From Arthrobacter crusticola (GTDB taxonomy: Bacteria > Actinomycetota > Actinomycetes > Actinomycetales > Micrococcaceae), in contig NZ_SMTK01000003.1 of NCBI RefSeq assembly GCF_004357995.1, positions 620,001-684,000 of the forward strand: a stretch of DNA of 64,000 nucleotides, written 5' to 3'. Within the stretch, counting starts at the first letter, position 1; the number at the start of each line of letters is the position of its first letter. The notes under the pieces were generated by a model, which saw only the letters and a program-made list of their open reading frames with translations, made no database searches and was not told where the DNA came from. Both the position numbers and the translations under genes were made by a program. This document shows positions 1 to 64,000 of the stretch, in pieces.

Positions 1-576
1 GGTCCGGCGCACGAACGCCTGATGCTCGCCAACCTGGCCGCCTCGCTGTTCGAGCACAAGCGCATCACCACCACGGTCACCAAGGCGAAGCGGCTCCGCC
101 CCTACGCCGAGCGCCTCGTCACCTTCGCCAAGAAGGGCGACCTCGCCTCGCGCCGCCGCGTCCTGGGCGTCATCAGCAGCAAGAGCATCGTTCACGAGCT
201 CTTCACTGAGATCGCACCGGCCGTCGCCAACCGCGAGGGCGGCTACACCCGCATCACGAAGATCGGCAACCGCAAGGGCGACAACGCTCCCATGGCTGTC
301 ATCGAGCTGGTCCTTGAGCCGCTGTCCGCCAAGCAGGCAGTCGTAGCCGAGGCCGAGCAGGCCAAGGCAGCCCCCGCGGCTCCGGCAGAGGAGACCGCAG
401 CGCCGGTCGAGTCCGCCGAGACCGTCGAGGCGACCGAGACCGCCGAGACTGTCGAGGCGACCGAGACCGAAGCACCCGCGGAGTCGACCGAGGCTGCAGA
501 GCCCGCCGACACCGCTTCCTCCACCGACGAGGCCGCAGCGTCCGACGACGCCGAAGCCCCCGAGGCCAAGAAGTAA
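1..576 (+). CDS. rplQ: 50S ribosomal protein L17 (5' end cut by window)
   Basis: Ribosomal protein L17 of the large subunit. The reading frame is open from the first base; the visible part starts inside the conserved N-terminus ([19 protein letters not shown]) and roughly a dozen residues, including the start codon, lie outside the window. The conserved L17 core ends near [10 protein letters not shown]. It is followed by a tail of about 75 residues rich in Ala, Glu and Thr with repeated VEATETAE-like units, a long acidic extension of the kind seen on actinobacterial L17 proteins. In the family this gene closes the rpoA operon, and a strong hairpin lies 43 bases past the stop codon. Confidence 0.97.
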
Positions 577-591
577 CTTCGCCGAAGCTGG

Positions 592-1557
592 TTGAATACG
601 TTCGTGAATGATCAGTTGCCCGCCGGACCCGAGGGGTCCGGCGGGCTTCTGCGTGTCCGGCTCGATATCGCCTACGACGGCGCCCCCTTCGCCGGATGGG
701 CCCTCCAGCCGGGCCACGTCACCGTGCAGGGGGTCCTCGAGGAGGCCCTCTTCACGCTGCTGCGGCGCACCGCCCGCCTCACGGTGGCCGGCCGCACCGA
801 CGCCGGCGTCCACGCGCGCGGCCAGGTGGCCCACGTCGACCTGACACCGGGGGAGTGGCACGGCATCGGCCGGGGGAAGGACGTCGCGCCGGGGGAGGCC
901 CTGACACGGCGCCTGGGCGGCACCGTGAACCGGGTCCTCTCCGATCAGCTCACCGGGCGGGGACGCTCGATCAAGAATTCCATCCCGGCCGTCGTCGTTA
1001 AGAAGGCCGACCAGGCGCCGGAGGGCTTCGACGCCCGCTTCTCGGCGCTTTGGCGCCGCTACAGCTACACCATCGCCGACGCCCGCGTCGAACGCGACCC
1101 CCTCGCCCGCCGCACGGTGCTCTGGTATCCGGGGGACCTGGACGTGGAGCTGCTCAACGCCGGCGCCGCGCAGCTGACCGGCCTCCAGGACTTCCGGGCG
1201 TTCTGCAAGCCGCGCGAGGGCGCCACCACGGTGCGCGAACTGCAGCGCTTTGCCTACCGGCGGCGGCCCGACGGAATGATCGAGGTCACCGTCCAGGCCG
1301 ATGCGTTCTGCCACAACATGGTGAGGGCCCTCGTCGGCTCCACCCTGCGGGTGGGAAGCGGTGAACTGCCGGTCACCTGGATCGCCGAGCGCCTCGCCGC
1401 CCGGGTGAAGGACGCCCGTTCCGTGCTGGCGCCCCCGCACCCGCTGGTGCTTGAGGAAGTGGCCTACCCCGGCGTCGAGGAGCTTGGCCTGCGGGCGGAG
1501 CTGACCCGCGCCCGCCGGGCCGCTGAGGAGCCGCGCGAAGCTGCTGGCGGAGCGTAA
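592..1557 (+). CDS. truA: tRNA pseudouridine(38-40) synthase
   Basis: TruA converts U38-U40 of the tRNA anticodon arm to pseudouridine. The catalytic Asp is in AGRTDAGVHARG (D70 from the TTG at 592), and the second half of the fold follows (FDARFSALWRRYSY, then FCHNMVRALVG). At 321 residues it is longer than the roughly 270-residue E. coli enzyme, partly from an insert at about residues 90-135. The start is uncertain: TTG 592, GTG 604 and TTG 616 are all in frame and none has a good ribosome-binding site. The conserved RVRLDIAYDG begins only at residue 21, downstream of a perfect hairpin at 619-645 that probably terminates rplQ. Confidence 0.95.
   Translation: MNTFVNDQLPAGPEGSGGLLRVRLDIAYDGAPFAGWALQPGHVTVQGVLEEALFTLLRRTARLTVAGRTDAGVHARGQVAHVDLTPGEWHGIGRGKDVAPGEALTRRLGGTVNRVLSDQLTGRGRSIKNSIPAVVVKKADQAPEGFDARFSALWRRYSYTIADARVERDPLARRTVLWYPGDLDVELLNAGAAQLTGLQDFRAFCKPREGATTVRELQRFAYRRRPDGMIEVTVQADAFCHNMVRALVGSTLRVGSGELPVTWIAERLAARVKDARSVLAPPHPLVLEEVAYPGVEELGLRAELTRARRAAEEPREAAGGA
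619..645 (+). terminator. rplQ terminator hairpin, overlapping the truA 5' end
   Basis: A perfect 12-bp stem (CCCGCCGGACCC with GGGTCCGGCGGG) encloses a 3-base loop, followed by CTTCTG. It sits 43 bases after the rplQ stop codon. All usable truA starts lie upstream of it, so the hairpin is encoded inside the annotated truA N-terminus. It may partly attenuate read-through into truA. Confidence 0.7.
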
Positions 1558-1572
1558 GCCGGCAGGAAGGCC

Positions 1573-2223
1573 TTAGAGCGGCCCGTCAAGGAACAGCACC
1601 GCCACGGCGGCTGCCAGGATCATGCCGGGGCCGAAGGGAAAGCTGGTATTGCGGGTGCCTCGGCCCGAGAGCAACAGGGCGATGCCCGCCAGGCCCCCGA
1701 AGATGAACCCGCCCAGCAGTGCCGCCAGCCAGGCTTCGACGCCGACGTAGCCGCCGTAGAGACCCAGGACTCCCGCAAGCTTCACGTCACCCATGCCCAT
1801 GCCGGCGGGGGAGATGAACGCCAGCAGCAGGTAGAACAGGAACATCACGGCGCCGCCGAGCAGCGCGCCAACAAGCGGCCGCCAGCCGCCCTCAATCGCC
1901 GCGACGAGCAGGGCCATTCCCGTGACGGCGAGGAACGGGAGCAGTAGTGCGTTCGGCAGGAGCTTGGAGCGCAGGTCGATCGCCGCGAGCAGCACCCCGA
2001 AGACGGGCAGCACGAGGTACAGCAGGACCTCCGTCGGTGCTTCGGCCTTCAGGGCGCCGAGGGCGCAGAACAGGCCGGTGAGGACGGCGACGGGCCACCG
2101 CCAGCGGCCGGGAAGCACAGTCCGTGGATCCCGCGCCGCCAGGGGAAACATCCGGTAGGCGGTGAGACTGCCCGCGACGGCGTACACGAGCGCGAGGACG
2201 GCCCCCGGTGCGGCGTCAGGCAT
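1573..2223 (-). CDS. A24-family prepilin peptidase (TadV/CpaA type)
   Basis: Membrane aspartyl protease that removes the leader of Flp/Tad prepilins. From the ATG at 2223 the two catalytic Asp residues are D83 (AIDLRSKLLPN) and D146 in the GxGD motif (GMGMGDVKLAG), within a multi-helix membrane protein of 216 residues. It has only the peptidase domain, as in TadV/CpaA; the Cys-rich methylating domain of PilD is absent. I prefer ATG 2223 over the upstream in-frame GTG at 2256 because an AGGTG lies about 8 bases upstream. It faces the pilus regulator gene across a shared 220-bp region and is separated from the pilus operon it most likely serves. Confidence 0.88.
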   Translation of the reverse strand: MPDAAPGAVLALVYAVAGSLTAYRMFPLAARDPRTVLPGRWRWPVAVLTGLFCALGALKAEAPTEVLLYLVLPVFGVLLAAIDLRSKLLPNALLLPFLAVTGMALLVAAIEGGWRPLVGALLGGAVMFLFYLLLAFISPAGMGMGDVKLAGVLGLYGGYVGVEAWLAALLGGFIFGGLAGIALLLSGRGTRNTSFPFGPGMILAAAVAVLFLDGPL

Positions 2224-2321
2224 GGGTCGACACCTGCCGGCGGGGCCCGCTGGCACTGGCTTCGGTCCTGGGATTCCGTAGGTAAATCAACTTTCCCCTG
2301 TCGTTGGATCAACCATCATTA

Positions 2322-2345
2322 TCACTCCTGTTGGTACAGGAGTGA
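2322..2345. promoter_or_regulatory. 10-bp inverted repeat upstream of the response regulator
   Basis: TCACTCCTGT-TGGT-ACAGGAGTGA is a perfect 10-bp inverted repeat with a 4-base centre. It lies in the divergent region between the prepilin peptidase and response regulator genes. Both arms carry ACAGGAGT when read 5'-3', an 8-mer also present in the repeat array upstream of flp. A weak promoter for the regulator (TTGGTA, 17-bp spacer, ACTATT) would overlap it, suggesting autoregulation. This is an inferred operator. Confidence 0.55.
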
Positions 2346-2446
2346 CGAGGGTTACTATTGTCCTATTCAGCGGGGGTCCTGCGAGGTGTGGGCCGCGGTA
2401 AGACCCGAATGCGAGGCGCATCACTGGACTGAAGGCGGAAGGCGTT

Positions 2447-3238
2447 ATGAACGATCCTGGGGTGGCGGTCGTTATTGAGGACGACGACGATGTCCGGAAC
2501 CTGCTGAGCGCCGTGCTGCGGCAATCAGGATTCGAGGTCCATGCTGCGCCGACTGGCCGCGACGGCGTCCGCCTGGTCCGCGAGGTGGAGCCGATCGTGG
2601 TCACCGTCGACCTTGGCCTGCCCGACATCGACGGTTACGAGGTGCTGCGCCGGGTACGCGCCTTCAGCGACTGCTACGTCGTCATCCTGACCTCGCGCGC
2701 CGATGAACTCGATGCCCTGATGGGCCTTCAATCGGGGGCCGATGACTACCTCACCAAGCCCTTCCGGCCGCGCGAGCTGCGGGCCCGGGTCGCGGCGATG
2801 ATGCGTCGGCCCCGGTCCGGTGCCGGCGGCGCCCCCCTGATGGGCGGCGGGCCCACCGGACTGGTCCCCGGTTCCGGCGGCCCCAGGAGTGCGCGGATGA
2901 GCACCATCAATGTGCTGCGGCACAACGGGCTGGTGCTCGACCACCATGCGCGGACCGTCTCGGTGGACGGCGCCGAACTGTCCCTGACCCGCAGCGAGTT
3001 CGACCTTCTCCACGCGCTCCTGCTGGGACGGGGCGCCGTTCGAACGAAGGCCGACCTGGTGAAGGTGGTCCGGGGAGAGGCGCCCGGAGCATCGACCTAC
3101 ATCAGCGATTCCGACGAGCGGGCCATCGAGGTCCACATGGGGAACATCCGGCGGAAGCTGTGCGAAGACCCCCGGAACCCCCGCTGGTTCCAGACGGTAC
3201 GTGGCGTGGGGTACCGGCTGACGCCCGAGCAGCCCTAA
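2447..3238 (+). CDS. OmpR/PhoB-family response regulator (orphan)
   Basis: Two-component response regulator of 263 residues. The N-terminal receiver has the acidic pocket (EDDDD at 11-15), the phosphoacceptor D55 (VDLGLPDIDG), T82/S83 and K104 (TKPFRPRE). A linker rich in Gly, Pro and Ser of about 35 residues leads to a C-terminal winged helix (about 152-258, LTRSEFDLLHALL and VRGVGYRLTPEQP). No histidine kinase gene is next to it. It lies beside the prepilin peptidase and near the Tad pilus operon, so pilus regulation is the likely role, supported by shared motif sites (see the flp promoter). The signal and cognate kinase are unknown. Confidence 0.92.
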   Translation: MNDPGVAVVIEDDDDVRNLLSAVLRQSGFEVHAAPTGRDGVRLVREVEPIVVTVDLGLPDIDGYEVLRRVRAFSDCYVVILTSRADELDALMGLQSGADDYLTKPFRPRELRARVAAMMRRPRSGAGGAPLMGGGPTGLVPGSGGPRSARMSTINVLRHNGLVLDHHARTVSVDGAELSLTRSEFDLLHALLLGRGAVRTKADLVKVVRGEAPGASTYISDSDERAIEVHMGNIRRKLCEDPRNPRWFQTVRGVGYRLTPEQP

Positions 3239-3321
3239 AGCGGCATGCAGGCTCTGCACGACGCGGGGTGTACGCGGGGCGGAGCGTCGGCAATACTGTG
3301 GGCGGAAGCAGAGGAGTGCCC

Positions 3322-3903
3322 ATGGGCAAAGTAGTTATGTACAGCTCGGTGTCGGTAGACGGCTTCATCGCGGACGAGAACGACCAGCCCGGACCGCTGT
3401 TCGACTGGTTGCTCAGCGGTGACGTGCCGCTGGACGAAAGCGGCGAGTTGAAGGTATCGCAGACGTCCTACGACTACACCAGGGCGTACTGGAACCAGAT
3501 CGGGGTGACTGTCGCCGGCCGCCGGGTCTTCGACATGACGGACGGCTGGGGCGGGAAGCCCCCGAGCGGAATCGACCACGTGGTCGTCGTGACGCACCGG
3601 CCGGCGCCCGAGGGCTGGGATCCGGCGGCGCCGTTTCACTTCGTCGACGGCGTCGAGGCAGCCGTGGCCAGGGCGCAGGAGCTTGCGGGGAACCGCATCG
3701 TCGAGGTCGCCGCCGGGGACGTCGGGGGGCAGGCGCTTGCCGCGGGCCTGGTCGACGAGGTGCGCATGGACGTCGTACCCGTCGTGCTCGGGTCCGGGAG
3801 GCGCTACTTCGGGCCGGTCCACACGCAGCACCTGTTGGAGGAACCTGACGAGGTGATTCAGGGCAACCGGGTGCTTCACCTGCGCTATCGGGTGCGGCGT
3901 TGA
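3322..3903 (+). CDS. Dihydrofolate reductase-family (RibD C-terminal-like) protein
   Basis: Protein of 193 residues with the DHFR/RibD-C fold signature MGKVVMYSSVSVDGFIA at the start, VAGRRVFDMTDGWGG in the middle and VDEVRMDVVPVVLGSGRRYFG near the end. These proteins are predicted NAD(P)H-dependent reductases and their substrates are rarely known. ATG 3322 is chosen because GAGGAG lies just upstream and the protein begins exactly at the conserved first strand; the reading frame also extends upstream but overlaps the response regulator gene. It is convergent with the DUF808 gene. No pathway partner is visible nearby. Confidence 0.85.
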   Translation: MGKVVMYSSVSVDGFIADENDQPGPLFDWLLSGDVPLDESGELKVSQTSYDYTRAYWNQIGVTVAGRRVFDMTDGWGGKPPSGIDHVVVVTHRPAPEGWDPAAPFHFVDGVEAAVARAQELAGNRIVEVAAGDVGGQALAAGLVDEVRMDVVPVVLGSGRRYFGPVHTQHLLEEPDEVIQGNRVLHLRYRVRR

Positions 3904-3951
3904 CCGGCTACCCCCGCAACGGTGAAGCGCCCTTGGATCAGTGATCCCAGG

Positions 3952-3981
3952 GGCAGGTGGCGTCAAGGGGTGCCACCCGCC
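3952..3981. terminator. Hairpin between convergent genes
   Basis: GGTGGC and GCCACC pair across a 10-base loop, with further pairing (GGC/GCC) beyond one mismatch. It lies between the stop codons of the convergent reductase and DUF808 genes and could serve both as a terminator. There is no T-run, so this call is weak. Confidence 0.35.
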
Positions 3982-3990
3982 GGATGGGAC

Positions 3991-5013
3991 CTAGGAGGCC
4001 GAATCGGCGTCGTGCTTGTCCGGCCGGTAACCGGAGAGGGCGGCGCGGACGTCGCCCTCTTCGTGCCCGCCCTTCTTCTTGCCGAACGGCAGCACCTTCA
4101 TCAGCGGGTGCACGACCGCCATCACGACAAGGCCCCAGGCGAGTCCGAGGACGGCCGAGCACAGGGTGTTGACCAGCCAGACCAGGAAGCTGCCGACCAC
4201 CGCGATTTCCGCGAACGGGTGCTCAAGGGCGTGGACCAAGTCGTACGGGGCGTGCCAGCCGAGGTCGTAGGCGCCCTGCAGCATGATGTGTCCGCCGACC
4301 CAGAGCATGGCGATCGTCCCGATGAAGGTGATCGCGGCCAGCACGGCGGGCATGCCCTTGACGAGCAGCTCGCCGATGCGCTTGGCGCCCGCGGAGTCCT
4401 TCTTGGTCAGGTGCAGGCCGATGTCGTCCATCTTGACGATGAGCCCGACGGCGCCGTACACGAGCACCGTGATCGCCAGCGCCACCACAACCAGGATGAT
4501 CGCCCGCGCCCATATCGACTCATTGGCCACCTCATTCAGCGAGATGACCATGATTTCGCAGGAGAGGATGAAGTCTGTGGTGATGGCCCCCTTGGTGACC
4601 TTGGCCTCCGCCTCCGGGCCCCGTTCCACCACCGGCGATTCTTTGGCCTCGTGGTGCCCGCGGATCTTGTGCCAGACCTTTTCGGCACCCTCGTAGCACA
4701 GGTAGGTTCCGCCCAGCATGAGGATGAAGGGGATGACCGCCGGGATGAAGGTGCTGATCAGCAGCAGCGCCGGCAGGATGATCAACAGCTTGTTGCGCAG
4801 TGAGCCCCAGAAGATCCGCTTGATCATCGGCAGTTCGCGCGATGGATCCGACCCGGAGACGTACTGCGGGGTGACGGCGGCGTCGTCGATCACCACGCCG
4901 GCGGCCTTGGTCCCCGCCTTGGCGGCCCCCGCAGCGACGTCATCCACCGAGGCGGCCGCAATGCGGGCAATGGCTGCGACGTCGTCGAACAGGGCGAAGA
5001 GACCGCCGCTCAC
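3991..5013 (-). CDS. DUF808 family integral membrane protein
   Basis: Member of the DUF808 (YedI-like) membrane protein family, whose function is unknown. The signature N-terminus SGGLFALFDDVAAIARIAA is followed by several hydrophobic segments (LIILPALLLISTFIPAVIPF, AIILVVVALAITVLVYGAVG, LAAITFIGTIAMLWVGG, WLVNTLCSAVLGLAWGLVVM) and a charged tail. GTG 5013 is chosen over the in-frame GTG at 5028 because a GGAGG lies 6 bases before it and family members begin at SGGLFAL. A TATACT -10 box at 5096-5091 gives a leader of about 75 bases. It probably has its own promoter and is not part of the Tad operon. Confidence 0.88.
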   Translation of the reverse strand: MSGGLFALFDDVAAIARIAAASVDDVAAGAAKAGTKAAGVVIDDAAVTPQYVSGSDPSRELPMIKRIFWGSLRNKLLIILPALLLISTFIPAVIPFILMLGGTYLCYEGAEKVWHKIRGHHEAKESPVVERGPEAEAKVTKGAITTDFILSCEIMVISLNEVANESIWARAIILVVVALAITVLVYGAVGLIVKMDDIGLHLTKKDSAGAKRIGELLVKGMPAVLAAITFIGTIAMLWVGGHIMLQGAYDLGWHAPYDLVHALEHPFAEIAVVGSFLVWLVNTLCSAVLGLAWGLVVMAVVHPLMKVLPFGKKKGGHEEGDVRAALSGYRPDKHDADSAS

Positions 5014-5090
5014 AGGTGGCCTCCGCACTGCTTGGAGGTGGACGGCTGGGCGGAGAGGCCACGGTTGAGGCGCGTGATCAGCATGCTTAG

Positions 5091-5096
5091 AGTATA
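5091..5096 (-). promoter_or_regulatory. Probable -10 box for the DUF808 gene
   Basis: Read on the minus strand the hexamer is TATACT. It sits about 80 bases before the GTG start of the DUF808 gene. No convincing -35 box is visible 16-18 bases upstream, so the call is tentative. Confidence 0.35.
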
Positions 5097-5193
5097 AGGT
5101 GGCACGTGGCCTCCCGATCTACTTCCGCCCGTTTACGAAGCTGCGCCCGAGCGTGGCGGTTGCGGGAGCTGGAGGGGTTTCCGGCCGTCGCCG

Positions 5194-5652
5194 CTACAGG
5201 CAGCCGGTGGTGAGCAGGTAGGTGGTGCGCAGCTCCACGACGGTATCCCGTCCGCACCGCTCCAGTGCGGGCAGAGCGCCGATCGCCTCGCGGAGCTGGA
5301 AGCAGCGGAGGAAGCCTTCGATCCGGGAGGCCAGAGCCGACAGTCGGGGTGCGCCGACCATGGTGGAGACGGCCCGAAGGTTGACGACGGCCTCAAGGGC
5401 CGCTTTGGAATCCTCATCGGCCAGGGACGAGGTGAGGCGGTGGATGCGCTCGTCCCAGAACGCCACGTAATCGCTCACGAAGGCCCGGACGGTGGCAATA
5501 TCCTCGAGCTCCTGCCCGAGCTCTTCCAAAACCGTGAGATCCAGCAGAGGTGCAGCGCCGGCATCGCCCGCATCGGGGCGACCGGCGGAGGTCTGCTCGG
5601 GGCGGGCAGCGCCTTGGCTGTCCTGGCTGGAATCGTACGGTGATGTTGCCAC
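5194..5652 (-). CDS. HPt-like protein lacking the phosphoacceptor His
   Basis: Protein of 152 residues from a GTG start. After about 37 disordered residues comes a helical region (about 40-135) that resembles a histidine-phosphotransfer (HPt) four-helix bundle: ALEAVVNLRAVSTMVGAPRL lines up with the usual A-H-S-L-K-G-S-S-x-x-L-G-A segment. At the position of the phosphorylatable His the residue is Val (V90), while L92, R93 and the G100-A101 pair are kept. It cannot act as a standard phosphorelay protein if the alignment is right; it may be a docking or decoy partner for the orphan response regulator. It lies 110 bases downstream of tadC on the same strand, likely as the last gene of the pilus operon. 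Family assignment is by eye and moderate. Confidence 0.6.
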   Translation of the reverse strand: MATSPYDSSQDSQGAARPEQTSAGRPDAGDAGAAPLLDLTVLEELGQELEDIATVRAFVSDYVAFWDERIHRLTSSLADEDSKAALEAVVNLRAVSTMVGAPRLSALASRIEGFLRCFQLREAIGALPALERCGRDTVVELRTTYLLTTGCL

Positions 5653-5761
5653 TCTCTAAGGCTACTTTCGAAGTCCATGGAAGAGTGTGTGGAAAGCCGA
5701 TACTTCGCAAAAACTGCGGTATTACTGTGGTGCGAGATTCGTTGAACGGTCCGGCGCAGGA

Positions 5762-6640
5762 TTATCCGAAAGTTCTCATGATGTTGATCGCGGCCGGGCC
5801 AAGCATGACGATAAACATCACCGGAAAGATGAAAAGGATCAGCGGGAAGAGAGTTTTGACAGGGAGCTTCATTGCCTTTTCCTCGGCGCGTTGGCGGCGC
5901 TTCACCCTTGATTGCTTTGCTTGGGTTTTCAGGACTGTTGAGATCCCGATCCCATATTTGTCCGCCTGCACTACGGCACGCACGAAGCTCTTGAGGTCAT
6001 CGACCGTAGACCGCTCGGCCATGGATTGGTAGGCCTCGCGGCGGGGCCTTCCGACCTGAATATCCTGAAGCGTTCGGACAATTTCCTCCGCCAGAGGACC
6101 TTTGCCATTCTGTCCGGCCCGAGCCATGGCGGTTTCGAAACCGAGCCCCGCCTCCACCGAGATGAGCATCTGGTCCAGAGTGTCCGGCAGCTCCTGCTCG
6201 ATGGCCTGCTGGCGCTTTACTGCCGAGTTGTAGATCAGCAGGTCAGGCATAAAGTAGAACAGCGCCGTGATAAAAAGCCCAAGAAGCACCATCTGCGCGC
6301 CCGCATTATTGCTGTACAGCAGAAGTCCAAGCGCCGCACCAGCGAGGCCGAGAGTTGGCTTGATGGCCAGTACCTTATCGAGGGGCATCGACCTGGGGCG
6401 CCCGGCGAAGGCGAGAAGCCCATCCAGCCTGGCGATGTAAGCGGTAGGTGTGGCCTTGCGAACTATGTCGATGAGAACTGGGGTAGGAGCCTGCGATTGC
6501 CCGTCGGGTCCGCCGATCCCATTCGAGAGATTCGCTTTGATCGCCATAGCCGCTGCGCGGTCGGTGGAAAACAAAGTCCAGACTAGATAGGACAGCGGAA
6601 AAACTATCAAGGCAATAGATGCCCAAACCGAGAAAGTCAT
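5762..6640 (-). CDS. tadC: Tad pilus assembly inner-membrane protein TadC (GspF family)
   Basis: Type II secretion F-family protein of 292 residues with an N-terminal membrane segment, a central cytoplasmic region (QQAIEQELPDTLDQMLISVE, then GLGFETAMARAG) and two C-terminal hydrophobic segments (LGLAGAALGLLLYSNN in the centre and FPLILFIFPVMFIVMLGPAA at the end). With TadB it forms the membrane platform through which the TadA ATPase drives pilus assembly. It starts 11 bases after tadB. The gene is markedly AT-richer than the rest of the window (37% GC by hand count over 6601-6660, at its start) and uses codons rare in neighbouring genes. Confidence 0.9.
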   Translation of the reverse strand: MTFSVWASIALIVFPLSYLVWTLFSTDRAAAMAIKANLSNGIGGPDGQSQAPTPVLIDIVRKATPTAYIARLDGLLAFAGRPRSMPLDKVLAIKPTLGLAGAALGLLLYSNNAGAQMVLLGLFITALFYFMPDLLIYNSAVKRQQAIEQELPDTLDQMLISVEAGLGFETAMARAGQNGKGPLAEEIVRTLQDIQVGRPRREAYQSMAERSTVDDLKSFVRAVVQADKYGIGISTVLKTQAKQSRVKRRQRAEEKAMKLPVKTLFPLILFIFPVMFIVMLGPAAINIMRTFG

Positions 6641-6651
6641 TTATCGGTACC

Positions 6652-7599
6652 TCAAAATTTGATTTTGATCATGCGGCTCAGCCAGAAGCCGCCTATCGCG
6701 TACATGATCACACTTAAGGCAATCATGGCAATGCCTATAGGATGCTCGATAAGCACCACCATGTAAGTCGGGTTAATGAAGCGGAACAGCACCGCGATCG
6801 CTACGGGGAGGCCCATCAGGATGTAGGCGGACATAACTCCCTCTGCGCTGAGCGATCGAATCATTCCTTTGATCTCGCTTCGCTCTCGGATGGTTTCGGC
6901 CACATGTTCCAGGACCTCCGCAAGATCGCCTCCGACCTCGCGGTGGATCTGAATTGCCTGAGCGATCCACTCGAAGTCCTCGCTGGCCATCCGACGGGCG
7001 GCGTCTTCAATCGCCTGCTCTGCGTCCTTTCCAATCCGGGTTTCATTGATGATCCGGGCAAGTTCCTCGGACGTTGGGGAGTCTGCATCCACTGCTACCG
7101 CATCGATTGAGCGCATGACGCTGTGACCGGCGCGGAGTCCACCAATCAACGTCTGGATGGTGTCGGGCAGTTGGGAATCGAACTTCATCCTGCGCCTGTT
7201 GGTGCGTACATTGAGCAGAAATTTCGCAAGAAATGGAGTTGCGAGGGCTGAGAAGAGGCTTACCGCAGGGTGGATGAACACGCCCGTCACGACGCCGCTG
7301 ACGACGGAAGCGGCGACAACAAAAACGGTGACCTCGGCAGGCGATGCCTTAATCCCCGCGTTATACAACGTTTCCTTGTTGAACAATCCGCCTTTTTCGC
7401 CGATGACGCCGTCTACGGCGGTGACAGTCGATTCAGTGACGCGGCTGAAGACCGAAAGCTCGGGGGCGGTAGACGGCCGGCGGCGGTGGAGGGGGATTGC
7501 GCTTTGACGGGGCTTCAGAACCACGACGAACACTAGGAACAGCGCAGCGGAACACATGCCGACTGCGGTGAAAAAGAGAACAGGGCTGTCCACGGTCAT
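6652..7599 (-). CDS. tadB: Tad pilus assembly inner-membrane protein TadB (GspF family)
   Basis: Type II secretion F-family protein of 315 residues, partner of TadC in the pilus platform. It has an N-terminal membrane anchor (LFFTAVGMCSAALFLVFVVV), a conserved F-domain (FDSQLPDTIQTLIGGLRAGH, then IHREVGGDLAEVLEHVAETI) and C-terminal membrane segments (AYILMGLPVAIAVLFRF, IGIAMIALSVIMYAIGGFW). Its start overlaps the tadA stop by 4 bases (ATGA), showing translational coupling in the operon. Confidence 0.92.
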   Translation of the reverse strand: MTVDSPVLFFTAVGMCSAALFLVFVVVLKPRQSAIPLHRRRPSTAPELSVFSRVTESTVTAVDGVIGEKGGLFNKETLYNAGIKASPAEVTVFVVAASVVSGVVTGVFIHPAVSLFSALATPFLAKFLLNVRTNRRRMKFDSQLPDTIQTLIGGLRAGHSVMRSIDAVAVDADSPTSEELARIINETRIGKDAEQAIEDAARRMASEDFEWIAQAIQIHREVGGDLAEVLEHVAETIRERSEIKGMIRSLSAEGVMSAYILMGLPVAIAVLFRFINPTYMVVLIEHPIGIAMIALSVIMYAIGGFWLSRMIKIKF

Positions 7600-9065
7600 C
7601 GTCGCCCCATCGGGCCCGACGGCGTGGCAAATACATTTGGCGACACATGGATGCCCAGTTCCTCGAAGCGATCGAGGAACCGTGGCCGCACTCCCGTGGC
7701 GATAGGTTTACCCAGGAAACGGCCTTGCTGGTCCATGCCGGCCGAGTAGTCAAAGAGGAAAGCGTCCTGGAGGGTTACCACCTCTCCTTCCATCCCCTGA
7801 ACTTCCGTGACATGCGTAACGCGACGGCTTCCATCCCGCATGCGGGTGAGCTGGATGATCAGATCGACGGCCGAGGCAATCTGCTCGCGGATGGCCCTCA
7901 GCGGGAGGTCCATTCCTGCCATCAATACGAGCGTCTCAAGCCGTGCAATGGCATCGCGGGGTGAGTTTGCGTGAACCGTCGACAATGACCCATCGTGTCC
8001 AGTGTTCATTGCTTGAAGCATGTCCAGCGATTCACCCCCGCGGACTTCACCGACGATGATGCGATCCGGCCTCATACGGAGTGAATTGCGCAGCAGTTCG
8101 CGGATGCCGATTGCACCTTTTCCCTCGATATTGGCCGGGCGGCTCTCGAGGCGGACGACATGCTGTTGCTGGAGCTGAAGCTCGACCGCATCCTCGATCG
8201 TGACAATCCGGTCGTTCTCGGGGATGAACGACGAGACAACGTTCAACATCGTGGTTTTTCCGGTGCCCGTGCCACCCGAGACAATGATGTTGAGGCGTGC
8301 CCGGACGCACGCGCTGAGGAGTTCGGCCATCTCCGGAGTCAGGGAACCCCACTGAATGAGATTCTGCACGGTGATGGGCACGTGGCTGAATTTTCGGATG
8401 GTGAGGGACGGCCCGTTCACCGCCAGGGGTGGAATGATTGCGTTGACGCGCGAGCCATCCTCGAGCCGAGCGTCCACGAGAGGTGACGATTCGTCGATCC
8501 TTCGCCCGACCTTGGAGACAATCCGCTCGATGACCTTTCGTAGATGGTCGTCGGAACTGAATTTGCCATCGGTCAGGGAGAGATGTCCGTTTCGCTCGAC
8601 GTAAATCTGGTCGAACCGGTTCACCATGATCTCGGTGATGGATGGGTCTTCAAGCATCCGCTGAATGGGACCATAGCCCATCACCTCGTCCGCGATCTCC
8701 CGGATCAGGCGACGCCGTTCCTCCGGAGATAGCGGGACCTGTTCCTCATCGATGACGGCGGATAGTTCGTCACGGGCGGTGACCCGCAGCTCTTCTTCCG
8801 ATACAGAAGAGTCGCTGAATCGGGACCCCATTCGAGCGAAGAGTGCCTCTGCTGCACGTGCTTTCAGCCCGGCCAATGCGTCCACAGTCGGTGCTACCGG
8901 TGGCGCCTTCAAGGATGAAAGTGGTGACGCTGGAGGCGCGGAAGGAGGCGTTACCGGCGGAACGAAGGCGGGAGCGTCGTCAACCTCTTCTGAGGGATCC
9001 GCCTTTTGGTTGGTCGGCTCTACGCCAACGCCGTGCACTGCCTTCATGCGCTCCGACAGCCTCAT
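7596..9065 (-). CDS. tadA: Tad pilus assembly ATPase TadA/CpaF
   Basis: Hexameric secretion ATPase that powers Flp pilus assembly. After about 100 residues of Pro/Ala-rich N-terminal sequence comes the CpaF core: Walker [10 protein letters not shown] (264-272), an acidic box ([12 protein letters not shown]), Walker B with catalytic Glu ([11 protein letters not shown], about 335-345) and the His box STVHANS (362-368). The length (489) fits the family. It overlaps the upstream ATPase gene and the downstream tadB by 4 bases each, so the three are translated as one unit. Confidence 0.95.
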
Positions 9066-10255
9066 GACACGACCACCCGCCGATGCTGTTTGCGCTTTGA
9101 TCCGTCCTGGGGGCGAAATCGATCAACGAGGTCCTGGAACCCCTTGGTTGCCGCGTCGCGGGCGGTGCCCTGAAGGACGGGAATGCCCCTATTGGTCGAG
9201 AAGGGCAGCGTGCGCGACCGAGGGACTACCACATCCACCGGCACGCCCAAGGTGGCCTCGACGTCCTGCACAGAGATCCCGCTTCTCCGGTCGGCGAAGT
9301 TGAGGACGACGTGCCGATCCCGTGGCAGGAGCTGAAGTTCGCGCAGGACGTCGAGACACTTATGCAGGCCACGCACGCTTGGGACGTCCATCCCGCACAC
9401 CCAGACACCGTCGGTCGCCTGATCCAACGTTGCCAGGCAGTGCTCACCGAGTCCGGGAGCCGTGTCGACGACGACATACTGGAACTGGCTCGCGAGCTGT
9501 GCGAGCAGTCTCGTAACGTGCTCTGCCGTGATGTAGTCCGATTCGGCAGGCGTGCGCGGTGCGCACAGCGCGTAGACCCCGGCCGGATGCACTGTGAGAA
9601 ACGCCTTGAGCACCATTGAGTCCTGGGCGGCCGGCCCGTGGACTGCTTCGGTAATGGAGTGCTCGGGTTCGAGCAATAGCCCGGTGGCGACATCACCGAA
9701 CTGCAGATCGAGGTCAACGAGGACGACCCCCATTGGAGCGATCTTTCCCAACCCGATCGCAAGGTTCGTTGCCACAGTTGTCTTCCCAACGCCGCCTTTC
9801 GGAGACATGACCGCAATTACCCGGCCTTTGCCGTGGTCCGGCTCGGAGCCGAGGGACAGCCCGCGACGTCTGCTGCCTGCTGAGAGACAGCAGCGCTCAA
9901 GGAGCACCCGCAGGGCGTCTACTTCGATATCTGAGGCCACAACATCTCGGACTCCGGCACGCATTGCGGCCAGGACGAGGTCAGGGTTGGGGGGCGCTAC
10001 GAGAACGAGACTCGTTTCAGGGAACTGAAGATCGAAGACAAGGGCAAGCTGCAGCGCGTCATCCGGGTTGATGCCCGGCCCGAGGATCAGGACCTCCGGA
10101 GGCACACCGCCCACCTGCTGCAGGATTCCGTCAGGGCCTGTGGATAGGACTTCGGGAGGGAGTGTCTGGAGGTCGCCGTGCATCACTCCGGTGATGGCCT
10201 GGCGGACGCGGCTCTCGAAGTCACGCACCGCTGTAACTGTGACGAATCGACTCAT
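9062..10255 (-). CDS. CpaE/TadZ-like ParA-family ATPase
   Basis: Localisation ATPase of Tad systems. The N-terminal 130 residues resemble an atypical receiver-like domain that lacks the usual Asp/Lys phosphorylation set. The C-terminal MinD/ParA domain carries a deviant Walker A, SPKGGVGKTT (151-160), Walker A' (VVLVDLDLQFGDVATGLLL) and Walker B (YVVVDTAPGLGE). In characterised systems CpaE/TadZ recruits pilus components to a cell site. The start overlaps the cpaB stop by 4 bases (ATGA). Calling it TadZ rather than CpaE is a naming choice; the family is clear. Confidence 0.88.
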   Translation of the reverse strand: MSRFVTVTAVRDFESRVRQAITGVMHGDLQTLPPEVLSTGPDGILQQVGGVPPEVLILGPGINPDDALQLALVFDLQFPETSLVLVAPPNPDLVLAAMRAGVRDVVASDIEVDALRVLLERCCLSAGSRRRGLSLGSEPDHGKGRVIAVMSPKGGVGKTTVATNLAIGLGKIAPMGVVLVDLDLQFGDVATGLLLEPEHSITEAVHGPAAQDSMVLKAFLTVHPAGVYALCAPRTPAESDYITAEHVTRLLAQLASQFQYVVVDTAPGLGEHCLATLDQATDGVWVCGMDVPSVRGLHKCLDVLRELQLLPRDRHVVLNFADRRSGISVQDVEATLGVPVDVVVPRSRTLPFSTNRGIPVLQGTARDAATKGFQDLVDRFRPQDGSKRKQHRRVVVS

Positions 10256-11016
10256 TTGAGGACCTCTGGGATGGTAATGATTGGCGGGTCAGCCTCTTCG
10301 GAGGTGTCGGTCTCCTTTGTCAACCAGATCGTGCCGAATTCGGCTCCGAAAATCACCCGACCGGCGTTCATGTCGTTCAGGGCGAAGGTGACAAAGGCTG
10401 AACCGTTGGGCATCGCCACGCCTTCACCATTCTGGGAGCCCTCGGTCTCAGGTGCCGCCTGCTGCACGGCAGTCACTAGGACATTCTGCAGACTTAGGTT
10501 GGTGTGCTGCTTGAACCCGGTCATCTCCGCGGGCAGCCGGTCGAAGACTGGAGCCTCCTCCTTGAGTTCACCGGAAACATACAAGCCCACGGAGTCACCG
10601 GCCTTCAGCCGGCCGGCCAGCATCCGCTCGGGCGCGAGCAGGATGGTCACCTCCTCAAGTCCTTGGGGGACGGGCACCGTGCCGGGCGAGAACTGTTCGG
10701 GAGCAACCAAGCGTGCGGCGAGTAGTTGTTCGCCCGGCATCAGGTCGGCAGCCGTGATTTTTCCATCCTGCCCCTCGAGTGTGTTCAGTGAATCTTTGGG
10801 CACAGCTGACTGCGGGAGCGCTTCTGCCTGCAGGAACGCGCTCAGCTCGCTGACCGGGGTTCCCGCGGGTACCTGTTCCTGCACCACGAGGACCTCAGTG
10901 GGCTCAACTCCCTGGAGCGCACGGGTATCAGCGCCCTTCACGTAGATCACTAGGAGGGCCGTGCCGACGACCGCTAGGAGAAGCGCAGCGACCCCTCCGA
11001 TCAAGCGCGATTTCAC
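10252..11016 (-). CDS. cpaB: CpaB-like Flp pilus assembly protein (SAF domain)
   Basis: Protein of 254 residues with a single N-terminal membrane anchor (LIGGVAALLLAVVGTALLVI) followed by an extracytoplasmic SAF/RcpC-like region (VLVVQEQVPAGTPVSEL, ITAADLMPGEQLLAARLV). In diderm bacteria CpaB works with the outer-membrane secretin; no secretin gene is present here, as expected for a single-membrane cell. It starts at GTG 11016 and couples by 4 bases to the downstream ATPase gene. Confidence 0.85.
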   Translation of the reverse strand: MKSRLIGGVAALLLAVVGTALLVIYVKGADTRALQGVEPTEVLVVQEQVPAGTPVSELSAFLQAEALPQSAVPKDSLNTLEGQDGKITAADLMPGEQLLAARLVAPEQFSPGTVPVPQGLEEVTILLAPERMLAGRLKAGDSVGLYVSGELKEEAPVFDRLPAEMTGFKQHTNLSLQNVLVTAVQQAAPETEGSQNGEGVAMPNGSAFVTFALNDMNAGRVIFGAEFGTIWLTKETDTSEEADPPIITIPEVLK

Positions 11017-11104
11017 TGTGTGCTGCTCCTTGTTTCGCTGATTACTCGTGCACTTGGTAATTCAATGTTGAGAGTGGCCTGACGCTCCCCGTGGTCATGT
11101 CTCC

Positions 11105-12175
11105 TCATCGCGAGAGCGAGACGATCGAGGTGCCGTAATTTTGCCCTCCTGGCGTCACCGTCATGCCCTCTTCGAGCGAGACGAAGCGGGTGAAAAACCC
11201 TTGGATACCGCGGCAAGCCCCCCCTTCGCAAGGTGGTGCGAGGGGATCGATAACCCTGAGATCGGACCCGCCGCTGAATTTGTATCCGGTGATCTGGAAG
11301 GCAGCGAACCCTCCTAGGGTGTAGGTGGCCCGGGATCCCGACAGCGTCGAGTTGGTGTAGATGGGTATAAGGACGGGCTCGCCCATGATCGTGGACAGGG
11401 TGGCTTCACAGCGGGCCCGAGGGAAGGAGACACCAGGATCGCTTCCCGCTTCACGGGTGCCGATGTTCACGCGGGCGGAGCAGCCGGTACCGTCCATGTC
11501 GAGCCAGCCGAATCCGCCGGGGATGTCCCCGTTTTCGCGCCCGCAGCCGGGAAAATCAGCGGTGTTGTTATACCGCAGCAGGATGTGGGTGGGGGTGGGG
11601 TCTCCCTCGAAGTTGCCGGTGGAGTTGAATTGGGCGAGTTGCGCTGGACTCAACGACCGCTGGAAGACGCACTGGCTTATTGTCCAAGGAAGCGTGGTGC
11701 CGCCGCTCGGGGCCCCCCAGACCGCCTCGGCTGACGCGGTGACTAGCGTTGACTCGATACCCAGCGCCCGAGCAAAAAACAACGAGAAGCGATTCTCTCC
11801 GGTGCCCGCATCCCGGGCATTCGTTTCGATGCGGACCCGCCCAGCCGTCGGGTCGACGGCCGAAGTAACTCCGGTCGAATCATCGTTGGCGTTGCGGTCG
11901 GCAAAAAACTGCCCAGTGGCGGCAGTGTTGCCGTCATCGCACGCGCCGGGCGTGCCGGCAGCACAGTCGCCGGCGATAGCCAACGCTGCGGCATCGGCGC
12001 CGCTCTGAAGCTGTGCTTTCTCCCAGTAGACGGCTCCGACGTCCACGGCGAGAGCGGCAACCCCCAAGAGTGCAATAAGCAGGACAGCGACCAGGATTGA
12101 GACCGCCCCGCCCTCTGAGTCAATGGACAATCCCGAGCCCCGCACTGATGAGCTGAACTTTGTTATCCGCCGCAT
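11105..12175 (-). CDS. TadG-like pilus-associated protein
   Basis: Protein of 356 residues beginning with a short basic segment and one hydrophobic helix that matches the TadG/TadE N-terminus (GGAVSILVAVLLIALLGVA, then VDVGAVYWEKAQLQSGADAA). The large remainder is extracytoplasmic, rich in Gly, Thr and Asn, and has several Cys residues (ISQCVFQRS, FPGCGRENG, GTGCSARVN, PCEGGACRG) that could form disulfides. It begins 13 bases inside the end of the TadE-like gene. It is probably a minor pilin or surface component anchored by its N-terminal helix. Confidence 0.85.
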   Translation of the reverse strand: MRRITKFSSSVRGSGLSIDSEGGAVSILVAVLLIALLGVAALAVDVGAVYWEKAQLQSGADAAALAIAGDCAAGTPGACDDGNTAATGQFFADRNANDDSTGVTSAVDPTAGRVRIETNARDAGTGENRFSLFFARALGIESTLVTASAEAVWGAPSGGTTLPWTISQCVFQRSLSPAQLAQFNSTGNFEGDPTPTHILLRYNNTADFPGCGRENGDIPGGFGWLDMDGTGCSARVNIGTREAGSDPGVSFPRARCEATLSTIMGEPVLIPIYTNSTLSGSRATYTLGGFAAFQITGYKFSGGSDLRVIDPLAPPCEGGACRGIQGFFTRFVSLEEGMTVTPGGQNYGTSIVSLSR

Positions 12176-12555
12176 CGCATAACCGCCTGGCCTTGGAGAT
12201 CAATGGGAAACAGGCCCGGGCCAAGAAAACCGGACATCGATTCGAGCGTGACGGTTGTAGTGACCGTTATGTTGTCGCCTGGCGCGCAGTCGTCCACATC
12301 GGACTCAACGACCACGGGAAGGTCTTCAAGAACCGTCCCTCGAAGGGCCGCACCTTCGACATCAAGCCGCGGCGGCGGATCGTTCCAGTGGACCGCGCCA
12401 TTGCGCGCACCTTCTCGAGCCGCGTGGGTGAGGGAGTTTTGAATGAAGAACACGCGGCCGTATTCAATCGACCCAATGAGGATCAGTAGGAGTAATGGCA
12501 GGACGAACGCCAACTCGACGGCGACTGCGCCGCGCTCACCATCCTGTCTTCTCAT
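12163..12555 (-). CDS. TadE-like pseudopilin
   Basis: Small membrane-anchored protein of 130 residues. The N-terminus GERGAVAVELAFVLPLLLLI has the TadE consensus: a Gly-Ala cleavage-like site, Glu at +5 relative to the Ala after G9 (E14) and a hydrophobic helix. The following SIEYGRVFFIQNSLTHAARE is also typical. It is a likely substrate of the prepilin peptidase encoded at 1573-2223. It is separated from flp by a strong hairpin, so it is probably expressed at a lower level than the major pilin. Confidence 0.88.
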   Translation of the reverse strand: MRRQDGERGAVAVELAFVLPLLLLILIGSIEYGRVFFIQNSLTHAAREGARNGAVHWNDPPPRLDVEGAALRGTVLEDLPVVVESDVDDCAPGDNITVTTTVTLESMSGFLGPGLFPIDLQGQAVMRCGG

Positions 12556-12591
12556 GCCCGCCCCTCGTTGCCCGATATGTCGACTAATGCA

Positions 12592-12626
12592 AACGGCTCC
12601 GGCGGCCCGAAGCCGCCGGAGCCGTT
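12592..12626 (-). terminator. Attenuator/terminator between flp and the rest of the Tad operon
   Basis: A perfect 14-bp stem (AACGGCTCCGGCGG with CCGCCGGAGCCGTT) encloses a 7-base loop. It starts 4 bases past the flp stop codon and, read on the minus strand, ends in GCCGTTT. It would end most transcripts after flp and let a fraction read into the assembly genes, or protect the flp mRNA 3' end. Confidence 0.8.
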
Positions 12627-12629
12627 CAA

Positions 12630-12839
12630 TTAGCCAGCATTGCCTTCCGGCGTGAAGTCGAGGTTGGTGAACAGGTCCCGGACCGTCTCGCCCAGAGTCA
12701 ACGCGCCAACGGCGACGACGACGGCGATGAGGGCGACCATCAGGCCGTACTCCACCATGGTGGCGCCCTTTTCCTCGTTGGCGAGGCGGGCCTTGGCGGT
12801 GTGAAGGACAGTTGAGACCGTTGCGAAGAGTGCGAGCAT
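12630..12839 (-). CDS. flp: Flp-type major pilin precursor
   Basis: Precursor of 69 residues. The class-IVb (Flp) leader is cleaved after G25 (NEEKG|ATMVEYGLMVALIA), with Glu at +5 and Tyr at +6 of the mature protein, then a hydrophobic helix and a short polar tail. The mature pilin would be 44 residues. AAGGAGT lies 5 bases before the ATG. It is the first gene of the Tad operon and is followed at once by a strong hairpin, fitting high expression of the structural subunit. Confidence 0.95.
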   Translation of the reverse strand: MLALFATVSTVLHTAKARLANEEKGATMVEYGLMVALIAVVVAVGALTLGETVRDLFTNLDFTPEGNAG

Positions 12840-12940
12840 GACTAACTCCTTGGAATTTCAGGACGAACCGTGGACGGATTGCCCGTGGCTGCGGCTGGCC
12901 CAGCGCCAGCTCTGATCACAAGCTAGCAACCGAATCCGTC

Positions 12941-13009
12941 CTTATAGTGGGATCTGTGCTGATCCTGTGGGAACCCTGATACTCCTGTGAATGTCCTGCA
13001 TGTTTCCTG
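12941..13009 (-). promoter_or_regulatory. flp promoter with five phased CAGGA/G repeats
   Basis: Read on the minus strand, a -10 box TATAAG (12946-12941) is preceded by five direct copies of CAGGA or CAGGG. On the plus strand their CCTG cores start at 13006, 12995, 12984, 12975 and 12964, giving spacings of 11, 11, 9 and 11 bases, about one DNA turn each. The last copy falls exactly where a -35 box should be (17 bp from the -10), and there is no TTGACA-like element. This is the layout of an activator-dependent promoter of the PhoB/OmpR kind. The predicted leader to flp is about 95 bases. Confidence 0.65.
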
Positions 13010-13088
13010 CGGGAAGGATGCGCCGAGGATGCGCAGAAGATGCGGTTGGGTCTGAAGAGACTGCGCTGGGAGGGCCGGCCGGCCGCTT

Positions 13089-13118
13089 TTGACCTGAGGC
13101 CCTGCCCCGCGCTAATCT
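13089..13118 (+). promoter_or_regulatory. rplM-rpsI promoter with a long leader
   Basis: TTGACC at 13089-13094, an 18-bp spacer and TAATCT at 13113-13118 form a good housekeeping promoter. It predicts a 5' leader of about 215 bases before the rplM GTG. The leader holds no convincing ORF; a small hairpin (CGCGG/CCGCG) lies near 13286-13301. A leader of this length before r-protein genes could carry an autoregulatory site, but I do not see a recognisable known motif. Confidence 0.6.
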
Positions 13119-13339
13119 TGGTAGTCGTTGTGCGTATCCCAACTCGATACGTCTGCGCCTTCCGGAGCGGTTCAGTTGCAGAACCACCTGGCCCGGGGGA
13201 GCAGCCGAGGTTTCCGGGATAACTGGTTGCATTTCAGCCCTCACCTGAAGTTCCGGTAACGCATGAATAAGCTGAGCTTGTGGACGCGGTTCGACCCGCG
13301 GGCGCAGGCGTCACCGAACAAGAAACGAAGGCCAACACC

Positions 13340-13783
13340 GTGCGTACGTACACCCCGAAGCCAGGCGACATCTCCCGCCAGTGGCACGTCATTGACGCCA
13401 CTGACGTTGTCCTAGGCCGTCTTGCCAGCCAGACCGCAACACTGCTGCGCGGAAAGCACAAGCCGACCTTTGCACCCCATATGGATATGGGCGATTTCGT
13501 CATCATCATCAACGCCGACAAGGTTGCCCTCACCGGCGCCAAGCTCGAGCAGAAGCGCGCCTACCGCCACTCGGGTTTCCCGGGCGGCCTGAAGTCCACC
13601 AACTACGCCGAACTCCTGGAGAAGAACCCGGAGCGCGCGGTTGAGAAGGCCATCAGGGGCATGCTTCCCAAGAACTCCCTGGCTGCCCAGCAGCTGTCCA
13701 AACTGAAGGTCTACCGCGGTGCCGAGCACCCGCACGCTGCCCAGCAGCCCAAGGCCTTCGAAATCACCCAGGTCGCCCAGTAG
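13340..13783 (+). CDS. rplM: 50S ribosomal protein L13
   Basis: Large-subunit ribosomal protein L13, 147 residues. Diagnostic segments are [18 protein letters not shown] at the start, [19 protein letters not shown], and [20 protein letters not shown] then [13 protein letters not shown] at the end. GTG 13340 is chosen because family members begin at this [10 protein letters not shown]; the frame is open further upstream but without conserved sequence. It pairs with rpsI, 41 bases downstream. Confidence 0.97.
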
Positions 13784-13824
13784 TCCTGGCCACCACACAC
13801 TAAGAAATTAATTCAAGGAGAACC

Positions 13825-14322
13825 GTGGCTCAGAACACTGAAGAGCTGAACGAACCGGCTGAGGAGCTCACCAGCTACACCTCAGAGTCAACCGACGCCA
13901 GCGAGACCCCCGTCCGGGAGCGCCCCGCGCTCACCGTCGGCGGCGGCGCTGTTGGACGACGCAAGGAAGCCATCGCCCGCGTCCGCCTCGTGCCCGGCAC
14001 GGGCAAGTGGGTCGTCAACGGGCGCGAGCTCAGCGACTACTTCCCGAACAAGCTGCACCAGCAGGAAGTCAACGACCCGTTCAAGCTCCTCGAGCTTGAC
14101 GGCGCCTACGACGTCATCGCCCGCATCCACGGCGGCGGCGCCTCCGGTCAGGCCGGCGCACTGCGCCTCGGCGTTGCCCGTGCGCTCAACGAGATTGACC
14201 GCGAGAACAACCGCCCGGCCCTGAAGAAGGCCGGCTTCCTGACCCGCGACGCCCGTGTCATCGAGCGCAAGAAGGCCGGTCTCAAGAAGGCCCGCAAGGC
14301 ACCGCAGTACTCGAAGCGCTAG
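13825..14322 (+). CDS. rpsI: 30S ribosomal protein S9
   Basis: Small-subunit ribosomal protein S9, 165 residues, from a GTG start with AAGGAG upstream. An acidic N-terminal extension of about 35 residues precedes the S9 core ([38 protein letters not shown]). The universal basic C-terminus [12 protein letters not shown], which reaches into the ribosomal P site, is intact. Co-transcribed with rplM and followed by a strong terminator. Confidence 0.97.
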
Positions 14323-14350
14323 TCTTTTCCGCTTCGTTCCAAGCATCATC

Positions 14351-14380
14351 AGCGCCCGTCCGGCCTGCCGGGCGGGCGCT
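14351..14380 (+). terminator. rplM-rpsI operon terminator
   Basis: A 14-bp stem (AGCGCCCGTCCGGC with GCCGGGCGGGCGCT, one G-T pair) has a 2-base loop and is followed by GCGCTTTAA. It lies 28 bases past the rpsI stop. Confidence 0.85.
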
Positions 14381-14447
14381 GCGCTTTAACCCAGCGTGGG
14401 CAAGCCTGCGGGCCGTTGCCACCGTTTCTCACCTAGGATGTACAGCG

Positions 14448-15812
14448 ATGAGCAGATTATTTGGTACCGACGGCGTCCGTGGACTGGCCAATGGCCTGAT
14501 CACGGCGGAACTCTCCCTGCAGCTTGCCCAGGCGGCTGCCGTGGTGCTCGGCCACAACGCGGTCGAAGGCGGGCGCAGGCCCACCGCGGTCATTGCCCGG
14601 GACCCCCGGATCAGCGGGGAGTTCATCGCCGCGGCCATTGAGGCGGGGCTCGCCAGCTCCGGCATCGACGTCTACGACGCCGGGGTGCTCCCCACGCCCG
14701 CCGCGGCCTTCCTCGTGGCCGACCTCGACGCCGACTTCGGTGTGATGATCTCCGCCTCGCACAACCCCGCACCCGATAACGGCATCAAGTTCCTCGCCCG
14801 AGGCGGGCAGAAGCTCGACGACGCCCTCGAGGAGGCCATCGAAGCGGAGCTCGCGAAGCCCCAGCCGCGGCCCGTAGGCGCCGACGTCGGACGGATCCGG
14901 CGCTTCGCCGACGCCGAGGACCGCTACGTCGTGCACCTTCTCCAGACCCTTCCGCACCGCCTCGACGGGCTCAAGGTGGTCCTCGACTGCGCCCACGGCG
15001 CGGCCAGCGGCTGCTCCCCGGAGGTCTTCTCCAACGCCGGTGCGGAAATCGTCGTCATCGGGGCCGACCCCGACGGCAACAACATCAACGACGGCTACGG
15101 TTCCACCCACATGGAACGCCTCCAGGCCGCCGTGCTCGAACACGGTGCGGACCTTGGCATCGCCCACGACGGCGACGCCGACCGCTGCCTCGCGGTCGAC
15201 CACGAGGGCACCGTGGTGGACGGCGACCAGATCATGGCCGTGATGGCCATCGCCATGAATGACGCCGGCCGGCTGGTCGACAGCACCCTTGTGGCCACCG
15301 TGATGAGCAACCTGGGGCTGAAGCTGGCTCTGCGCGAGGCCGGTATCACCATCCGCGAGACCGGGGTGGGGGACCGGTACGTCCTCGAGGAGATGCGCGA
15401 CGGCGGCTACAGCCTCGGTGGGGAACAGTCGGGCCACGTCATCTTCGCCGACTACGCCACCACCGGCGACGGCGTCCTGACCGGGCTCCAGCTTGCCGCT
15501 CAGGTCGCTGCCACCGGTCGGAGCCTCAAGGATCTCGCCGGGGTGATGACCAAGCTTCCGCAGGTGCTGACCAACGTCAAGGGCGTCGACCGGGCCGCCG
15601 TCAAGACCGACACCGGTGTTCAGCAGGCCGTCCGCGAGGCCCAGGAGGTGCTCGGCGAGACCGGCCGGGTGCTGCTGCGTCCCTCCGGCACCGAACCGGT
15701 GGTGCGGGTAATGGTAGAAGCCGCCGACATGGACACCGCTCAGCGCATCGCCGGGGAGCTGGCCGAGACGGTCCGCACCCGGCTTGCCCTCCAGCCGGCC
15801 CCCGCCGTCTAA
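14448..15812 (+). CDS. glmM: Phosphoglucosamine mutase
   Basis: GlmM interconverts glucosamine-6-phosphate and glucosamine-1-phosphate on the way to UDP-GlcNAc and peptidoglycan. The phosphorylated serine is S104 in [11 protein letters not shown]; the metal loop DGDADRC and the sugar- and phosphate-binding segments GGEQSGH and [12 protein letters not shown] are present. Length 454 is normal. TAGGAT at 14434-14439 lies 8 bases before the ATG, which fits a near-leaderless transcript. The glmS gene for the preceding pathway step lies 1.9 kb downstream. Confidence 0.97.
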
Positions 15813-15866
15813 GAGGGCCTCAGCACGGCGCCCGGCGCCGGGTGGTCAGCACCGGTCCGCCGGATG

Positions 15867-16709
15867 CTAATAGCCCGGCGCGGGCGGAAGGCCGAAATGC
15901 TCCTCGAGGGTCGCGGTGCCCGCCGCCTGCATCGCCCCGGCGATCTCCGGTCCCACGTAGCGGAAGTGCCAGGATTCGGCCGAGAACCCGGTGACCTCGT
16001 GGTGTCCCTGCGGGTAGCGCAGGATGAAGCCGTACCGGGCGGCATGCTTTGCGGTCCACCGGGCGGCTTCGGTGTCCCGGAAGCACAGCACCAGCGTGCA
16101 GGTGCCGTCGGTCTGGCCGATGTCGAAGGCCAGCCCGGTTTGGTGTTCGGAATGGCCCGCGCGCGCCGACACCTCGTCCGCCTGCGCCTTGTCTCCGTAC
16201 TGGCCCACCCAGTGGTTATAGGTCGCCGCCTGCTCCTCGAATGAGCGGTACCCGCTGACCAGGGTGAGCCCCACGCCGTCGGCCGCCGCAGCCGCGAACA
16301 TCTTCTCCACCGCCGCAGCCGCGTCGGGGCGCAGGCGCACCCGCTCGGCGGCCACGGTGCGCTCGACCCGAGGAACCACAAGCTTCGGCGGGACGAAGTC
16401 CTGCGGTGACAGCGGGCGGCGCTTGTTCACCACGACGCCGGGTGAGGCCGGGTCGGAATGCGCCTTGTCTGACTCAGCCTCGTCCGGATCGGCTTTGGCC
16501 GGTGCCGCGGAGGCGGCCTGCGTGCCCTCCTTCGCGGGCGCCGCTGCGGGGCTGCGCTGCGCGGGTGCCGGAAGTTCCGCCGCAGTTGAGGCCGGCGCCC
16601 CTGCGCCGGAGCCGTCGGGTCCTCCGGCGCAGCCGGTGAGGAGGGCGGCGAGGACGGCGGCCGCGGCCATCGGGCCGGCCCCTGCCCGCCGCTGACCGGG
16701 TGCCCTCAC
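15867..16709 (-). CDS. M15-family D-Ala-D-Ala carboxypeptidase-like lipoprotein (VanY type)
   Basis: Predicted surface lipoprotein of 280 residues. The signal peptide ends in a lipobox (VLAALLTGC). A long Ala/Pro/Ser/Glu-rich linker precedes a zinc peptidase M15B domain with [21 protein letters not shown] and ESWHFRYVG, which supply the metal ligands and catalytic residues. It likely trims peptidoglycan stem peptides outside the membrane. The GTG start overlaps the coaA stop (GTGA), so it is translationally coupled to pantothenate kinase, an odd functional pairing. An internal ATG at 16670 is an alternative start. Confidence 0.88.
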
Positions 16710-17683
16710 GTCTTCCGCAGCAGCATCCGCCGGATCGAATGATCGGCTTCCTTGGTGAGCACCAGCTGCGCCCTGCCGCGGGTGGGCAGGACGTTCATGA
16801 TCAGGTTCGGTTCGTTGATGCGCTTCCAGATGCCCCGGGCGGTGGTGTGGGCTTCGTCATCCGTCAGGTCCGCGTAGCGGTGGAAATAGGACTCGGGGTT
16901 GGCGAACGCGCCGCTGCGCAGCGACTGGAACCGCTGGATGTACCACTCCTCGATGTACGAGGTCTTCGCGTCGACATAGATCGAGAAGTCGAAGAAGTCG
17001 CTCACCGCCAGCCCGGTGCGCCCGTCCGCCCGCGGCCGTGCCGGGGCCAGGACGTTGAGCCCCTCGACGATCAGCACGTCGGGGCGGCGGACCACGACCT
17101 CCCGGCCCGGGACGATGTCGTAGGAAAGGTGCGAGTACCAGGGAGCGCGGACTTCCTCGGCGCCGCTCTTGACCTCGCTGACGAAACGCAGCAGCCGGCG
17201 GCGGTCGTAGGACTCCGGGAAGCCCTTGCGCTGCATCAGGCCGCGGCGCTCGAGCTCGGCATTGGGGTAGAGGAAGCCGTCGGTAGTGACCAATTCCACA
17301 TTGGGGGTGTCGGGCCAGCGCCGCAGCAGCTCCTGCAGCACCCGGGCCGTGGTGGACTTGCCCACCGCCACCGAGCCGGCCACCCCGATCACGAACGGGG
17401 TGCGGGTGGTCTTCTCCCCGAGAAAGGTGGTGGTTGCGGCATGCAGTTCCCCGGCGGCGGCCACGTACAGGTTCAACAGCCGTGACAAGGGAAGATACAC
17501 CTCGCGGATCTCCTCAAGGCTGAGGACATCGCCCAGGCCGCGGAGCCGCTGGGCGTCCTCGACGGTGAGCGGGGACTGCAGCTCCATCGAGAGGCGCGAC
17601 CACATCGGCCGGTCGAGCTCGACGAACGGGGTGAAGGTTTCGGCGCCGTTCGCCTGCTGGGTGCCGGGGCTTCGTTCGCTCAC
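16706..17683 (-). CDS. coaA: Type I pantothenate kinase
   Basis: First enzyme of coenzyme A synthesis (pantothenate to 4'-phosphopantothenate). The Walker A is [12 protein letters not shown] (100-111), and further conserved stretches are [50 protein letters not shown] and IVEGLNVL. Length 325 fits CoaA. It is divergent from glmS across 63 bases and is followed by the coupled M15 peptidase gene. Confidence 0.95.
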
Positions 17684-17746
17684 CCTTAGGATTCTGCCCC
17701 GTGGCCCTTACATTAACAAACGCACCGTGCCGGTAGGCTTGGGGGC

Positions 17747-19690
<1,944 letters not shown>

Positions 19691-19711
19691 CACCCCGGGC
19701 CGGGCTCGGCC

Positions 19712-20068
19712 GTGATCGTCGGAATCGGGGTCGACGTCGTCGACGTCGACCGGTTCCGGCGGCAGGTCGAGCGCACCCCGGGGCTCATTGAACGGTTGTT
19801 CGTCCCCGCGGAGCGCGGGCTGCACATCCGCTCCCTGGCCGCGCGGTTCGCCGCCAAGGAGGCCGTGGCCAAGGCCCTCGGAGCGCCCGCCGGCATGAAC
19901 TGGCAGGACTGCGAGGTGCGCGTCGACGAGGCCGGTGCGCCCTCGATCGTGCTCACGGGCACCGTGGACGACGCCGCCCGGCGAAAGGGCATCGCCTCCT
20001 GGCACCTGTCGATGAGCCACGACGGGGGCCTGGCGAGCGCCATGGTCGTCGCCGAAGCACCGGGGTAA
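19712..20068 (+). CDS. acpS: Holo-[acyl-carrier-protein] synthase
   Basis: Transfers 4'-phosphopantetheine from CoA to the acyl carrier protein. It is 118 residues long, with the metal-binding [12 protein letters not shown] at the start and [15 protein letters not shown] in the middle, both diagnostic of AcpS. GTG start, 21 bases after glmS. The C-terminal [17 protein letters not shown] is typical. It probably shares the glmS transcript. Confidence 0.94.
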
Positions 20069-20116
20069 ATAGTAACCAGACTGACTAATTTGGTGCTGGC
20101 CGCTAAGCTCGTACAT

Positions 20117-21667
20117 ATGCTTCAAGCCTTCACCGCCGGCCAGGTCCGCTCAGCCGAGGAACCCCTCCTCGCCGCCGGGCAGGGCGCTGCGCTGATGCAG
20201 AAGGCCGCACACGGGCTGTTCGCCGTGGCGGCCGGCATGCTGCGGGACTCCGGCGGCCTGTACGGGCGCACGGTCGTGGTGCTGGCCGGCGGCGGCAACA
20301 ACGGCGGCGACGCACTCTACGCCGCGGCGCGGCTGGCCCGGCGCGGCATGGGCGCCACCGCCATCGCGCTCTCCGAACGGATCCACCCCGACGCCCTGGC
20401 TGTCTTCACCGCAGCCGGAGGCCGCCTCGAACGGCTCACCGCTGACAACACGGACGCGCTGGCCGCCCGGTGCGCCGCAGCGGACCTGATCATCGACGGC
20501 GTCCTCGGCACCGGCGCCAGCGGAGCCCTCCGCGGCCCGGTGGCGAACCTGATCGACGCGGTCAACGCCAAGGCGGGCCCGCGGGGCGACCGTCGGCCGC
20601 AGGTGCTGGCCTGTGACGGACCCAGCGGGGTCGACCTGGACTCCGGGCGGATCGAGGGCCCGGTGCTGCGCGCCGACGCCACGGCGACCTTCGGGGCCGC
20701 CAAGGCCGGGCTGCTCACCGGAGCCGGAGCGCTCGCGGCCGGGGAACTCAACGTCATCGACATCGGCCTGGGGCTGTCCAACGGCGCCGCGCCCGCACCT
20801 GCGATCCGCAGGCTCGAACTCGCCGACGCCGCCGCGCTCTACCGCAGGCCCCGGACCGCCGACCACAAATACACCCGCGGGGTCCTCGGCATCGCCGCCG
20901 GCTCCGAGCAGTACCCGGGTGCCGCGGTCCTGGCCACCGGTGCCGCCCTGGCCACCGGCATCGGCATGGTGCGCTACCTCGGACCGAGGAGCGTCGGAGC
21001 CCTCATCAACAGCGTCCACCCCGAGGCGGTGTGCTCCACCGGGGGTGTCGCCGAGGCGCGATCCCAGGCCTGGCTCGTCGGACCCGGAGCGGTCGGTGAC
21101 CCCGAGCAGGCCCGCCGTGCGCGGGACGCGATCACCAGCGGGCTGCCCGTCGTGGTCGACGCCGGAGCCCTCGCCGAGGTGCCCCGGACGGTTGGCCCCC
21201 AGGTGATCCTCACCCCGCACGCCGGCGAGCTGGTCGCCTTCCTCGGCGGCCGCGGCCGCCCGGTCACCCGCGACGCCATCGAGGCATCACCGGCCGAGTA
21301 CGCGCTGGAGACGGCGCGCCTCACCGGGGCCACCGTGCTGCTCAAGGGCTACACCACGGTGACCGCAGCGCCGAGCGGGGAGGTCTTCAGCCAGGCCGAC
21401 GCCACGCCCTGGCTGGCGACCGCAGGGTCGGGGGACACCCTCGCGGGCATCCTCGGCGCCCTCGCCGCCGCTGCGGCCGGGGACGGCCCTGCCGCCGCCC
21501 GGGCCGGCGTGCCGGAAGGCGCCAAGTGGGCCGCGGTGGCCGCGGCCGCGGCGCTGATCCACGGCCGGGCCGGCCAGCGTGCGGCGCGGCGGGGCCCGGT
21601 CATCGTCTCGGACCTTCCGGGGGAGATCGGCGCGGTCGTCGCCGGCCTGTTGGCGGTACCGGATTGA
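20117..21667 (+). CDS. nnrD: Bifunctional NAD(P)H-hydrate epimerase/dehydratase
   Basis: Repairs hydrated NAD(P)H. The N-terminal YjeF/NAXE epimerase domain has GGGNNGGDALYAAARL and the cofactor loop CDGPSGVDLDSG. The C-terminal NAXD dehydratase domain has TPHAGELVAFLGG and the ATP-binding ATAGSGDTLAGILGAL. ATG 20117 is preferred to the earlier in-frame GTG at 20090: TAAGCT at 20104-20109 lies 7 bases upstream of it (leaderless pattern) and the conserved sequence starts at LQAFTAGQVRSAE. The resulting protein is 516 residues, a normal fused length. Confidence 0.93.
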   Translation: MLQAFTAGQVRSAEEPLLAAGQGAALMQKAAHGLFAVAAGMLRDSGGLYGRTVVVLAGGGNNGGDALYAAARLARRGMGATAIALSERIHPDALAVFTAAGGRLERLTADNTDALAARCAAADLIIDGVLGTGASGALRGPVANLIDAVNAKAGPRGDRRPQVLACDGPSGVDLDSGRIEGPVLRADATATFGAAKAGLLTGAGALAAGELNVIDIGLGLSNGAAPAPAIRRLELADAAALYRRPRTADHKYTRGVLGIAAGSEQYPGAAVLATGAALATGIGMVRYLGPRSVGALINSVHPEAVCSTGGVAEARSQAWLVGPGAVGDPEQARRARDAITSGLPVVVDAGALAEVPRTVGPQVILTPHAGELVAFLGGRGRPVTRDAIEASPAEYALETARLTGATVLLKGYTTVTAAPSGEVFSQADATPWLATAGSGDTLAGILGALAAAAAGDGPAAARAGVPEGAKWAAVAAAAALIHGRAGQRAARRGPVIVSDLPGEIGAVVAGLLAVPD

Positions 21668-21851
21668 CCGGTGTTCACGTGCCCGTTACCCGCGTGAGGT
21701 ACACCAGAGGAAGCCGTCCCGACGCCGGCCGCGGTCGACACCGCCTGCCGGCACGGATCACCGGCCCCGGGCCCCGCACCGGCAGCCCCGGCCCACCCTG
21801 ACTTTTTCCCCCACCAACGAACTTTCGATGAACACACCAAGGAGCACAAAC

Positions 21852-24038
21852 ATGGAACTATGGCCCGGCGAAGCATATCCCCTGGGGGCGACCTATGACG
21901 GTACGGGGACGAACTTCGCGCTTTACAGTGAAATTGCGGAGTCCGTCGTGCTCTGCCTGTTCGAGGGGGACGGCACCGAGACGCAGATCCCGCTGAAGGA
22001 AGTCGACGGTTACGTCTGGCACGGCTACCTGCCGCAGGTCGCCCCGGGACAGAAGTACGGCTACCGGGTCCACGGCCCGAACAACCCCGCCGAGGGGCAC
22101 CGCTGCAATCCGAACAAGCTGCTGCTCGACCCGTATGCCAAGGCCGTCCACGGACAGATTGACTGGGACCAGGCGCTCTTCGGCTACAACTTCGGCGACG
22201 AGAACTCCGTCAACAACGACGACTCCGCCCCGCACATGATGCTCGGCGTCGTGGTCAACCCGTTCTTCGACTGGGACGGTGACCGCATGCCGCGCACCCC
22301 CTACCACCAGTCGGTCATCTACGAGGCGCACGTCAAGGGCCTGACCCAGCTGCACCCGGAGGTCCCCGAGGAGCAGCGCGGCACCTACGCCGGCGTCGCG
22401 CACCCCGCTGTCGTGGCCCACCTGCAGAAGCTTGGCGTCACAGCGATCGAACTGATGCCCGTGCACCAGTTCGTCAACGACAGCACCCTGCAGGAAAAGG
22501 GGCTCTCCAACTACTGGGGCTACAACACCATTGGGTTCTTCGCCCCGCACAACAGCTACGGCTCCGCAGGAGACCAGGGCGAGCAGGTCCAGGAGTTCAA
22601 GGCGATGGTCAAGGAGCTGCACCTGGCCGGGATCGAAGTGATCCTCGACGTGGTGTACAACCACACGGCGGAGGGCAACCACCTCGGCCCGACCCTCTCC
22701 ATGCGCGGCATCGACAACTCGGCCTACTACCGCCTCGTTGAAGACGACAAGCAGTACTACATGGACTACACCGGCACGGGCAACTCCTTGAATGTCGGCA
22801 ACCCCCACTCGCTGCAGCTGCTCATGGACTCCCTGCGCTACTGGGTGACCGAGATGCACGTCGACGGCTTCCGCTTCGACCTCGCTTCCGCCCTGGCCCG
22901 CGAGTTCTACGAGGTCGACCGGCTCTCGGCGTTCTTCGAACTCGTCCAGCAGGACCCGGTGGTCTCCCAGGTGAAGCTCATCGCCGAGCCGTGGGACGTC
23001 GGGCCCGGCGGCTACCAGGTGGGCAACTTCCCGCCGCAGTGGACCGAGTGGAACGGCAAGTACCGCGACACGGTCCGCGACTTCTGGCGCGGAGAGCACT
23101 CAAGCATCGGCGAATTCGCCTCACGTCTCACCGGCTCAGCCGATCTCTACGAGCACTCCGCCCGGCGGCCCGTGGCCTCGATCAACTTCGTCACCGCCCA
23201 CGATGGCTTCACCCTGCGCGACCTCGTCTCCTACAACGAGAAGCACAACGAGGCGAACGGCGAGAACAACAACGACGGCGAATCGCACAACCGCTCCTGG
23301 AACTGCGGCGTCGAAGGCCCCACCGACGACCCGACGGTGCTGGGGCTGCGGGCACGCCAGCAGCGCAACTTCATCGCCACCCTGCTGCTCTCCCAGGGCG
23401 TCCCCATGCTCCTGCACGGCGACGAGCTCGGGCGCACCCAGGACGGCAACAACAACACCTACGCCCAGGACTCCGAGCTCAGCTGGGTGCACTGGGACAA
23501 GATGGACCAGCCCCTGCTCGAGTTCACGGCTGCCGTGAACCGCCTGCGGTCAGAGCACCCGACCTTCCGCCGCCGCCGCTTCTTCGACGGCCGCCCGGTC
23601 CGCCGGGGCGAGGGCGAGGCACTGCCGGACATCGTGTGGCTCGACACCTCCGGAGAGCTGATGGCACCCGAGGACTGGGACAGCGGCTTCGGCCGCTCGA
23701 TCGGAGTCTTCCTCAACGGGCAGGGCATCCGCGGACGCGACGCGCGCGGCCAGCGCATCACCGACGCCAACTTCCTGATGTACTTCAACGCCCACGACGA
23801 AGCGGTGGAGTTCACCATCCCGGCCGAGGAGTACGCACCGGCCTGGGACATCGTGATCGACACCGCAGGCAAGTACGCCGACACGGAGGCCGTCCCCGCC
23901 GGAACCGTCACCTCCATCGAGGGCAAGTCGATGGTCGTGCTGCGGGCCCACGCGGAGGCCGAAGATGTCGACCACTCGGTGGCGGCGTCGCTGGCGATCC
24001 TCGCCAACGAGGTCACGTCCAAGACCGGCTCGGCCTAA
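21852..24038 (+). CDS. glgX: Glycogen debranching enzyme (isoamylase type, TreX/GlgX)
   Basis: GH13 enzyme that cleaves alpha-1,6 branches of glycogen. An N-terminal CBM48-like module (PLGATYDGTGTNFALYSE) precedes the barrel, with the nucleophile in DGFRFDLASAL, the acid/base in LIAEPWDVGPGGYQ and the third Asp in TAHDGFTLRDLVSY. ATG 21852 is chosen because AAGGAG lies 8 bases upstream; the in-frame ATG at 21828 has none. At 728 residues it matches GlgX/TreX. It heads the treX-treY-treZ cluster and supplies linear maltodextrin. Confidence 0.95.
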   Translation: MELWPGEAYPLGATYDGTGTNFALYSEIAESVVLCLFEGDGTETQIPLKEVDGYVWHGYLPQVAPGQKYGYRVHGPNNPAEGHRCNPNKLLLDPYAKAVHGQIDWDQALFGYNFGDENSVNNDDSAPHMMLGVVVNPFFDWDGDRMPRTPYHQSVIYEAHVKGLTQLHPEVPEEQRGTYAGVAHPAVVAHLQKLGVTAIELMPVHQFVNDSTLQEKGLSNYWGYNTIGFFAPHNSYGSAGDQGEQVQEFKAMVKELHLAGIEVILDVVYNHTAEGNHLGPTLSMRGIDNSAYYRLVEDDKQYYMDYTGTGNSLNVGNPHSLQLLMDSLRYWVTEMHVDGFRFDLASALAREFYEVDRLSAFFELVQQDPVVSQVKLIAEPWDVGPGGYQVGNFPPQWTEWNGKYRDTVRDFWRGEHSSIGEFASRLTGSADLYEHSARRPVASINFVTAHDGFTLRDLVSYNEKHNEANGENNNDGESHNRSWNCGVEGPTDDPTVLGLRARQQRNFIATLLLSQGVPMLLHGDELGRTQDGNNNTYAQDSELSWVHWDKMDQPLLEFTAAVNRLRSEHPTFRRRRFFDGRPVRRGEGEALPDIVWLDTSGELMAPEDWDSGFGRSIGVFLNGQGIRGRDARGQRITDANFLMYFNAHDEAVEFTIPAEEYAPAWDIVIDTAGKYADTEAVPAGTVTSIEGKSMVVLRAHAEAEDVDHSVAASLAILANEVTSKTGSA

Positions 24039-24134
24039 CCCGGCGGCGCGTCCGCCGTCCTGCATCAACCGGCACCGCCGGGCCCGCACGGGCCCGGCGC
24101 CCAGCAGTACCCCCATCGCTCCAGGAGGAAATGC

Positions 24135-26453
24135 GTGAAGACACCGAAATCGACCTACCGGCTGCAGATTCGAAACGAGTTCGACCTGCGCGAAGCCGCG
24201 GCCCTGGTGCCGTACCTGCACGACCTCGGAGTGGACTGGGTGTACCTGTCGCCGATCCTGACGGCGGAGAAGGGCTCCGGCCACGGGTACGACGTCACCG
24301 ACCCCGCCACCGTCGACCCGGCCCGCGGCGGACGGGAGGCTCTTTCCGAGCTTTCCGCCGCCGCGCGGGCCGCCGGGATGGGGGTGCTCGTTGACATCGT
24401 CCCGAACCACATGGGCATCGAGACGCCGGCCGACAACCCTTGGTGGTGGGAGCTGCTCCGCGGGGGCAGGGACTCGCGCATGGCGGAGGCGTTCGACGTC
24501 GACTGGGACGCTGCCGGGGGCCGGATCCGGATTCCGGTGCTCGGGGACGGCCCGGACAAGGAGTCCGCCCTGGAGGTCGTCGACGGCGAACTGCGGTACT
24601 ACGACCACCGCTTCCCCCTCGCCGAGGGGTCGTTCGGCCCCGGGGACACCGCGGCCGAGGTCCACGGCCGGCAGCACTACGAGTTGGTGAACTGGCGCCG
24701 CGCCGACAGCGAACTGAACTACCGCCGCTTCTTCGGCGTGAACACCCTCGCCGGCCTGCGCGTCGAGGTGCCCTGGGTCTTCGAGGAAAGCCACAGCCAG
24801 GTCCGCAGCTGGTTCGAGGACGCCCTCGTGGACGGGCTGCGCATCGACCACCCGGACGGGCTGGCCGACCCCGTCGGCTACCTCGCGGACCTGCGCCGGC
24901 TCACCGGCGGCGCCTACGTTCTGGTGGAGAAGATCCTCGAACCGGGGGAGGAGCTTCCGGAGGGCTGGGCCTGCGAGGGAACCACCGGCTACGACGCGCT
25001 CGCCGAGATCGACCGGCTCTTCACCGACCCGGCCGGGGAACACGAACTCACCTCCCTGGTCCCCGTCGAGCCGTTCCACGAGATGATCCACGGCACCAAG
25101 CGCGGCATCACCGACGGGATCCTGCGCTCGGAGGTGCTGCGGTTGGCCCGGCTCGTCCCCGGCGATGCGGGCCTTGACCCGGCAGAGGCCGCCGATGCCC
25201 TGGCCGAGCTGCTGACCTGCTTCCCCGTCTACCGCAGCTACCTGCCCGACGGCGCCGGTTACCTCGCCGACGCCGTGCGGGATGCCTCGGTGCGCCGCCC
25301 CGACCTGGCCGCCGCCGTCAAGACCCTCCACCCGCTCCTCGACCCCTTCCTTGAGGGCGGGCCCGACGCCGCACTCTCGGAACTGTCCCGCAGGTTCCAG
25401 CAGACCTCCGGCATGGTCATGGCCAAGGGCGTGGAGGACACCGCGTTCTACCGCTACAACCGGCTCGTCTCCCTCAACGAAGTGGGCGCGGATCCGTCGA
25501 TCTTCGCGCTCAACCCGCTGGAGATGCACCGGCGCCTGCTGGGACGCTCGACCGGAAACCCGCTGTCGATGACCACGCTCAGCACCCACGACACCAAGCG
25601 CAGCGAGGACACCCGGGCACGCATCACCGTCCTCTCCGAACTGCCCGGGGAGTGGGCCTCGGCCCTGGCCGCTCTCAACGAGGCCGCGCCGATCGGCGAC
25701 GCGTCCTTCGCGCCGCTGCTGTGGCAGTCCCTCATCGGGGCGTGGCCGCTGAGCCGGGAACGCGCCCATGCCTACGCCGAAAAGGCCGCCCGCGAGGCCG
25801 ACGCCAGCACCCACTGGACCGCACCGGACGAGGAATTCGAATCGGCGATGCACGCCGCCGTCGACGCCGCTTTCGACGACGCGCGCGTGTCGGAGCTTCT
25901 GACCTCCTTTGTGGAGCGGATTCAGCACGCCGGGTGGTCGAACTCCCTGGCGATGAAGCTCCTGCAGCTCACGATGCCCGGCGTCCCCGACGTCTACCAG
26001 GGCACCGAGTTCTGGGACACCTCCCTCGTCGACCCCGACAACCGCCGGGAGGTCGACTACGGGGCCCGGAAGCAGGCCCTTACGGACCTCGACTTCGGCG
26101 CCCAGCCCGCGGTCGGCGCGGACGGGCGGGCCAAGCTGCTCGTCGTCTCCCGCGCGCTGCGGCTGCGACGGGACCGGCCGGAGTTGTTCGCCGGCTACGA
26201 GGCGGTCCACGCCTCCGGGCCCGCCGCGGACCACCTCTTCGCCTTCGACCGCGGCGGCGCCCTGACGTTCGTCACGCGCCTGCCCGCCGGACTCGACAAA
26301 GCCGGCGGCTGGAACAGCACCACCGTTGAGCTTCCTGAAGGGCGCTACACCTCCGCCCTCACCGGCGAAACGTTCGACGGCGGCAGCCTCCCGGTCGCCG
26401 ACCTGTTCTCAGCCCTACCCGTAGCGCTTCTCACCAAGGAGGATGCAGCATGA
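24135..26453 (+). CDS. treY: Maltooligosyltrehalose synthase
   Basis: GH13 isomerase that turns the reducing-end alpha-1,4 bond of maltodextrins into the alpha,alpha-1,1 bond of trehalose. Signature segments are STYRLQI at the start, [43 protein letters not shown] (nucleophile region), [14 protein letters not shown] (acid/base) and [15 protein letters not shown]. Length 772. AGGAGG lies 5 bases before the GTG start. Its stop overlaps the treZ start by 4 bases (ATGA). Confidence 0.97.
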
Positions 26454-28201
26454 GCACGTTCGACGTCTGGGCACCCCGCGCCGAGTCCCTGATTCTGACC
26501 GCCAACGGCACCGACTACCCAATGAGTGCCTCCACCGGCGGCTGGTGGCACGCCCCGGCGGAAGCCCCCTCCGGGCCCGGAATCGACTACGGGTACAAGG
26601 TGAACGGGTCGACCACGGCCGTGCCGGATCCGCGCTCGCGCCGCCAGCCCGACGGGGTCCACGCGCTGTCCCGGACCTTCGACCCTGCAGCCCACGACTG
26701 GCAGGACGCCGGCTGGTCCTCACCCGGGATGGACGGCGGGGTGATCTACGAGATGCACCTTGGCACCTTCACCCGGGAGGGGACCCTCGACGCCGCCATC
26801 GAACGGCTCGACTACCTCGCGGACCTCGGCGTCCGGTATATCGAACTCCTCCCGGTCAACGCGTTCAACGGAACGCACAACTGGGGCTACGACGGGGTGC
26901 TCTGGTACGCCGTCCAGGAGACCTACGGCGGCCCGGCGGCCTACCAGCGCTTCGTGGACGCCGCCCACCAGCGCGGCCTCGGGGTCATCCAGGACGTCGT
27001 CTACAACCACCTGGGGCCCAGCGGCAACTACCTCGGCCAGTTCGGCCCGTACCTCACCGAGGGCCTGAGCAACACCTGGGGCGACTCCCTGAACCTCGAC
27101 GGCCCGGCGTCCGACGAGGTCCGGCGCTACGTCGTCGAGAACTTGCTCATGTGGTTCCGCGATTACCACGTCGACGGGCTGCGGCTTGACGCAGTCCACG
27201 CGCTGCACGACGAACGCGCCGTGCACATCCTCGAGGAATTCGCCGCCGAGACCGACGCGTGCGCGGCGGAGCTCGGCAAGCCCCTGTTCCTCATCGCGGA
27301 GTCCGATCTCAACAATCCACGCCTCATCGAGGCCCGCAGCGTGAACGGCTACGGGCTCGCCGGGCAGTGGAGCGACGACTTCCACCACGCCGTGCACGTG
27401 AACCTCACCGGCGAGACCGAGGGTTACTACGCCGACTTCAACTCCGTGGGCGCACTCGCCAAGGTCCTGAAGGAGGGGTTCTTCCACAATGGGACCTACT
27501 CCTCCTTCCGGGAGCGCAGTCACGGCCGGCGCCTCGACGCCGACCGGGTGTCCCCGCTGCAGCTGGTCGTCTGCGCCCAGAACCACGACCAGATCGGAAA
27601 CCGGGCCGCCGGTGACCGGATCAGCGCCGCGCTGAACCCCGCCCAGCTCGCGCAGGCGGCGGTGCTGACCATCGCCGGGCCCTTCACACCCATGCTGTTC
27701 ATGGGCGAGGAGTACGGCGCCACCACCCCGTGGCCGTTCTTCACCTCCCATCCCGAGCCGGAACTGGGCAGGGCCACCGCCGAGGGACGGCTTCGCGAGT
27801 TCGAACGCATGGGGTGGGACCCCGACGCGGTGCCCAACCCGCAGGACCCGGCGACCTTCGAGTCGGCCAAGCTCGACTGGGCCGAAAGCGAAAAGCCCGA
27901 ACACCGGCAGCTGCTCGAGACCTACCGGGAGCTGATCCGGCTGCGGGCCACCGAACCGGACCTTAACACCCGCGACTTCCGCTCGATCGAGGTGGAGTTC
28001 GACGAGGCGGCCCGTTGGCTGCTGCTTCGACGCGGGCGAACCGCGGTGCTCCTGAACTTCGGCGCCGCCGAGTGCGAGGTCCCCCTGGCCGCCGGCGGCG
28101 CGCAGGTGCTGCTGTCCACGGTGGACGGGGTCCGCACCGGGACCGACACGGTGACCCTGCCGGGCCACGCGTCCCTCATCCTCTCGCTCACGGCCGGCTG
28201 A
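26450..28201 (+). CDS. treZ: Maltooligosyltrehalose trehalohydrolase
   Basis: Releases free trehalose from maltooligosyltrehalose made by TreY. An N-terminal beta module ([15 protein letters not shown]) is followed by the GH13 barrel with [34 protein letters not shown] (nucleophile), [13 protein letters not shown] (acid/base) and [16 protein letters not shown]. Length 583. Translationally coupled to treY and followed after 2 bases by the monooxygenase gene. The product is a compatible solute and, in actinobacteria, a cell-envelope precursor. Confidence 0.97.
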
Positions 28202-28203
28202 CC

Positions 28204-29754
28204 ATGGCCGCCTCCGAGGTGAGCACCGACGTGCTGATCGTCGGTGCCGGACCCACCGGACTGATGCTCGCGGCGTGGCTGCGCAGGCTCGGCGTGGACG
28301 CGGTGCTCACCGACGGCAAGGGCGAACCCACCCGGGAGTCACGGGCGCTCGGGATCCAGTCGCGCACCATGGAGATCTACGACCAGCTGGGGGTGATCGG
28401 CCCGGTACTCGAGCAGGCCCAGAAGGCCTTCAGCATCAAGCCAGGCTACGGCCGGCGGTCCTTCGGTGAGATCCCCCTGGCGGCCCTCGGGGAAGGGTTG
28501 ACCCCGCACCCGGGGCTTCACTTCCTCGAACAGAGCAAGAACGAGCGGATCCTCCTGGCCGAGCTGCAGCGCAGGGGAGGTGACGTGCTGTGGAACCGGC
28601 GGCTGACCGGGCTCAGCACCCGCACCGGCGGTGCCACGGCCGTGCTCTCCGGCCCGGGCGGGCCCCTCACCGTCACGGCCCGCTATGTGGTGGGCTGCGA
28701 CGGTGGGTCCTCCGCGGTGCGGACCCTGAGCGGCATCCCCTTTGAGGGCGTCACCAACGAGCACGTCTTCTATGTGGCCGACGCCCTCGACGTCCAGGGC
28801 CTCTCGGCGGCCACCGTTGAACTGCGGCTCAGCGGCGATGACTTCCTGCTCGCTTTCCCCCTGAAGGGGACGGAGGAGGGAGAGATCAACCACCGGCTGA
28901 TCGGGGTGCTGCGCAGCACCGGCACCGCCGACATCGTCGAGGACGTGGCGCGGGGGCGGCTGAGCGAGCTCTTCGGCGTCACCTACGGCACGTCCCGCTG
29001 GTTCTCCACCTACCGCGTGCACCACCGGGTGGCCGCAGCCTTCCGCGCCGGCCCCGTGTTCCTGGCCGGGGACGCCGGTCACATCCACTCACCCGTGGGG
29101 GCCCAGGGCATGAACACCGGGCTCCAGGACGCCCACAACCTTGCCTTCAAACTGGCCGACGTCCTCGCCGGACGGGCGGGGGAGGAACTGCTCGACCGCT
29201 ACAACGCGGAGCGGCGCCCCGTCGCACTGCGCCTGGTCAGCGTCACCGATCGGGTCTTCGCCGGCGTCACCTCCGGTGCCACCACCGCCCGGACGCTGCG
29301 GCGGATCCTTCCGCGCCTGGCTGGGCCGGTGGCCGTGCGCCTGCTGCCGTCCGCGCCCATCGCCCCCCGGTTCGCCGGGTACCTCGGGCAGATCCGCATC
29401 CACTACTGGATGAGCGAAGGGGCCAAGGCCGCGGCCCGCGGCCGCAGGGGCCGGGTGGTCGGGCGCCGCCTGCCGTGGACGGGCTCCAATTTCGCCCCGC
29501 TCGCCGACGCCGTCTGGCAGGTCCACAGCTACGGCGACACCGACACCGAACTGGCCGACGCGCTCGGGCGGGCCCTCGGGCTGCCGGTGCATCAGTTCCC
29601 CGCTGCGCCCGCCGCGGGCCTGCGCCCGGACCGGTTCTACCTGGTGCGCCCCGACGGGTTCGTCGCCGCCGAGGCCCCGGCCCACCGCGGGGTCTCCGCG
29701 CTCCGGGCGGCCCTTCCTCCGGGGTGGACGCCCACCCCCGAAGTCCACGCCTGA
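28204..29754 (+). CDS. FAD-dependent monooxygenase (class A flavoprotein hydroxylase)
   Basis: Protein of 516 residues with the FAD Rossmann motif DVLIVGAGPTGLMLAAWLRR, the DG motif VVGCDGGSSAVRTLSG and the second FAD motif FLAGDAGHIHSPVGAQGMN. A C-terminal thioredoxin-like portion ends near GWTPTPEVHA. Such enzymes hydroxylate aromatic or polyketide substrates with NAD(P)H; the substrate here is unknown. ATG 28204 is 2 bases after the treZ stop. It lies in the trehalose transcript but has no evident link to trehalose. Confidence 0.9.
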   Translation: MAASEVSTDVLIVGAGPTGLMLAAWLRRLGVDAVLTDGKGEPTRESRALGIQSRTMEIYDQLGVIGPVLEQAQKAFSIKPGYGRRSFGEIPLAALGEGLTPHPGLHFLEQSKNERILLAELQRRGGDVLWNRRLTGLSTRTGGATAVLSGPGGPLTVTARYVVGCDGGSSAVRTLSGIPFEGVTNEHVFYVADALDVQGLSAATVELRLSGDDFLLAFPLKGTEEGEINHRLIGVLRSTGTADIVEDVARGRLSELFGVTYGTSRWFSTYRVHHRVAAAFRAGPVFLAGDAGHIHSPVGAQGMNTGLQDAHNLAFKLADVLAGRAGEELLDRYNAERRPVALRLVSVTDRVFAGVTSGATTARTLRRILPRLAGPVAVRLLPSAPIAPRFAGYLGQIRIHYWMSEGAKAAARGRRGRVVGRRLPWTGSNFAPLADAVWQVHSYGDTDTELADALGRALGLPVHQFPAAPAAGLRPDRFYLVRPDGFVAAEAPAHRGVSALRAALPPGWTPTPEVHA

Positions 29755-29801
29755 CCACCCGGGCGCGGGGCCGCGCCGGGGCGTCCGCATAGGATGGTTT
29801 C

Positions 29802-30848
29802 ATGACCTATTCCCCCGCAGATGACCGTTACGACTCCATGCCCTACCGCCGCGTCGGCCGCAGCGGGCTGCACCTGCCAGCCGTGTCCCTCGGGCTGTGG
29901 CACAACTTCGGGGACGACAAGCCCTTCGACACGCAGCGTGCCATCCTGCGGCGGGCATTCGATCTTGGCATCACCCACTTTGACCTGGCCAACAACTACG
30001 GGCCCCCCTACGGCAGCGCCGAGACCAACTTCGGGCGCCACTTCGCCGACGACTTTCGGCCGTTCCGGGACGAGCTCATTATCTCCAGCAAGGCCGGATA
30101 CGACATGTGGCCCGGGCCCTACGGCAACTTCGGCTCCCGCAAGTACCTGCTGGCCAGCCTCGACCAGTCCCTGGACCGCATGGGCCTTGACTACGTCGAC
30201 ATCTTCTACAGCCACCGCCCCGACCCGGAAACCCCGCTCGAGGAGACCATGGGCGCCCTGGATACCGCCGTACGCTCCGGCCGTGCGCTCTACGCGGGCA
30301 TCTCCTCCTACTCGCCGGAAAAGACGATCGAGGCCGCCGCGATCCTGCGCGACCTCGGCACGCCGCTGCTGATCCACCAGCCCTCCTACTCCATGCTCAA
30401 CCGCTGGGTGGAGAACGGCAGCCCCAACCTCCCGGAGGCCCTCGAGACGGTGGGCGCCGGTTCCATCGCGTTCTCGCCGCTGGCGCAGGGCCTGCTGACC
30501 GACCGTTACCTCAACGGGGTTCCCTCGGATTCGCGGGCGGCCGCGGATAAGTCGCTCTCCGGGGAGCACCTCTCCGAGGACAACCTGCGCCGGGTCCGGG
30601 GGCTCAACGAGATCGCAGCGGGCCGCGGACAGAGCCTGGCCCAGATGGCGATCGCGTGGGTCCTGCGGCCGCAGGCCAAGGGCACCCCGATCACCTCGGC
30701 CCTCGTGGGCGCCTCAAGCGTCGCCCAGCTCGAGAGCAGCGTCGGCGCGGTGGCCAACCTTGAGTTCTCGAATGAGGAACTGCGCGCGATCGATGAGTTC
30801 GCCGTCGAGTCCGAGATCAACCTGTGGGCCGAGGCCCTGCAGGACTGA
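29802..30848 (+). CDS. Aldo/keto reductase (L-glyceraldehyde-3-phosphate reductase type)
   Basis: NADPH-dependent reductase of 348 residues, closest in pattern to the YghZ/Gpr subgroup. The catalytic tetrad is visible: Asp in HFDLANNYGPPYGSAE with the Tyr two residues later, Lys in IISSKAGYDMWPGP and His in FYSHRPDPETPLEE. The C-terminal TSALVGASSVAQLE binds the cofactor phosphate. TAGGAT at 29790-29795 lies 6 bases before the ATG, a leaderless pattern. A detoxifying role towards L-glyceraldehyde-3-phosphate or methylglyoxal is known for the subgroup. Confidence 0.92.
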   Translation: MTYSPADDRYDSMPYRRVGRSGLHLPAVSLGLWHNFGDDKPFDTQRAILRRAFDLGITHFDLANNYGPPYGSAETNFGRHFADDFRPFRDELIISSKAGYDMWPGPYGNFGSRKYLLASLDQSLDRMGLDYVDIFYSHRPDPETPLEETMGALDTAVRSGRALYAGISSYSPEKTIEAAAILRDLGTPLLIHQPSYSMLNRWVENGSPNLPEALETVGAGSIAFSPLAQGLLTDRYLNGVPSDSRAAADKSLSGEHLSEDNLRRVRGLNEIAAGRGQSLAQMAIAWVLRPQAKGTPITSALVGASSVAQLESSVGAVANLEFSNEELRAIDEFAVESEINLWAEALQD

Positions 30849-30864
30849 CACCGTTCCACCGGGC

Positions 30865-30902
30865 CGGAGCCTGCGTGCCGCTTCTGCGGGACGCGGGCTC
30901 CG
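30865..30902. terminator. Hairpin between convergent genes
   Basis: CGGAGCCTGCGT pairs with ACGCGGGCTCCG (one G-T pair) around a 14-base loop. It lies between the aldo/keto reductase and GH4 stop codons and probably terminates both transcripts. Confidence 0.6.
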
Positions 30903-30934
30903 CCGTTTCCAGGCGGGGACGGTCACGGGGCCGG

Positions 30935-32293
30935 TCAGTTCCGCCAGCCGGCCGGCAGGGCGGGAAACGCCTGCTCGTACCCGGCGAGCACTGCGGCCGC
31001 GGCGTGCGCCGAGTCGATCAGCGGATGCAGGCTGAACGCCCGCAGTGCGGCGTCGCGGTCCCCGTGCACGGCTGCCCGCACCGCCTCCTGCTCGACCGCC
31101 TTGACGGCGCTCATCAGGCCCAGCTGGTGCCCTGTCGGCGGGCCGGCCGCGGGAAGCGGCACGGCCCCTGCGGCTGACACCCGGGCCGGCACCTCGACGA
31201 CGGCGTCCGCGGGCAGGCCCTGCACCGTGCCGCCGTTGCGGACGTTGAGGATCAGTTCGGCCGGGTTCCCCGTCAGCAGGGCATGCATCAGGTGCAGGGC
31301 GACGCGCTCATAGCCTCCTCCGGCGAGGTCTGCCTCGTCGCGTTCCTCCCCGGCACCCCGCGCCTCGGCGAGGTAGCCGCTCTCCCGCTCGAGCCGGGCC
31401 GCCTCCCACACCCGAAGGGGGTCCCCGGACCCTGCAAGGTCTGTGTAGAGCCGTTTCTGCTGTTCGAGGAGCACCTCGCCGCGGGTACGCTCCGCCGAGC
31501 GTACGGCCCGCAGCGCCTCCCGGTGGAAGTAGTAGTAGAACAGGTACTCGTTGGGCAGGGCGCCGAGGACCCGCAGCAGGTCCGGACCGAAGATCCGCCC
31601 TTCCTCAAAGGAGGAAAGGCGCACCGGATCGGCCAGCAGGGCGGACAGGCGGTCCTCGCCGCCGGCGTGCAGGCCCCGCAGCCAGCCCAGGTGGTTCAGC
31701 CCGAGGTAGTCGACACCCTCCAGGGATCCCGGGATGGACGGAAGCCCGGCTGCGGCCGCGGCGCGGGCCACCAGCCCCGACGCGGAGTCGCAGATGCCGA
31801 TCACGCGGTGGCCCAGCACGGGCTGGAGCGCCTCGGTCACCATGCCGGCGGGATTGGTGAAGTTGACCAGCCACGCCCGCGGGCACTTCTCGGCCATCCT
31901 CCGCGCGAGCTCCAGCATGGCTGGGATGGACCGCAGCGCGTAGGAGATCCCGCCCGCTCCGACGGTCTCCTGGCCCAGCAGCCCCTCGGCCAGCGCGACC
32001 CGTTCATCGAGGACCCGCCCGGACGTGCCGCCGCTGCGGATCGCGGCGAAGACGATATCAGCTCCCCGCAGGGCCTCGTCGAGGTCGGGTTCGACGGTGA
32101 CGGCGGGGAACCGGGTGGGACCCTCGGCCCCGGAGGGCAGTGCCGCCAGGACCCGGGCCACCGCGAGGGCCCGTCCGGGGTCGGCGTCGACGAGGGTGAG
32201 GGAGTCGATGAGGCCCGCGAACCGGCCGGAGCCCAGCGCGCGGTAGACCAGGGGAACGCGGAAGCCCCCGCCTCCGACAATCACAAGCTTCAT
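30935..32293 (-). CDS. Glycoside hydrolase family 4 (6-phospho-beta-glucosidase-like)
   Basis: NAD+- and divalent metal-dependent glycosidase of 452 residues. Visible are the dinucleotide site VIVGGGGFRVPLVYRAL, the substrate loop NFTNPAGMVTEAL, the metal Cys in GICDSASG and metal His in LNHLGWLRGL. GH4 members of this subgroup hydrolyse phosphorylated beta-glucosides. ATG 32293 is chosen because AGGAGG lies 3 bases upstream and the fold begins there; an in-frame TTG at 32305 is less likely. It is divergent from the PfkB kinase gene. No dedicated beta-glucoside PTS permease is visible nearby. Confidence 0.9.
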   Translation of the reverse strand: MKLVIVGGGGFRVPLVYRALGSGRFAGLIDSLTLVDADPGRALAVARVLAALPSGAEGPTRFPAVTVEPDLDEALRGADIVFAAIRSGGTSGRVLDERVALAEGLLGQETVGAGGISYALRSIPAMLELARRMAEKCPRAWLVNFTNPAGMVTEALQPVLGHRVIGICDSASGLVARAAAAAGLPSIPGSLEGVDYLGLNHLGWLRGLHAGGEDRLSALLADPVRLSSFEEGRIFGPDLLRVLGALPNEYLFYYYFHREALRAVRSAERTRGEVLLEQQKRLYTDLAGSGDPLRVWEAARLERESGYLAEARGAGEERDEADLAGGGYERVALHLMHALLTGNPAELILNVRNGGTVQGLPADAVVEVPARVSAAGAVPLPAAGPPTGHQLGLMSAVKAVEQEAVRAAVHGDRDAALRAFSLHPLIDSAHAAAAVLAGYEQAFPALPAGWRN

Positions 32294-32431
32294 GGTCCTC
32301 CTCAACCTCCCGTCGGTCCCGGGCCGGACGGCGCCGCACTAGGCAGATTCAAGCACACCGCGCCCGCGCGCCGCCTGCCTTCCACCCACCTCGGCTCCTT
32401 TCAGTCCGGGGCAGCGAGTATTGTGCCCTAC

Positions 32432-33517
32432 ATGGCTAAGCAGCACCGCTTCGACCCCCTCGCCGGGCGGCGGTCTCCGGACGACCCCGAATTCGACCTC
32501 CTGCTGGCCGGCCAGGTCTTCTTCGACATCACCTTCACCGGGCTGGATCAGCTCCCGCGCCCCGGCACCGAGGTGTGGACCGACGGAATGGGCTCCAGCC
32601 CCGGCGGGATCGCAAACCAGGCCATCGCCGCGGCCCGCCTCGGCCTCCACACCACCCTCGCCGCGGCGTTCTCCGACGACGGCTACGGCCAGTTCAACTG
32701 GGACATCCTCAAGGACCAGGAGCACGTCGACCTCTCACGCTCCCAGGTCTTTCGAAACTGGCACTCCCCGGTCACCGTCTCCCTCTCGGTGGACCGGGAC
32801 CGCTCGCTGGTGACCCACGGGCACGCCCCGCCGCTGAGCGCCTCCGAACTCATCGGCGTTCCACCCCGCTGCCGGGCTGCCATCGTCAGCGTCGGCGGGG
32901 AACTTGAGCCGTGGGCGGCTGCCGCGACCGCCAACGGCACCCGGCTCTACGGGGATGTGGGCTGGGATCCCCACGGGGAATGGGCCCCGCAGGTCCTCAC
33001 CACGCTCGGCCACTTCTACGCGTTCATGCCCAACGACGTCGAAGCGATGGCGTACACGCGCACCGAGGATCCCTGGGCGGCCCTCTACGCGCTCGCCGAC
33101 CATGTCCCAGTGGCCGTCGTCACCGTAGGGCAGCAGGGCGCCATGGCCATCGACTCCCTCACCGGCGAGGAGGAGTGGGTGCCCGCGCTGCCTGTGACCG
33201 CCTACGATCCAACGGGCGCCGGCGACTGTTTCGGTGCGGCGTTCGTCATGGCCGACCTCGCCGGATTCTCCCTGGCGGACCGGCTGAGCTTCGCCAACCT
33301 GTGCGCGTCCCTGTCGGTGCAGGAGGTCGGCGGCTCCCTCGCGGCCCCCGGCTGGGGCGACATCGCCGACTGGTGGCACCGAACAAGTTCAACCCGGGAC
33401 GGCGTCCGCCGGCAGTGGGTGCGCCGCTACGGGTTCCTGGAGCACCTCGTCTCCGATGTCCCCGTGGAGGCGGTGCGCCGCGCGTCGGCGACCATCGCCC
33501 GCCATTCCGATGCCTGA
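32432..33517 (+). CDS. PfkB-family carbohydrate kinase
   Basis: Sugar kinase of 361 residues. The N-terminal PfkB region has LAGQVFFDITFTGLDQLPRP and SSPGGIANQAIAAARLGL; the catalytic Asp and anion hole are in YDPTGAGDCFGAAFVMADL. The substrate is not identifiable from sequence. ATG 32432 follows TATTGT (32419-32424) by 7 bases, a leaderless pattern; the frame stays open far upstream but that part is antisense to the GH4 gene and shows no kinase sequence. Its divergence from the GH4 gene hints at a shared sugar pathway. Confidence 0.88.
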   Translation: MAKQHRFDPLAGRRSPDDPEFDLLLAGQVFFDITFTGLDQLPRPGTEVWTDGMGSSPGGIANQAIAAARLGLHTTLAAAFSDDGYGQFNWDILKDQEHVDLSRSQVFRNWHSPVTVSLSVDRDRSLVTHGHAPPLSASELIGVPPRCRAAIVSVGGELEPWAAAATANGTRLYGDVGWDPHGEWAPQVLTTLGHFYAFMPNDVEAMAYTRTEDPWAALYALADHVPVAVVTVGQQGAMAIDSLTGEEEWVPALPVTAYDPTGAGDCFGAAFVMADLAGFSLADRLSFANLCASLSVQEVGGSLAAPGWGDIADWWHRTSSTRDGVRRQWVRRYGFLEHLVSDVPVEAVRRASATIARHSDA

Positions 33518-33554
33518 GGGGGACCCAACCGGCGACGGTGGCAGAATAGGGCAA

Positions 33555-34715
33555 GTGAGTTTTTCTTCCGCCCCCACCGAACGCGCCGTTGAAGTTGACC
33601 TTGAGGCCATCCGGCACAACCTCCGGCACCTGCTCGAGGTGGCCAGTCCGGCCCGCGTCATGGCGGTCGTCAAGGCGGACGGATACGGCCATGGCGCGGT
33701 CGCCGTCGCGAAGGCGGCGCTTGAGGCGGGAGCCTCCTGGCTGGGCACGGCGCACATCTCGGAGGCGCTGGACCTGCGGCGCGCGGGCCTCGAGGCCCCG
33801 GTGCTGGCCTGGCTCCACACCCCGGAGAGCGATTTCGCGGGAGGCATTGAGCAGGGCATCGACATCGGGGTCTCCGGCTGGGAACTTGACCACGTCGTGG
33901 CGGCGGCCCGCCGGCTCGAACGGCCAGCACGCGTGCACTTAAAGATCGACACCGGGTTGGGCCGCAACGGCTGCCCCCCGGAGCTGTGGGAAGACCTTTT
34001 GGACCGGGCGCTCGAACACCAGGAGGAGGGCCTGCTGCGGGTGGTGGGGGTGTTCTCCCACCTCGCCGTCGCCGACGAACCGCACCGCCCCGAGACGGAC
34101 GAGCAGCTGCGCCGCTTCCGGGACGCCGTGGCCGTCGCCGAGGACGCCGGCGCGGACCTCGAGGTGCGCCACCTGGCGAACACGCCGGGCACCCTCTCCC
34201 GTCCCGACTGCCACTTCGACATGGTGCGGGTGGGCCTCGGCATGTACGGGCTCTCACCCTTCTCCGACCAGAGCGCGGAGGACCTCGGCCTGCGCCCGGC
34301 CATGACCTTCGCCACCGTGGTCGCCGGCTGCAAAGAGGTCCCCGCCGGCCAAGGGGTCTCCTACGGGCTGTCCTACCGCACGGAGCGGCCCACCACCCTC
34401 GGCCTGATCCCCACCGGCTACGGCGACGGGGTTCCGCGCATCGCCACCGGGGGGCCGGTGCGGATCGACGGGCGCACCTACCCCGCCGTCGGCCGGATTG
34501 CGATGGACCAACTGGTCGTGGACTTCGGCACGCAAGGCCTGATCGGCACGGAACGGAGCCCGCTCGGCCACCGGGCGGTCCTCTTCGGGGGCGCCGGCGA
34601 CCCGCCCGTCGAGGAATGGGCCGCCGCCTCCGGGACGATCAACTACGAGATTGTCACCCGCATCAGCGGCCGTGTCCCGCGCACCTACCTCAACAAGGGC
34701 CACGCCGGTGACTGA
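33555..34715 (+). CDS. alr: Alanine racemase
   Basis: PLP enzyme making D-alanine for peptidoglycan, 386 residues. The PLP lysine is in VMAVVKADGYGHGAVAVA and the second catalytic Tyr in GVSYGLSYRT; LIPTGYGDGVPR and VGRIAMDQLVVDFG are also typical. GTG 33555 is preferred: CAGAAT at 33542-33547 lies 7 bases upstream (leaderless pattern), and alternatives further upstream overlap the kinase. It heads the alr-tsaE-tsaB-rimI-tsaD operon and overlaps tsaE by 8 bases. Confidence 0.96.
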   Translation: MSFSSAPTERAVEVDLEAIRHNLRHLLEVASPARVMAVVKADGYGHGAVAVAKAALEAGASWLGTAHISEALDLRRAGLEAPVLAWLHTPESDFAGGIEQGIDIGVSGWELDHVVAAARRLERPARVHLKIDTGLGRNGCPPELWEDLLDRALEHQEEGLLRVVGVFSHLAVADEPHRPETDEQLRRFRDAVAVAEDAGADLEVRHLANTPGTLSRPDCHFDMVRVGLGMYGLSPFSDQSAEDLGLRPAMTFATVVAGCKEVPAGQGVSYGLSYRTERPTTLGLIPTGYGDGVPRIATGGPVRIDGRTYPAVGRIAMDQLVVDFGTQGLIGTERSPLGHRAVLFGGAGDPPVEEWAAASGTINYEIVTRISGRVPRTYLNKGHAGD

Positions 34716-35253
34716 GCCGGCCCAGCACTGGCTGCGCAGCCGGTCCGTCCATTCCGCCGCCGAACTCCAGTCCCTCGCCGAGGACCTGGGGCCGATACTG
34801 CGGGGAGGGGACCTGCTGATCCTCACCGGCGGGCTCGGTGCGGGAAAGACGACGTTCACCCAGGGCCTGGGCCGCGGCCTCGGCGTGCGCGGCACCGTCA
34901 TTTCCCCCACCTTCATCCTGGTCCGCAACCACCCCTCCCTCACCGGCGGCCCGGGACTGGTGCACGTCGATGCCTACCGGCTCGACGGGACCGAGGAGAT
35001 CGACGACCTCGACCTTGAGGCCACCCTCGACTCGAGCGTGACGGTCATCGAATGGGGGGCCGGACGCGCCGAGCACCTTTCCGACAGCCGGCTCGAAATC
35101 ACCATCACCCGGCCCACCGGCGCCGGTTCCGCGGCGGGCGGGGCGGGAATCACCACCGACTTCAGCGACGACGTGGACGAAGAGCGGGAAGTGCGCGTCG
35201 CGGGCTTCGGCCCCCGCTGGTCGGCAGGGCCGCCGCCCGGGCTGCTCGACTAG
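34708..35253 (+). CDS. tsaE: tRNA t6A threonylcarbamoyl transferase ATPase TsaE
   Basis: ATPase of the TsaBDE complex that makes N6-threonylcarbamoyladenosine in ANN-decoding tRNAs. Walker A is GGLGAGKTTFTQGL; TVISPTFILVR and VHVDAYRLDGTEEID are diagnostic. 181 residues from GTG 34708, overlapping the end of alr. The C-terminal 40 residues are Gly/Ala-rich and weakly conserved. Confidence 0.95.
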   Translation: MTEPAQHWLRSRSVHSAAELQSLAEDLGPILRGGDLLILTGGLGAGKTTFTQGLGRGLGVRGTVISPTFILVRNHPSLTGGPGLVHVDAYRLDGTEEIDDLDLEATLDSSVTVIEWGAGRAEHLSDSRLEITITRPTGAGSAAGGAGITTDFSDDVDEEREVRVAGFGPRWSAGPPPGLLD

Positions 35254-35262
35254 GCTGTTACG

Positions 35263-35934
35263 GTGCTTCTTCTTGCCCTGGACACCTCAGCCGCCGCCAG
35301 CGCCGCGCTCCTCGACGGCGACACCGTCATCGGCCGGTTCGCGAGCACGGACACGCGCTCCCATGCGGAGGTCCTCGCGCCCGCGGTTCAGGACCTGCTC
35401 CGCGGTGCCGGCGTGGCCGGCCCGGACCTTGGAGCCATCGCCGCCGGGGTCGGACCCGGCCCGTTCACCGGCCTGCGGGCCGGCCTGGCCACCGCACGCA
35501 CCCTCGCGTTCGTCTGGGGCGTGCCACTGCACGGGGTTATGAGCCTCGACGCCCTCGCCTTCGAGGCCGCCGCGGACCCGGCGGCCGAGGGCGAGTTCCT
35601 CATCGCCACCGATGCCCGCCGGCGCGAGGTGTACTGGGCCCGCTACCGGGGCCCGGAGGCCCCGCACGGGCTTCCGGTCCTGGTCGACGGCCCGCACGTG
35701 GGCCCGGCGGCCCAGCTGCCGGCGCTTCCGGTTTTCGGCGCCGGGGCCGGGCTGTACCGGGAGGAGCTGCACGCCGTCGACGCCTTCGCCACGGCCCTGC
35801 CGCACGCGGCGGCTCTGGGCCGGACCGCCTCGGCCCGGCTCGCCGCCGGAGTTCCGCTGCTGGACACCACCCCGCTGTACCTGAGGGAATCCGACGCGAA
35901 GGTTCCCGGGGCCCGGAAGAAGGTCGGCTCATGA
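35263..35934 (+). CDS. tsaB: tRNA t6A threonylcarbamoyl transferase subunit TsaB
   Basis: Non-catalytic partner of TsaD, 223 residues, with LLLALDTSAAASAALLDGD at the start and GVGPGPFTGLRAGLATARTL in the middle. GTG start. TAGGCT at 35251-35256 overlaps the tsaE stop codon and lies 6 bases before the GTG, so an internal leaderless promoter inside the operon is possible. The stop overlaps rimI by 4 bases. Confidence 0.94.
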   Translation: MLLLALDTSAAASAALLDGDTVIGRFASTDTRSHAEVLAPAVQDLLRGAGVAGPDLGAIAAGVGPGPFTGLRAGLATARTLAFVWGVPLHGVMSLDALAFEAAADPAAEGEFLIATDARRREVYWARYRGPEAPHGLPVLVDGPHVGPAAQLPALPVFGAGAGLYREELHAVDAFATALPHAAALGRTASARLAAGVPLLDTTPLYLRESDAKVPGARKKVGS

Positions 35935-36506
35935 GCTTCAGCCTGCGGGACCTCGACTACGAGGACATCAAGACGGTCGGTTCGCTTGAGCAGGAGCTCT
36001 TCCCCATCGACGCCTGGCCCCTGCAAATGTTCTACGAGGAGTTCTTCCGCCCCGACACCCGCCGTTACATCGTGGCCGAGGTGGACGGGGCGATCGTTGG
36101 CTATGCCGGGGTGATGACCATCGACACTACGGCCGATATCCAAACCATCGCCGTCCTCCCGGGCCACGAGGGCCGCGGCATCGGCACGGCAATGCTGCAC
36201 GAGCTGCTCGCCGAGGCCGCCCGGCGCGGCGCCCGGGAGGTCCTGCTGGAGGTCCGCGCCGACAACCCCCGCGCCCAGCTGCTCTACACCCGCACCGGGT
36301 TCACGAAAATCTCAACCCGCCGCCGGTACTACCGCGACGGCGTCGACGCCTGGGTGATGCGCCTGGAACTGCCGCCCGGGGGCGCCCCCGGGGACGGCGG
36401 CCCGGAATCCGGCCCGAACGGCGGCGACACCAACGACACGGCCGGCGACAACGACGACGAGAGTACCGCCGGAAACAGCAGCGGCACCGAAGGAGACCGG
36501 CCATGA
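35931..36506 (+). CDS. rimI: Ribosomal protein S18 alanine N-acetyltransferase-like GNAT
   Basis: GNAT acetyltransferase in the position where RimI is found in bacterial tsa operons. The acetyl-CoA loop is [17 protein letters not shown] and the C-terminal [21 protein letters not shown] is typical. RimI acetylates the N-terminus of ribosomal protein S18. The protein has 191 residues, longer than usual because of an added tail of about 45 residues rich in Gly, Asp, Asn and Glu. It couples by ATGA overlaps to tsaB upstream and tsaD downstream. Confidence 0.9.
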
Positions 36507-37579
36507 ACCGCAGCGCACCGCTGGTGCTCGGCATCGAATCCTCCTGCGACGAAACCGGCGTCGGCGTCGTCGCCGGCACCCGGCTGCTCGCCAATGTCGT
36601 CTCCTCGTCCATGGACGAACACGTCCGCTTCGGCGGGGTGATCCCCGAGATCGCCTCCCGCGCCCACCTCGACGCGTTCGTACCCACCCTGCAGCAGGCC
36701 CTCACCGAAGCAGGGGTGGGCCTTGAGGACATCGACGCGATCGCCGTCACCACCGGACCCGGACTGTCTGGGGCGCTCATGGTGGGGGTGGCCGCGGCCA
36801 AGGCGCTGGCCGTAGCCACCGGGAAGCCTCTCTACGCGGTGAACCACCTGGTGGCCCACGTGGGCGTCGGCCTGCTCGGAGGCACGTTCACCGACGGCGT
36901 CCCGCCAAACCTCGGCGCGCTGCTGGTCTCCGGGGGCCACACCGAAATCCTCAAGGTGGGAAGCATCGCCTCGGACGTGACGCTGCTGGGCTCGACCATC
37001 GACGACGCCGCCGGGGAAGCGTACGACAAGACGGCGCGCATCCTCGGCCTCGGCTACCCCGGCGGTCCGGCCATCGACCGCGTCGCCGCGCAGGGCGATC
37101 CGCGGGCCTTCCGGTTCCCCCGCGGCCTGACCCAGCCCAAGTACATGGGAACCGCCGAGAATCCCGGACCGCACCGCTACGACTGGTCCTTCAGCGGACT
37201 GAAGACGGCGGTGGCGCGCAGCGTCGAACAGTTCGAGGCCAACGGGGAACCGGTCCCGGTGGCCGACATCGGCGCGTCCTTCCAGGAGGCGGTGGTCGAC
37301 GTCATCACCGCCAAGGCCGTCCTCGCGTGCACGGAGAACGGCATCACCAACCTGCTGCTGGGCGGGGGAGTGGCAGCGAACTCGCGCCTGCGCGCCCTGA
37401 CCGCCGAGCGGTGCGCCGCGGCGGGCATCGAGCTCACCGTGCCGCCGGCGTCGCTGTGCACCGACAACGGGGCGATGGTGGCCTCGCTGGGCGCGCAGAT
37501 CGTGATGGACGGCGGTACCCCCAGCGGCCTCTCCTTCGCTACGGACTCGGCGCTGCCGGTCTCGAGCATCCTCCTCTAA
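36503..37579 (+). CDS. tsaD: tRNA t6A threonylcarbamoyl transferase catalytic subunit TsaD
   Basis: Metalloenzyme that transfers the threonylcarbamoyl group to A37 of tRNA. The ASKHA fold starts [15 protein letters not shown]; metal ligands come from the [11 protein letters not shown] motif, and the substrate loops [11 protein letters not shown] and [15 protein letters not shown] follow. 358 residues, normal. It ends the alr-tsa operon and is convergent with ptsI. Confidence 0.96.
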
Positions 37580-37606
37580 GACCTTGGCCGCCGAGACGGT
37601 GAAAGG

Positions 37607-39292
37607 TTAGAGGCCGAGGGATTCAAGGACAGGCAGTTCCGCGCGGACGCGTGCACGGGCCTCGGCGGCGCTCGGCGCCTTCACCGCAATCTCTGCGAGC
37701 TTCCGCGCCTCGTCGAGGCTGACGCTGTTCAGCACCGCCCCCACGCCGGCCAGCGCCCGCGGCGTCATTGACAACGTCGAGACTCCCAGACCAACGAGCA
37801 CCACGGCAAGCGCGGGGTCTGCCGCGGCCTCACCGCACACCCCGACGGGCTTGGCATTGCCCTCGGCGACCGAACCCTCCACGGTGAGCCCGATCAGGCG
37901 CAGGACGGCCGGCTGCCAGGCGTTGTTCAACGCCGCGAGCGAGCCGAGCTGCCGGTCGGCGGCCATGGCGTACTGGGTGAGATCATTGGTGCCGATGCTG
38001 GCGAAACCCACCTCGGCGAGGATCGATTCGCTCATCAGCGCGGCCGAGGGCACCTCGACCATCACCCCGGGCTTTTTCAGGCCCGCCTCTGTGGTCATTG
38101 CCGCGAAGTCGGCGGCCTCTTCGGCGGTGGAGATCATGGGCGCCATCACCCAGACTTCGGCCGAAGACTGTGCCTCGGCGTCGGCGATGGCCTTCAGCTG
38201 CCGTGCGAGCACGCCGGGGCTGGTGATGTCGGTGCGGTACCCGCGGACGCCGAGGGCGGGGTTCGGCTCGGAGGTGTCGGTGAGGAAGGGAAGGGGCTTG
38301 TCCGCGCCGGCGTCCAGGGTCCGGACCACCACCTTCCTGCCGGGGAAGGCGTCGAACACCCCCTTGTAGGCCTCCACCTGCTCATCGTGCGTCGGTTCGC
38401 TGTCCCGGCCCAGGAAGCAGAATTCGGTGCGGAGCAGACCCACGCCCTGGGCCCGGGCGTCCGCCGCCCCGCGGGCGTCCTTGGCCCCTCCGACATTGGC
38501 CAGCAGCGGCACCTCGTGGCCGTCCGAGGTTCTGCCGGTGCCGTCGAATTCGGTGAGGGCCGCCGCAGCGGCGGCGTAGGCCTCGGCCGCGGCCTCCTCC
38601 TCGGCGCCGGGGTCCACGCTGATGGTTCCGGCGGCACCGTCGACGTACACGCGCGCACCGGTTTCAAGCTCGTCCACGCCCGTCGCGGCGACCACGGCCG
38701 GCAGGCCCAGGGAGCGGGCGATGATGGCGGTGTGTGACTGCGGTCCGCCGCCGGAGGTGACCAGGGCCAGGACCTTCCCGGGGTCAAGGGTGGCGGTGTC
38801 GGCGGGCGCGAGGTCCTCGGCGATCAGGATGAAGGGGGTTTCCGAGGACGGGATGCCCGGCGCGGGCAGCCCGCGCAGCTCGGCCACGATCCGGGCCCGG
38901 ACGTCGAGCACGTCGGTGGCGCGTTCGGCCATGTACCCGCCGAGGTTGTGGAGCATTTCGGCCACCGAGGCGCCGGCATCCCAGGCCGCGCGCTCGGCGG
39001 AGGTGCCGGCATTGATGAGTTTGATCGCGTTCTTGACAAGCATGGGATCAGTGGCCATCATGGCGGTCGCCTCAAGCACGGCACGCGCGTCGCCGCTGGC
39101 CGTTTCCGAACGCTGTTTCAACTCGGCCTGAACGGCCTTCGTCGCCGACCGCAGGGCCGCTGCGGCATCCTCGGGGGTTACGCCCTGCCGGAGCTGTTCG
39201 CCCTTGGGAGGCTCGCTCACGGGCTTGGGCATCTGGCGGATGGTTCCGATGACCCGCCCCGGGCTGACGCCTACTCCTGAGAAATTCCGCAT
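37607..39292 (-). CDS. ptsI: PTS enzyme I (phosphoenolpyruvate-protein phosphotransferase)
   Basis: General PTS component that passes phosphate from PEP to HPr. Active-site His is H187 in SGGGPQSHTAIIARSLG; the C-terminal PEP-binding barrel has GLLRTEFCFLGRD, GYRTDITSPGVLARQLKA and SIGTNDLTQYAMAADR. 561 residues. It is divergent from a TetR gene that precedes the mannitol genes, so it probably serves mannitol uptake among others. The HPr gene (ptsH) is not in this window. Confidence 0.95.
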   Translation of the reverse strand: MRNFSGVGVSPGRVIGTIRQMPKPVSEPPKGEQLRQGVTPEDAAAALRSATKAVQAELKQRSETASGDARAVLEATAMMATDPMLVKNAIKLINAGTSAERAAWDAGASVAEMLHNLGGYMAERATDVLDVRARIVAELRGLPAPGIPSSETPFILIAEDLAPADTATLDPGKVLALVTSGGGPQSHTAIIARSLGLPAVVAATGVDELETGARVYVDGAAGTISVDPGAEEEAAAEAYAAAAAALTEFDGTGRTSDGHEVPLLANVGGAKDARGAADARAQGVGLLRTEFCFLGRDSEPTHDEQVEAYKGVFDAFPGRKVVVRTLDAGADKPLPFLTDTSEPNPALGVRGYRTDITSPGVLARQLKAIADAEAQSSAEVWVMAPMISTAEEAADFAAMTTEAGLKKPGVMVEVPSAALMSESILAEVGFASIGTNDLTQYAMAADRQLGSLAALNNAWQPAVLRLIGLTVEGSVAEGNAKPVGVCGEAAADPALAVVLVGLGVSTLSMTPRALAGVGAVLNSVSLDEARKLAEIAVKAPSAAEARARVRAELPVLESLGL

Positions 39293-39390
39293 TGAACGTC
39301 CTCATTTCCTTGCCGTGTGCGCAGAGACTTCCACCGTACCCGCCCGGGCCCGGGTGCGGCATCGAACCAGTGTGATCCACTTCATATATC

Positions 39391-39410
39391 AACGCTATAG
39401 GTGTTACGGT
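39391..39410 (+). promoter_or_regulatory. tetR (mtl) promoter -10 with overlapping palindrome
   Basis: AACGCTATAGGTGTT (39391-39405) is an imperfect palindrome centred on CTATAG. It runs into a possible -10 box TACGGT (39405-39410) that lies 7 bases before the ATG of the TetR gene. A repressor bound here would block the promoter, so it is a candidate autoregulatory operator. It also lies in the divergent region to ptsI. Confidence 0.4.
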
Positions 39411-39417
39411 AGCAGGC

Positions 39418-40143
39418 ATGGATACCGCTGGCGAGCCTGCGCCGAAGATCAGGCTGCTGAGGGCAGCCGCGTCGCTGCTGGCCGAGTCCGGCGGGTCACC
39501 CGTATCAACGCGCCAGGTGACCCGGCTCGCCCGGGTCACCGCTCCCACCCTGTACCACCACTTTGGGGACAAGGAGGGCCTCTTTGACGCCGTCGTGGCC
39601 GAAGGCTTCACTGAATACCTCGAGGGCGAGCGCAACCTCCCCAGCTCGGGGCAGCCGGTGGAGGACCTGCGCCGTCATTGGGACAACCACGTGCAGTTCG
39701 GTCTCGACCATCCCCACCTGTACCTGGTCATGTTCGGCAATATCCGTCCGGAACGCCGGCCCTCGATGGTGGCCGAGGCCGAGGCGTTCCTCGAAGAAGT
39801 CCTGAAGCGGGCGGCCGCCGCGGCCCGCCTGGTCGTGCCGCCTGCCGAGGCGGCCCGAAGCCTGCTCGCGGCGAACATCGGCGTGACCCTCATGCTGATC
39901 GCCGAGCCCGCCTCCAACCGGAGCCTCGAACTGTCAGTGATGACACGCGAGGCTGTCATCTCCGCCATCGCGACCGATTCCGACTCGGACCCGGTCATCG
40001 ACACCGAGGGCACCCCTTCGGTGGTGGTCGCGGCCATTGCGCTGAATGCCGCGCTGCAGGCATCGCACCCCGACCAGCTCTCCAGCTCCGAGCTGAAGCT
40101 CTTCCTCGAGTGGCTGCATCGGATTTCCACCCGGACGGGCTGA
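39418..40143 (+). CDS. TetR/AcrR-family transcriptional regulator next to mtl genes
   Basis: Repressor of 241 residues. The N-terminal helix-turn-helix is STRQVTRLARVTAPTLYHHFGD, followed by KEGLFDAVVAEGFTEYL and a helical ligand-binding domain. It lies 58 bases upstream of mtlA on the same strand and divergent from ptsI, so it may sense a mannitol-related signal; this is inference from position. Its start looks leaderless. Confidence 0.88.
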   Translation: MDTAGEPAPKIRLLRAAASLLAESGGSPVSTRQVTRLARVTAPTLYHHFGDKEGLFDAVVAEGFTEYLEGERNLPSSGQPVEDLRRHWDNHVQFGLDHPHLYLVMFGNIRPERRPSMVAEAEAFLEEVLKRAAAAARLVVPPAEAARSLLAANIGVTLMLIAEPASNRSLELSVMTREAVISAIATDSDSDPVIDTEGTPSVVVAAIALNAALQASHPDQLSSSELKLFLEWLHRISTRTG

Positions 40144-40201
40144 CAAGCAACCAATTTATCCATTCCCCGCACTGACGCAGGGACAACGGTTAGGAACGCA
40201 C

Positions 40202-42175
40202 GTGGCAACACAAGCAGAAGCGGCGCCCCGCACCAGTGCGCGGGTCCGCGTCCAAAAATTCGGGACCTTCCTGTCCGGAATGATCATGCCCAACATCGGG
40301 GCCTTCATTGCGTGGGGCATCATCACCGCGTTCTTCATCGAGAAGGGCTTCACCCCGGTGGGCGTCCTTGGCGGTTTCGGTGAGAACGCGGCAGGAGAGC
40401 CGAACGTCGGGCTCGTCGGTCCGATGATCACCTACCTGCTCCCGCTGCTCATCGGCTACACCGGTGGGCGCATGGTCCACGGGCTCCGCGGCGGCGTCGT
40501 GGGAGCGGCGGCCACCATGGGCGTGATCGTGGGCACCGACATCCCCATGTTCATCGGTGCGATGATTATGGGCCCGCTCACCGCCCTCATTATGAAGAAG
40601 CTCGACGGACTCTGGGCGGGTAAGATCAAGCCCGGCTTCGAGATGCTCGTCGACAACTTCTCGGCAGGCATCGTCGCCGCAGCGATGGCGGTCTTCGGCC
40701 TGCTCGCCGTCGGGCCGCTGGTGACCGCCTTCAGCAACGCGGCCGGCGCCGTCGTCGACTTCCTCGTCACCAACGGACTGCTGCCCTTCACGAGCATCCT
40801 GATTGAACCGGCCAAGGTGCTCTTCCTTAACAACGCCATCAACCACGGCATCCTGACGCCGTTGGCCACCGAGCAGTCCCTTGAGAACGGCAAGTCGATC
40901 CTGTTCCTGCTCGAGGCCAACCCCGGCCCCGGCTTCGGTGTCCTGCTCGCCTACATGGTGTTCGGCCGCGGCATCGCCAAGGCCTCCGCCCCGGGCGCCG
41001 CGCTGATCCACTTCGTCGGCGGCATCCACGAGATCTACTTCCCCTACGTGCTGATGAAGCCCATCATGATTCTCGCCGCGATCGGCGGCGGCATGGCCGG
41101 CATCCTGACCCTCGTGATCACCGGCGCGGGCCTGCGCTCGCCGGCCGCCCCGGGCAGCATTCTCGCCGTGTACGCCGCGACGGCCTCCGACAGCTACGTC
41201 GGGGTCACCCTCTCGGTGCTGCTCGCCACCGCGGTGTCCTTCCTGATCGGTTCGGTGATCCTCAAGACCACCCGGAACCCGGCCGACGACGACGGCAGCC
41301 TCAGCAACGCCACCGCCCGCATGGAAGGCCTCAAAGGCCGCAAGAGCTCGGTCTCCGGTCTGATCGGCGCCAAGGGAGAGGCGCCCGCCGGCCCGATCCG
41401 CAATGTCGTTTTCGCCTGCGACGCCGGCATGGGATCGAGTGCCATGGGAGCCTCAGTGCTGCGGAACAAGTTCAAGGCAGCCGGCCTGACGGACGTCACG
41501 GTCACGAACTCCTCGATCGCGAACCTCACCGACTCCTACGACCTGGTGGTCACCCACCAGGACCTGACGGAGCGGGCCCGGCCGCTGACCGCCGCAGCAA
41601 CTCACGTCTCCGTGGACAACTTCATGAACAGCCCGCGGTACGACGAGATCGTCGACCTGGCCCGCAGCCAGCGCGAAGGGGACGGCACACCGGCGCCCGA
41701 CAGCGGAGCGCCCGACATCTCCGAGCAGGCCCAGCCGGCAGGCGATGAAGTCCTCGCGGAGCGGAGCGTCGTCCTGCAGGGAAGCGCGACCAACCAGGCC
41801 GATGCCATCAACGAGGCCGGCCGGCTGCTGGTGGACCGCGGTGCGGTCGAGGAGAGCTACATCGCGGCCATGCACGAACGCGAGCGTTCGGTGCCGACCT
41901 ACATGGGCAACTTCCTGGCCATCCCGCACGGCACCAATGCCGCCAAGGAATACATCAAGCGTTCGGCCGTCTCGATCGTGCGCTACCCCGAGGGCATCGA
42001 CTGGAACGGGAAGCAGGTAAAGTTCGTCGTCGGCGTGGCCGGGGTGAACAACGAGCACCTCTCGATCCTGTCGGCCATCGCCCGCGTCTTCTCGGACAAG
42101 GAGCAGGTGGCGCGCCTCGACCGGGCCGAAACCGTCGACGAGGTTCTCTCGCTCTTCGGGAAGGTGAACGCCTAG
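40202..42175 (+). CDS. mtlA: Mannitol-specific PTS permease, EIICBA fusion
   Basis: Imports D-mannitol and delivers mannitol-1-phosphate. The IIC membrane domain spans about residues 15-350 (FLSGMIMPNIGAFIAWGIIT, AKASAPGAALIHFVGGIHEI). IIB carries the phospho-Cys C406 (NVVFACDAGMGSSAMG), and IIA, from about residue 515, the phospho-His H576 (FLAIPHGTNAAKEY). All three domains are in one 657-residue protein, so only EI and HPr are needed. GTG start. Its last base overlaps the GTG of mtlD. Confidence 0.96.
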   Translation: MATQAEAAPRTSARVRVQKFGTFLSGMIMPNIGAFIAWGIITAFFIEKGFTPVGVLGGFGENAAGEPNVGLVGPMITYLLPLLIGYTGGRMVHGLRGGVVGAAATMGVIVGTDIPMFIGAMIMGPLTALIMKKLDGLWAGKIKPGFEMLVDNFSAGIVAAAMAVFGLLAVGPLVTAFSNAAGAVVDFLVTNGLLPFTSILIEPAKVLFLNNAINHGILTPLATEQSLENGKSILFLLEANPGPGFGVLLAYMVFGRGIAKASAPGAALIHFVGGIHEIYFPYVLMKPIMILAAIGGGMAGILTLVITGAGLRSPAAPGSILAVYAATASDSYVGVTLSVLLATAVSFLIGSVILKTTRNPADDDGSLSNATARMEGLKGRKSSVSGLIGAKGEAPAGPIRNVVFACDAGMGSSAMGASVLRNKFKAAGLTDVTVTNSSIANLTDSYDLVVTHQDLTERARPLTAAATHVSVDNFMNSPRYDEIVDLARSQREGDGTPAPDSGAPDISEQAQPAGDEVLAERSVVLQGSATNQADAINEAGRLLVDRGAVEESYIAAMHERERSVPTYMGNFLAIPHGTNAAKEYIKRSAVSIVRYPEGIDWNGKQVKFVVGVAGVNNEHLSILSAIARVFSDKEQVARLDRAETVDEVLSLFGKVNA

Positions 42176-43320
42176 TGAAGGCCGTGCACTTTGGGGCCGG
42201 GAACATCGGCCGCGGCTTCGTGGGGCTGCTGCTCCACGAAGCCGGCTATGAGGTGGTGTTCGCCGATGTGGCCGAGGCGCTGATCGACCAGCTCGCCTCA
42301 ACGCCGTCCTATACGGTCCACGAGGTCGGAGAGGAGCCCACCGACAAGACGGTGGACAACTACCGGGCCCTGAACTCGCGCGCCGAGGAGGCTGCGGTGA
42401 TCGAGGAGATCGCCACCGCCGACATGGTCACCACCGCCGTCGGGCCGGGGGTGCTGAAGTTCCTAGCTCCGGTGATCGCAGCCGCCATCGCGCGGCGGTC
42501 ACCGGAGGCACCCCCGCTGCAGGTGATGGCATGCGAGAATGCGATCAACGCCACCGACCTCCTGCGGGAGGCCGTGGTGGACGCGTACTCGGGGGACCGG
42601 AGCGGGCTGCACACGCGGGCGGTCTTCGCCAATACCGCGGTAGACCGGATCGTGCCGAACCAGGCGCCGGGGCAGGGCCTCGACGTGACGGTGGAGACCT
42701 TCTACGAATGGGTCATCGACCGGACCCCGTTCGGGGGCAGCGAGCCTCGGATTCCCGGGGCCACCTACGTGGACGACCTCGCCCCGTACATCGAGCGCAA
42801 GCTGTTCACGGTCAACACCGGGCACGCCGCCTGCGCCTATTTCGGCTACGCGGCCGGGGTCGAAAAGATTTCCGATGCCATGGCGGATTCCGAGGTGGCG
42901 CGCCGGGTGCGGGCCGTGCTGGAGGAGACGAAGCAGCTGCTGGTCACCAAGCACGGCTTCGCCGCCGACGAGCAGGAGGCGTACGTGCAGAAAATCCTGC
43001 GCCGGTTCTCCAACCCGCACCTGCCGGACACGGTGGTGCGGGTCGGACGGGCGCCGCTGCGCAAGCTGGGACGCCACGAACGCTTCGTCGGCCCCGCGGC
43101 CGAACTCGCCGAGGGCGGTACCCATCCGGCCGCCCTGCTGGCGGCGATGGAGGCAGCACTTGCCTTCACTGATCCGGCAGATCCCGAAGTCGAGGAACTT
43201 GCCCGCATCATTGGTAGCAACCCGGCGGAAGAGGCGGTCACCCGGATCACGGGCCTGGACGCGGGGCACGTCCTGTTCCCATCGGTCCTTGACCTGATCA
43301 AGGCCCGCGCCGCGGTGTAG
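42175..43320 (+). CDS. mtlD: Mannitol-1-phosphate 5-dehydrogenase
   Basis: Oxidises mannitol-1-phosphate to fructose-6-phosphate. The NAD site is MKAVHFGAGNIGRGFVGLLL, and VFADVAEALIDQL, ACENAINATDLLRE and ERKLFTVNTGHAACAYFGY are family signatures. 381 residues. GTG start overlapping the mtlA stop by 1 base, so the two are tightly coupled. A strong hairpin ends the operon. Confidence 0.96.
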   Translation: MKAVHFGAGNIGRGFVGLLLHEAGYEVVFADVAEALIDQLASTPSYTVHEVGEEPTDKTVDNYRALNSRAEEAAVIEEIATADMVTTAVGPGVLKFLAPVIAAAIARRSPEAPPLQVMACENAINATDLLREAVVDAYSGDRSGLHTRAVFANTAVDRIVPNQAPGQGLDVTVETFYEWVIDRTPFGGSEPRIPGATYVDDLAPYIERKLFTVNTGHAACAYFGYAAGVEKISDAMADSEVARRVRAVLEETKQLLVTKHGFAADEQEAYVQKILRRFSNPHLPDTVVRVGRAPLRKLGRHERFVGPAAELAEGGTHPAALLAAMEAALAFTDPADPEVEELARIIGSNPAEEAVTRITGLDAGHVLFPSVLDLIKARAAV

Positions 43321-43343
43321 CCCGGGTCAGCCGGCAGACTAAA

Positions 43344-43386
43344 GCGGGAGTGCTCCCTCTCCGGTCCGGAGGGGGAGCACTTCCGC
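43344..43386. terminator. Bidirectional terminator between mtlD and tetR
   Basis: A long stem (core AGTGCTCCCTCTCCGG with CCGGAGGGGGAGCACT, extended outward by GCGG/CCGC) contains a 1-base geometric centre. It lies between convergent genes and would act in both directions. Confidence 0.8.
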
Positions 43387-43401
43387 GTTGAGGCGCCGGG
43401 G

Positions 43402-44079
43402 TCAGCCGGAAGCGGCCCGGTGGGCGGCCTCGATTCCGTCGAGGATGAGTCCGAGCCCGAACGCAAATTCATCCCCGTAGGCGTAGCCGGGCTGAAGGAT
43501 ATGGGTCTGCGCCATTTCGGCGAGGTGGGGAAAGGCGCCGGACATCATGTGCTGCTGGGCCAGGATGTCCTCGGTTGCCGTGTTGACGTCCACGGCCTCG
43601 CTCAGCGGCAGGGAGGCCTCCTGGAGGGCGAATCCGTCGACGTAGCTGTCGAGCAGCGACATCGCGTGCGCAGTGAGCGTCATTGAGAATCCCGCACCGC
43701 GCAGACAGGCGATCACGGCGTCGAGGTGCCCCAGCGTTGCAGCGCCCGGTGTGGAGCGCATCACGCTGATCGCCCACGGATGCCGGGCCCAAGCGGCGCG
43801 GGCGGAGTGCGCGCGGTCCTCGAGGGCCGTCCGCCAGGGGGTATCCGTCGAAGGCAGGGCGATTTCGTCGAACACCAGATCGACCATGCCGTCGATAATG
43901 TCGTCCTTGTTCTTCACGTGGTAGTAGAGCGACATGGCCTCCACACCCAGCGCCTGGGCGAGCCTGCGCATGCTCAGGGACTCGAGACCACCGGCGTCGG
44001 CTAGGTCCACGGCCACCCGCACCGCCCGGTCCCGGGAAACCGGATCCCGGGGCGCCTTCGGCCCTCGTGTCGATGCCAT
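43402..44079 (-). CDS. TetR-family transcriptional regulator with two tandem operators
   Basis: Repressor of 225 residues. A basic N-terminus (STRGPKAPRDPVSRDRAV) precedes the helix-turn-helix SMRRLAQALGVEAMSLYYHV and a C-terminal domain of the TetR_C type (RAAWARHPWAISVMRSTPG). It is divergent from the remains of a DUF4386 membrane-protein gene. Two 17-bp palindromes lie between them, the nearer one abutting its own -10 box (TAATCT on the minus strand), so it should repress itself as well as its lost target. Confidence 0.9.
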   Translation of the reverse strand: MASTRGPKAPRDPVSRDRAVRVAVDLADAGGLESLSMRRLAQALGVEAMSLYYHVKNKDDIIDGMVDLVFDEIALPSTDTPWRTALEDRAHSARAAWARHPWAISVMRSTPGAATLGHLDAVIACLRGAGFSMTLTAHAMSLLDSYVDGFALQEASLPLSEAVDVNTATEDILAQQHMMSGAFPHLAEMAQTHILQPGYAYGDEFAFGLGLILDGIEAAHRAASG

Positions 44080-44134
44080 CGCACTCCCTTCGTGGATCTC
44101 CGCAGCTGGCTCCCACCCGCTCTACCCAAAGATT

Positions 44135-44151
44135 ACCTTACGGCGTATGGT
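44135..44151. promoter_or_regulatory. TetR operator copy 1
   Basis: ACCTTACG-G-CGTATGGT: 8-bp half sites that match as ACC(T/A)TACG around a single central base. It abuts the TAATCT -10 box of the tetR gene (44135-44130, minus strand). The second copy starts 30 bases further, about three DNA turns away on the same helix face. Confidence 0.7.
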
Positions 44152-44164
44152 GTGGACAGTTCCG

Positions 44165-44181
44165 ACCTTACGCCGTCAGGT
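44165..44181. promoter_or_regulatory. TetR operator copy 2
   Basis: ACCTTACG-C-CGTCAGGT: the left half is identical to copy 1 and the right half matches at 6 of 8 positions. It lies on the side of the broken DUF4386 gene. Confidence 0.7.
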
Positions 44182-44256
44182 ACGACGGCGCGGCCTTCGA
44201 AAAACCCTCCTCCCGGGTATAGCACTCCCCGCGGCCGCCGCGGCAGTACTGCCGGA

Positions 44257-44610
44257 GTGCCGGCCGGAATCCCGCTGCAGGTAGGAGGCCGCACCGCGGC
44301 CCTCGCCGTCAACGGCGGCTTCCTCTCCTACCAGGTGGCGATGGCCGGGCTGGGACTCGGCAGCGTCTTCTTCTGCTCCCTGCTGCTGCGCAAGCGCCTG
44401 GTGCCGTGGTTCCTCCCCGTCTGGGGGCTGGCCGGATATGCGGCCTTCGCCGCTGGAGCCGTGCTTGAGATCCTGGGCTTCGCCGGGCTCGGCATGGTCT
44501 TTACCGTTTCGGGCGGGCTCTTCGAGCTCTTCGGGATCTAGCTCCTCGCCGGGAAGTCCCCGCTGATCATCCCCGCGGCGGTGCCTGCGGAGAAGCTCAC
44601 GGTGTCCTAA
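44257..44610 (+). pseudogene. Truncated DUF4386 membrane protein with internal stop
   Basis: The frame encodes the C-terminal part of a DUF4386-like membrane protein (SLLLRKRLVPWFLPVWGL, then AGYAAFAAGAVLEILGFAGL and SGGLFELFGI). The N-terminal membrane helices expected for the family are missing, and there is no start codon with a ribosome-binding site; GTG 44257 is nominal. An in-frame TAG at 44539-44541 sits where the family has Trp (I-W-L-L), so a TGG to TAG change is likely; the frame then continues LLAGKSPLIIPAAVPAEK to TAA 44608. It is divergent from, and probably once controlled by, the neighbouring TetR. The region 44611-44800 holds nothing further that I can recognise except a possible TACGAT box. 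Confidence 0.65.
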
Positions 44611-44800
44611 CTCCGGGGCCTCGGCGCCGCATTCGCAGGTAGTCGGGACGGCGCGCTCCTACCACGGGAAACCGCGCCGGGCCATCGAAAGCGGGCGCGC
44701 GGCGGAGGGGGGCACCTGTCCGCAGCGGGAAGGGCTGCGGCGGTACGATCGGCTCACGATCCCGGTTCGACGCCAAGGACACACCAGCAGGGAGGATGCC

Positions 44801-44962
44801 ATGACCAGCGAGACGCCCGACCCGGCGCAGGACATCGACAGCAGCGACATCGAAGCCATCCAGAATGACGAGGGCCTGATTCAGGCCGACCGGGTGGACC
44901 TGATCACCAGCCAGCTCGAGGAAGAGGACGCCGACCCGGACCGGGATCCGCCCGCCTCCTGA
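44801..44962 (+). CDS. Small acidic hypothetical protein (53 residues)
   Basis: ATG 44801 is preceded by GGAGG at 44791-44795 and by a TACGAT box about 55 bases upstream. The 53-residue product starts MTSETPDPAQDIDSSDIEAI and ends ADPDRDPPAS. It is very acidic, with no Cys, no hydrophobic segment and mostly Asp, Glu, Ser and Pro. I do not recognise it. The clean ribosome-binding site, typical codon use and free-standing position make a real small gene likely. No function is assigned. Confidence 0.6.
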   Translation: MTSETPDPAQDIDSSDIEAIQNDEGLIQADRVDLITSQLEEEDADPDRDPPAS

Positions 44963-45049
44963 CTGGCGCAGAACCCCGGGCGCCCGCCCGCTTGCCGCCG
45001 GTACCGCCCAGTTTGCGGCGGGATCAGCGAGCGGGGGCAGTGGGCGGGG

Positions 45050-45829
45050 TCACCGGCTGAGAAAGACGTTGACGCGCTCGGCGAGCCGGGCAGGGTCGAC
45101 GTCGTGGCCCTGACCGTCGAGGACATCGAGCTCCGCCCCGGGAACCAGCTCGGCGATGCCGCGGGCACCCCACTGCAGGAAGTCCGGGGAGGCGCCACCG
45201 GCCAGGGACAAGGTGCGGGCGGTAATGGAGGCCAACTCGGCCGGAATGCTGCTGTCGCCCATCACGGCGTCGTCATATCCGAGGGTGGGGGCGATGGCGG
45301 TCATCCCCTCCCAGCTGGGCGATGATTTCATGTGCTGCACCGCGGGGCCGGGTACTCCGACCCGGGTCAGGAATGCCGTCACTGCGCCGTCGCGGTCTCC
45401 GGCGCCCAGCGCCGAGCCCAGTTCCGCCGTATAGGCGAGGGCCGCCGGCCGGGCCGGCTCGGGCATGAAGGGCACCTCGTACACAATCAGGTCGGTGACC
45501 TCCGCGGCGAGGCGGGCGGCCGCGAGCGCGGCCAGCGCCCCACCGGAGGACATGCCCAGGAGGGCGGCCGGAGCGCCGACCGCTGAGATCAGGGCCGCGA
45601 TGTCCTCGATCTCCCGGTCCACGGCATAGGGAAGGGTGTCGCTGCTGGCACCGCGGCCCCGGCGGTCGTACAGCACGACGGTGCGCGTCGGCGCCAGCCC
45701 GGGGGCGACGGCGCGCATCGGCCCCGCGCCGCGGTGGCACATGGCGCCGTCGATGAGGATGACCGCCGGGCCCGCCCCCTGGGTTTCGTAGCCGATGCGG
45801 GTTCCGTCGGCGGAGCGCACCTCGCTCAT
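45050..45829 (-). CDS. Alpha/beta hydrolase
   Basis: Hydrolase of 259 residues. The oxyanion region is GPAVILIDGAMCHRGAG and the nucleophile elbow GMSSGGA; the second copy of the fold's acid is in the LDVLDGQGHDVDPA region, which also supplies the His. Substrate unknown; sequences like this are often annotated as esterase or haloperoxidase-like. ATG 45829 overlaps by 4 bases (ATGA) the stop of a short upstream ORF that looks like a GNAT fragment, so translation may depend on that ORF. Confidence 0.85.
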   Translation of the reverse strand: MSEVRSADGTRIGYETQGAGPAVILIDGAMCHRGAGPMRAVAPGLAPTRTVVLYDRRGRGASSDTLPYAVDREIEDIAALISAVGAPAALLGMSSGGALAALAAARLAAEVTDLIVYEVPFMPEPARPAALAYTAELGSALGAGDRDGAVTAFLTRVGVPGPAVQHMKSSPSWEGMTAIAPTLGYDDAVMGDSSIPAELASITARTLSLAGGASPDFLQWGARGIAELVPGAELDVLDGQGHDVDPARLAERVNVFLSR

Positions 45830-46017
45830 CGGTGGGTTCCTTTCGTCGTCACGAACGGATCCGCGTCCGCTCGTGCGTCCTGGCCGGACGGCTGCTTCTT
45901 CAGCTGGATGGCAGTCGTCTCCCCGGACCTCATCCGCTCGTCGATGTAGGTGCTCATGCTGCCGGCTAACCAGGGGCCGGGTCTTTCCGCGGGCATGGGG
46001 GAAAGGGTGATCTGCAT
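45826..46017 (-). pseudogene. N-terminal fragment of a GNAT acetyltransferase
   Basis: A 63-residue ORF with AAAGGATC before its ATG. The first 45 residues (MQITLSPMPAERPGPWLAGS, then STYIDERMRSGE) match the start of a GNAT subgroup whose members begin with a basic-hydrophobic strand and an M-x-x-Y-x-x-E-R-x-x-x-G-E helix. The acetyl-CoA-binding part is absent; the last 20 residues (SGQDARADADPFVTTKGTHR) look unrelated. The remainder of the domain was probably deleted, leaving a leader peptide coupled to the hydrolase gene. Similarity is judged by eye. Confidence 0.45.
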
Positions 46018-46110
46018 GGCTGATCCTTTCACGCAGGCTCCCCGGGCACCAGAGCGCCCCGGAACCGGTCCCCGCGCCGGCCGTTGGACCGCCGTATCGG
46101 CCGCCGCGCG

Positions 46111-47250
46111 TTACCGGCGCAGCTGGTCGACCATGTCCATCACCACGGCGCGCAGGTTGCCGCCGTTCTCCTCGGCGACCCGGCGCTGGCGCTGGTACCC
46201 GGCGCCCCGGGTCAGGATCGTCTCGACGTCGGCCAGTTCGTCGCTGCAGCCCAGCTTCGCGGCGACCGGTTCCAGCCGGTTGAGCACCTCCGTGAGGTGC
46301 TCGGTGACGAGCTGTTCCTTGCCGGAGGCATCGAGGATGATGATGGCGTCGAGGCCGTACCGGGCGGCCCGCCACTTGTTCTCCTGCACATGCCACGGCG
46401 GCATCGTCGGGATGGTCCGGCCGGCGTCGAGCTGGGTGGAGAACTCGTCGACAAGGCACTGGGTCAACGCAGCCACCGCGCCGACGTCCTGGAGGGTGGA
46501 GAGCCCGTCGCAGACGCGCATTTCGACGGTGCCGAGGTTGCCGACCGGGCGCACGTCCCAGCGGATCTCACTCACCGAATCGATGACCCCGGTGGTGAAC
46601 ATGTCGGAAACGTACGCCTCGTACGCCTCCCAGTCCGGGAACTGGAAGGGCAGCCCGGCGGTGGGAAGCTGCTGGAACATCAGCGCCCGCTGTGAGGCAT
46701 ACCCGGTGTCCTCCCCGCCCCAGAAGGGGGAGGAGGCCGAGAGCGCCTGGAAGTGGGGGAAGTAGTTGATGAGCCCGTCCAGCACCGGCAGGGCCTTGTC
46801 CCGCGAATCGAGCCCGACATGGACGTGCACGCCGTAGATCACCATCTGGCGGCCCCACCACTGGGTGCGGTCGATCAGCTTGAAGTAGCGTTCCTTGTCC
46901 GAGACGGGCTGGGAACGCGGAGCGCTGAAGGGGTGGGACCCGGCGGAGAACAGCTCGACGCCCATCGGATCGGTGACCTCCCGCACCGCGGCCAGGGACC
47001 TTCTCAGGTCCGCCTTCGCCTCGGCGACGGTCGTGCAGACGCCGGTCACGAGCTCGACGGTGTTCAGCAGCAGTTCCTGCTTGATGTGCGGGTGTTCCTC
47101 GTCGTCCTGGAGTTCGGGGTGGTTGGCGGTGACCCCCCGCAGGACCTCCTCAGCGGCCGACACGAGCTCTCCGCTGTGCCGGTCGACCAAAGCCAGCTCC
47201 CACTCAACGCCCAGGGTGGACTGGGCTGAGCGTGCAAAATCGATCTTCAT
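46111..47250 (-). CDS. YbdK-type carboxylate-amine ligase (glutamate-cysteine ligase family 2)
   Basis: Protein of 379 residues of the GCS2/YbdK family, with TLGVEWELALVDRHSGEL at the start, KQELLLNTVELVTGVC, YGVHVHVGLDSRDKAL and NLGTVEMRVCDGLST. YbdK enzymes show weak glutamate-cysteine ligase activity; the true substrate is usually unknown, and actinobacteria use other enzymes for mycothiol. ATG 47250 is chosen because the conserved start MKIDFARSAQSTLGVEWE follows. It is divergent from the AroE-like gene. Confidence 0.9.
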   Translation of the reverse strand: MKIDFARSAQSTLGVEWELALVDRHSGELVSAAEEVLRGVTANHPELQDDEEHPHIKQELLLNTVELVTGVCTTVAEAKADLRRSLAAVREVTDPMGVELFSAGSHPFSAPRSQPVSDKERYFKLIDRTQWWGRQMVIYGVHVHVGLDSRDKALPVLDGLINYFPHFQALSASSPFWGGEDTGYASQRALMFQQLPTAGLPFQFPDWEAYEAYVSDMFTTGVIDSVSEIRWDVRPVGNLGTVEMRVCDGLSTLQDVGAVAALTQCLVDEFSTQLDAGRTIPTMPPWHVQENKWRAARYGLDAIIILDASGKEQLVTEHLTEVLNRLEPVAAKLGCSDELADVETILTRGAGYQRQRRVAEENGGNLRAVVMDMVDQLRR

Positions 47251-47386
47251 GGGCTGGCTCCTGACCGGTACCGGACTGTGTGCTGGTTTTTCGCCTCGGC
47301 AGCGCGTCATCGCGAATGAGAACTGAGCCAATCGTAGTGCAGGGCCCGCACCAGCGCGCGCGGCGATCGGATGGAACAATGGGCAC

Positions 47387-48202
47387 GTGCCGATCCTCAA
47401 TAAAGACATGACCCTGTGCATCTCCCTCGCCGCGCGCCCTAGCAATATCGGCACCCGGTTCCACAACTACCTGTACGACGAGCTGGGGCTGAACTACATC
47501 TACAAGGCGTTCACCACCACGGACCTGCCCGCGGCAATCGGCGGCGTGCGCGCGCTGGGGATCCGCGGCTGTGCCATTTCCATGCCCTTCAAGGAGGACG
47601 TCATCGCCCTCGTTGACCGCATGGACCCCTCGGCGACGGCGATCGATTCGGTCAACACCATCGTCAACGACGACGGCGTGCTCACCGCGTACAACACCGA
47701 TTACCTCGCCGTGGCCCGGCTGCTGGCCAACCACAAGGTGTCTACGGACCACACGGTGCTGGTACGCGGCTCCGGCGGCATGGCGAAGGCGGTTGTGGCG
47801 GCGGTGCGCGACTCCGGATTCCGGGACGTGACGGTTGTGGCGCGGAACGAGGAGGCCGGCCGGGCGCTGGCCGAGCTGTACGGGTTCGCCTGGCAGCAGG
47901 AGGTCGGCTCCTCGACCGCAGGGCTGCTGATCAATGTCACCCCGGTCGGGATGGCGGGCCCGGACGCGGACGAGGTCTCCTTCCCGGCCGCCGCGATTGA
48001 AGCGGCCTCGGTGGTCTTCGATGTCGTCGCGCTGCCCTCGGAGACCCCGCTGATCCGTGCTGCCCGCGCCGCGGGCAAGCCCGTGATCACCGGCGCCGAG
48101 GTCATCGCCCTCCAGGCGGAGGAGCAGTTCGTGCTCTACACCGGGGTGCGTCCCTCCGCGGAGCAGGTGGCCGCCGCAGGCGAATTCTCCCGGCAGGGTT
48201 GA
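47387..48202 (+). CDS. Shikimate 5-dehydrogenase-like protein (AroE superfamily)
   Basis: Protein of 271 residues with the AroE fold: the catalytic Lys in CAISMPFKEDVIAL, then AIDSVNTIVNDDG with AYNTDYLAVARLL carrying the catalytic Asp, and a Rossmann loop VRGSGGMAKAVVAAVRDSG. The N-terminal substrate segment reads CISLAARPSNIGTRFHNYL, where true AroE has a S-L-S-P motif, so the substrate may not be shikimate. GTG start with a weak AACAAT box 6 bases upstream. It is probably a paralogue; the main aroE would be elsewhere. Confidence 0.82.
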   Translation: MPILNKDMTLCISLAARPSNIGTRFHNYLYDELGLNYIYKAFTTTDLPAAIGGVRALGIRGCAISMPFKEDVIALVDRMDPSATAIDSVNTIVNDDGVLTAYNTDYLAVARLLANHKVSTDHTVLVRGSGGMAKAVVAAVRDSGFRDVTVVARNEEAGRALAELYGFAWQQEVGSSTAGLLINVTPVGMAGPDADEVSFPAAAIEAASVVFDVVALPSETPLIRAARAAGKPVITGAEVIALQAEEQFVLYTGVRPSAEQVAAAGEFSRQG

Positions 48203-48232
48203 CCCATCCGGCGATGCTGACCCGGCGGGCCC

Positions 48233-48922
48233 TCAGGCGAGGAGCTTCGCCAGGGGGCTGTCGGTGAAATTCTGCAGGAGCATCCGAACGTCCTTGTACA
48301 CCTCGGCGGCGCCGGCCTCACGCAGTTCGGCCTCGCTCGTGCCCCCGGTGGTGATGCCGATGGTGGGAATGTCCAGCTCCGTCGCCGAGAACACGTCCCA
48401 GACCGAATCGCCGACGAACACCGTGTTGCCCGCTTCCAGGCCGCCGGCCTCGAGGGCCGCCTGCAGGATGTCGGGGGAGGGCTTGCTGTTCTCGGCATCC
48501 GAGGAGCTCGTGGCGCCGGTGATGGCCGCGTCGGCGTCGATGACGCTGCGGAGGACCTCGAGCTCCTTCCCGGACGCCGAGGAGGCAAGGACGACGACGA
48601 GGCCCTCGTCGAAACAGCGGCCCAGCAGGTCGCCGGCACCGTCGAACGCGCGCAGTGAGGGCCAGTAGGTCGAGAACACGGCGCCGTGCGTGGCGTCGAG
48701 TTCCCCGTCGAGGGAGGCGTCGCGGTCCTCGCCGAGCAGGTGCGCGACGAGTTTGTCGCCGCCCATGCCGATCGCCCGGTGGATCTCCGCCATCGGCACG
48801 TCATGCCCGAAGCGGCGGAACGCCTGCCACCAGGCGATCGTGTGCTGGTAGTTCGAGTCGACGAGGGTGCCGTCGACGTCGACGAGGACACCGCGGCGCG
48901 GTGATGCTGGCTGGGGGGTCAT
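48233..48922 (-). CDS. HAD-family hydrolase (phosphoglycolate phosphatase-like)
   Basis: Phosphatase of 229 residues. Motif I is LVDVDGTLVDSNYQH (nucleophile Asp), motif II is LASSASGKE, and motif III/IV is GDSVWDVFSATEL with a conserved Lys before (NSKPSPD). Cap domain of the helical type (RRFGHDVPMAEIHRAIGMGG). ATG 48922 has AAGGTGG 5-6 bases upstream; GTG 48931 is a less likely start. Substrate unknown. Convergent with the AroE-like gene. Confidence 0.88.
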   Translation of the reverse strand: MTPQPASPRRGVLVDVDGTLVDSNYQHTIAWWQAFRRFGHDVPMAEIHRAIGMGGDKLVAHLLGEDRDASLDGELDATHGAVFSTYWPSLRAFDGAGDLLGRCFDEGLVVVLASSASGKELEVLRSVIDADAAITGATSSSDAENSKPSPDILQAALEAGGLEAGNTVFVGDSVWDVFSATELDIPTIGITTGGTSEAELREAGAAEVYKDVRMLLQNFTDSPLAKLLA

Positions 48923-49054
48923 GGCTGCCACCTTAGCTGTCCGGGGGTTTCCCCGAGTCTAGTGAGTCCGTACCCGCGGCCGGAGGGATTCTGCGGCTGG
49001 CCCGCGGGGCGGCCGTCCTGTACGGAAGGGCGGGACGGGGAATTCTCAGGGTTC

Positions 49055-49134
49055 TTGAATGGTTGTTCAATAACTGACAAGCGGCAGTGTGGCCGACATC
49101 CCCGAACGAACGTTCCCAACCGAACGTTTCCAAC
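49055..49134 (+). promoter_or_regulatory. Inverted repeat and tandem 14-mers upstream of the MFS gene
   Basis: TTGAA-TGGTTG-TTCAA (49055-49070) is a perfect 5-bp inverted repeat. Further down, CGAACGTTCCCAAC (49107-49120) and CGAACGTTTCCAAC (49121-49134) are direct tandem copies differing at one base; the first contains the palindrome GAACGTTC. They end 15 bases before the MFS start. They look like regulator-binding sites for an efflux gene, but no regulator gene is adjacent. Confidence 0.4.
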
Positions 49135-49149
49135 CCGAGAAGAGCCTCC

Positions 49150-50358
49150 ATGAACTCCAGCACAGCCACCGCCCAGGACGCCGCCCCACCGCCCTCCAGC
49201 CCGCTCCGCACCCGATCACCCTGGTGGGGCGTGGCCTCCCTGTCCGTTGTCCTCTTTGCGATCGTGACGAGCGAATTCCTTCCGGCGAGCCTGCTCTCCC
49301 GCATGTCCTCCGATCTCGGCATCTCCGAGGGCCTGGCGGGCCAGGCAGTGACCGCCACCGCCGTCGCCGCAGCGGTCACCGGTCCCGCCATCGCGCTGGT
49401 GCTGCCGCGGCTTGACCGGCGGACCGCGCTGATCCTGCTCGTGGTCCTGGCGGCGGTGTCCAACCTCCTGGTCGCCCTGGCCCCCTCCTTCGCGGTGCTG
49501 CTCACCGCGCGGCTCCTGCTCGGGGTGTCGGTCGGAGGTTTCTGGGCTCTGGCCATCGCCGTCGTCGCCGCCCTGGTCAGCCGCGAAAGGATCGGCCGCG
49601 GCATGATGGTCGTCAACGTCGGCGTCTCCCTGGCCACCATCCTCGCCGTTCCCCTGGGGCTGGTGCTCGGCGAGCTGTGGGGCTGGCGCGTGCTGTTCCT
49701 GCTGGCGGCCGGGGCCAGCGTCGTCGGCCTTGTGCTGGCCGCGGCCTGGCTTCCGCCGGTCGCCCCCGAACCCTCGCCGGGCCGGGCCTTCCTGGCGACC
49801 CTCCGGTCACCCCTGGTGATCGTCGGAATGGTCGGCATGTTCCTCATCGCCGGCGGACACTTCGCCGGCTTCACCTACATCCGCCTCGCCGGAGACCTCG
49901 TCGCCGGGCTCACTGCCGAGGGGTTCGCCCTGGCGCTGGCCACCTTCGGGATCGCCTCATTCGTGGGCAACCTCGCCAGCGGCCCGGCCGCCGACGGCGC
50001 ACTCCACCGCGCCGTCGTCGTCATGGGGGCGGCAGTGGGCATCGCGACCATCCTGTGGGCCACCCTGGGCAGCAGCCTCCCGGTCGCTGTTGCGGCCATC
50101 GTGCTCTGGGGACTCGGCTTCGGTGCCATCCCCACCCTCATCCAGTCCTGGATGGCGCGGGCGCACCCGGAGAGCCTCGAATCGGTCTCCGGGGTCACCG
50201 TCGCCGCCTTCCAGCTGGCCATCGGCCTCGGCGCGGCGGTGGGCGGGGTACTCGTCAACAGTTTCGACGTCCGGGCGGCGCTGATCGCCGGCGGCGCGGC
50301 CGCCCTCCTCGGCGGTGTGCTCCTCGGAGTAGTGCGCACCCGCAGGCTCGGGGCCTAG
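49150..50358 (+). CDS. MFS transporter (AraJ/DHA1-like exporter)
   Basis: Membrane transporter of 402 residues with about 12 helices. The DHA1-type motifs are visible: FAIVTSEFLPASLLSRMSSDLGI-like first helix and loop, the A-like motif LPRLDRRTALILLVVLAAVS, the C-like motif GVSLATILAVPLGLVLGELW, and GFTYIRLAGDLVAGLTAEG in the second half. The pattern is that of AraJ/YdhP-type drug or sugar-efflux proteins. ATG 49150 follows GAAGAG. Its stop overlaps by 4 bases the stop of the convergent methyltransferase gene. Confidence 0.88.
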   Translation: MNSSTATAQDAAPPPSSPLRTRSPWWGVASLSVVLFAIVTSEFLPASLLSRMSSDLGISEGLAGQAVTATAVAAAVTGPAIALVLPRLDRRTALILLVVLAAVSNLLVALAPSFAVLLTARLLLGVSVGGFWALAIAVVAALVSRERIGRGMMVVNVGVSLATILAVPLGLVLGELWGWRVLFLLAAGASVVGLVLAAAWLPPVAPEPSPGRAFLATLRSPLVIVGMVGMFLIAGGHFAGFTYIRLAGDLVAGLTAEGFALALATFGIASFVGNLASGPAADGALHRAVVVMGAAVGIATILWATLGSSLPVAVAAIVLWGLGFGAIPTLIQSWMARAHPESLESVSGVTVAAFQLAIGLGAAVGGVLVNSFDVRAALIAGGAAALLGGVLLGVVRTRRLGA

Positions 50359-51602
50359 CCGGCCGCCGGGACCTGGTGCGCCGGGACGGGCTCGACGACG
50401 ATGGCCACGCGGTCATCGCCGATCCGAGTCAGCACCAGCGTGGCCTTCTTCCGGGCCTTCCCGGAGCCGCTGAGCAGCTGGCGCCGGACCTCCTCCGGGG
50501 TGACGGAGGTTCCGCGCTTCTTGATGTCGAGGACACCGATGCCTTCGGCGCGCACCCACTGCTTGAGGGCCTTGATATTGAAGGGGCGGGTCTCCACGAT
50601 CCGGTAGGGGCGGGCGAACGGCGTCTCGTGGAGCTCCGGCGCGCAGATGTAGGCGATCCGGGGATCGAGCAGGTGCCCGGAGAGCCGCTCCGCGACGTCG
50701 GCCACGAGGCCCGCCCGGATGACGGCCCCGTCCGGCTCGTACAGGTAGCCCTCCGGCGGCCCTACGGGCGCCTCCGGGCCGGCGCCGAAGTCCTCGGCGC
50801 TGGTCAGCTCCGCCGCGCCGTGGGCGCTGAGCACGAGGGCCGCGCGGCGCACCCCGGGCCGGCGCAGCGCATTGAACCACAGGGCCGCCTCGGTCACGTC
50901 GCCGTCCACCGAGACCCACTGGGCCTCGCAGTCCGCCGGCACCGCCTCATGCGGGATGCCCGGGCCCAGCTTCACCCCCACGGGCGTGCCGTGGGCGGCG
51001 AGGTCCTCGACGAAGGACAGCGGGGGAGAAAACGCCTCGGGGTCGAAGAGGCGGGTGGTGCCCGAGGTGGAGGTGCTGCGGCGGGCCGGATCCAGCCAGA
51101 CGCCGTCGTACTTCGTCACATCCACGGCCGACGCATCGGCATTCAGCACCGACGCGTTCGGCCAGGGGAGCAGGTTCATGGTCGCGGCGGCCGCGGTGGT
51201 CTCGTCGAGCTCGACGGCGGTCACCTCCCGCTCCAGGGTGGCCAGCGCCATTGAGTCCGCGCCGATCCCGCAGCCCAGGTCGGCCACCCGCACCAGGTCC
51301 GCGGCCACGAACCGCTGCGCGTGGTGGGCCGCGACCCGCAGCCGCGTCGCCTGCTCCAGCCCGGCGGAGGTGAACACCATCCGGTCCGCGAAGCCGCCGA
51401 ACTTCGCGTGGGCCTTGGCCCGCAGGCGGCACTGGGTGAGGGCCGCCGCCACGACCTCGGGGGCGTGGCCTGCCCGGCGCAGCTGTTCGCTCAACTGCAG
51501 GCTGCCGGCCTCCGAATACGGACCCAGCGAGTTCAGCAGCTCCCAGCCCTGGGGGGTGAGGATCGGTGCGATGGAGTCGGTGACGGGGTTCTCGGAAGCC
51601 AT
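50355..51602 (-). CDS. Class I SAM methyltransferase with THUMP-like C-terminal domain
   Basis: Protein of 415 residues. The SAM-binding site is RVADLGCGIGADSMALATL followed by VELDETTAAAA; a putative catalytic DPAR motif is in YDGVWLDPARRS, as in RNA base methyltransferases. The C-terminal region (SGHLLDPRIAYICAPEL, FNIKALKQWVRAEGIGVLDI, KKRGTSVTPEE) matches the THUMP-like domain found in actinobacteria. Probably an RNA methyltransferase; the target is unknown. Confidence 0.85.
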   Translation of the reverse strand: MASENPVTDSIAPILTPQGWELLNSLGPYSEAGSLQLSEQLRRAGHAPEVVAAALTQCRLRAKAHAKFGGFADRMVFTSAGLEQATRLRVAAHHAQRFVAADLVRVADLGCGIGADSMALATLEREVTAVELDETTAAAATMNLLPWPNASVLNADASAVDVTKYDGVWLDPARRSTSTSGTTRLFDPEAFSPPLSFVEDLAAHGTPVGVKLGPGIPHEAVPADCEAQWVSVDGDVTEAALWFNALRRPGVRRAALVLSAHGAAELTSAEDFGAGPEAPVGPPEGYLYEPDGAVIRAGLVADVAERLSGHLLDPRIAYICAPELHETPFARPYRIVETRPFNIKALKQWVRAEGIGVLDIKKRGTSVTPEEVRRQLLSGSGKARKKATLVLTRIGDDRVAIVVEPVPAHQVPAAG

Positions 51603-51681
51603 GATCCAACCCTAGGCGACGTACCCGGCGGTGCGCTGCGTGCTCCGGGGCGCGGAGCGCGCTCCCGGAAACCCGCGCGTT

Positions 51682-51708
51682 CTGGCACTCGCCTTGACCG
51701 AGTGCTAA
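51682..51708. promoter_or_regulatory. CIRCE operator 1 (HrcA)
   Basis: CTGGCACTC-N9-GAGTGCTAA, near-consensus to the HrcA-binding element (TTAGCACTC-N9-GAGTGCTAA). The 9-base spacer contains the -35 box of the groESL promoter. Confidence 0.9.
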
Positions 51709-51722
51709 CCAGTGCATAAAGT
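51694..51722 (+). promoter_or_regulatory. groESL promoter
   Basis: TTGACC (51694-51699), a 17-bp spacer and TAAAGT (51717-51722). It lies between and across the two CIRCE elements, so HrcA binding would block it directly. The leader is about 120 bases. Confidence 0.85.
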
Positions 51723-51727
51723 CAGGG

Positions 51728-51754
51728 TTGGCACTCTCAGTAGGAGGGTGCTAA
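51728..51754. promoter_or_regulatory. CIRCE operator 2 (HrcA)
   Basis: TTGGCACTC-N9-GGGTGCTAA. It begins 46 bases after the first copy and lies at the transcription start side of the promoter. Confidence 0.9.
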
Positions 51755-51848
51755 TCCCGAGGAAAGTGCCGGCCGGCACCCGCGACGACGGCCAGTGCGG
51801 AACCAACGGCCTTCAATCCATTAGTAACGAACGCAAAGGAGAGCCCGA

Positions 51849-52145
51849 GTGTCGGTCTCTATTAAGCCTCTTGAGGATCGTATTGTTGTCCGCCCGCTGG
51901 AAGCCGAGCAGACGACTGCTTCCGGTCTGGTCATCCCGGATACCGCTAAGGAGAAGCCCCAGGAGGGCGAGGTTGTAGCTGTAGGACCGGGCCGTGTCGA
52001 CGACAACGGCAACCGCGTTCCCGTCGACGTCGCCGAGGGCGACGTCGTCATCTACTCGAAGTACGGCGGAACCGAGGTCAAGCACGGCGGCCAGGAATAC
52101 CTGGTGCTCTCGGCGCGCGACGTCCTGGCGGTCGTCGTTAAGTAG
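51849..52145 (+). CDS. groES: Co-chaperonin GroES
   Basis: Heptameric lid of the GroEL chaperonin, 98 residues. [20 protein letters not shown] and the mobile-loop [18 protein letters not shown] are diagnostic; the C-terminal [16 protein letters not shown] is normal. GTG start preceded by AAAGGAG. Controlled by two CIRCE elements, so heat-inducible through HrcA. Confidence 0.97.
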
Positions 52146-52157
52146 GCTTTTTCCGAT

Positions 52158-52189
52158 GAAGACCCCGGCCAGTACTGGCCGGGGTCTTC
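52158..52189 (+). terminator. Perfect 15-bp hairpin between groES and groEL
   Basis: GAAGACCCCGGCCAG pairs with CTGGCCGGGGTCTTC around a 2-base loop. It starts 12 bases after the groES stop and 29 bases before the groEL start. No T-run follows, so it may be a partial terminator, a processing site or an mRNA stabiliser that sets the groES to groEL ratio. Confidence 0.6.
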
Positions 52190-52206
52190 TCACTGCACCA
52201 GCCTGA

Positions 52207-53832
<1,626 letters not shown>

Positions 53833-53878
53833 TCCCCGCACGGCAGGGCCCGCCACCGGACCCTGCCGGCAGGCAGCG

Positions 53879-53913
53879 AAGCACCCCGGCCGGGTCCACC
53901 GGCCGGGGTGCTT
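53879..53913 (+). terminator. groESL terminator
   Basis: A perfect 15-bp stem (AAGCACCCCGGCCGG with CCGGCCGGGGTGCTT) encloses a 5-base loop and is followed by CGCTTAA. It lies 47 bases after the groEL stop. The rest of the gap to 54124 holds a TAAACT box (54046-54051) and a small hairpin (54059-54082) before the next gene. Confidence 0.85.
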
Positions 53914-54124
53914 CGCTTAACGGGCGCCATTCAACGGATGCGGCCCGCCCGCCGGCACATAGGTCCGGTGGCTCCCGGCCGGCATCGGCCGGGGCCCGCG
54001 GCGGCGACTGCAGGGGTCCCGGAGCCTCCCCAGGTCACGAAACGGTAAACTGGAGCTTTGTGCCGCCGCTGCCTGCGGCACACCGGGCGCTCCGAGGCGC
54101 CGCCAGGCAAGCGAAAGGGTCGAT

Positions 54125-56167
54125 GTGGGTGTATCCAGATCCGCGTTGGAGGAGAACCTCCCCGCGGCCCCCGCGGCGCGCCAGCGGCGTCCCGAGGTGC
54201 AGGGGCTGAGGGCCCTCGCCGTCGTCATGGTGGTGCTCTACCACGTGTGGCTCGGCCGGGTCTCCGGCGGCGTCGATGTGTTCCTGCTGATCTCCGCCTT
54301 CCTGCTCACCTTTTCCTTCGTCGGCAAGGTCGAGTCGGGCCGGCCGCTGCAGCTCCTGCGGTACTGGTTGGGCCTCTTCCGCCGCCTGCTGCCCGCCGCC
54401 GTCGTCGTCCTGGTGGCCGTCCTGGCCGCCACGGCCGTGCTGGCCCCACCGTCCCGGTGGCCCGGGATCTTCGACCAGACGTGGGCGTCCCTGCTGTATG
54501 TGCAGAACTGGGAACTGGCCTCCAACGCCGTAGACTATTACGCCCAGGACGACAGCAACGCCAGCCCCCTTCAGCATTTCTGGTCCCTGTCCATCCAGGG
54601 CCAGGTGTTCCTGCTGTGGCCGCTGCTGTTCGCCGTGTCCGCCCTCGCGGCGCGGGCCGTCCGGCGCCGCTACCGCACGGTCCTCATCGCCGTCTTCTCG
54701 ACGGTCTTCGCCCTGTCCCTCGCCTTCTCCGTCTGGCAGACCGCCCACCACCAGGCGGCCGCCTACTTCGACACCCGCTCCCGGCTGTGGGAGTTCGCGC
54801 TGGGCTCCCTGATCGCACTCCTGGTGCCATATGCCCGGTTCGGAATACGCACCCGGGTGGTGCTCGGCTGGGTCGGACTGGCCGCCATGCTCAGCTGCGG
54901 ACTGCTGCTGCAGGTGCAGCAGCAGTTCCCCGGCTGGATCGCCCTGTGGCCGACGCTGGCCGCGGCCTGCATCCTCGCCGCCGGCCGCACCGGGAGCCGC
55001 TTCGGCGTCGACCGCCTGCTGAGTGCGGCCCCTCTGGTGCGCCTCGGCGACAACTCCTACGCCCTGTACCTGTGGCACTGGCCGATCCTCGTCTTCTGGC
55101 TCCTGACCGCCCGCAAGCCCGAGGCCGGGCTGCTCGACGGCGCGCTCGTGATCGCCGCGTCGCTGGTCCTCGCCTTCGCCACCACCCGGTTCGTCGAGGT
55201 GCCCGTGCGGTCATGGTCGTGGCCCACGCTGCGCAGGCGCCGCACCGGGCTCGTCGTGGCCGCGGCGCTGGCCATCGTCGCCGTGCCCCTCTCGGGGTGG
55301 GAGCTGCAGGTCCAGGCCCAGGAAAGCGCCGCCCGGATGCAGACGGCGGACGACAATCCCGGCGCGCGGGCGCTGGCCCCCGGGTTCGAGTACCGCGGGG
55401 CCGAGGACGCCGTGGTCCTTCCGCTCGCCAGCGCCCTGGGCAACGAGTGGGCGGAGTACGACGGCCACTGCGAAGGCGCCCTGGCCCCCACCGACCCCCG
55501 GATCGAATTCTGCTCCCAGGCCGGCAACGCCGAGTCGCCCGAGCGCACCATCCTGATCCTCGGTGACTCCCACGCCCAGGTGTGGCTGACCGCAGTGGGC
55601 GCCCTGGCCACCGAGCGCAACTGGAACGCCGTCCTGGTACACAAGCCCGCCTGCCGGTTCGCGGCGGAATCGCCAACTGTGAGCCCTGAGTGCAACGCAC
55701 ACAACGCCGCGGCCCTCGACTACGCCCTGGATCTCGCACCGGACGCCGTCCTGACCGTCGGGTCCAAGACCGACTGGAGCTCACCGGCGGAAACGGTCCC
55801 GGACGGCTACGCGGCCGGGGTGCAGCCGTTCCTGGACCGGGGCATCGAGGTCGTGGCGCTGCGCGATACGCCGCGGTTCGAATTCGACATGGCCAAGTGC
55901 ATCGAGCTCAACAGCGGTGACCCCGACGCCTGCGCCCTGCCCCGCTCCGACCTGCTCGCCCCGGTGTCCCCGCTCGAGCAGATCGCCCGGGAGAATCCCG
56001 GAATCGGCGTGCTCGACCTGACCGACCAGATCTGCACCGACACCTCCTGCCCGGGCCTCATTGGGAATGTGCTCGTCTACAAGGATCGCGACCACCTCAC
56101 CAGGACCTACGTCAAGACGATCCAGCCGGTCTTCAACGAGCGGTTCCTCGCCCTCACCGGCTGGTGA
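54125..56167 (+). CDS. Acyltransferase-3/SGNH O-acyltransferase (OafA type)
   Basis: Membrane O-acyltransferase of 680 residues. The AT3 domain has about 10 helices with the conserved EVQGLRALAVVMVVLYHVWL, SGGVDVFLLISAFLL and FWSLSIQGQVFLLWPLLF. The C-terminal extracytoplasmic SGNH domain has ILILGDSHAQVWLTAVGALA (catalytic Ser) and the Asp-His pair in KDRDHLTRTYVKTI. Such proteins acylate cell-wall or surface glycans. GTG 54125 follows GAAAGG. It stands alone between groEL and guaB. Confidence 0.92.
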   Translation: MGVSRSALEENLPAAPAARQRRPEVQGLRALAVVMVVLYHVWLGRVSGGVDVFLLISAFLLTFSFVGKVESGRPLQLLRYWLGLFRRLLPAAVVVLVAVLAATAVLAPPSRWPGIFDQTWASLLYVQNWELASNAVDYYAQDDSNASPLQHFWSLSIQGQVFLLWPLLFAVSALAARAVRRRYRTVLIAVFSTVFALSLAFSVWQTAHHQAAAYFDTRSRLWEFALGSLIALLVPYARFGIRTRVVLGWVGLAAMLSCGLLLQVQQQFPGWIALWPTLAAACILAAGRTGSRFGVDRLLSAAPLVRLGDNSYALYLWHWPILVFWLLTARKPEAGLLDGALVIAASLVLAFATTRFVEVPVRSWSWPTLRRRRTGLVVAAALAIVAVPLSGWELQVQAQESAARMQTADDNPGARALAPGFEYRGAEDAVVLPLASALGNEWAEYDGHCEGALAPTDPRIEFCSQAGNAESPERTILILGDSHAQVWLTAVGALATERNWNAVLVHKPACRFAAESPTVSPECNAHNAAALDYALDLAPDAVLTVGSKTDWSSPAETVPDGYAAGVQPFLDRGIEVVALRDTPRFEFDMAKCIELNSGDPDACALPRSDLLAPVSPLEQIARENPGIGVLDLTDQICTDTSCPGLIGNVLVYKDRDHLTRTYVKTIQPVFNERFLALTGW

Positions 56168-56311
56168 GCCGCCGCCCGGGCCCCGCTGCTCCGGGCGGCC
56201 GCTCCGGGTGAACGCCGTCATGCGGGCCGGGAATAGGGCTCGGAGGGGATTGGTTTTAGGATAGAGATGAGCCGGACGGCAGAGCCGCCGATGGCGCCCC
56301 ACCCGCGGTGA

Positions 56312-57856
<1,545 letters not shown>

Positions 57857-57884
57857 GTTTCCGGCCCACCCGGACGTTTCGCGC

Positions 57885-57924
57885 AGGAGGCCCCCGCCAC
57901 CCACCAGGGTTGCGGGGGCCTCCT
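57885..57924 (+). terminator. guaB terminator
   Basis: A perfect 13-bp stem (AGGAGGCCCCCGC with GCGGGGGCCTCCT) with a 14-base loop is followed by CGTCTTTC. It lies 28 bases past the guaB stop. Confidence 0.85.
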
Positions 57925-57959
57925 CGTCTTTCGGATCCTGCCCGTCCTCGTCGTTCCTC

Positions 57960-58025
57960 TCCGTCGAGTGTGCAGGTAACCACGCTTCGGTGGCGGATAG
58001 CGTGGTGAGCTGCAGTTTCGGCGGG
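57960..58025. repeat. REP-like palindromic element, copy A
   Basis: Two 25-base arms face each other across 16 bases. The left arm has GTGTGCAGGTAACCACG and the right arm CGTGGTGAGCTGCAG; allowing for mismatches, about 19 of 25 positions match when the right arm is inverted. It lies in the non-coding gap after guaB and is followed by a second copy. Confidence 0.7.
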
Positions 58026-58053
58026 AGCGGTGCGCGTGTACGGTTCGTCGTCC

Positions 58054-58120
58054 TCCGTCGAGTGTGCAGGTAACCACGTTCTGGGTGGTGCACAGCGTGG
58101 TGATCTGCAGTTTCGGCGGA
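58054..58120. repeat. REP-like palindromic element, copy B
   Basis: Second copy of the element, starting 94 bases after copy A. Its left arm is identical to that of copy A over 25 bases and the right arm is nearly identical, while the spacers between arms differ. The rest of the gap 57857-58210 contains no ORF with coding character. Confidence 0.7.
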
Positions 58121-58210
58121 GGGGGCAGCTCCCATGGCGCGTTGAGGCTTCGGTGGGAAGCGCCCGACGCCGCCGCCGCCGACGACGGCTCGCCGACGCT
58201 GCCCGGACTC

Positions 58211-59047
58211 TTACGCGGGAATCGTCACCGCGTTGCCGCTGACCGAAACGCGCGCCTCGGTGGGGGAGACGTCGATCTCGAGGATGCTCGGCCGTCCCAT
58301 GTCCTGGCCCTGGAGGATCGTGATCCGCTGCGGTGCGGTGATGAGTCCCAGCGCCCGCAGATACCCGCCCAGTGCCGCCGCGGCGGCGCCGGTGGCCGGA
58401 TCCTCTACCACTCCACCGACCGGGAAGGGATTGCGGGAGTGGAAGGTGCTGGAGTCCTCGCGCCAGATCAGTTGCAGCGTGGTCCAGCCCCGCTCGGTCA
58501 TAAGTTCTTTGAGCGCGTCGAAGTCGTAGTGGAGGTCGGCGAGGCGTTCCGGGGTGCGGGCCGCCAGCACCAGGTGCTCGTTGCCGGCGAAGGCCACATG
58601 GGCCGGGAGCTGGGGATCAAGGTCGTCGGTCGTCCAGCCGAGCGCGGAGAGGGCCCCGGCGGTCTCCGCGGCGGACGCCTCCCGGCTCCGCGTGGGAGCG
58701 CTGACGAGGGTAGCCCGGTGGCCGGAGGCCGTGGTCGCCGTCGAGATGGCGATGTCGCCAACGGGCGTGTCGAACAGCAGCTCTCCGGGCCCGATCCGCT
58801 CCGCCAGGGCCACGGCCGTGGCGATGGTCGCGTGGCCGCAGAACGGCACCTCCGCCAGGGGACTGAAGTACCGAAGCGTGTAGTTCCGCCCGTCCCCGGG
58901 CCAGACGAACGCTGTTTCCGAGTAGCCCACCTCGGCAGCGATGCGCTGCATGCTGCTGTCGTCCAGTCCGGTGGCGTCGAGCACGACGCCGGCGGGGTTC
59001 CCGCCGGCGGGGTCGCTGGTGAAGGCGGCATATCTGAGAATCTCCAT
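58211..59047 (-). CDS. PhzF-family epimerase/isomerase-like protein
   Basis: Protein of 278 residues of the PhzF/diaminopimelate-epimerase fold, with FTSDPAGGNPAGVVLDATGL, the Glu of GYSETAFVW (the catalytic Glu of PhzF), RYFSPLAEVPFCGHATIATA and VEDPATGAAAAALGGYL. Most family members outside phenazine clusters have no known substrate. ATG 59047 starts exactly at the conserved first strand. No phenazine genes are nearby. Confidence 0.88.
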   Translation of the reverse strand: MEILRYAAFTSDPAGGNPAGVVLDATGLDDSSMQRIAAEVGYSETAFVWPGDGRNYTLRYFSPLAEVPFCGHATIATAVALAERIGPGELLFDTPVGDIAISTATTASGHRATLVSAPTRSREASAAETAGALSALGWTTDDLDPQLPAHVAFAGNEHLVLAARTPERLADLHYDFDALKELMTERGWTTLQLIWREDSSTFHSRNPFPVGGVVEDPATGAAAAALGGYLRALGLITAPQRITILQGQDMGRPSILEIDVSPTEARVSVSGNAVTIPA

Positions 59048-59176
59048 GGCACTACTTTGCCGCACCGGCGCACTTCTCCGGGGAGGCCGGGGGTCCGGCC
59101 ACGGTACCGGCCCCGGTTTGGACGGGGGAAGGTGCTGCGCGGCGGCTCCCGTTCGAAGGAGGCGCCGCCCACCGGC

Positions 59177-60022
59177 CTACCCCCGCTCGGCGAGGAACCG
59201 CTCCAGGGCAGCCAGATCGTCGGTGTTGATGTGGTCGACGCCGGCCGCGAGCAGTTCGGCCCACACCGCCTCGCGGGCGGGTCCGGGCAGGTCCGGAGTC
59301 GCCCAGAAGCGGACCCGTGCGCCCTGGGCGTGGGCGGCCCCGACGTAGGTCGTCAGCTTGTCCCGTTCCGCGGCGGGCATTCCACCGACCCCCTGCCAGG
59401 AAAAGAGCTGCTGCCAGTTGTTGCTGATCAGCGGCATGAGCCCGGCAGGCAGGGTGGACCCGAGATCCGCCGCGCGCCCGTCGTAGAAGCCGAAGCGCTG
59501 GTCGGCGGCGCTCATGACGGACAGCGGGCGGTTCCCGCTGATCACCGCGGTCACGGCCCCCGCTTTGGTCTTCCCATGCGTGTAGCGGGTGAGCATTGTG
59601 CGGTGGCCGGCGAGCTCCTCCTCAATGGCGGCGTAGGTCGGGGCGGCCTGGCTCTTGATGTCGATCAGCAGCTGGAACTCACCGTCCCACCCCGGGTACA
59701 CGCTGCCTCCATGGCCTGCGACCAGGGCGTCGAGGGGCTCCAGGTACAGGCTTTCCAGAGTGACCCCTGCCCGGACATCCCCGCGGTCGTGCGCGACGAG
59801 GAGTTCGCCGTCGACGAGCCAGACGTCCGCTTCGACACTCGTGAAACCGTGCTCCAGCGCATCGAGGAGCGGGCGGTCGTGTTCGTAGTCGTTGTGGGCG
59901 TGCGCCGCGGCGTGGGGCTCGCCCAGGTTCACGCCGTCCTGCGCCGCCGGGGCCGGCGCGAGGCCCAGGGCGCTCAGGGCGGTGAGGGCTGCCGCCACCG
60001 CGGCTGTCCTGCTCAGGAACAT
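59177..60022 (-). CDS. Secreted PI-PLC/GDPD-like phosphodiesterase
   Basis: Protein of 281 residues with a signal peptide (AAVAAALTALSALGLAPAPA) and a TIM-barrel domain of the phosphatidylinositol-phospholipase C/glycerophosphodiester phosphodiesterase superfamily. AHAHNDYEHDRPLLDAL carries the first catalytic His region and FTSVEADVWLVDGELLVAHD the metal-binding Glu/Asp and second His. It probably acts on phospholipid head groups outside the membrane. GAAAGG lies 8 bases before the ATG. Divergent from the methyltransferase gene across 234 bases that show no further feature. Confidence 0.87.
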   Translation of the reverse strand: MFLSRTAAVAAALTALSALGLAPAPAAQDGVNLGEPHAAAHAHNDYEHDRPLLDALEHGFTSVEADVWLVDGELLVAHDRGDVRAGVTLESLYLEPLDALVAGHGGSVYPGWDGEFQLLIDIKSQAAPTYAAIEEELAGHRTMLTRYTHGKTKAGAVTAVISGNRPLSVMSAADQRFGFYDGRAADLGSTLPAGLMPLISNNWQQLFSWQGVGGMPAAERDKLTTYVGAAHAQGARVRFWATPDLPGPAREAVWAELLAAGVDHINTDDLAALERFLAERG

Positions 60023-60256
60023 GATGGTCCTTTCGTTTCGGGCCCCGGGGTCCGGGGCCCGGGGCCCCTTCACGCTAGGGACCCCGGATGGTCGGCAGGC
60101 TTCGCACGGTTGACGCTCTGGTGAACTCCAGGAAGACAACGCCGGCAGGTCAGCAATCGGGTCCAAGGACCCTGTCGACCGCGCCGTCCCGGGAGCAGGA
60201 TATGCGCAGGGCAGGCGGAGGTACGCGTCCGGGCCCTTCCACGCTGAGGAGGGTTC

Positions 60257-61048
60257 ATGGCCATCGACAACGACATCTACAACCGCCTCGGCGAAACCTG
60301 GTGGGACGAAGACAACGTTCTGAACATCCTCCACGGCAGCTGCACCCCGGGACGGATGGCCTACTTCCGGGAGGTGCTGCGGACGCAGCTGCAGGACTCC
60401 TACGCCGGTCGAACGGCGTTGGACGTCGGCTGTGGCTGCGGCTTCCTGGCCGAGGAGTTCGCCCGGTTGGGCTTCTCGGTCACCGGTGTGGATCCGTCTG
60501 AGGTGGCAATCTCCGCCGCCCGGAAGCACGCAGAACAGGCCGCGCTGAACATCCGGTATGTCGTGGGCGCGGGGGAGGAGCTGCCGGTGGGCAGTTCGAT
60601 CTTCGACGTCGTCTACTGCTGCGACGTGCTGGAACATGTCACGGACCTTCCGCGCGTCCTCGGGGAGAGCGCGCGGGTCCTTCGACCGGGCGGCCTCTAC
60701 CTGTTCGACACCATCAACCGGACCAGGACCAGCAGGTTCCTCGGCATCAAGGTCATGCAGGACTGGTCCCTCACAAAGGTCACCGACGCCGCCCTGCACG
60801 ACTGGACCATGTTCATCACGCCGGATGAACTGACCGCCCAGCTCTCCCAAAGGGGCCTCGTCGTCGAGGAGATCGCCGGGCTGGCCCCCCGGGCCCGAAA
60901 GCCGGTGGTGCTCAAGAGCTTCTACGACGCCCGCAGGGGCAGGATCAGCTATGGGGAACTCAGCCGGCGGCTCAATTTCGGCAGGGTCAAGACCACCCGG
61001 GTTTCCTACATGGGCTACGCCCGCAAGCCGGCAGCGGCCGGGACCTAA
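60257..61048 (+). CDS. UbiG-like SAM-dependent methyltransferase
   Basis: Class I methyltransferase of 263 residues, with the SAM loop ALDVGCGCGFLAEEFARLG, then TGVDPSEVAISAARKHA and VLEHVTDLPRVLGESARVLR. The N-terminal YNRLGETWWDEDNVLNILH and the overall layout resemble UbiG (O-methylation of a quinone-type phenol). This lineage uses menaquinone, so a ubiquinone role is unlikely; it is better read as an O-methyltransferase for a small or lipid substrate. It is 18 bases upstream of a glycosyltransferase gene and likely co-transcribed. Confidence 0.85.
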   Translation: MAIDNDIYNRLGETWWDEDNVLNILHGSCTPGRMAYFREVLRTQLQDSYAGRTALDVGCGCGFLAEEFARLGFSVTGVDPSEVAISAARKHAEQAALNIRYVVGAGEELPVGSSIFDVVYCCDVLEHVTDLPRVLGESARVLRPGGLYLFDTINRTRTSRFLGIKVMQDWSLTKVTDAALHDWTMFITPDELTAQLSQRGLVVEEIAGLAPRARKPVVLKSFYDARRGRISYGELSRRLNFGRVKTTRVSYMGYARKPAAAGT

Positions 61049-61066
61049 GAGCGCCGGGAGGCACCG

Positions 61067-62776
61067 ATGGCAACGTATCTTCTCTGCAGCTCCCCGATCT
61101 ACGGGCATGTGGTGCCCCTGGTCGAGATCGGCCGGTACCTGCGCGGGCAGGGGCACCAGGTGGGCATGCTCACCGGAGCCCGCTTCGAGGACACCGTCAC
61201 CGGTGCCGGCCTCAGGTTCCTCCCACTGCCGGAGGCCTGCGACTTCGACGACCGGGACCTTGACAGCTCCTTCCCGGGGCGCGCCGGAAAGAAGGGGCTG
61301 GACCGGCTCCGCTTCGACATGACGGAAGTCTTCATCAACGCCCTGCCCCACCAGTACCGCGCCCTGCGGGAGGAACTCGACCGGACCCCCACCGACGCCG
61401 TCCTGGCCGAATCCGGCTTCACGGGCGCCGTCGTCCCGCTGCTGCGCACGGAACCGCGCCCGCCGATTCTCTTCAGCGGGATCATCCCGCTCGCCTTCTC
61501 CAGCAGGGACACCGCCCCCTTCGGCCCGGGCCTGCCACCCCTGCCCACGAAGGCCGGGATGCTCCGCAACCTGCTCCTCAACACCCTGATCCAGAAGGTC
61601 GTCTTCCGGCCCACGCACCGGGCGGCGAACCGGCAGATGAAGGCGGCCGCCGGGGTGCCCCTGCCCGTGCACTTCCTGGACGCGGCCTCCCTCGCGGACC
61701 GGTTCCTGCAGTTCACCTGCCCCGGCTTCGAGTATCCCCGGAGCGACCTGCCGGCCAGCGTGCGCTTCGTGGGCCCTGTCCTTCCCGCGGGAAGCGACGG
61801 CTTCACCCCGCCGTTCTGGTGGGGCGAGCTCCGGGACGGGCGCCCGGTTATCCACGTCACTCAGGGCACCATCGACAACAAGGACCCGGGACGGCTCATC
61901 CTGCCCACGCTCAGGGCCTTGGCGCGCTTGGACGTCCTGGTGGTCGCCACCACCGGAGGTGCGCCCCTGCCACCCGGCGACGTGCCGCCCAATGCCCGCG
62001 TCGCAGACTTCCTTCCGCACGAGCACCTGCTGCCCCTGGTGGACGTGATGATCACCAACGGCGGATACGGCGGAACCCAGCGCGCGCTGGCAGAGGGCCT
62101 GCCGGTGATCGTCGCGGGGGACCGCGAGGACAAGCCTGAGGTGGCGGCCCGGGTGGCCTGGGCCGGCGTGGGGATCAACCTGCGCACCGGCTCGCCGTCG
62201 CCTCGGGCGGTCCGCAAGGCCGTCCGGCAGGTCCTGTCCGACACCTCCTACCGGGAAGCGGCAGGACGGCTGGCCTCGGAGTACGCGCGGTATGACGCCC
62301 TGCCAATGATCGCCCGCGAACTCGAGACCACCCAGGCCGGGCCTCCCCGGGGCCGCGGCCCGTCGGGCCCGGGCCGGAAGGGGCTGGCCCTTGTCTCAGC
62401 AGCGCAGCTGGTCCTTGGCGTCGCAGGACTGCGCCGGGCGTTGAGGAAACGCACGGCCTACGACATAGGATTTCTCCGTGGCTCATCGGACACCATCGAG
62501 CGTGACCAGTGGTTAACGGGTACCAACCTCTCGGCGCCCGGTGGAATGCTCGTGCTCCAAGCGGCCTGCATCGCGGCCCTGCTCCGTGGGCCCAGCCGCC
62601 GTGTGGCCAGGACCCTCGGCGTCCTTGGAGCCATCATGACCGGCCGGTACCCCGCGGAGCGGTCGGTCCGGGCCAGCTGGCGGCGGCCCGACGACGCAGT
62701 GGCACCCCTGACGGCGGCGGCGGCACTGCTTGCGGCGCTCATGGCGGCCCTGGGGTTCCGGGCCGCCGGGAGGTAG
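61067..62776 (+). CDS. UGT-like glycosyltransferase fused to a four-helix membrane domain
   Basis: Protein of 569 residues. Residues 1 to about 420 are a GT-B glycosyltransferase of the GT1/MGT family (ATYLLCSSPIYGHVVPLVEI at the start; the sugar-nucleotide region HLLPLVDVMITNGGYGGTQR). After a Gly/Pro/Arg linker, residues from about 436 onward form a separate domain with four hydrophobic stretches (LALVSAAQLVLGVAGL, MLVLQAACIAALL, TLGVLGAIMTG, APLTAAAALLAALMAALGF) and a polar segment GFLRGSSDTIERDQWLTGT. GT1 enzymes are normally soluble and stop at about 420 residues. The fusion suggests membrane tethering, perhaps to a lipid acceptor. Confidence 0.85.
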   Translation: MATYLLCSSPIYGHVVPLVEIGRYLRGQGHQVGMLTGARFEDTVTGAGLRFLPLPEACDFDDRDLDSSFPGRAGKKGLDRLRFDMTEVFINALPHQYRALREELDRTPTDAVLAESGFTGAVVPLLRTEPRPPILFSGIIPLAFSSRDTAPFGPGLPPLPTKAGMLRNLLLNTLIQKVVFRPTHRAANRQMKAAAGVPLPVHFLDAASLADRFLQFTCPGFEYPRSDLPASVRFVGPVLPAGSDGFTPPFWWGELRDGRPVIHVTQGTIDNKDPGRLILPTLRALARLDVLVVATTGGAPLPPGDVPPNARVADFLPHEHLLPLVDVMITNGGYGGTQRALAEGLPVIVAGDREDKPEVAARVAWAGVGINLRTGSPSPRAVRKAVRQVLSDTSYREAAGRLASEYARYDALPMIARELETTQAGPPRGRGPSGPGRKGLALVSAAQLVLGVAGLRRALRKRTAYDIGFLRGSSDTIERDQWLTGTNLSAPGGMLVLQAACIAALLRGPSRRVARTLGVLGAIMTGRYPAERSVRASWRRPDDAVAPLTAAAALLAALMAALGFRAAGR

Positions 62777-62803
62777 CCCCGGCCGGCGGCGGGTGCGCGC
62801 GTC

Positions 62804-64000
62804 GTGGTTGAGCGCTCCGCTTCCCGCCTGCCCCTGATTCCGTACGCCCGCGCCGTCGGGCGGATCCTTGCCCTGAGCGCCAAAGCCTCCCCGGGCGCCG
62901 TCGCCATGAAGGTCCTCGGGTCCCTGATCGGGGCGGTGCTGCCGCTGGTCACTACCTACTTCGCGGCGCTCACGACGACGGCGCTCGCCGAGGCGTACGC
63001 GGGAGACCCCGACGCGGGCGGGCGCGCCGTCGTCTACGTGGTGGTGACCGCGGCACTGGGCCTGTTCTGGGGTGCCTTCACCAGCGTCGACCGGTACATC
63101 CAGCAGGTGCTCAGTTTCCGGGTGGGCGCCATCGTGGGCGACTCGATGTACCAGAGGTTCCTGGCGCTGGAGTTCTGGCGCTACGACGACAAGGAAACCG
63201 TGGACCTCTACGACAGGGCGCGGCGGTTCTCCGACTCCTACCCGCGGGTGCTGGACCGCATCGCGGCGATCTTCACCCAGCTGGTGTCGGTGGTGCTCGC
63301 CATCGGTGCCCTGCTGCTGGTGAGCTGGTGGGTGGCGCTGATCGTGCTGGTCGCCATCGTGCCGAGCGTGTACCTGCAGTTCCGCCTCTCCCGGGAACAA
63401 ATGGCGCACTGGAACACGCAGGTCGATTCCCGCCGGCAGCGGCGCATGATCGAAACGAACATCATGCGCCCGCAGTACATCGCCGAGATCCGCCTCTACG
63501 GGGTGGTGGAGTACCTCATGCTGCTTCGCTCCCGGCTGCGGGAGGCCGACGAGCTGCGCCGGCTCGACTTCCAGCGCCGCTACATTCCCAAGCAGCTGCT
63601 CGCCGACGCCCTGCAGTACGGCGCGGAGGTGATCGCGCTGCTGTGGGTGGTCGGTCAGATCATCGCCCGGGCCCAGCCGGTGGGCCAGTTCCTCTACATC
63701 CAGCAGATCGTCAGCCGCGCCCTGGGCACCGCGAACGACCTGGTAAGTTCGCTGAGCTCCATCGACGAGGACCTGTCCAATCTCAAGGACTACGAGCAGT
63801 TCATGAAGCTGCCCGTCCCCGAGGCCACCGGTGAGCCCCTGTCCGGTCCGCCCTCGCGGATCGACCTGAAGGACATCCGCTTCACCTACGCCGGCAGCGA
63901 CCTGGAGGTGCTCAAGGGGATCTCCCTGAGCATCGAGCGTGGGCGGCACATCGCCATCGTGGGCGAAAACGGCGCGGGAAAGTCGACCCTCATCCGGATC
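62804..64000 (+). CDS. ABC transporter, fused permease-ATPase (cut by window end)
   Basis: Open frame to the last base of the window, 399 codons visible. The N-terminal part is an ABC exporter membrane domain with about 5-6 helices (MKVLGSLIGAVLPLVTTYFA, GALLLVSWWVALIVLVAIVP, GAEVIALLWVVGQIIARAQP). The nucleotide-binding domain begins near IDLKDIRFTYAGSDLEVLKG and the Walker A GENGAGKST is the last motif seen. GTG 62804 is the likely start, 28 bases after the glycosyltransferase stop, though ATG 62905 is possible. It probably exports the product of the two preceding genes. Confidence 0.9.
   Translation, partial: MVERSASRLPLIPYARAVGRILALSAKASPGAVAMKVLGSLIGAVLPLVTTYFAALTTTALAEAYAGDPDAGGRAVVYVVVTAALGLFWGAFTSVDRYIQQVLSFRVGAIVGDSMYQRFLALEFWRYDDKETVDLYDRARRFSDSYPRVLDRIAAIFTQLVSVVLAIGALLLVSWWVALIVLVAIVPSVYLQFRLSREQMAHWNTQVDSRRQRRMIETNIMRPQYIAEIRLYGVVEYLMLLRSRLREADELRRLDFQRRYIPKQLLADALQYGAEVIALLWVVGQIIARAQPVGQFLYIQQIVSRALGTANDLVSSLSSIDEDLSNLKDYEQFMKLPVPEATGEPLSGPPSRIDLKDIRFTYAGSDLEVLKGISLSIERGRHIAIVGENGAGKSTLIRI

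Follow-up and report, generated by a model that had tools for sequence, protein, structure and literature searches.

Helically phased direct repeats upstream of flp in an Arthrobacter-type tad block: a probable target of an OmpR/PhoB-family response regulator

What controls the flp–tad pilus genes of an Arthrobacter-type actinobacterium, in which flp is preceded by a series of tandem CAGGA words, is the question raised by the 64,000-nucleotide stretch of DNA analysed here (the window), whose closest named relatives are Arthrobacter species. To our knowledge, the control of Tad pili in Gram-positive bacteria is little known. The block in question is bounded by truA and rplM (Table 1), and an initial annotation had read its flp upstream region as an activator-type promoter tied to an orphan OmpR-family regulator gene about 10 kb away in the same block; that gene is present as described. 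Some of the tad gene names used here are our own assignments beyond the Pfam matches. No histidine kinase was found among the 20 window open reading frames scanned across the block (22 to 13783), and an Rfam search at gathering thresholds returned no known RNA family in the window.

Table 1. Features of the flp–tad block and of the flp promoter in the window
Feature	Position	Strand	Remarks
truA	592-1557		block boundary
A24 prepilin peptidase	1573..2256	-	divergent from the regulator gene
OmpR/PhoB-family response regulator	2447..3238	+	receiver acidic pocket, Asp, Thr and Lys all present
Hpt-domain protein	5194..5652	-	the regulator's partner at related loci
DUF808 gene			also inside the truA–rplM block
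tad genes: TadE, TadG-like, RcpC/CpaB, TadZ, TadA ATPase, TadB, TadC	5762..12555	-	Pfam
flp, Flp/Fap pilin	12630..12839	-	PF04964; tad cluster reads leftwards from flp
5'UTR hairpin	12894..12910	-	GCTGGC-GCTGG-GCCAGC; begins 3 nt past the predicted start
Predicted extended -10	12920..12929	-	TTGCTAGCTT; family form TTGCTAACTT
TATAAG, the -10 of the initial annotation	12941..12946	-	unconserved in relatives
Repeat 6	12950..12957	-	ACAGATCC; family form CAAGATCC; degenerate; predicted -44
Repeat 5	12962..12967	-	CAGGAT; predicted -54; one of the best conserved copies
Repeat 4	12972..12978	-	CAGGGTT; family form NAGNNTT; predicted -65
Repeat 3	12983..12987	-	CAGGA; predicted -74; conservation in relatives weak
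Repeat 2	12994..12998	-	CAGGA; predicted -85
Repeat 1	13005..13009	-	CAGGA; predicted -96; register matches model R1
rplM	about 13340		block boundary

The five CAGGA/CAGGG copies that the initial annotation had reported, at steps of 11, 11, 9 and 11 bp, are found exactly as claimed (starts at 13009, 12998, 12987, 12978 and 12967 on the minus strand). To these we add a sixth copy, not reported there, which sits 10 bp past repeat 5 and adjoins the predicted -35 region, so that the direct repeats follow one another at intervals of roughly one helical turn, with conserved steps of 11, 11, 9, 11 and 10 bp. The five-copy array exceeds chance. Specifically, the longest run of CAGG[AG] words at 9-12 bp steps in the 500-base intergenic region is five, dinucleotide shuffles of that region reached a maximum of three (in 3 of 2000), and no run longer than two occurs anywhere else in the window. 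A strict three-in-a-row pattern matched three times in the 3.67-Mb genome, two of these matches overlapping within the flp promoter, and its reversed control matched nowhere in that genome. When the test was corrected for any tetramer, a run of five was reached by 1 of 1000 shuffles, and when the window itself was cut into 508 overlapping half-kb tiles on both strands, 6 of them, the flp site among these, had a run of at least five of some tetramer; taken alone, this word-free test is weaker support for a non-chance array. As a separate observation, CAGGA is over-represented across the window (1-64000), with 229 matches against 138 expected and none of 100 shuffles as high.

With respect to conservation, relatives of Flp were drawn from 57 whole genomes, 31 of which matched, and from named genomes (75 loci). 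Related flp clusters share a promoter design in which CAGG-like repeats at 11, 11, 9, 11 and 10 bp end in CAAGATCC and are followed, after about 20 bp, by TTGCTAACTT and then by a hairpin; the window promoter matches this family register copy for copy. From 62 non-redundant promoter candidates we took out 17 by hand (12 rows that were mis-anchored, the divergent L003 and four Sinomonas rows with shifted spacing) to leave 45, and L069:7150 was also dropped, giving 44 promoters with the window and 43 without it. A sequence-only model trained on these 43, R1, places the window promoter at the top of its own genome (48 bits, E 2e-12; runner-up 21.4 bits). Across the 57 genomes, R1 finds a match at E<=0.1 in 34 (own included), and 19 of its 20 matches with E<=1e-5 lie upstream of flp.

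In terms of the promoter itself, the initial annotation had set the last repeat exactly where the -35 element of a TATAAG promoter would be. The gap between TATAAG and CAGGAT is 15 bp rather than 17, and the TATAAG columns are almost without information in relatives; TATAAG was discarded as the -10 for this lack of conservation, the conserved -10-like element being TTGCTAGCTT. The latter is the likely -10, which would shift the promoter by 21 bp and gives a predicted transcription start near 12913. As our initial alignment was anchored on the -10 and the hairpin, the conservation of those columns is partly built in, and we avoided circular anchoring for the -10 in a second alignment with exact [GA]CAGGAT as its only anchor (33 of 48 promoters, non-redundant). 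In this alignment TTGCTAACTT emerges at +38 to +47 from the anchor, with its conserved A in 29 of 33 promoters, its last T in 27 of 33 and its remaining fixed positions in 20-24 of 33; its two middle positions vary. Given a -10 at TTGCTAGCTT, the first five repeats would lie upstream of -48 and the sixth would abut the -35 region; the end of the array would adjoin that region, on the predicted -10 and start, in a promoter with no recognisable -35 box. The pairing of the hairpin is intact in 259 of 259 cells (44 sequences), although these sequences were picked partly by the presence of its 5' arm, so that the conservation in this count is partly built in. Two of its six pairs are changed on both sides, in four cells, and its covariation score was reached by none of 500 shuffles. 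The repeats and their register, as well as the conservation of the -10 and hairpin, are direct observations.

The co-occurrence of promoter and regulator is likewise a direct observation. Here 97 first-in-cluster flp genes in named loci with enough upstream DNA were scored with a weight matrix that excluded each locus's own sequence and kept its relatives. Initial scores placed 44 above zero and 53 at or below it; L054, L059 and L074, which a spurious flp match upstream had mis-started, were re-scored by hand, and the counts became 47 and 50. The regulator state of edge loci was entered by hand from whole-genome coordinates, and L073 was resolved likewise. All 47 promoter-positive tad clusters have an OmpR-family regulator nearby, seen in the fetched locus in 37 cases, by whole-genome coordinates in nine, and through an inferred contig join in one (L033). 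Among the 50 clusters scoring at or below zero, the regulator lies downstream in two (L036, L045), 38 have none and 10 are undecided at contig ends. The promoter thus occurs in 0 of the 38 scored clusters without a regulator in at least 9 kb downstream, a set that includes seven from distant taxa and also L042, counted here though its regulator gene lies 3-4 kb upstream of flp. In 23 loci with two tad clusters, one cluster has both regulator and promoter and the other has neither. The initial annotation had proposed a search of related flp promoters: there the phased repeats are kept, in the same register, and go together with the regulator.

Since shared lineage might account for this co-occurrence, a TadZ tree was built (62 rows). 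The window, L032, L034 and L036, all regulator-bearing, share a group (100/97) with 13 clusters that yielded no regulator, and the main regulator-bearing group is separate from it; L037 carries the regulator-less label in this tree on a contig that ends early. Two tad lineages combine regulator and promoter, and L036 has the regulator but not the promoter. The independent events behind this pattern are few and may be gains or losses, and co-inheritance explains part of the co-occurrence. Despite a regulator, the flp promoters of L036 and L045 (score -0.6) have diverged, as has that of L042 (score -15.8), where the regulator lies upstream of flp, and those of L007 and L009, judged by eye; in Sinomonas (L042, L045) the regulator-linked flp promoters are without the design. 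In the Paenarthrobacter-type genomes G061, G064, G073 and G074, the regulators are about 55-57% identical, the recognition helix is near-identical in the three aligned (G064, G073, G074), and no R1 site was found at E<0.05. The regulator is kept between truA and rplM in four genomes (G001, G010, G023, G032), and no Flp was found there. At L198, L199, L200 and L201, in four relatives, the regulator lies between truA and rplM, in two cases with the Hpt gene, and no tad genes were detected there.

Many tad clusters that lack the regulator have flp promoters with another array, built of GAGTAC/AAGTAG-type words. In the named loci, these words lie at about -93, -60, -40 and -7 relative to a conserved ACTACGCATTGT-like word; they are 33, 20 and 33 bp apart, each step being close to a whole number of helical turns. 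The array matched 20 upstream regions, two of which are second readings of the same promoter, and some miss one or two words; the loci include L038, L046, L048, L049, L050, L054, L060, L073, L074, L096, L097 and others. We know of no regulator for it.

The regulator of the block has a receiver domain (Response_reg, 88.7 bits) in which D12, D13, D55, T82 and K104 are invariant in A3, and we take these residues to fill the roles of the receiver's conserved Asp, acidic pocket, Thr and Lys. It ends in a winged-helix domain (Trans_reg_C, 65.1 bits) with three helices and a hairpin in the predicted model, and its best PDB matches belong to the OmpR/PhoB family. A tree of 100 rows places it in a clade (99/93) with tad-linked regulators and some unlinked paralogs. 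The linker at residues 124-153, modelled with low confidence, is probably disordered. In PhoB, the loop between helices 2 and 3 contacts sigma; in our model this loop is long (residues 210-220), and in a sequence alignment it is about 7 residues longer than in MtrA/RegX3. In a fold search the full-length matches listed had whole-chain TM-scores, normalised by query length, of 0.33-0.48, low values that we think arise because the relative placing of the domains is not fixed, and the search added little beyond family membership. Assignment as an MtrA equivalog was rejected, the score being 161.5 bits against the NF040689 cut-off of 300 bits.

The genome encodes a second regulator that is 69% identical (C3:209617-210363), beside a divergent histidine kinase. 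No kinase was found next to the regulator of the block among the open reading frames scanned; one adjoins this paralog and another the tad-linked regulator of G070 (L283), the two kinases being 54% identical. Since the tad-linked regulator of G070 has a related kinase next to it, the kinase of the paralog is the best candidate donor for the block. No R1 site was found at the window's own regulator gene or Hpt gene, and autoregulation of either was dropped on this ground.

Taken together, these comparisons support reading the region as a promoter of the activator type whose direct repeats are helically phased, for which an OmpR/PhoB-family regulator is the best explanation. We infer the binding, the activation, the start site and the route of phosphate from sequence, as follows. 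A phosphorylated regulator of the clade represented in the block probably binds the phased repeats as side-by-side dimers, with repeats 5 and 6 as the core beside the -35 region and repeats 1-4 extending the array upstream, and would recruit RNA polymerase to the extended -10. The transcript would begin at the predicted start and open with the conserved hairpin. The Hpt protein encoded nearby probably belongs to the phosphate path, fed by a kinase encoded elsewhere, the best candidate being that beside the paralog. To this explanation as a whole, in which a regulator of that clade binds the repeats and recruits RNA polymerase at the flp–tad promoter, we assign a probability of roughly 0.7. The activator reading of the initial annotation accordingly survives as far as the phased repeats, their conservation and the co-occurring regulator are concerned, and fails in its TATAAG promoter, which was displaced by 21 bp. 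Its description of a self-contained control circuit is too narrow: no kinase was found in the block, a paralog comes with a kinase, weaker sites lie at other genes, and the regulator persists in the four genomes where Flp was not found.

Other explanations were weighed against this one. The repeats could be bound mainly by the 69% paralog, leaving the regulator of the block minor or redundant; the two have nearly the same recognition helix, and of the two the paralog alone has an adjacent kinase. We nonetheless consider this unlikely, as the tad-linked regulator is present in most related genomes with the flp promoter, a second 69% copy appears only in G000, G012 and G013 among the matches listed, and the R1 match near the paralog is weak (11.8 bits). 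Nor can sequence give the direction of control, which leaves room for a site of repression or DNA bending in place of an activator array. An array upstream of the -35 region with no -35 box is the typical activator position in the OmpR/PhoB family, and on the predicted -10 the array here lies just so, beside a promoter without a recognisable -35 box, which makes the repressive or bending alternative very improbable.

An activator of another family that reads 11-bp direct repeats, such as a SARP, has a slimmer chance still. SARPs have OmpR-type DNA-binding domains and 11- or 22-bp repeats (PMC10936776), but in their sites the repeat nearest the promoter stands 8 bp from the -10 (PMC10936776), against 24 bp here from the end of repeat 6 (12950) to TAGCTT (12925). 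SARP binding was rejected for this misfit of position, and no SARP gene was found among the 20 block open reading frames scanned. The reading to which we give least credence is the promoter of the initial annotation, with CAGGAT as -35 and TATAAG as -10: the 15-bp arrangement recurs in the near relative L034/L005, but TATAAG is unconserved in other relatives, conservation is seen instead in the -10-like hexamer 21 bp beyond it, and the hairpin starts where a transcript from that conserved -10 would.

Sites of the R1 type also occur beyond the pilus. Matches with E<=0.01 comprise 35 at flp or a tad cluster, with flp confirmed for 13 of them, and 18 elsewhere. In G005 (L191, about 11718-12527, minus strand), a tadG-like gene comes directly after a flp-type promoter, and no flp or tadE was detected between. 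Six of the 18 non-tad sites precede a gene for a secreted S8 protease (subtilase) in G014, G062, G068, G069, G071 and G072, an identity assigned by homology and by Pfam for L192 only. Five are at operons with a signal-peptidase-like gene (Peptidase_S24 + DUF5305), possibly to be named SipW-like in our view; four of these sites precede a small secreted protein gene (G062, G068 twice, G070), and the fifth (L278, G068) a gene that matches the C-terminal part only. Three lie before a small secreted Ala/Pro-rich protein gene in the close sister genomes G000, G012 and G013, two before a FliA-type sigma gene (G016, G023), for which the best NCBIfam model is FliA_WhiG at scores below its cut-off, and one before an Hpt gene (G015). 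The last (G007) is at a secreted protein beside a Pel-type polysaccharide cluster, as judged by eye with no Pfam match. Five of the 18 are within 2.1 kb of an OmpR-family regulator of the same family, which adjoins an Hpt gene in all five cases and is the tad-linked regulator in G070 and another copy elsewhere.

Among 14 loci searched, two leaders contain a c-di-GMP-I riboswitch (L267 1379-1454 and L279 1379-1453, both on the minus strand); both lie directly downstream of R1-type sites, in leaders of small secreted proteins that are followed by signal-peptidase-like genes. Upstream of fliA homologues, R1 matched at E<0.05 in 9 of 19 loci (72-kb search). The fliA site is present in G016, where the best full-length regulator is 54% identical, and the fliA homologue of the window's own genome has no significant R1 site (E 0.88). 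The second site of that genome (21.4 bits) precedes a small secreted Ala/Pro-rich protein gene and has, by eye, a hairpin of its own. At L189 (2353-6159), the Ala/Pro-rich gene is followed by a receiver-SpoIIE phosphatase gene and then a cellulose-synthase-like glycosyltransferase gene. A wider regulon in the own genome was dropped, this being its one further convincing site.

The weaker sites elsewhere suggest a wider regulon of surface attachment and motility. The non-tad sites are weaker than most flp sites and come from a flp-trained model, so such a regulon is put forward as a hypothesis. In its most general and tentative form, to which we give somewhat less than even odds, the regulator clade, tail to tail with Hpt, would act in Arthrobacter-type bacteria as a lineage-wide phosphorelay module, the switch of a "surface life" regulon. 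This would comprise the Tad pilus, the secreted-protein and signal-peptidase operons (some also gated by a c-di-GMP riboswitch) and the secreted subtilases; in the A. agilis group it would take in a FliA-type sigma factor as well. All would share a single multi-repeat promoter design in which the extended -10 stands at a nearly constant distance from the repeats. Weaker sites at surface genes and at the FliA-type sigma gene may suggest how such bacteria choose between attaching and swimming.

The flp motif and its regulator offer a direct, testable handle on Tad pilus control in a Gram-positive bacterium. Micrococcus luteus belongs to the same family as Arthrobacter. Its tad genes are required for natural transformation (PMC4322843). 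Searches of open-licence papers on Flp/tad regulation, and on Arthrobacter together with Tad pili, biofilm or c-di-GMP riboswitches, brought up no description of this flp promoter or regulator.

With respect to known systems, the closest solved structures to the regulator by sequence are mycobacterial MtrA and RegX3, and by fold it is nearest MtrA and PrrA, with PhoP and RegX3 also among the matches listed; it shares with these four mycobacterial proteins the domain order and receiver residues, at about 35% full-length identity. SARPs such as AfsR are alike in their OmpR-type DNA-binding domain and 11-bp repeats at the -35 region, but have a BTA domain and no receiver, with the repeat 8 bp from the -10 (PMC10936776). 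In Pectobacterium, ECA0785, an OmpR-domain response regulator beside the tad cluster, raises flp/tad transcription, as shown by mutant and complementation (PMC3767616); there the kinase is adjacent, whereas the block described here has an Hpt gene and no kinase was found in it. Many binding sites of Escherichia coli ArcA, of the OmpR/PhoB family, consist of three to five direct repeats whose centres are mostly 11 bp apart (PMC3798270). The regulator family and the multi-repeat array are shared with ArcA; the sequence and the genes differ, and the 11/11/9/11/10 register is kept here across many flp promoters.
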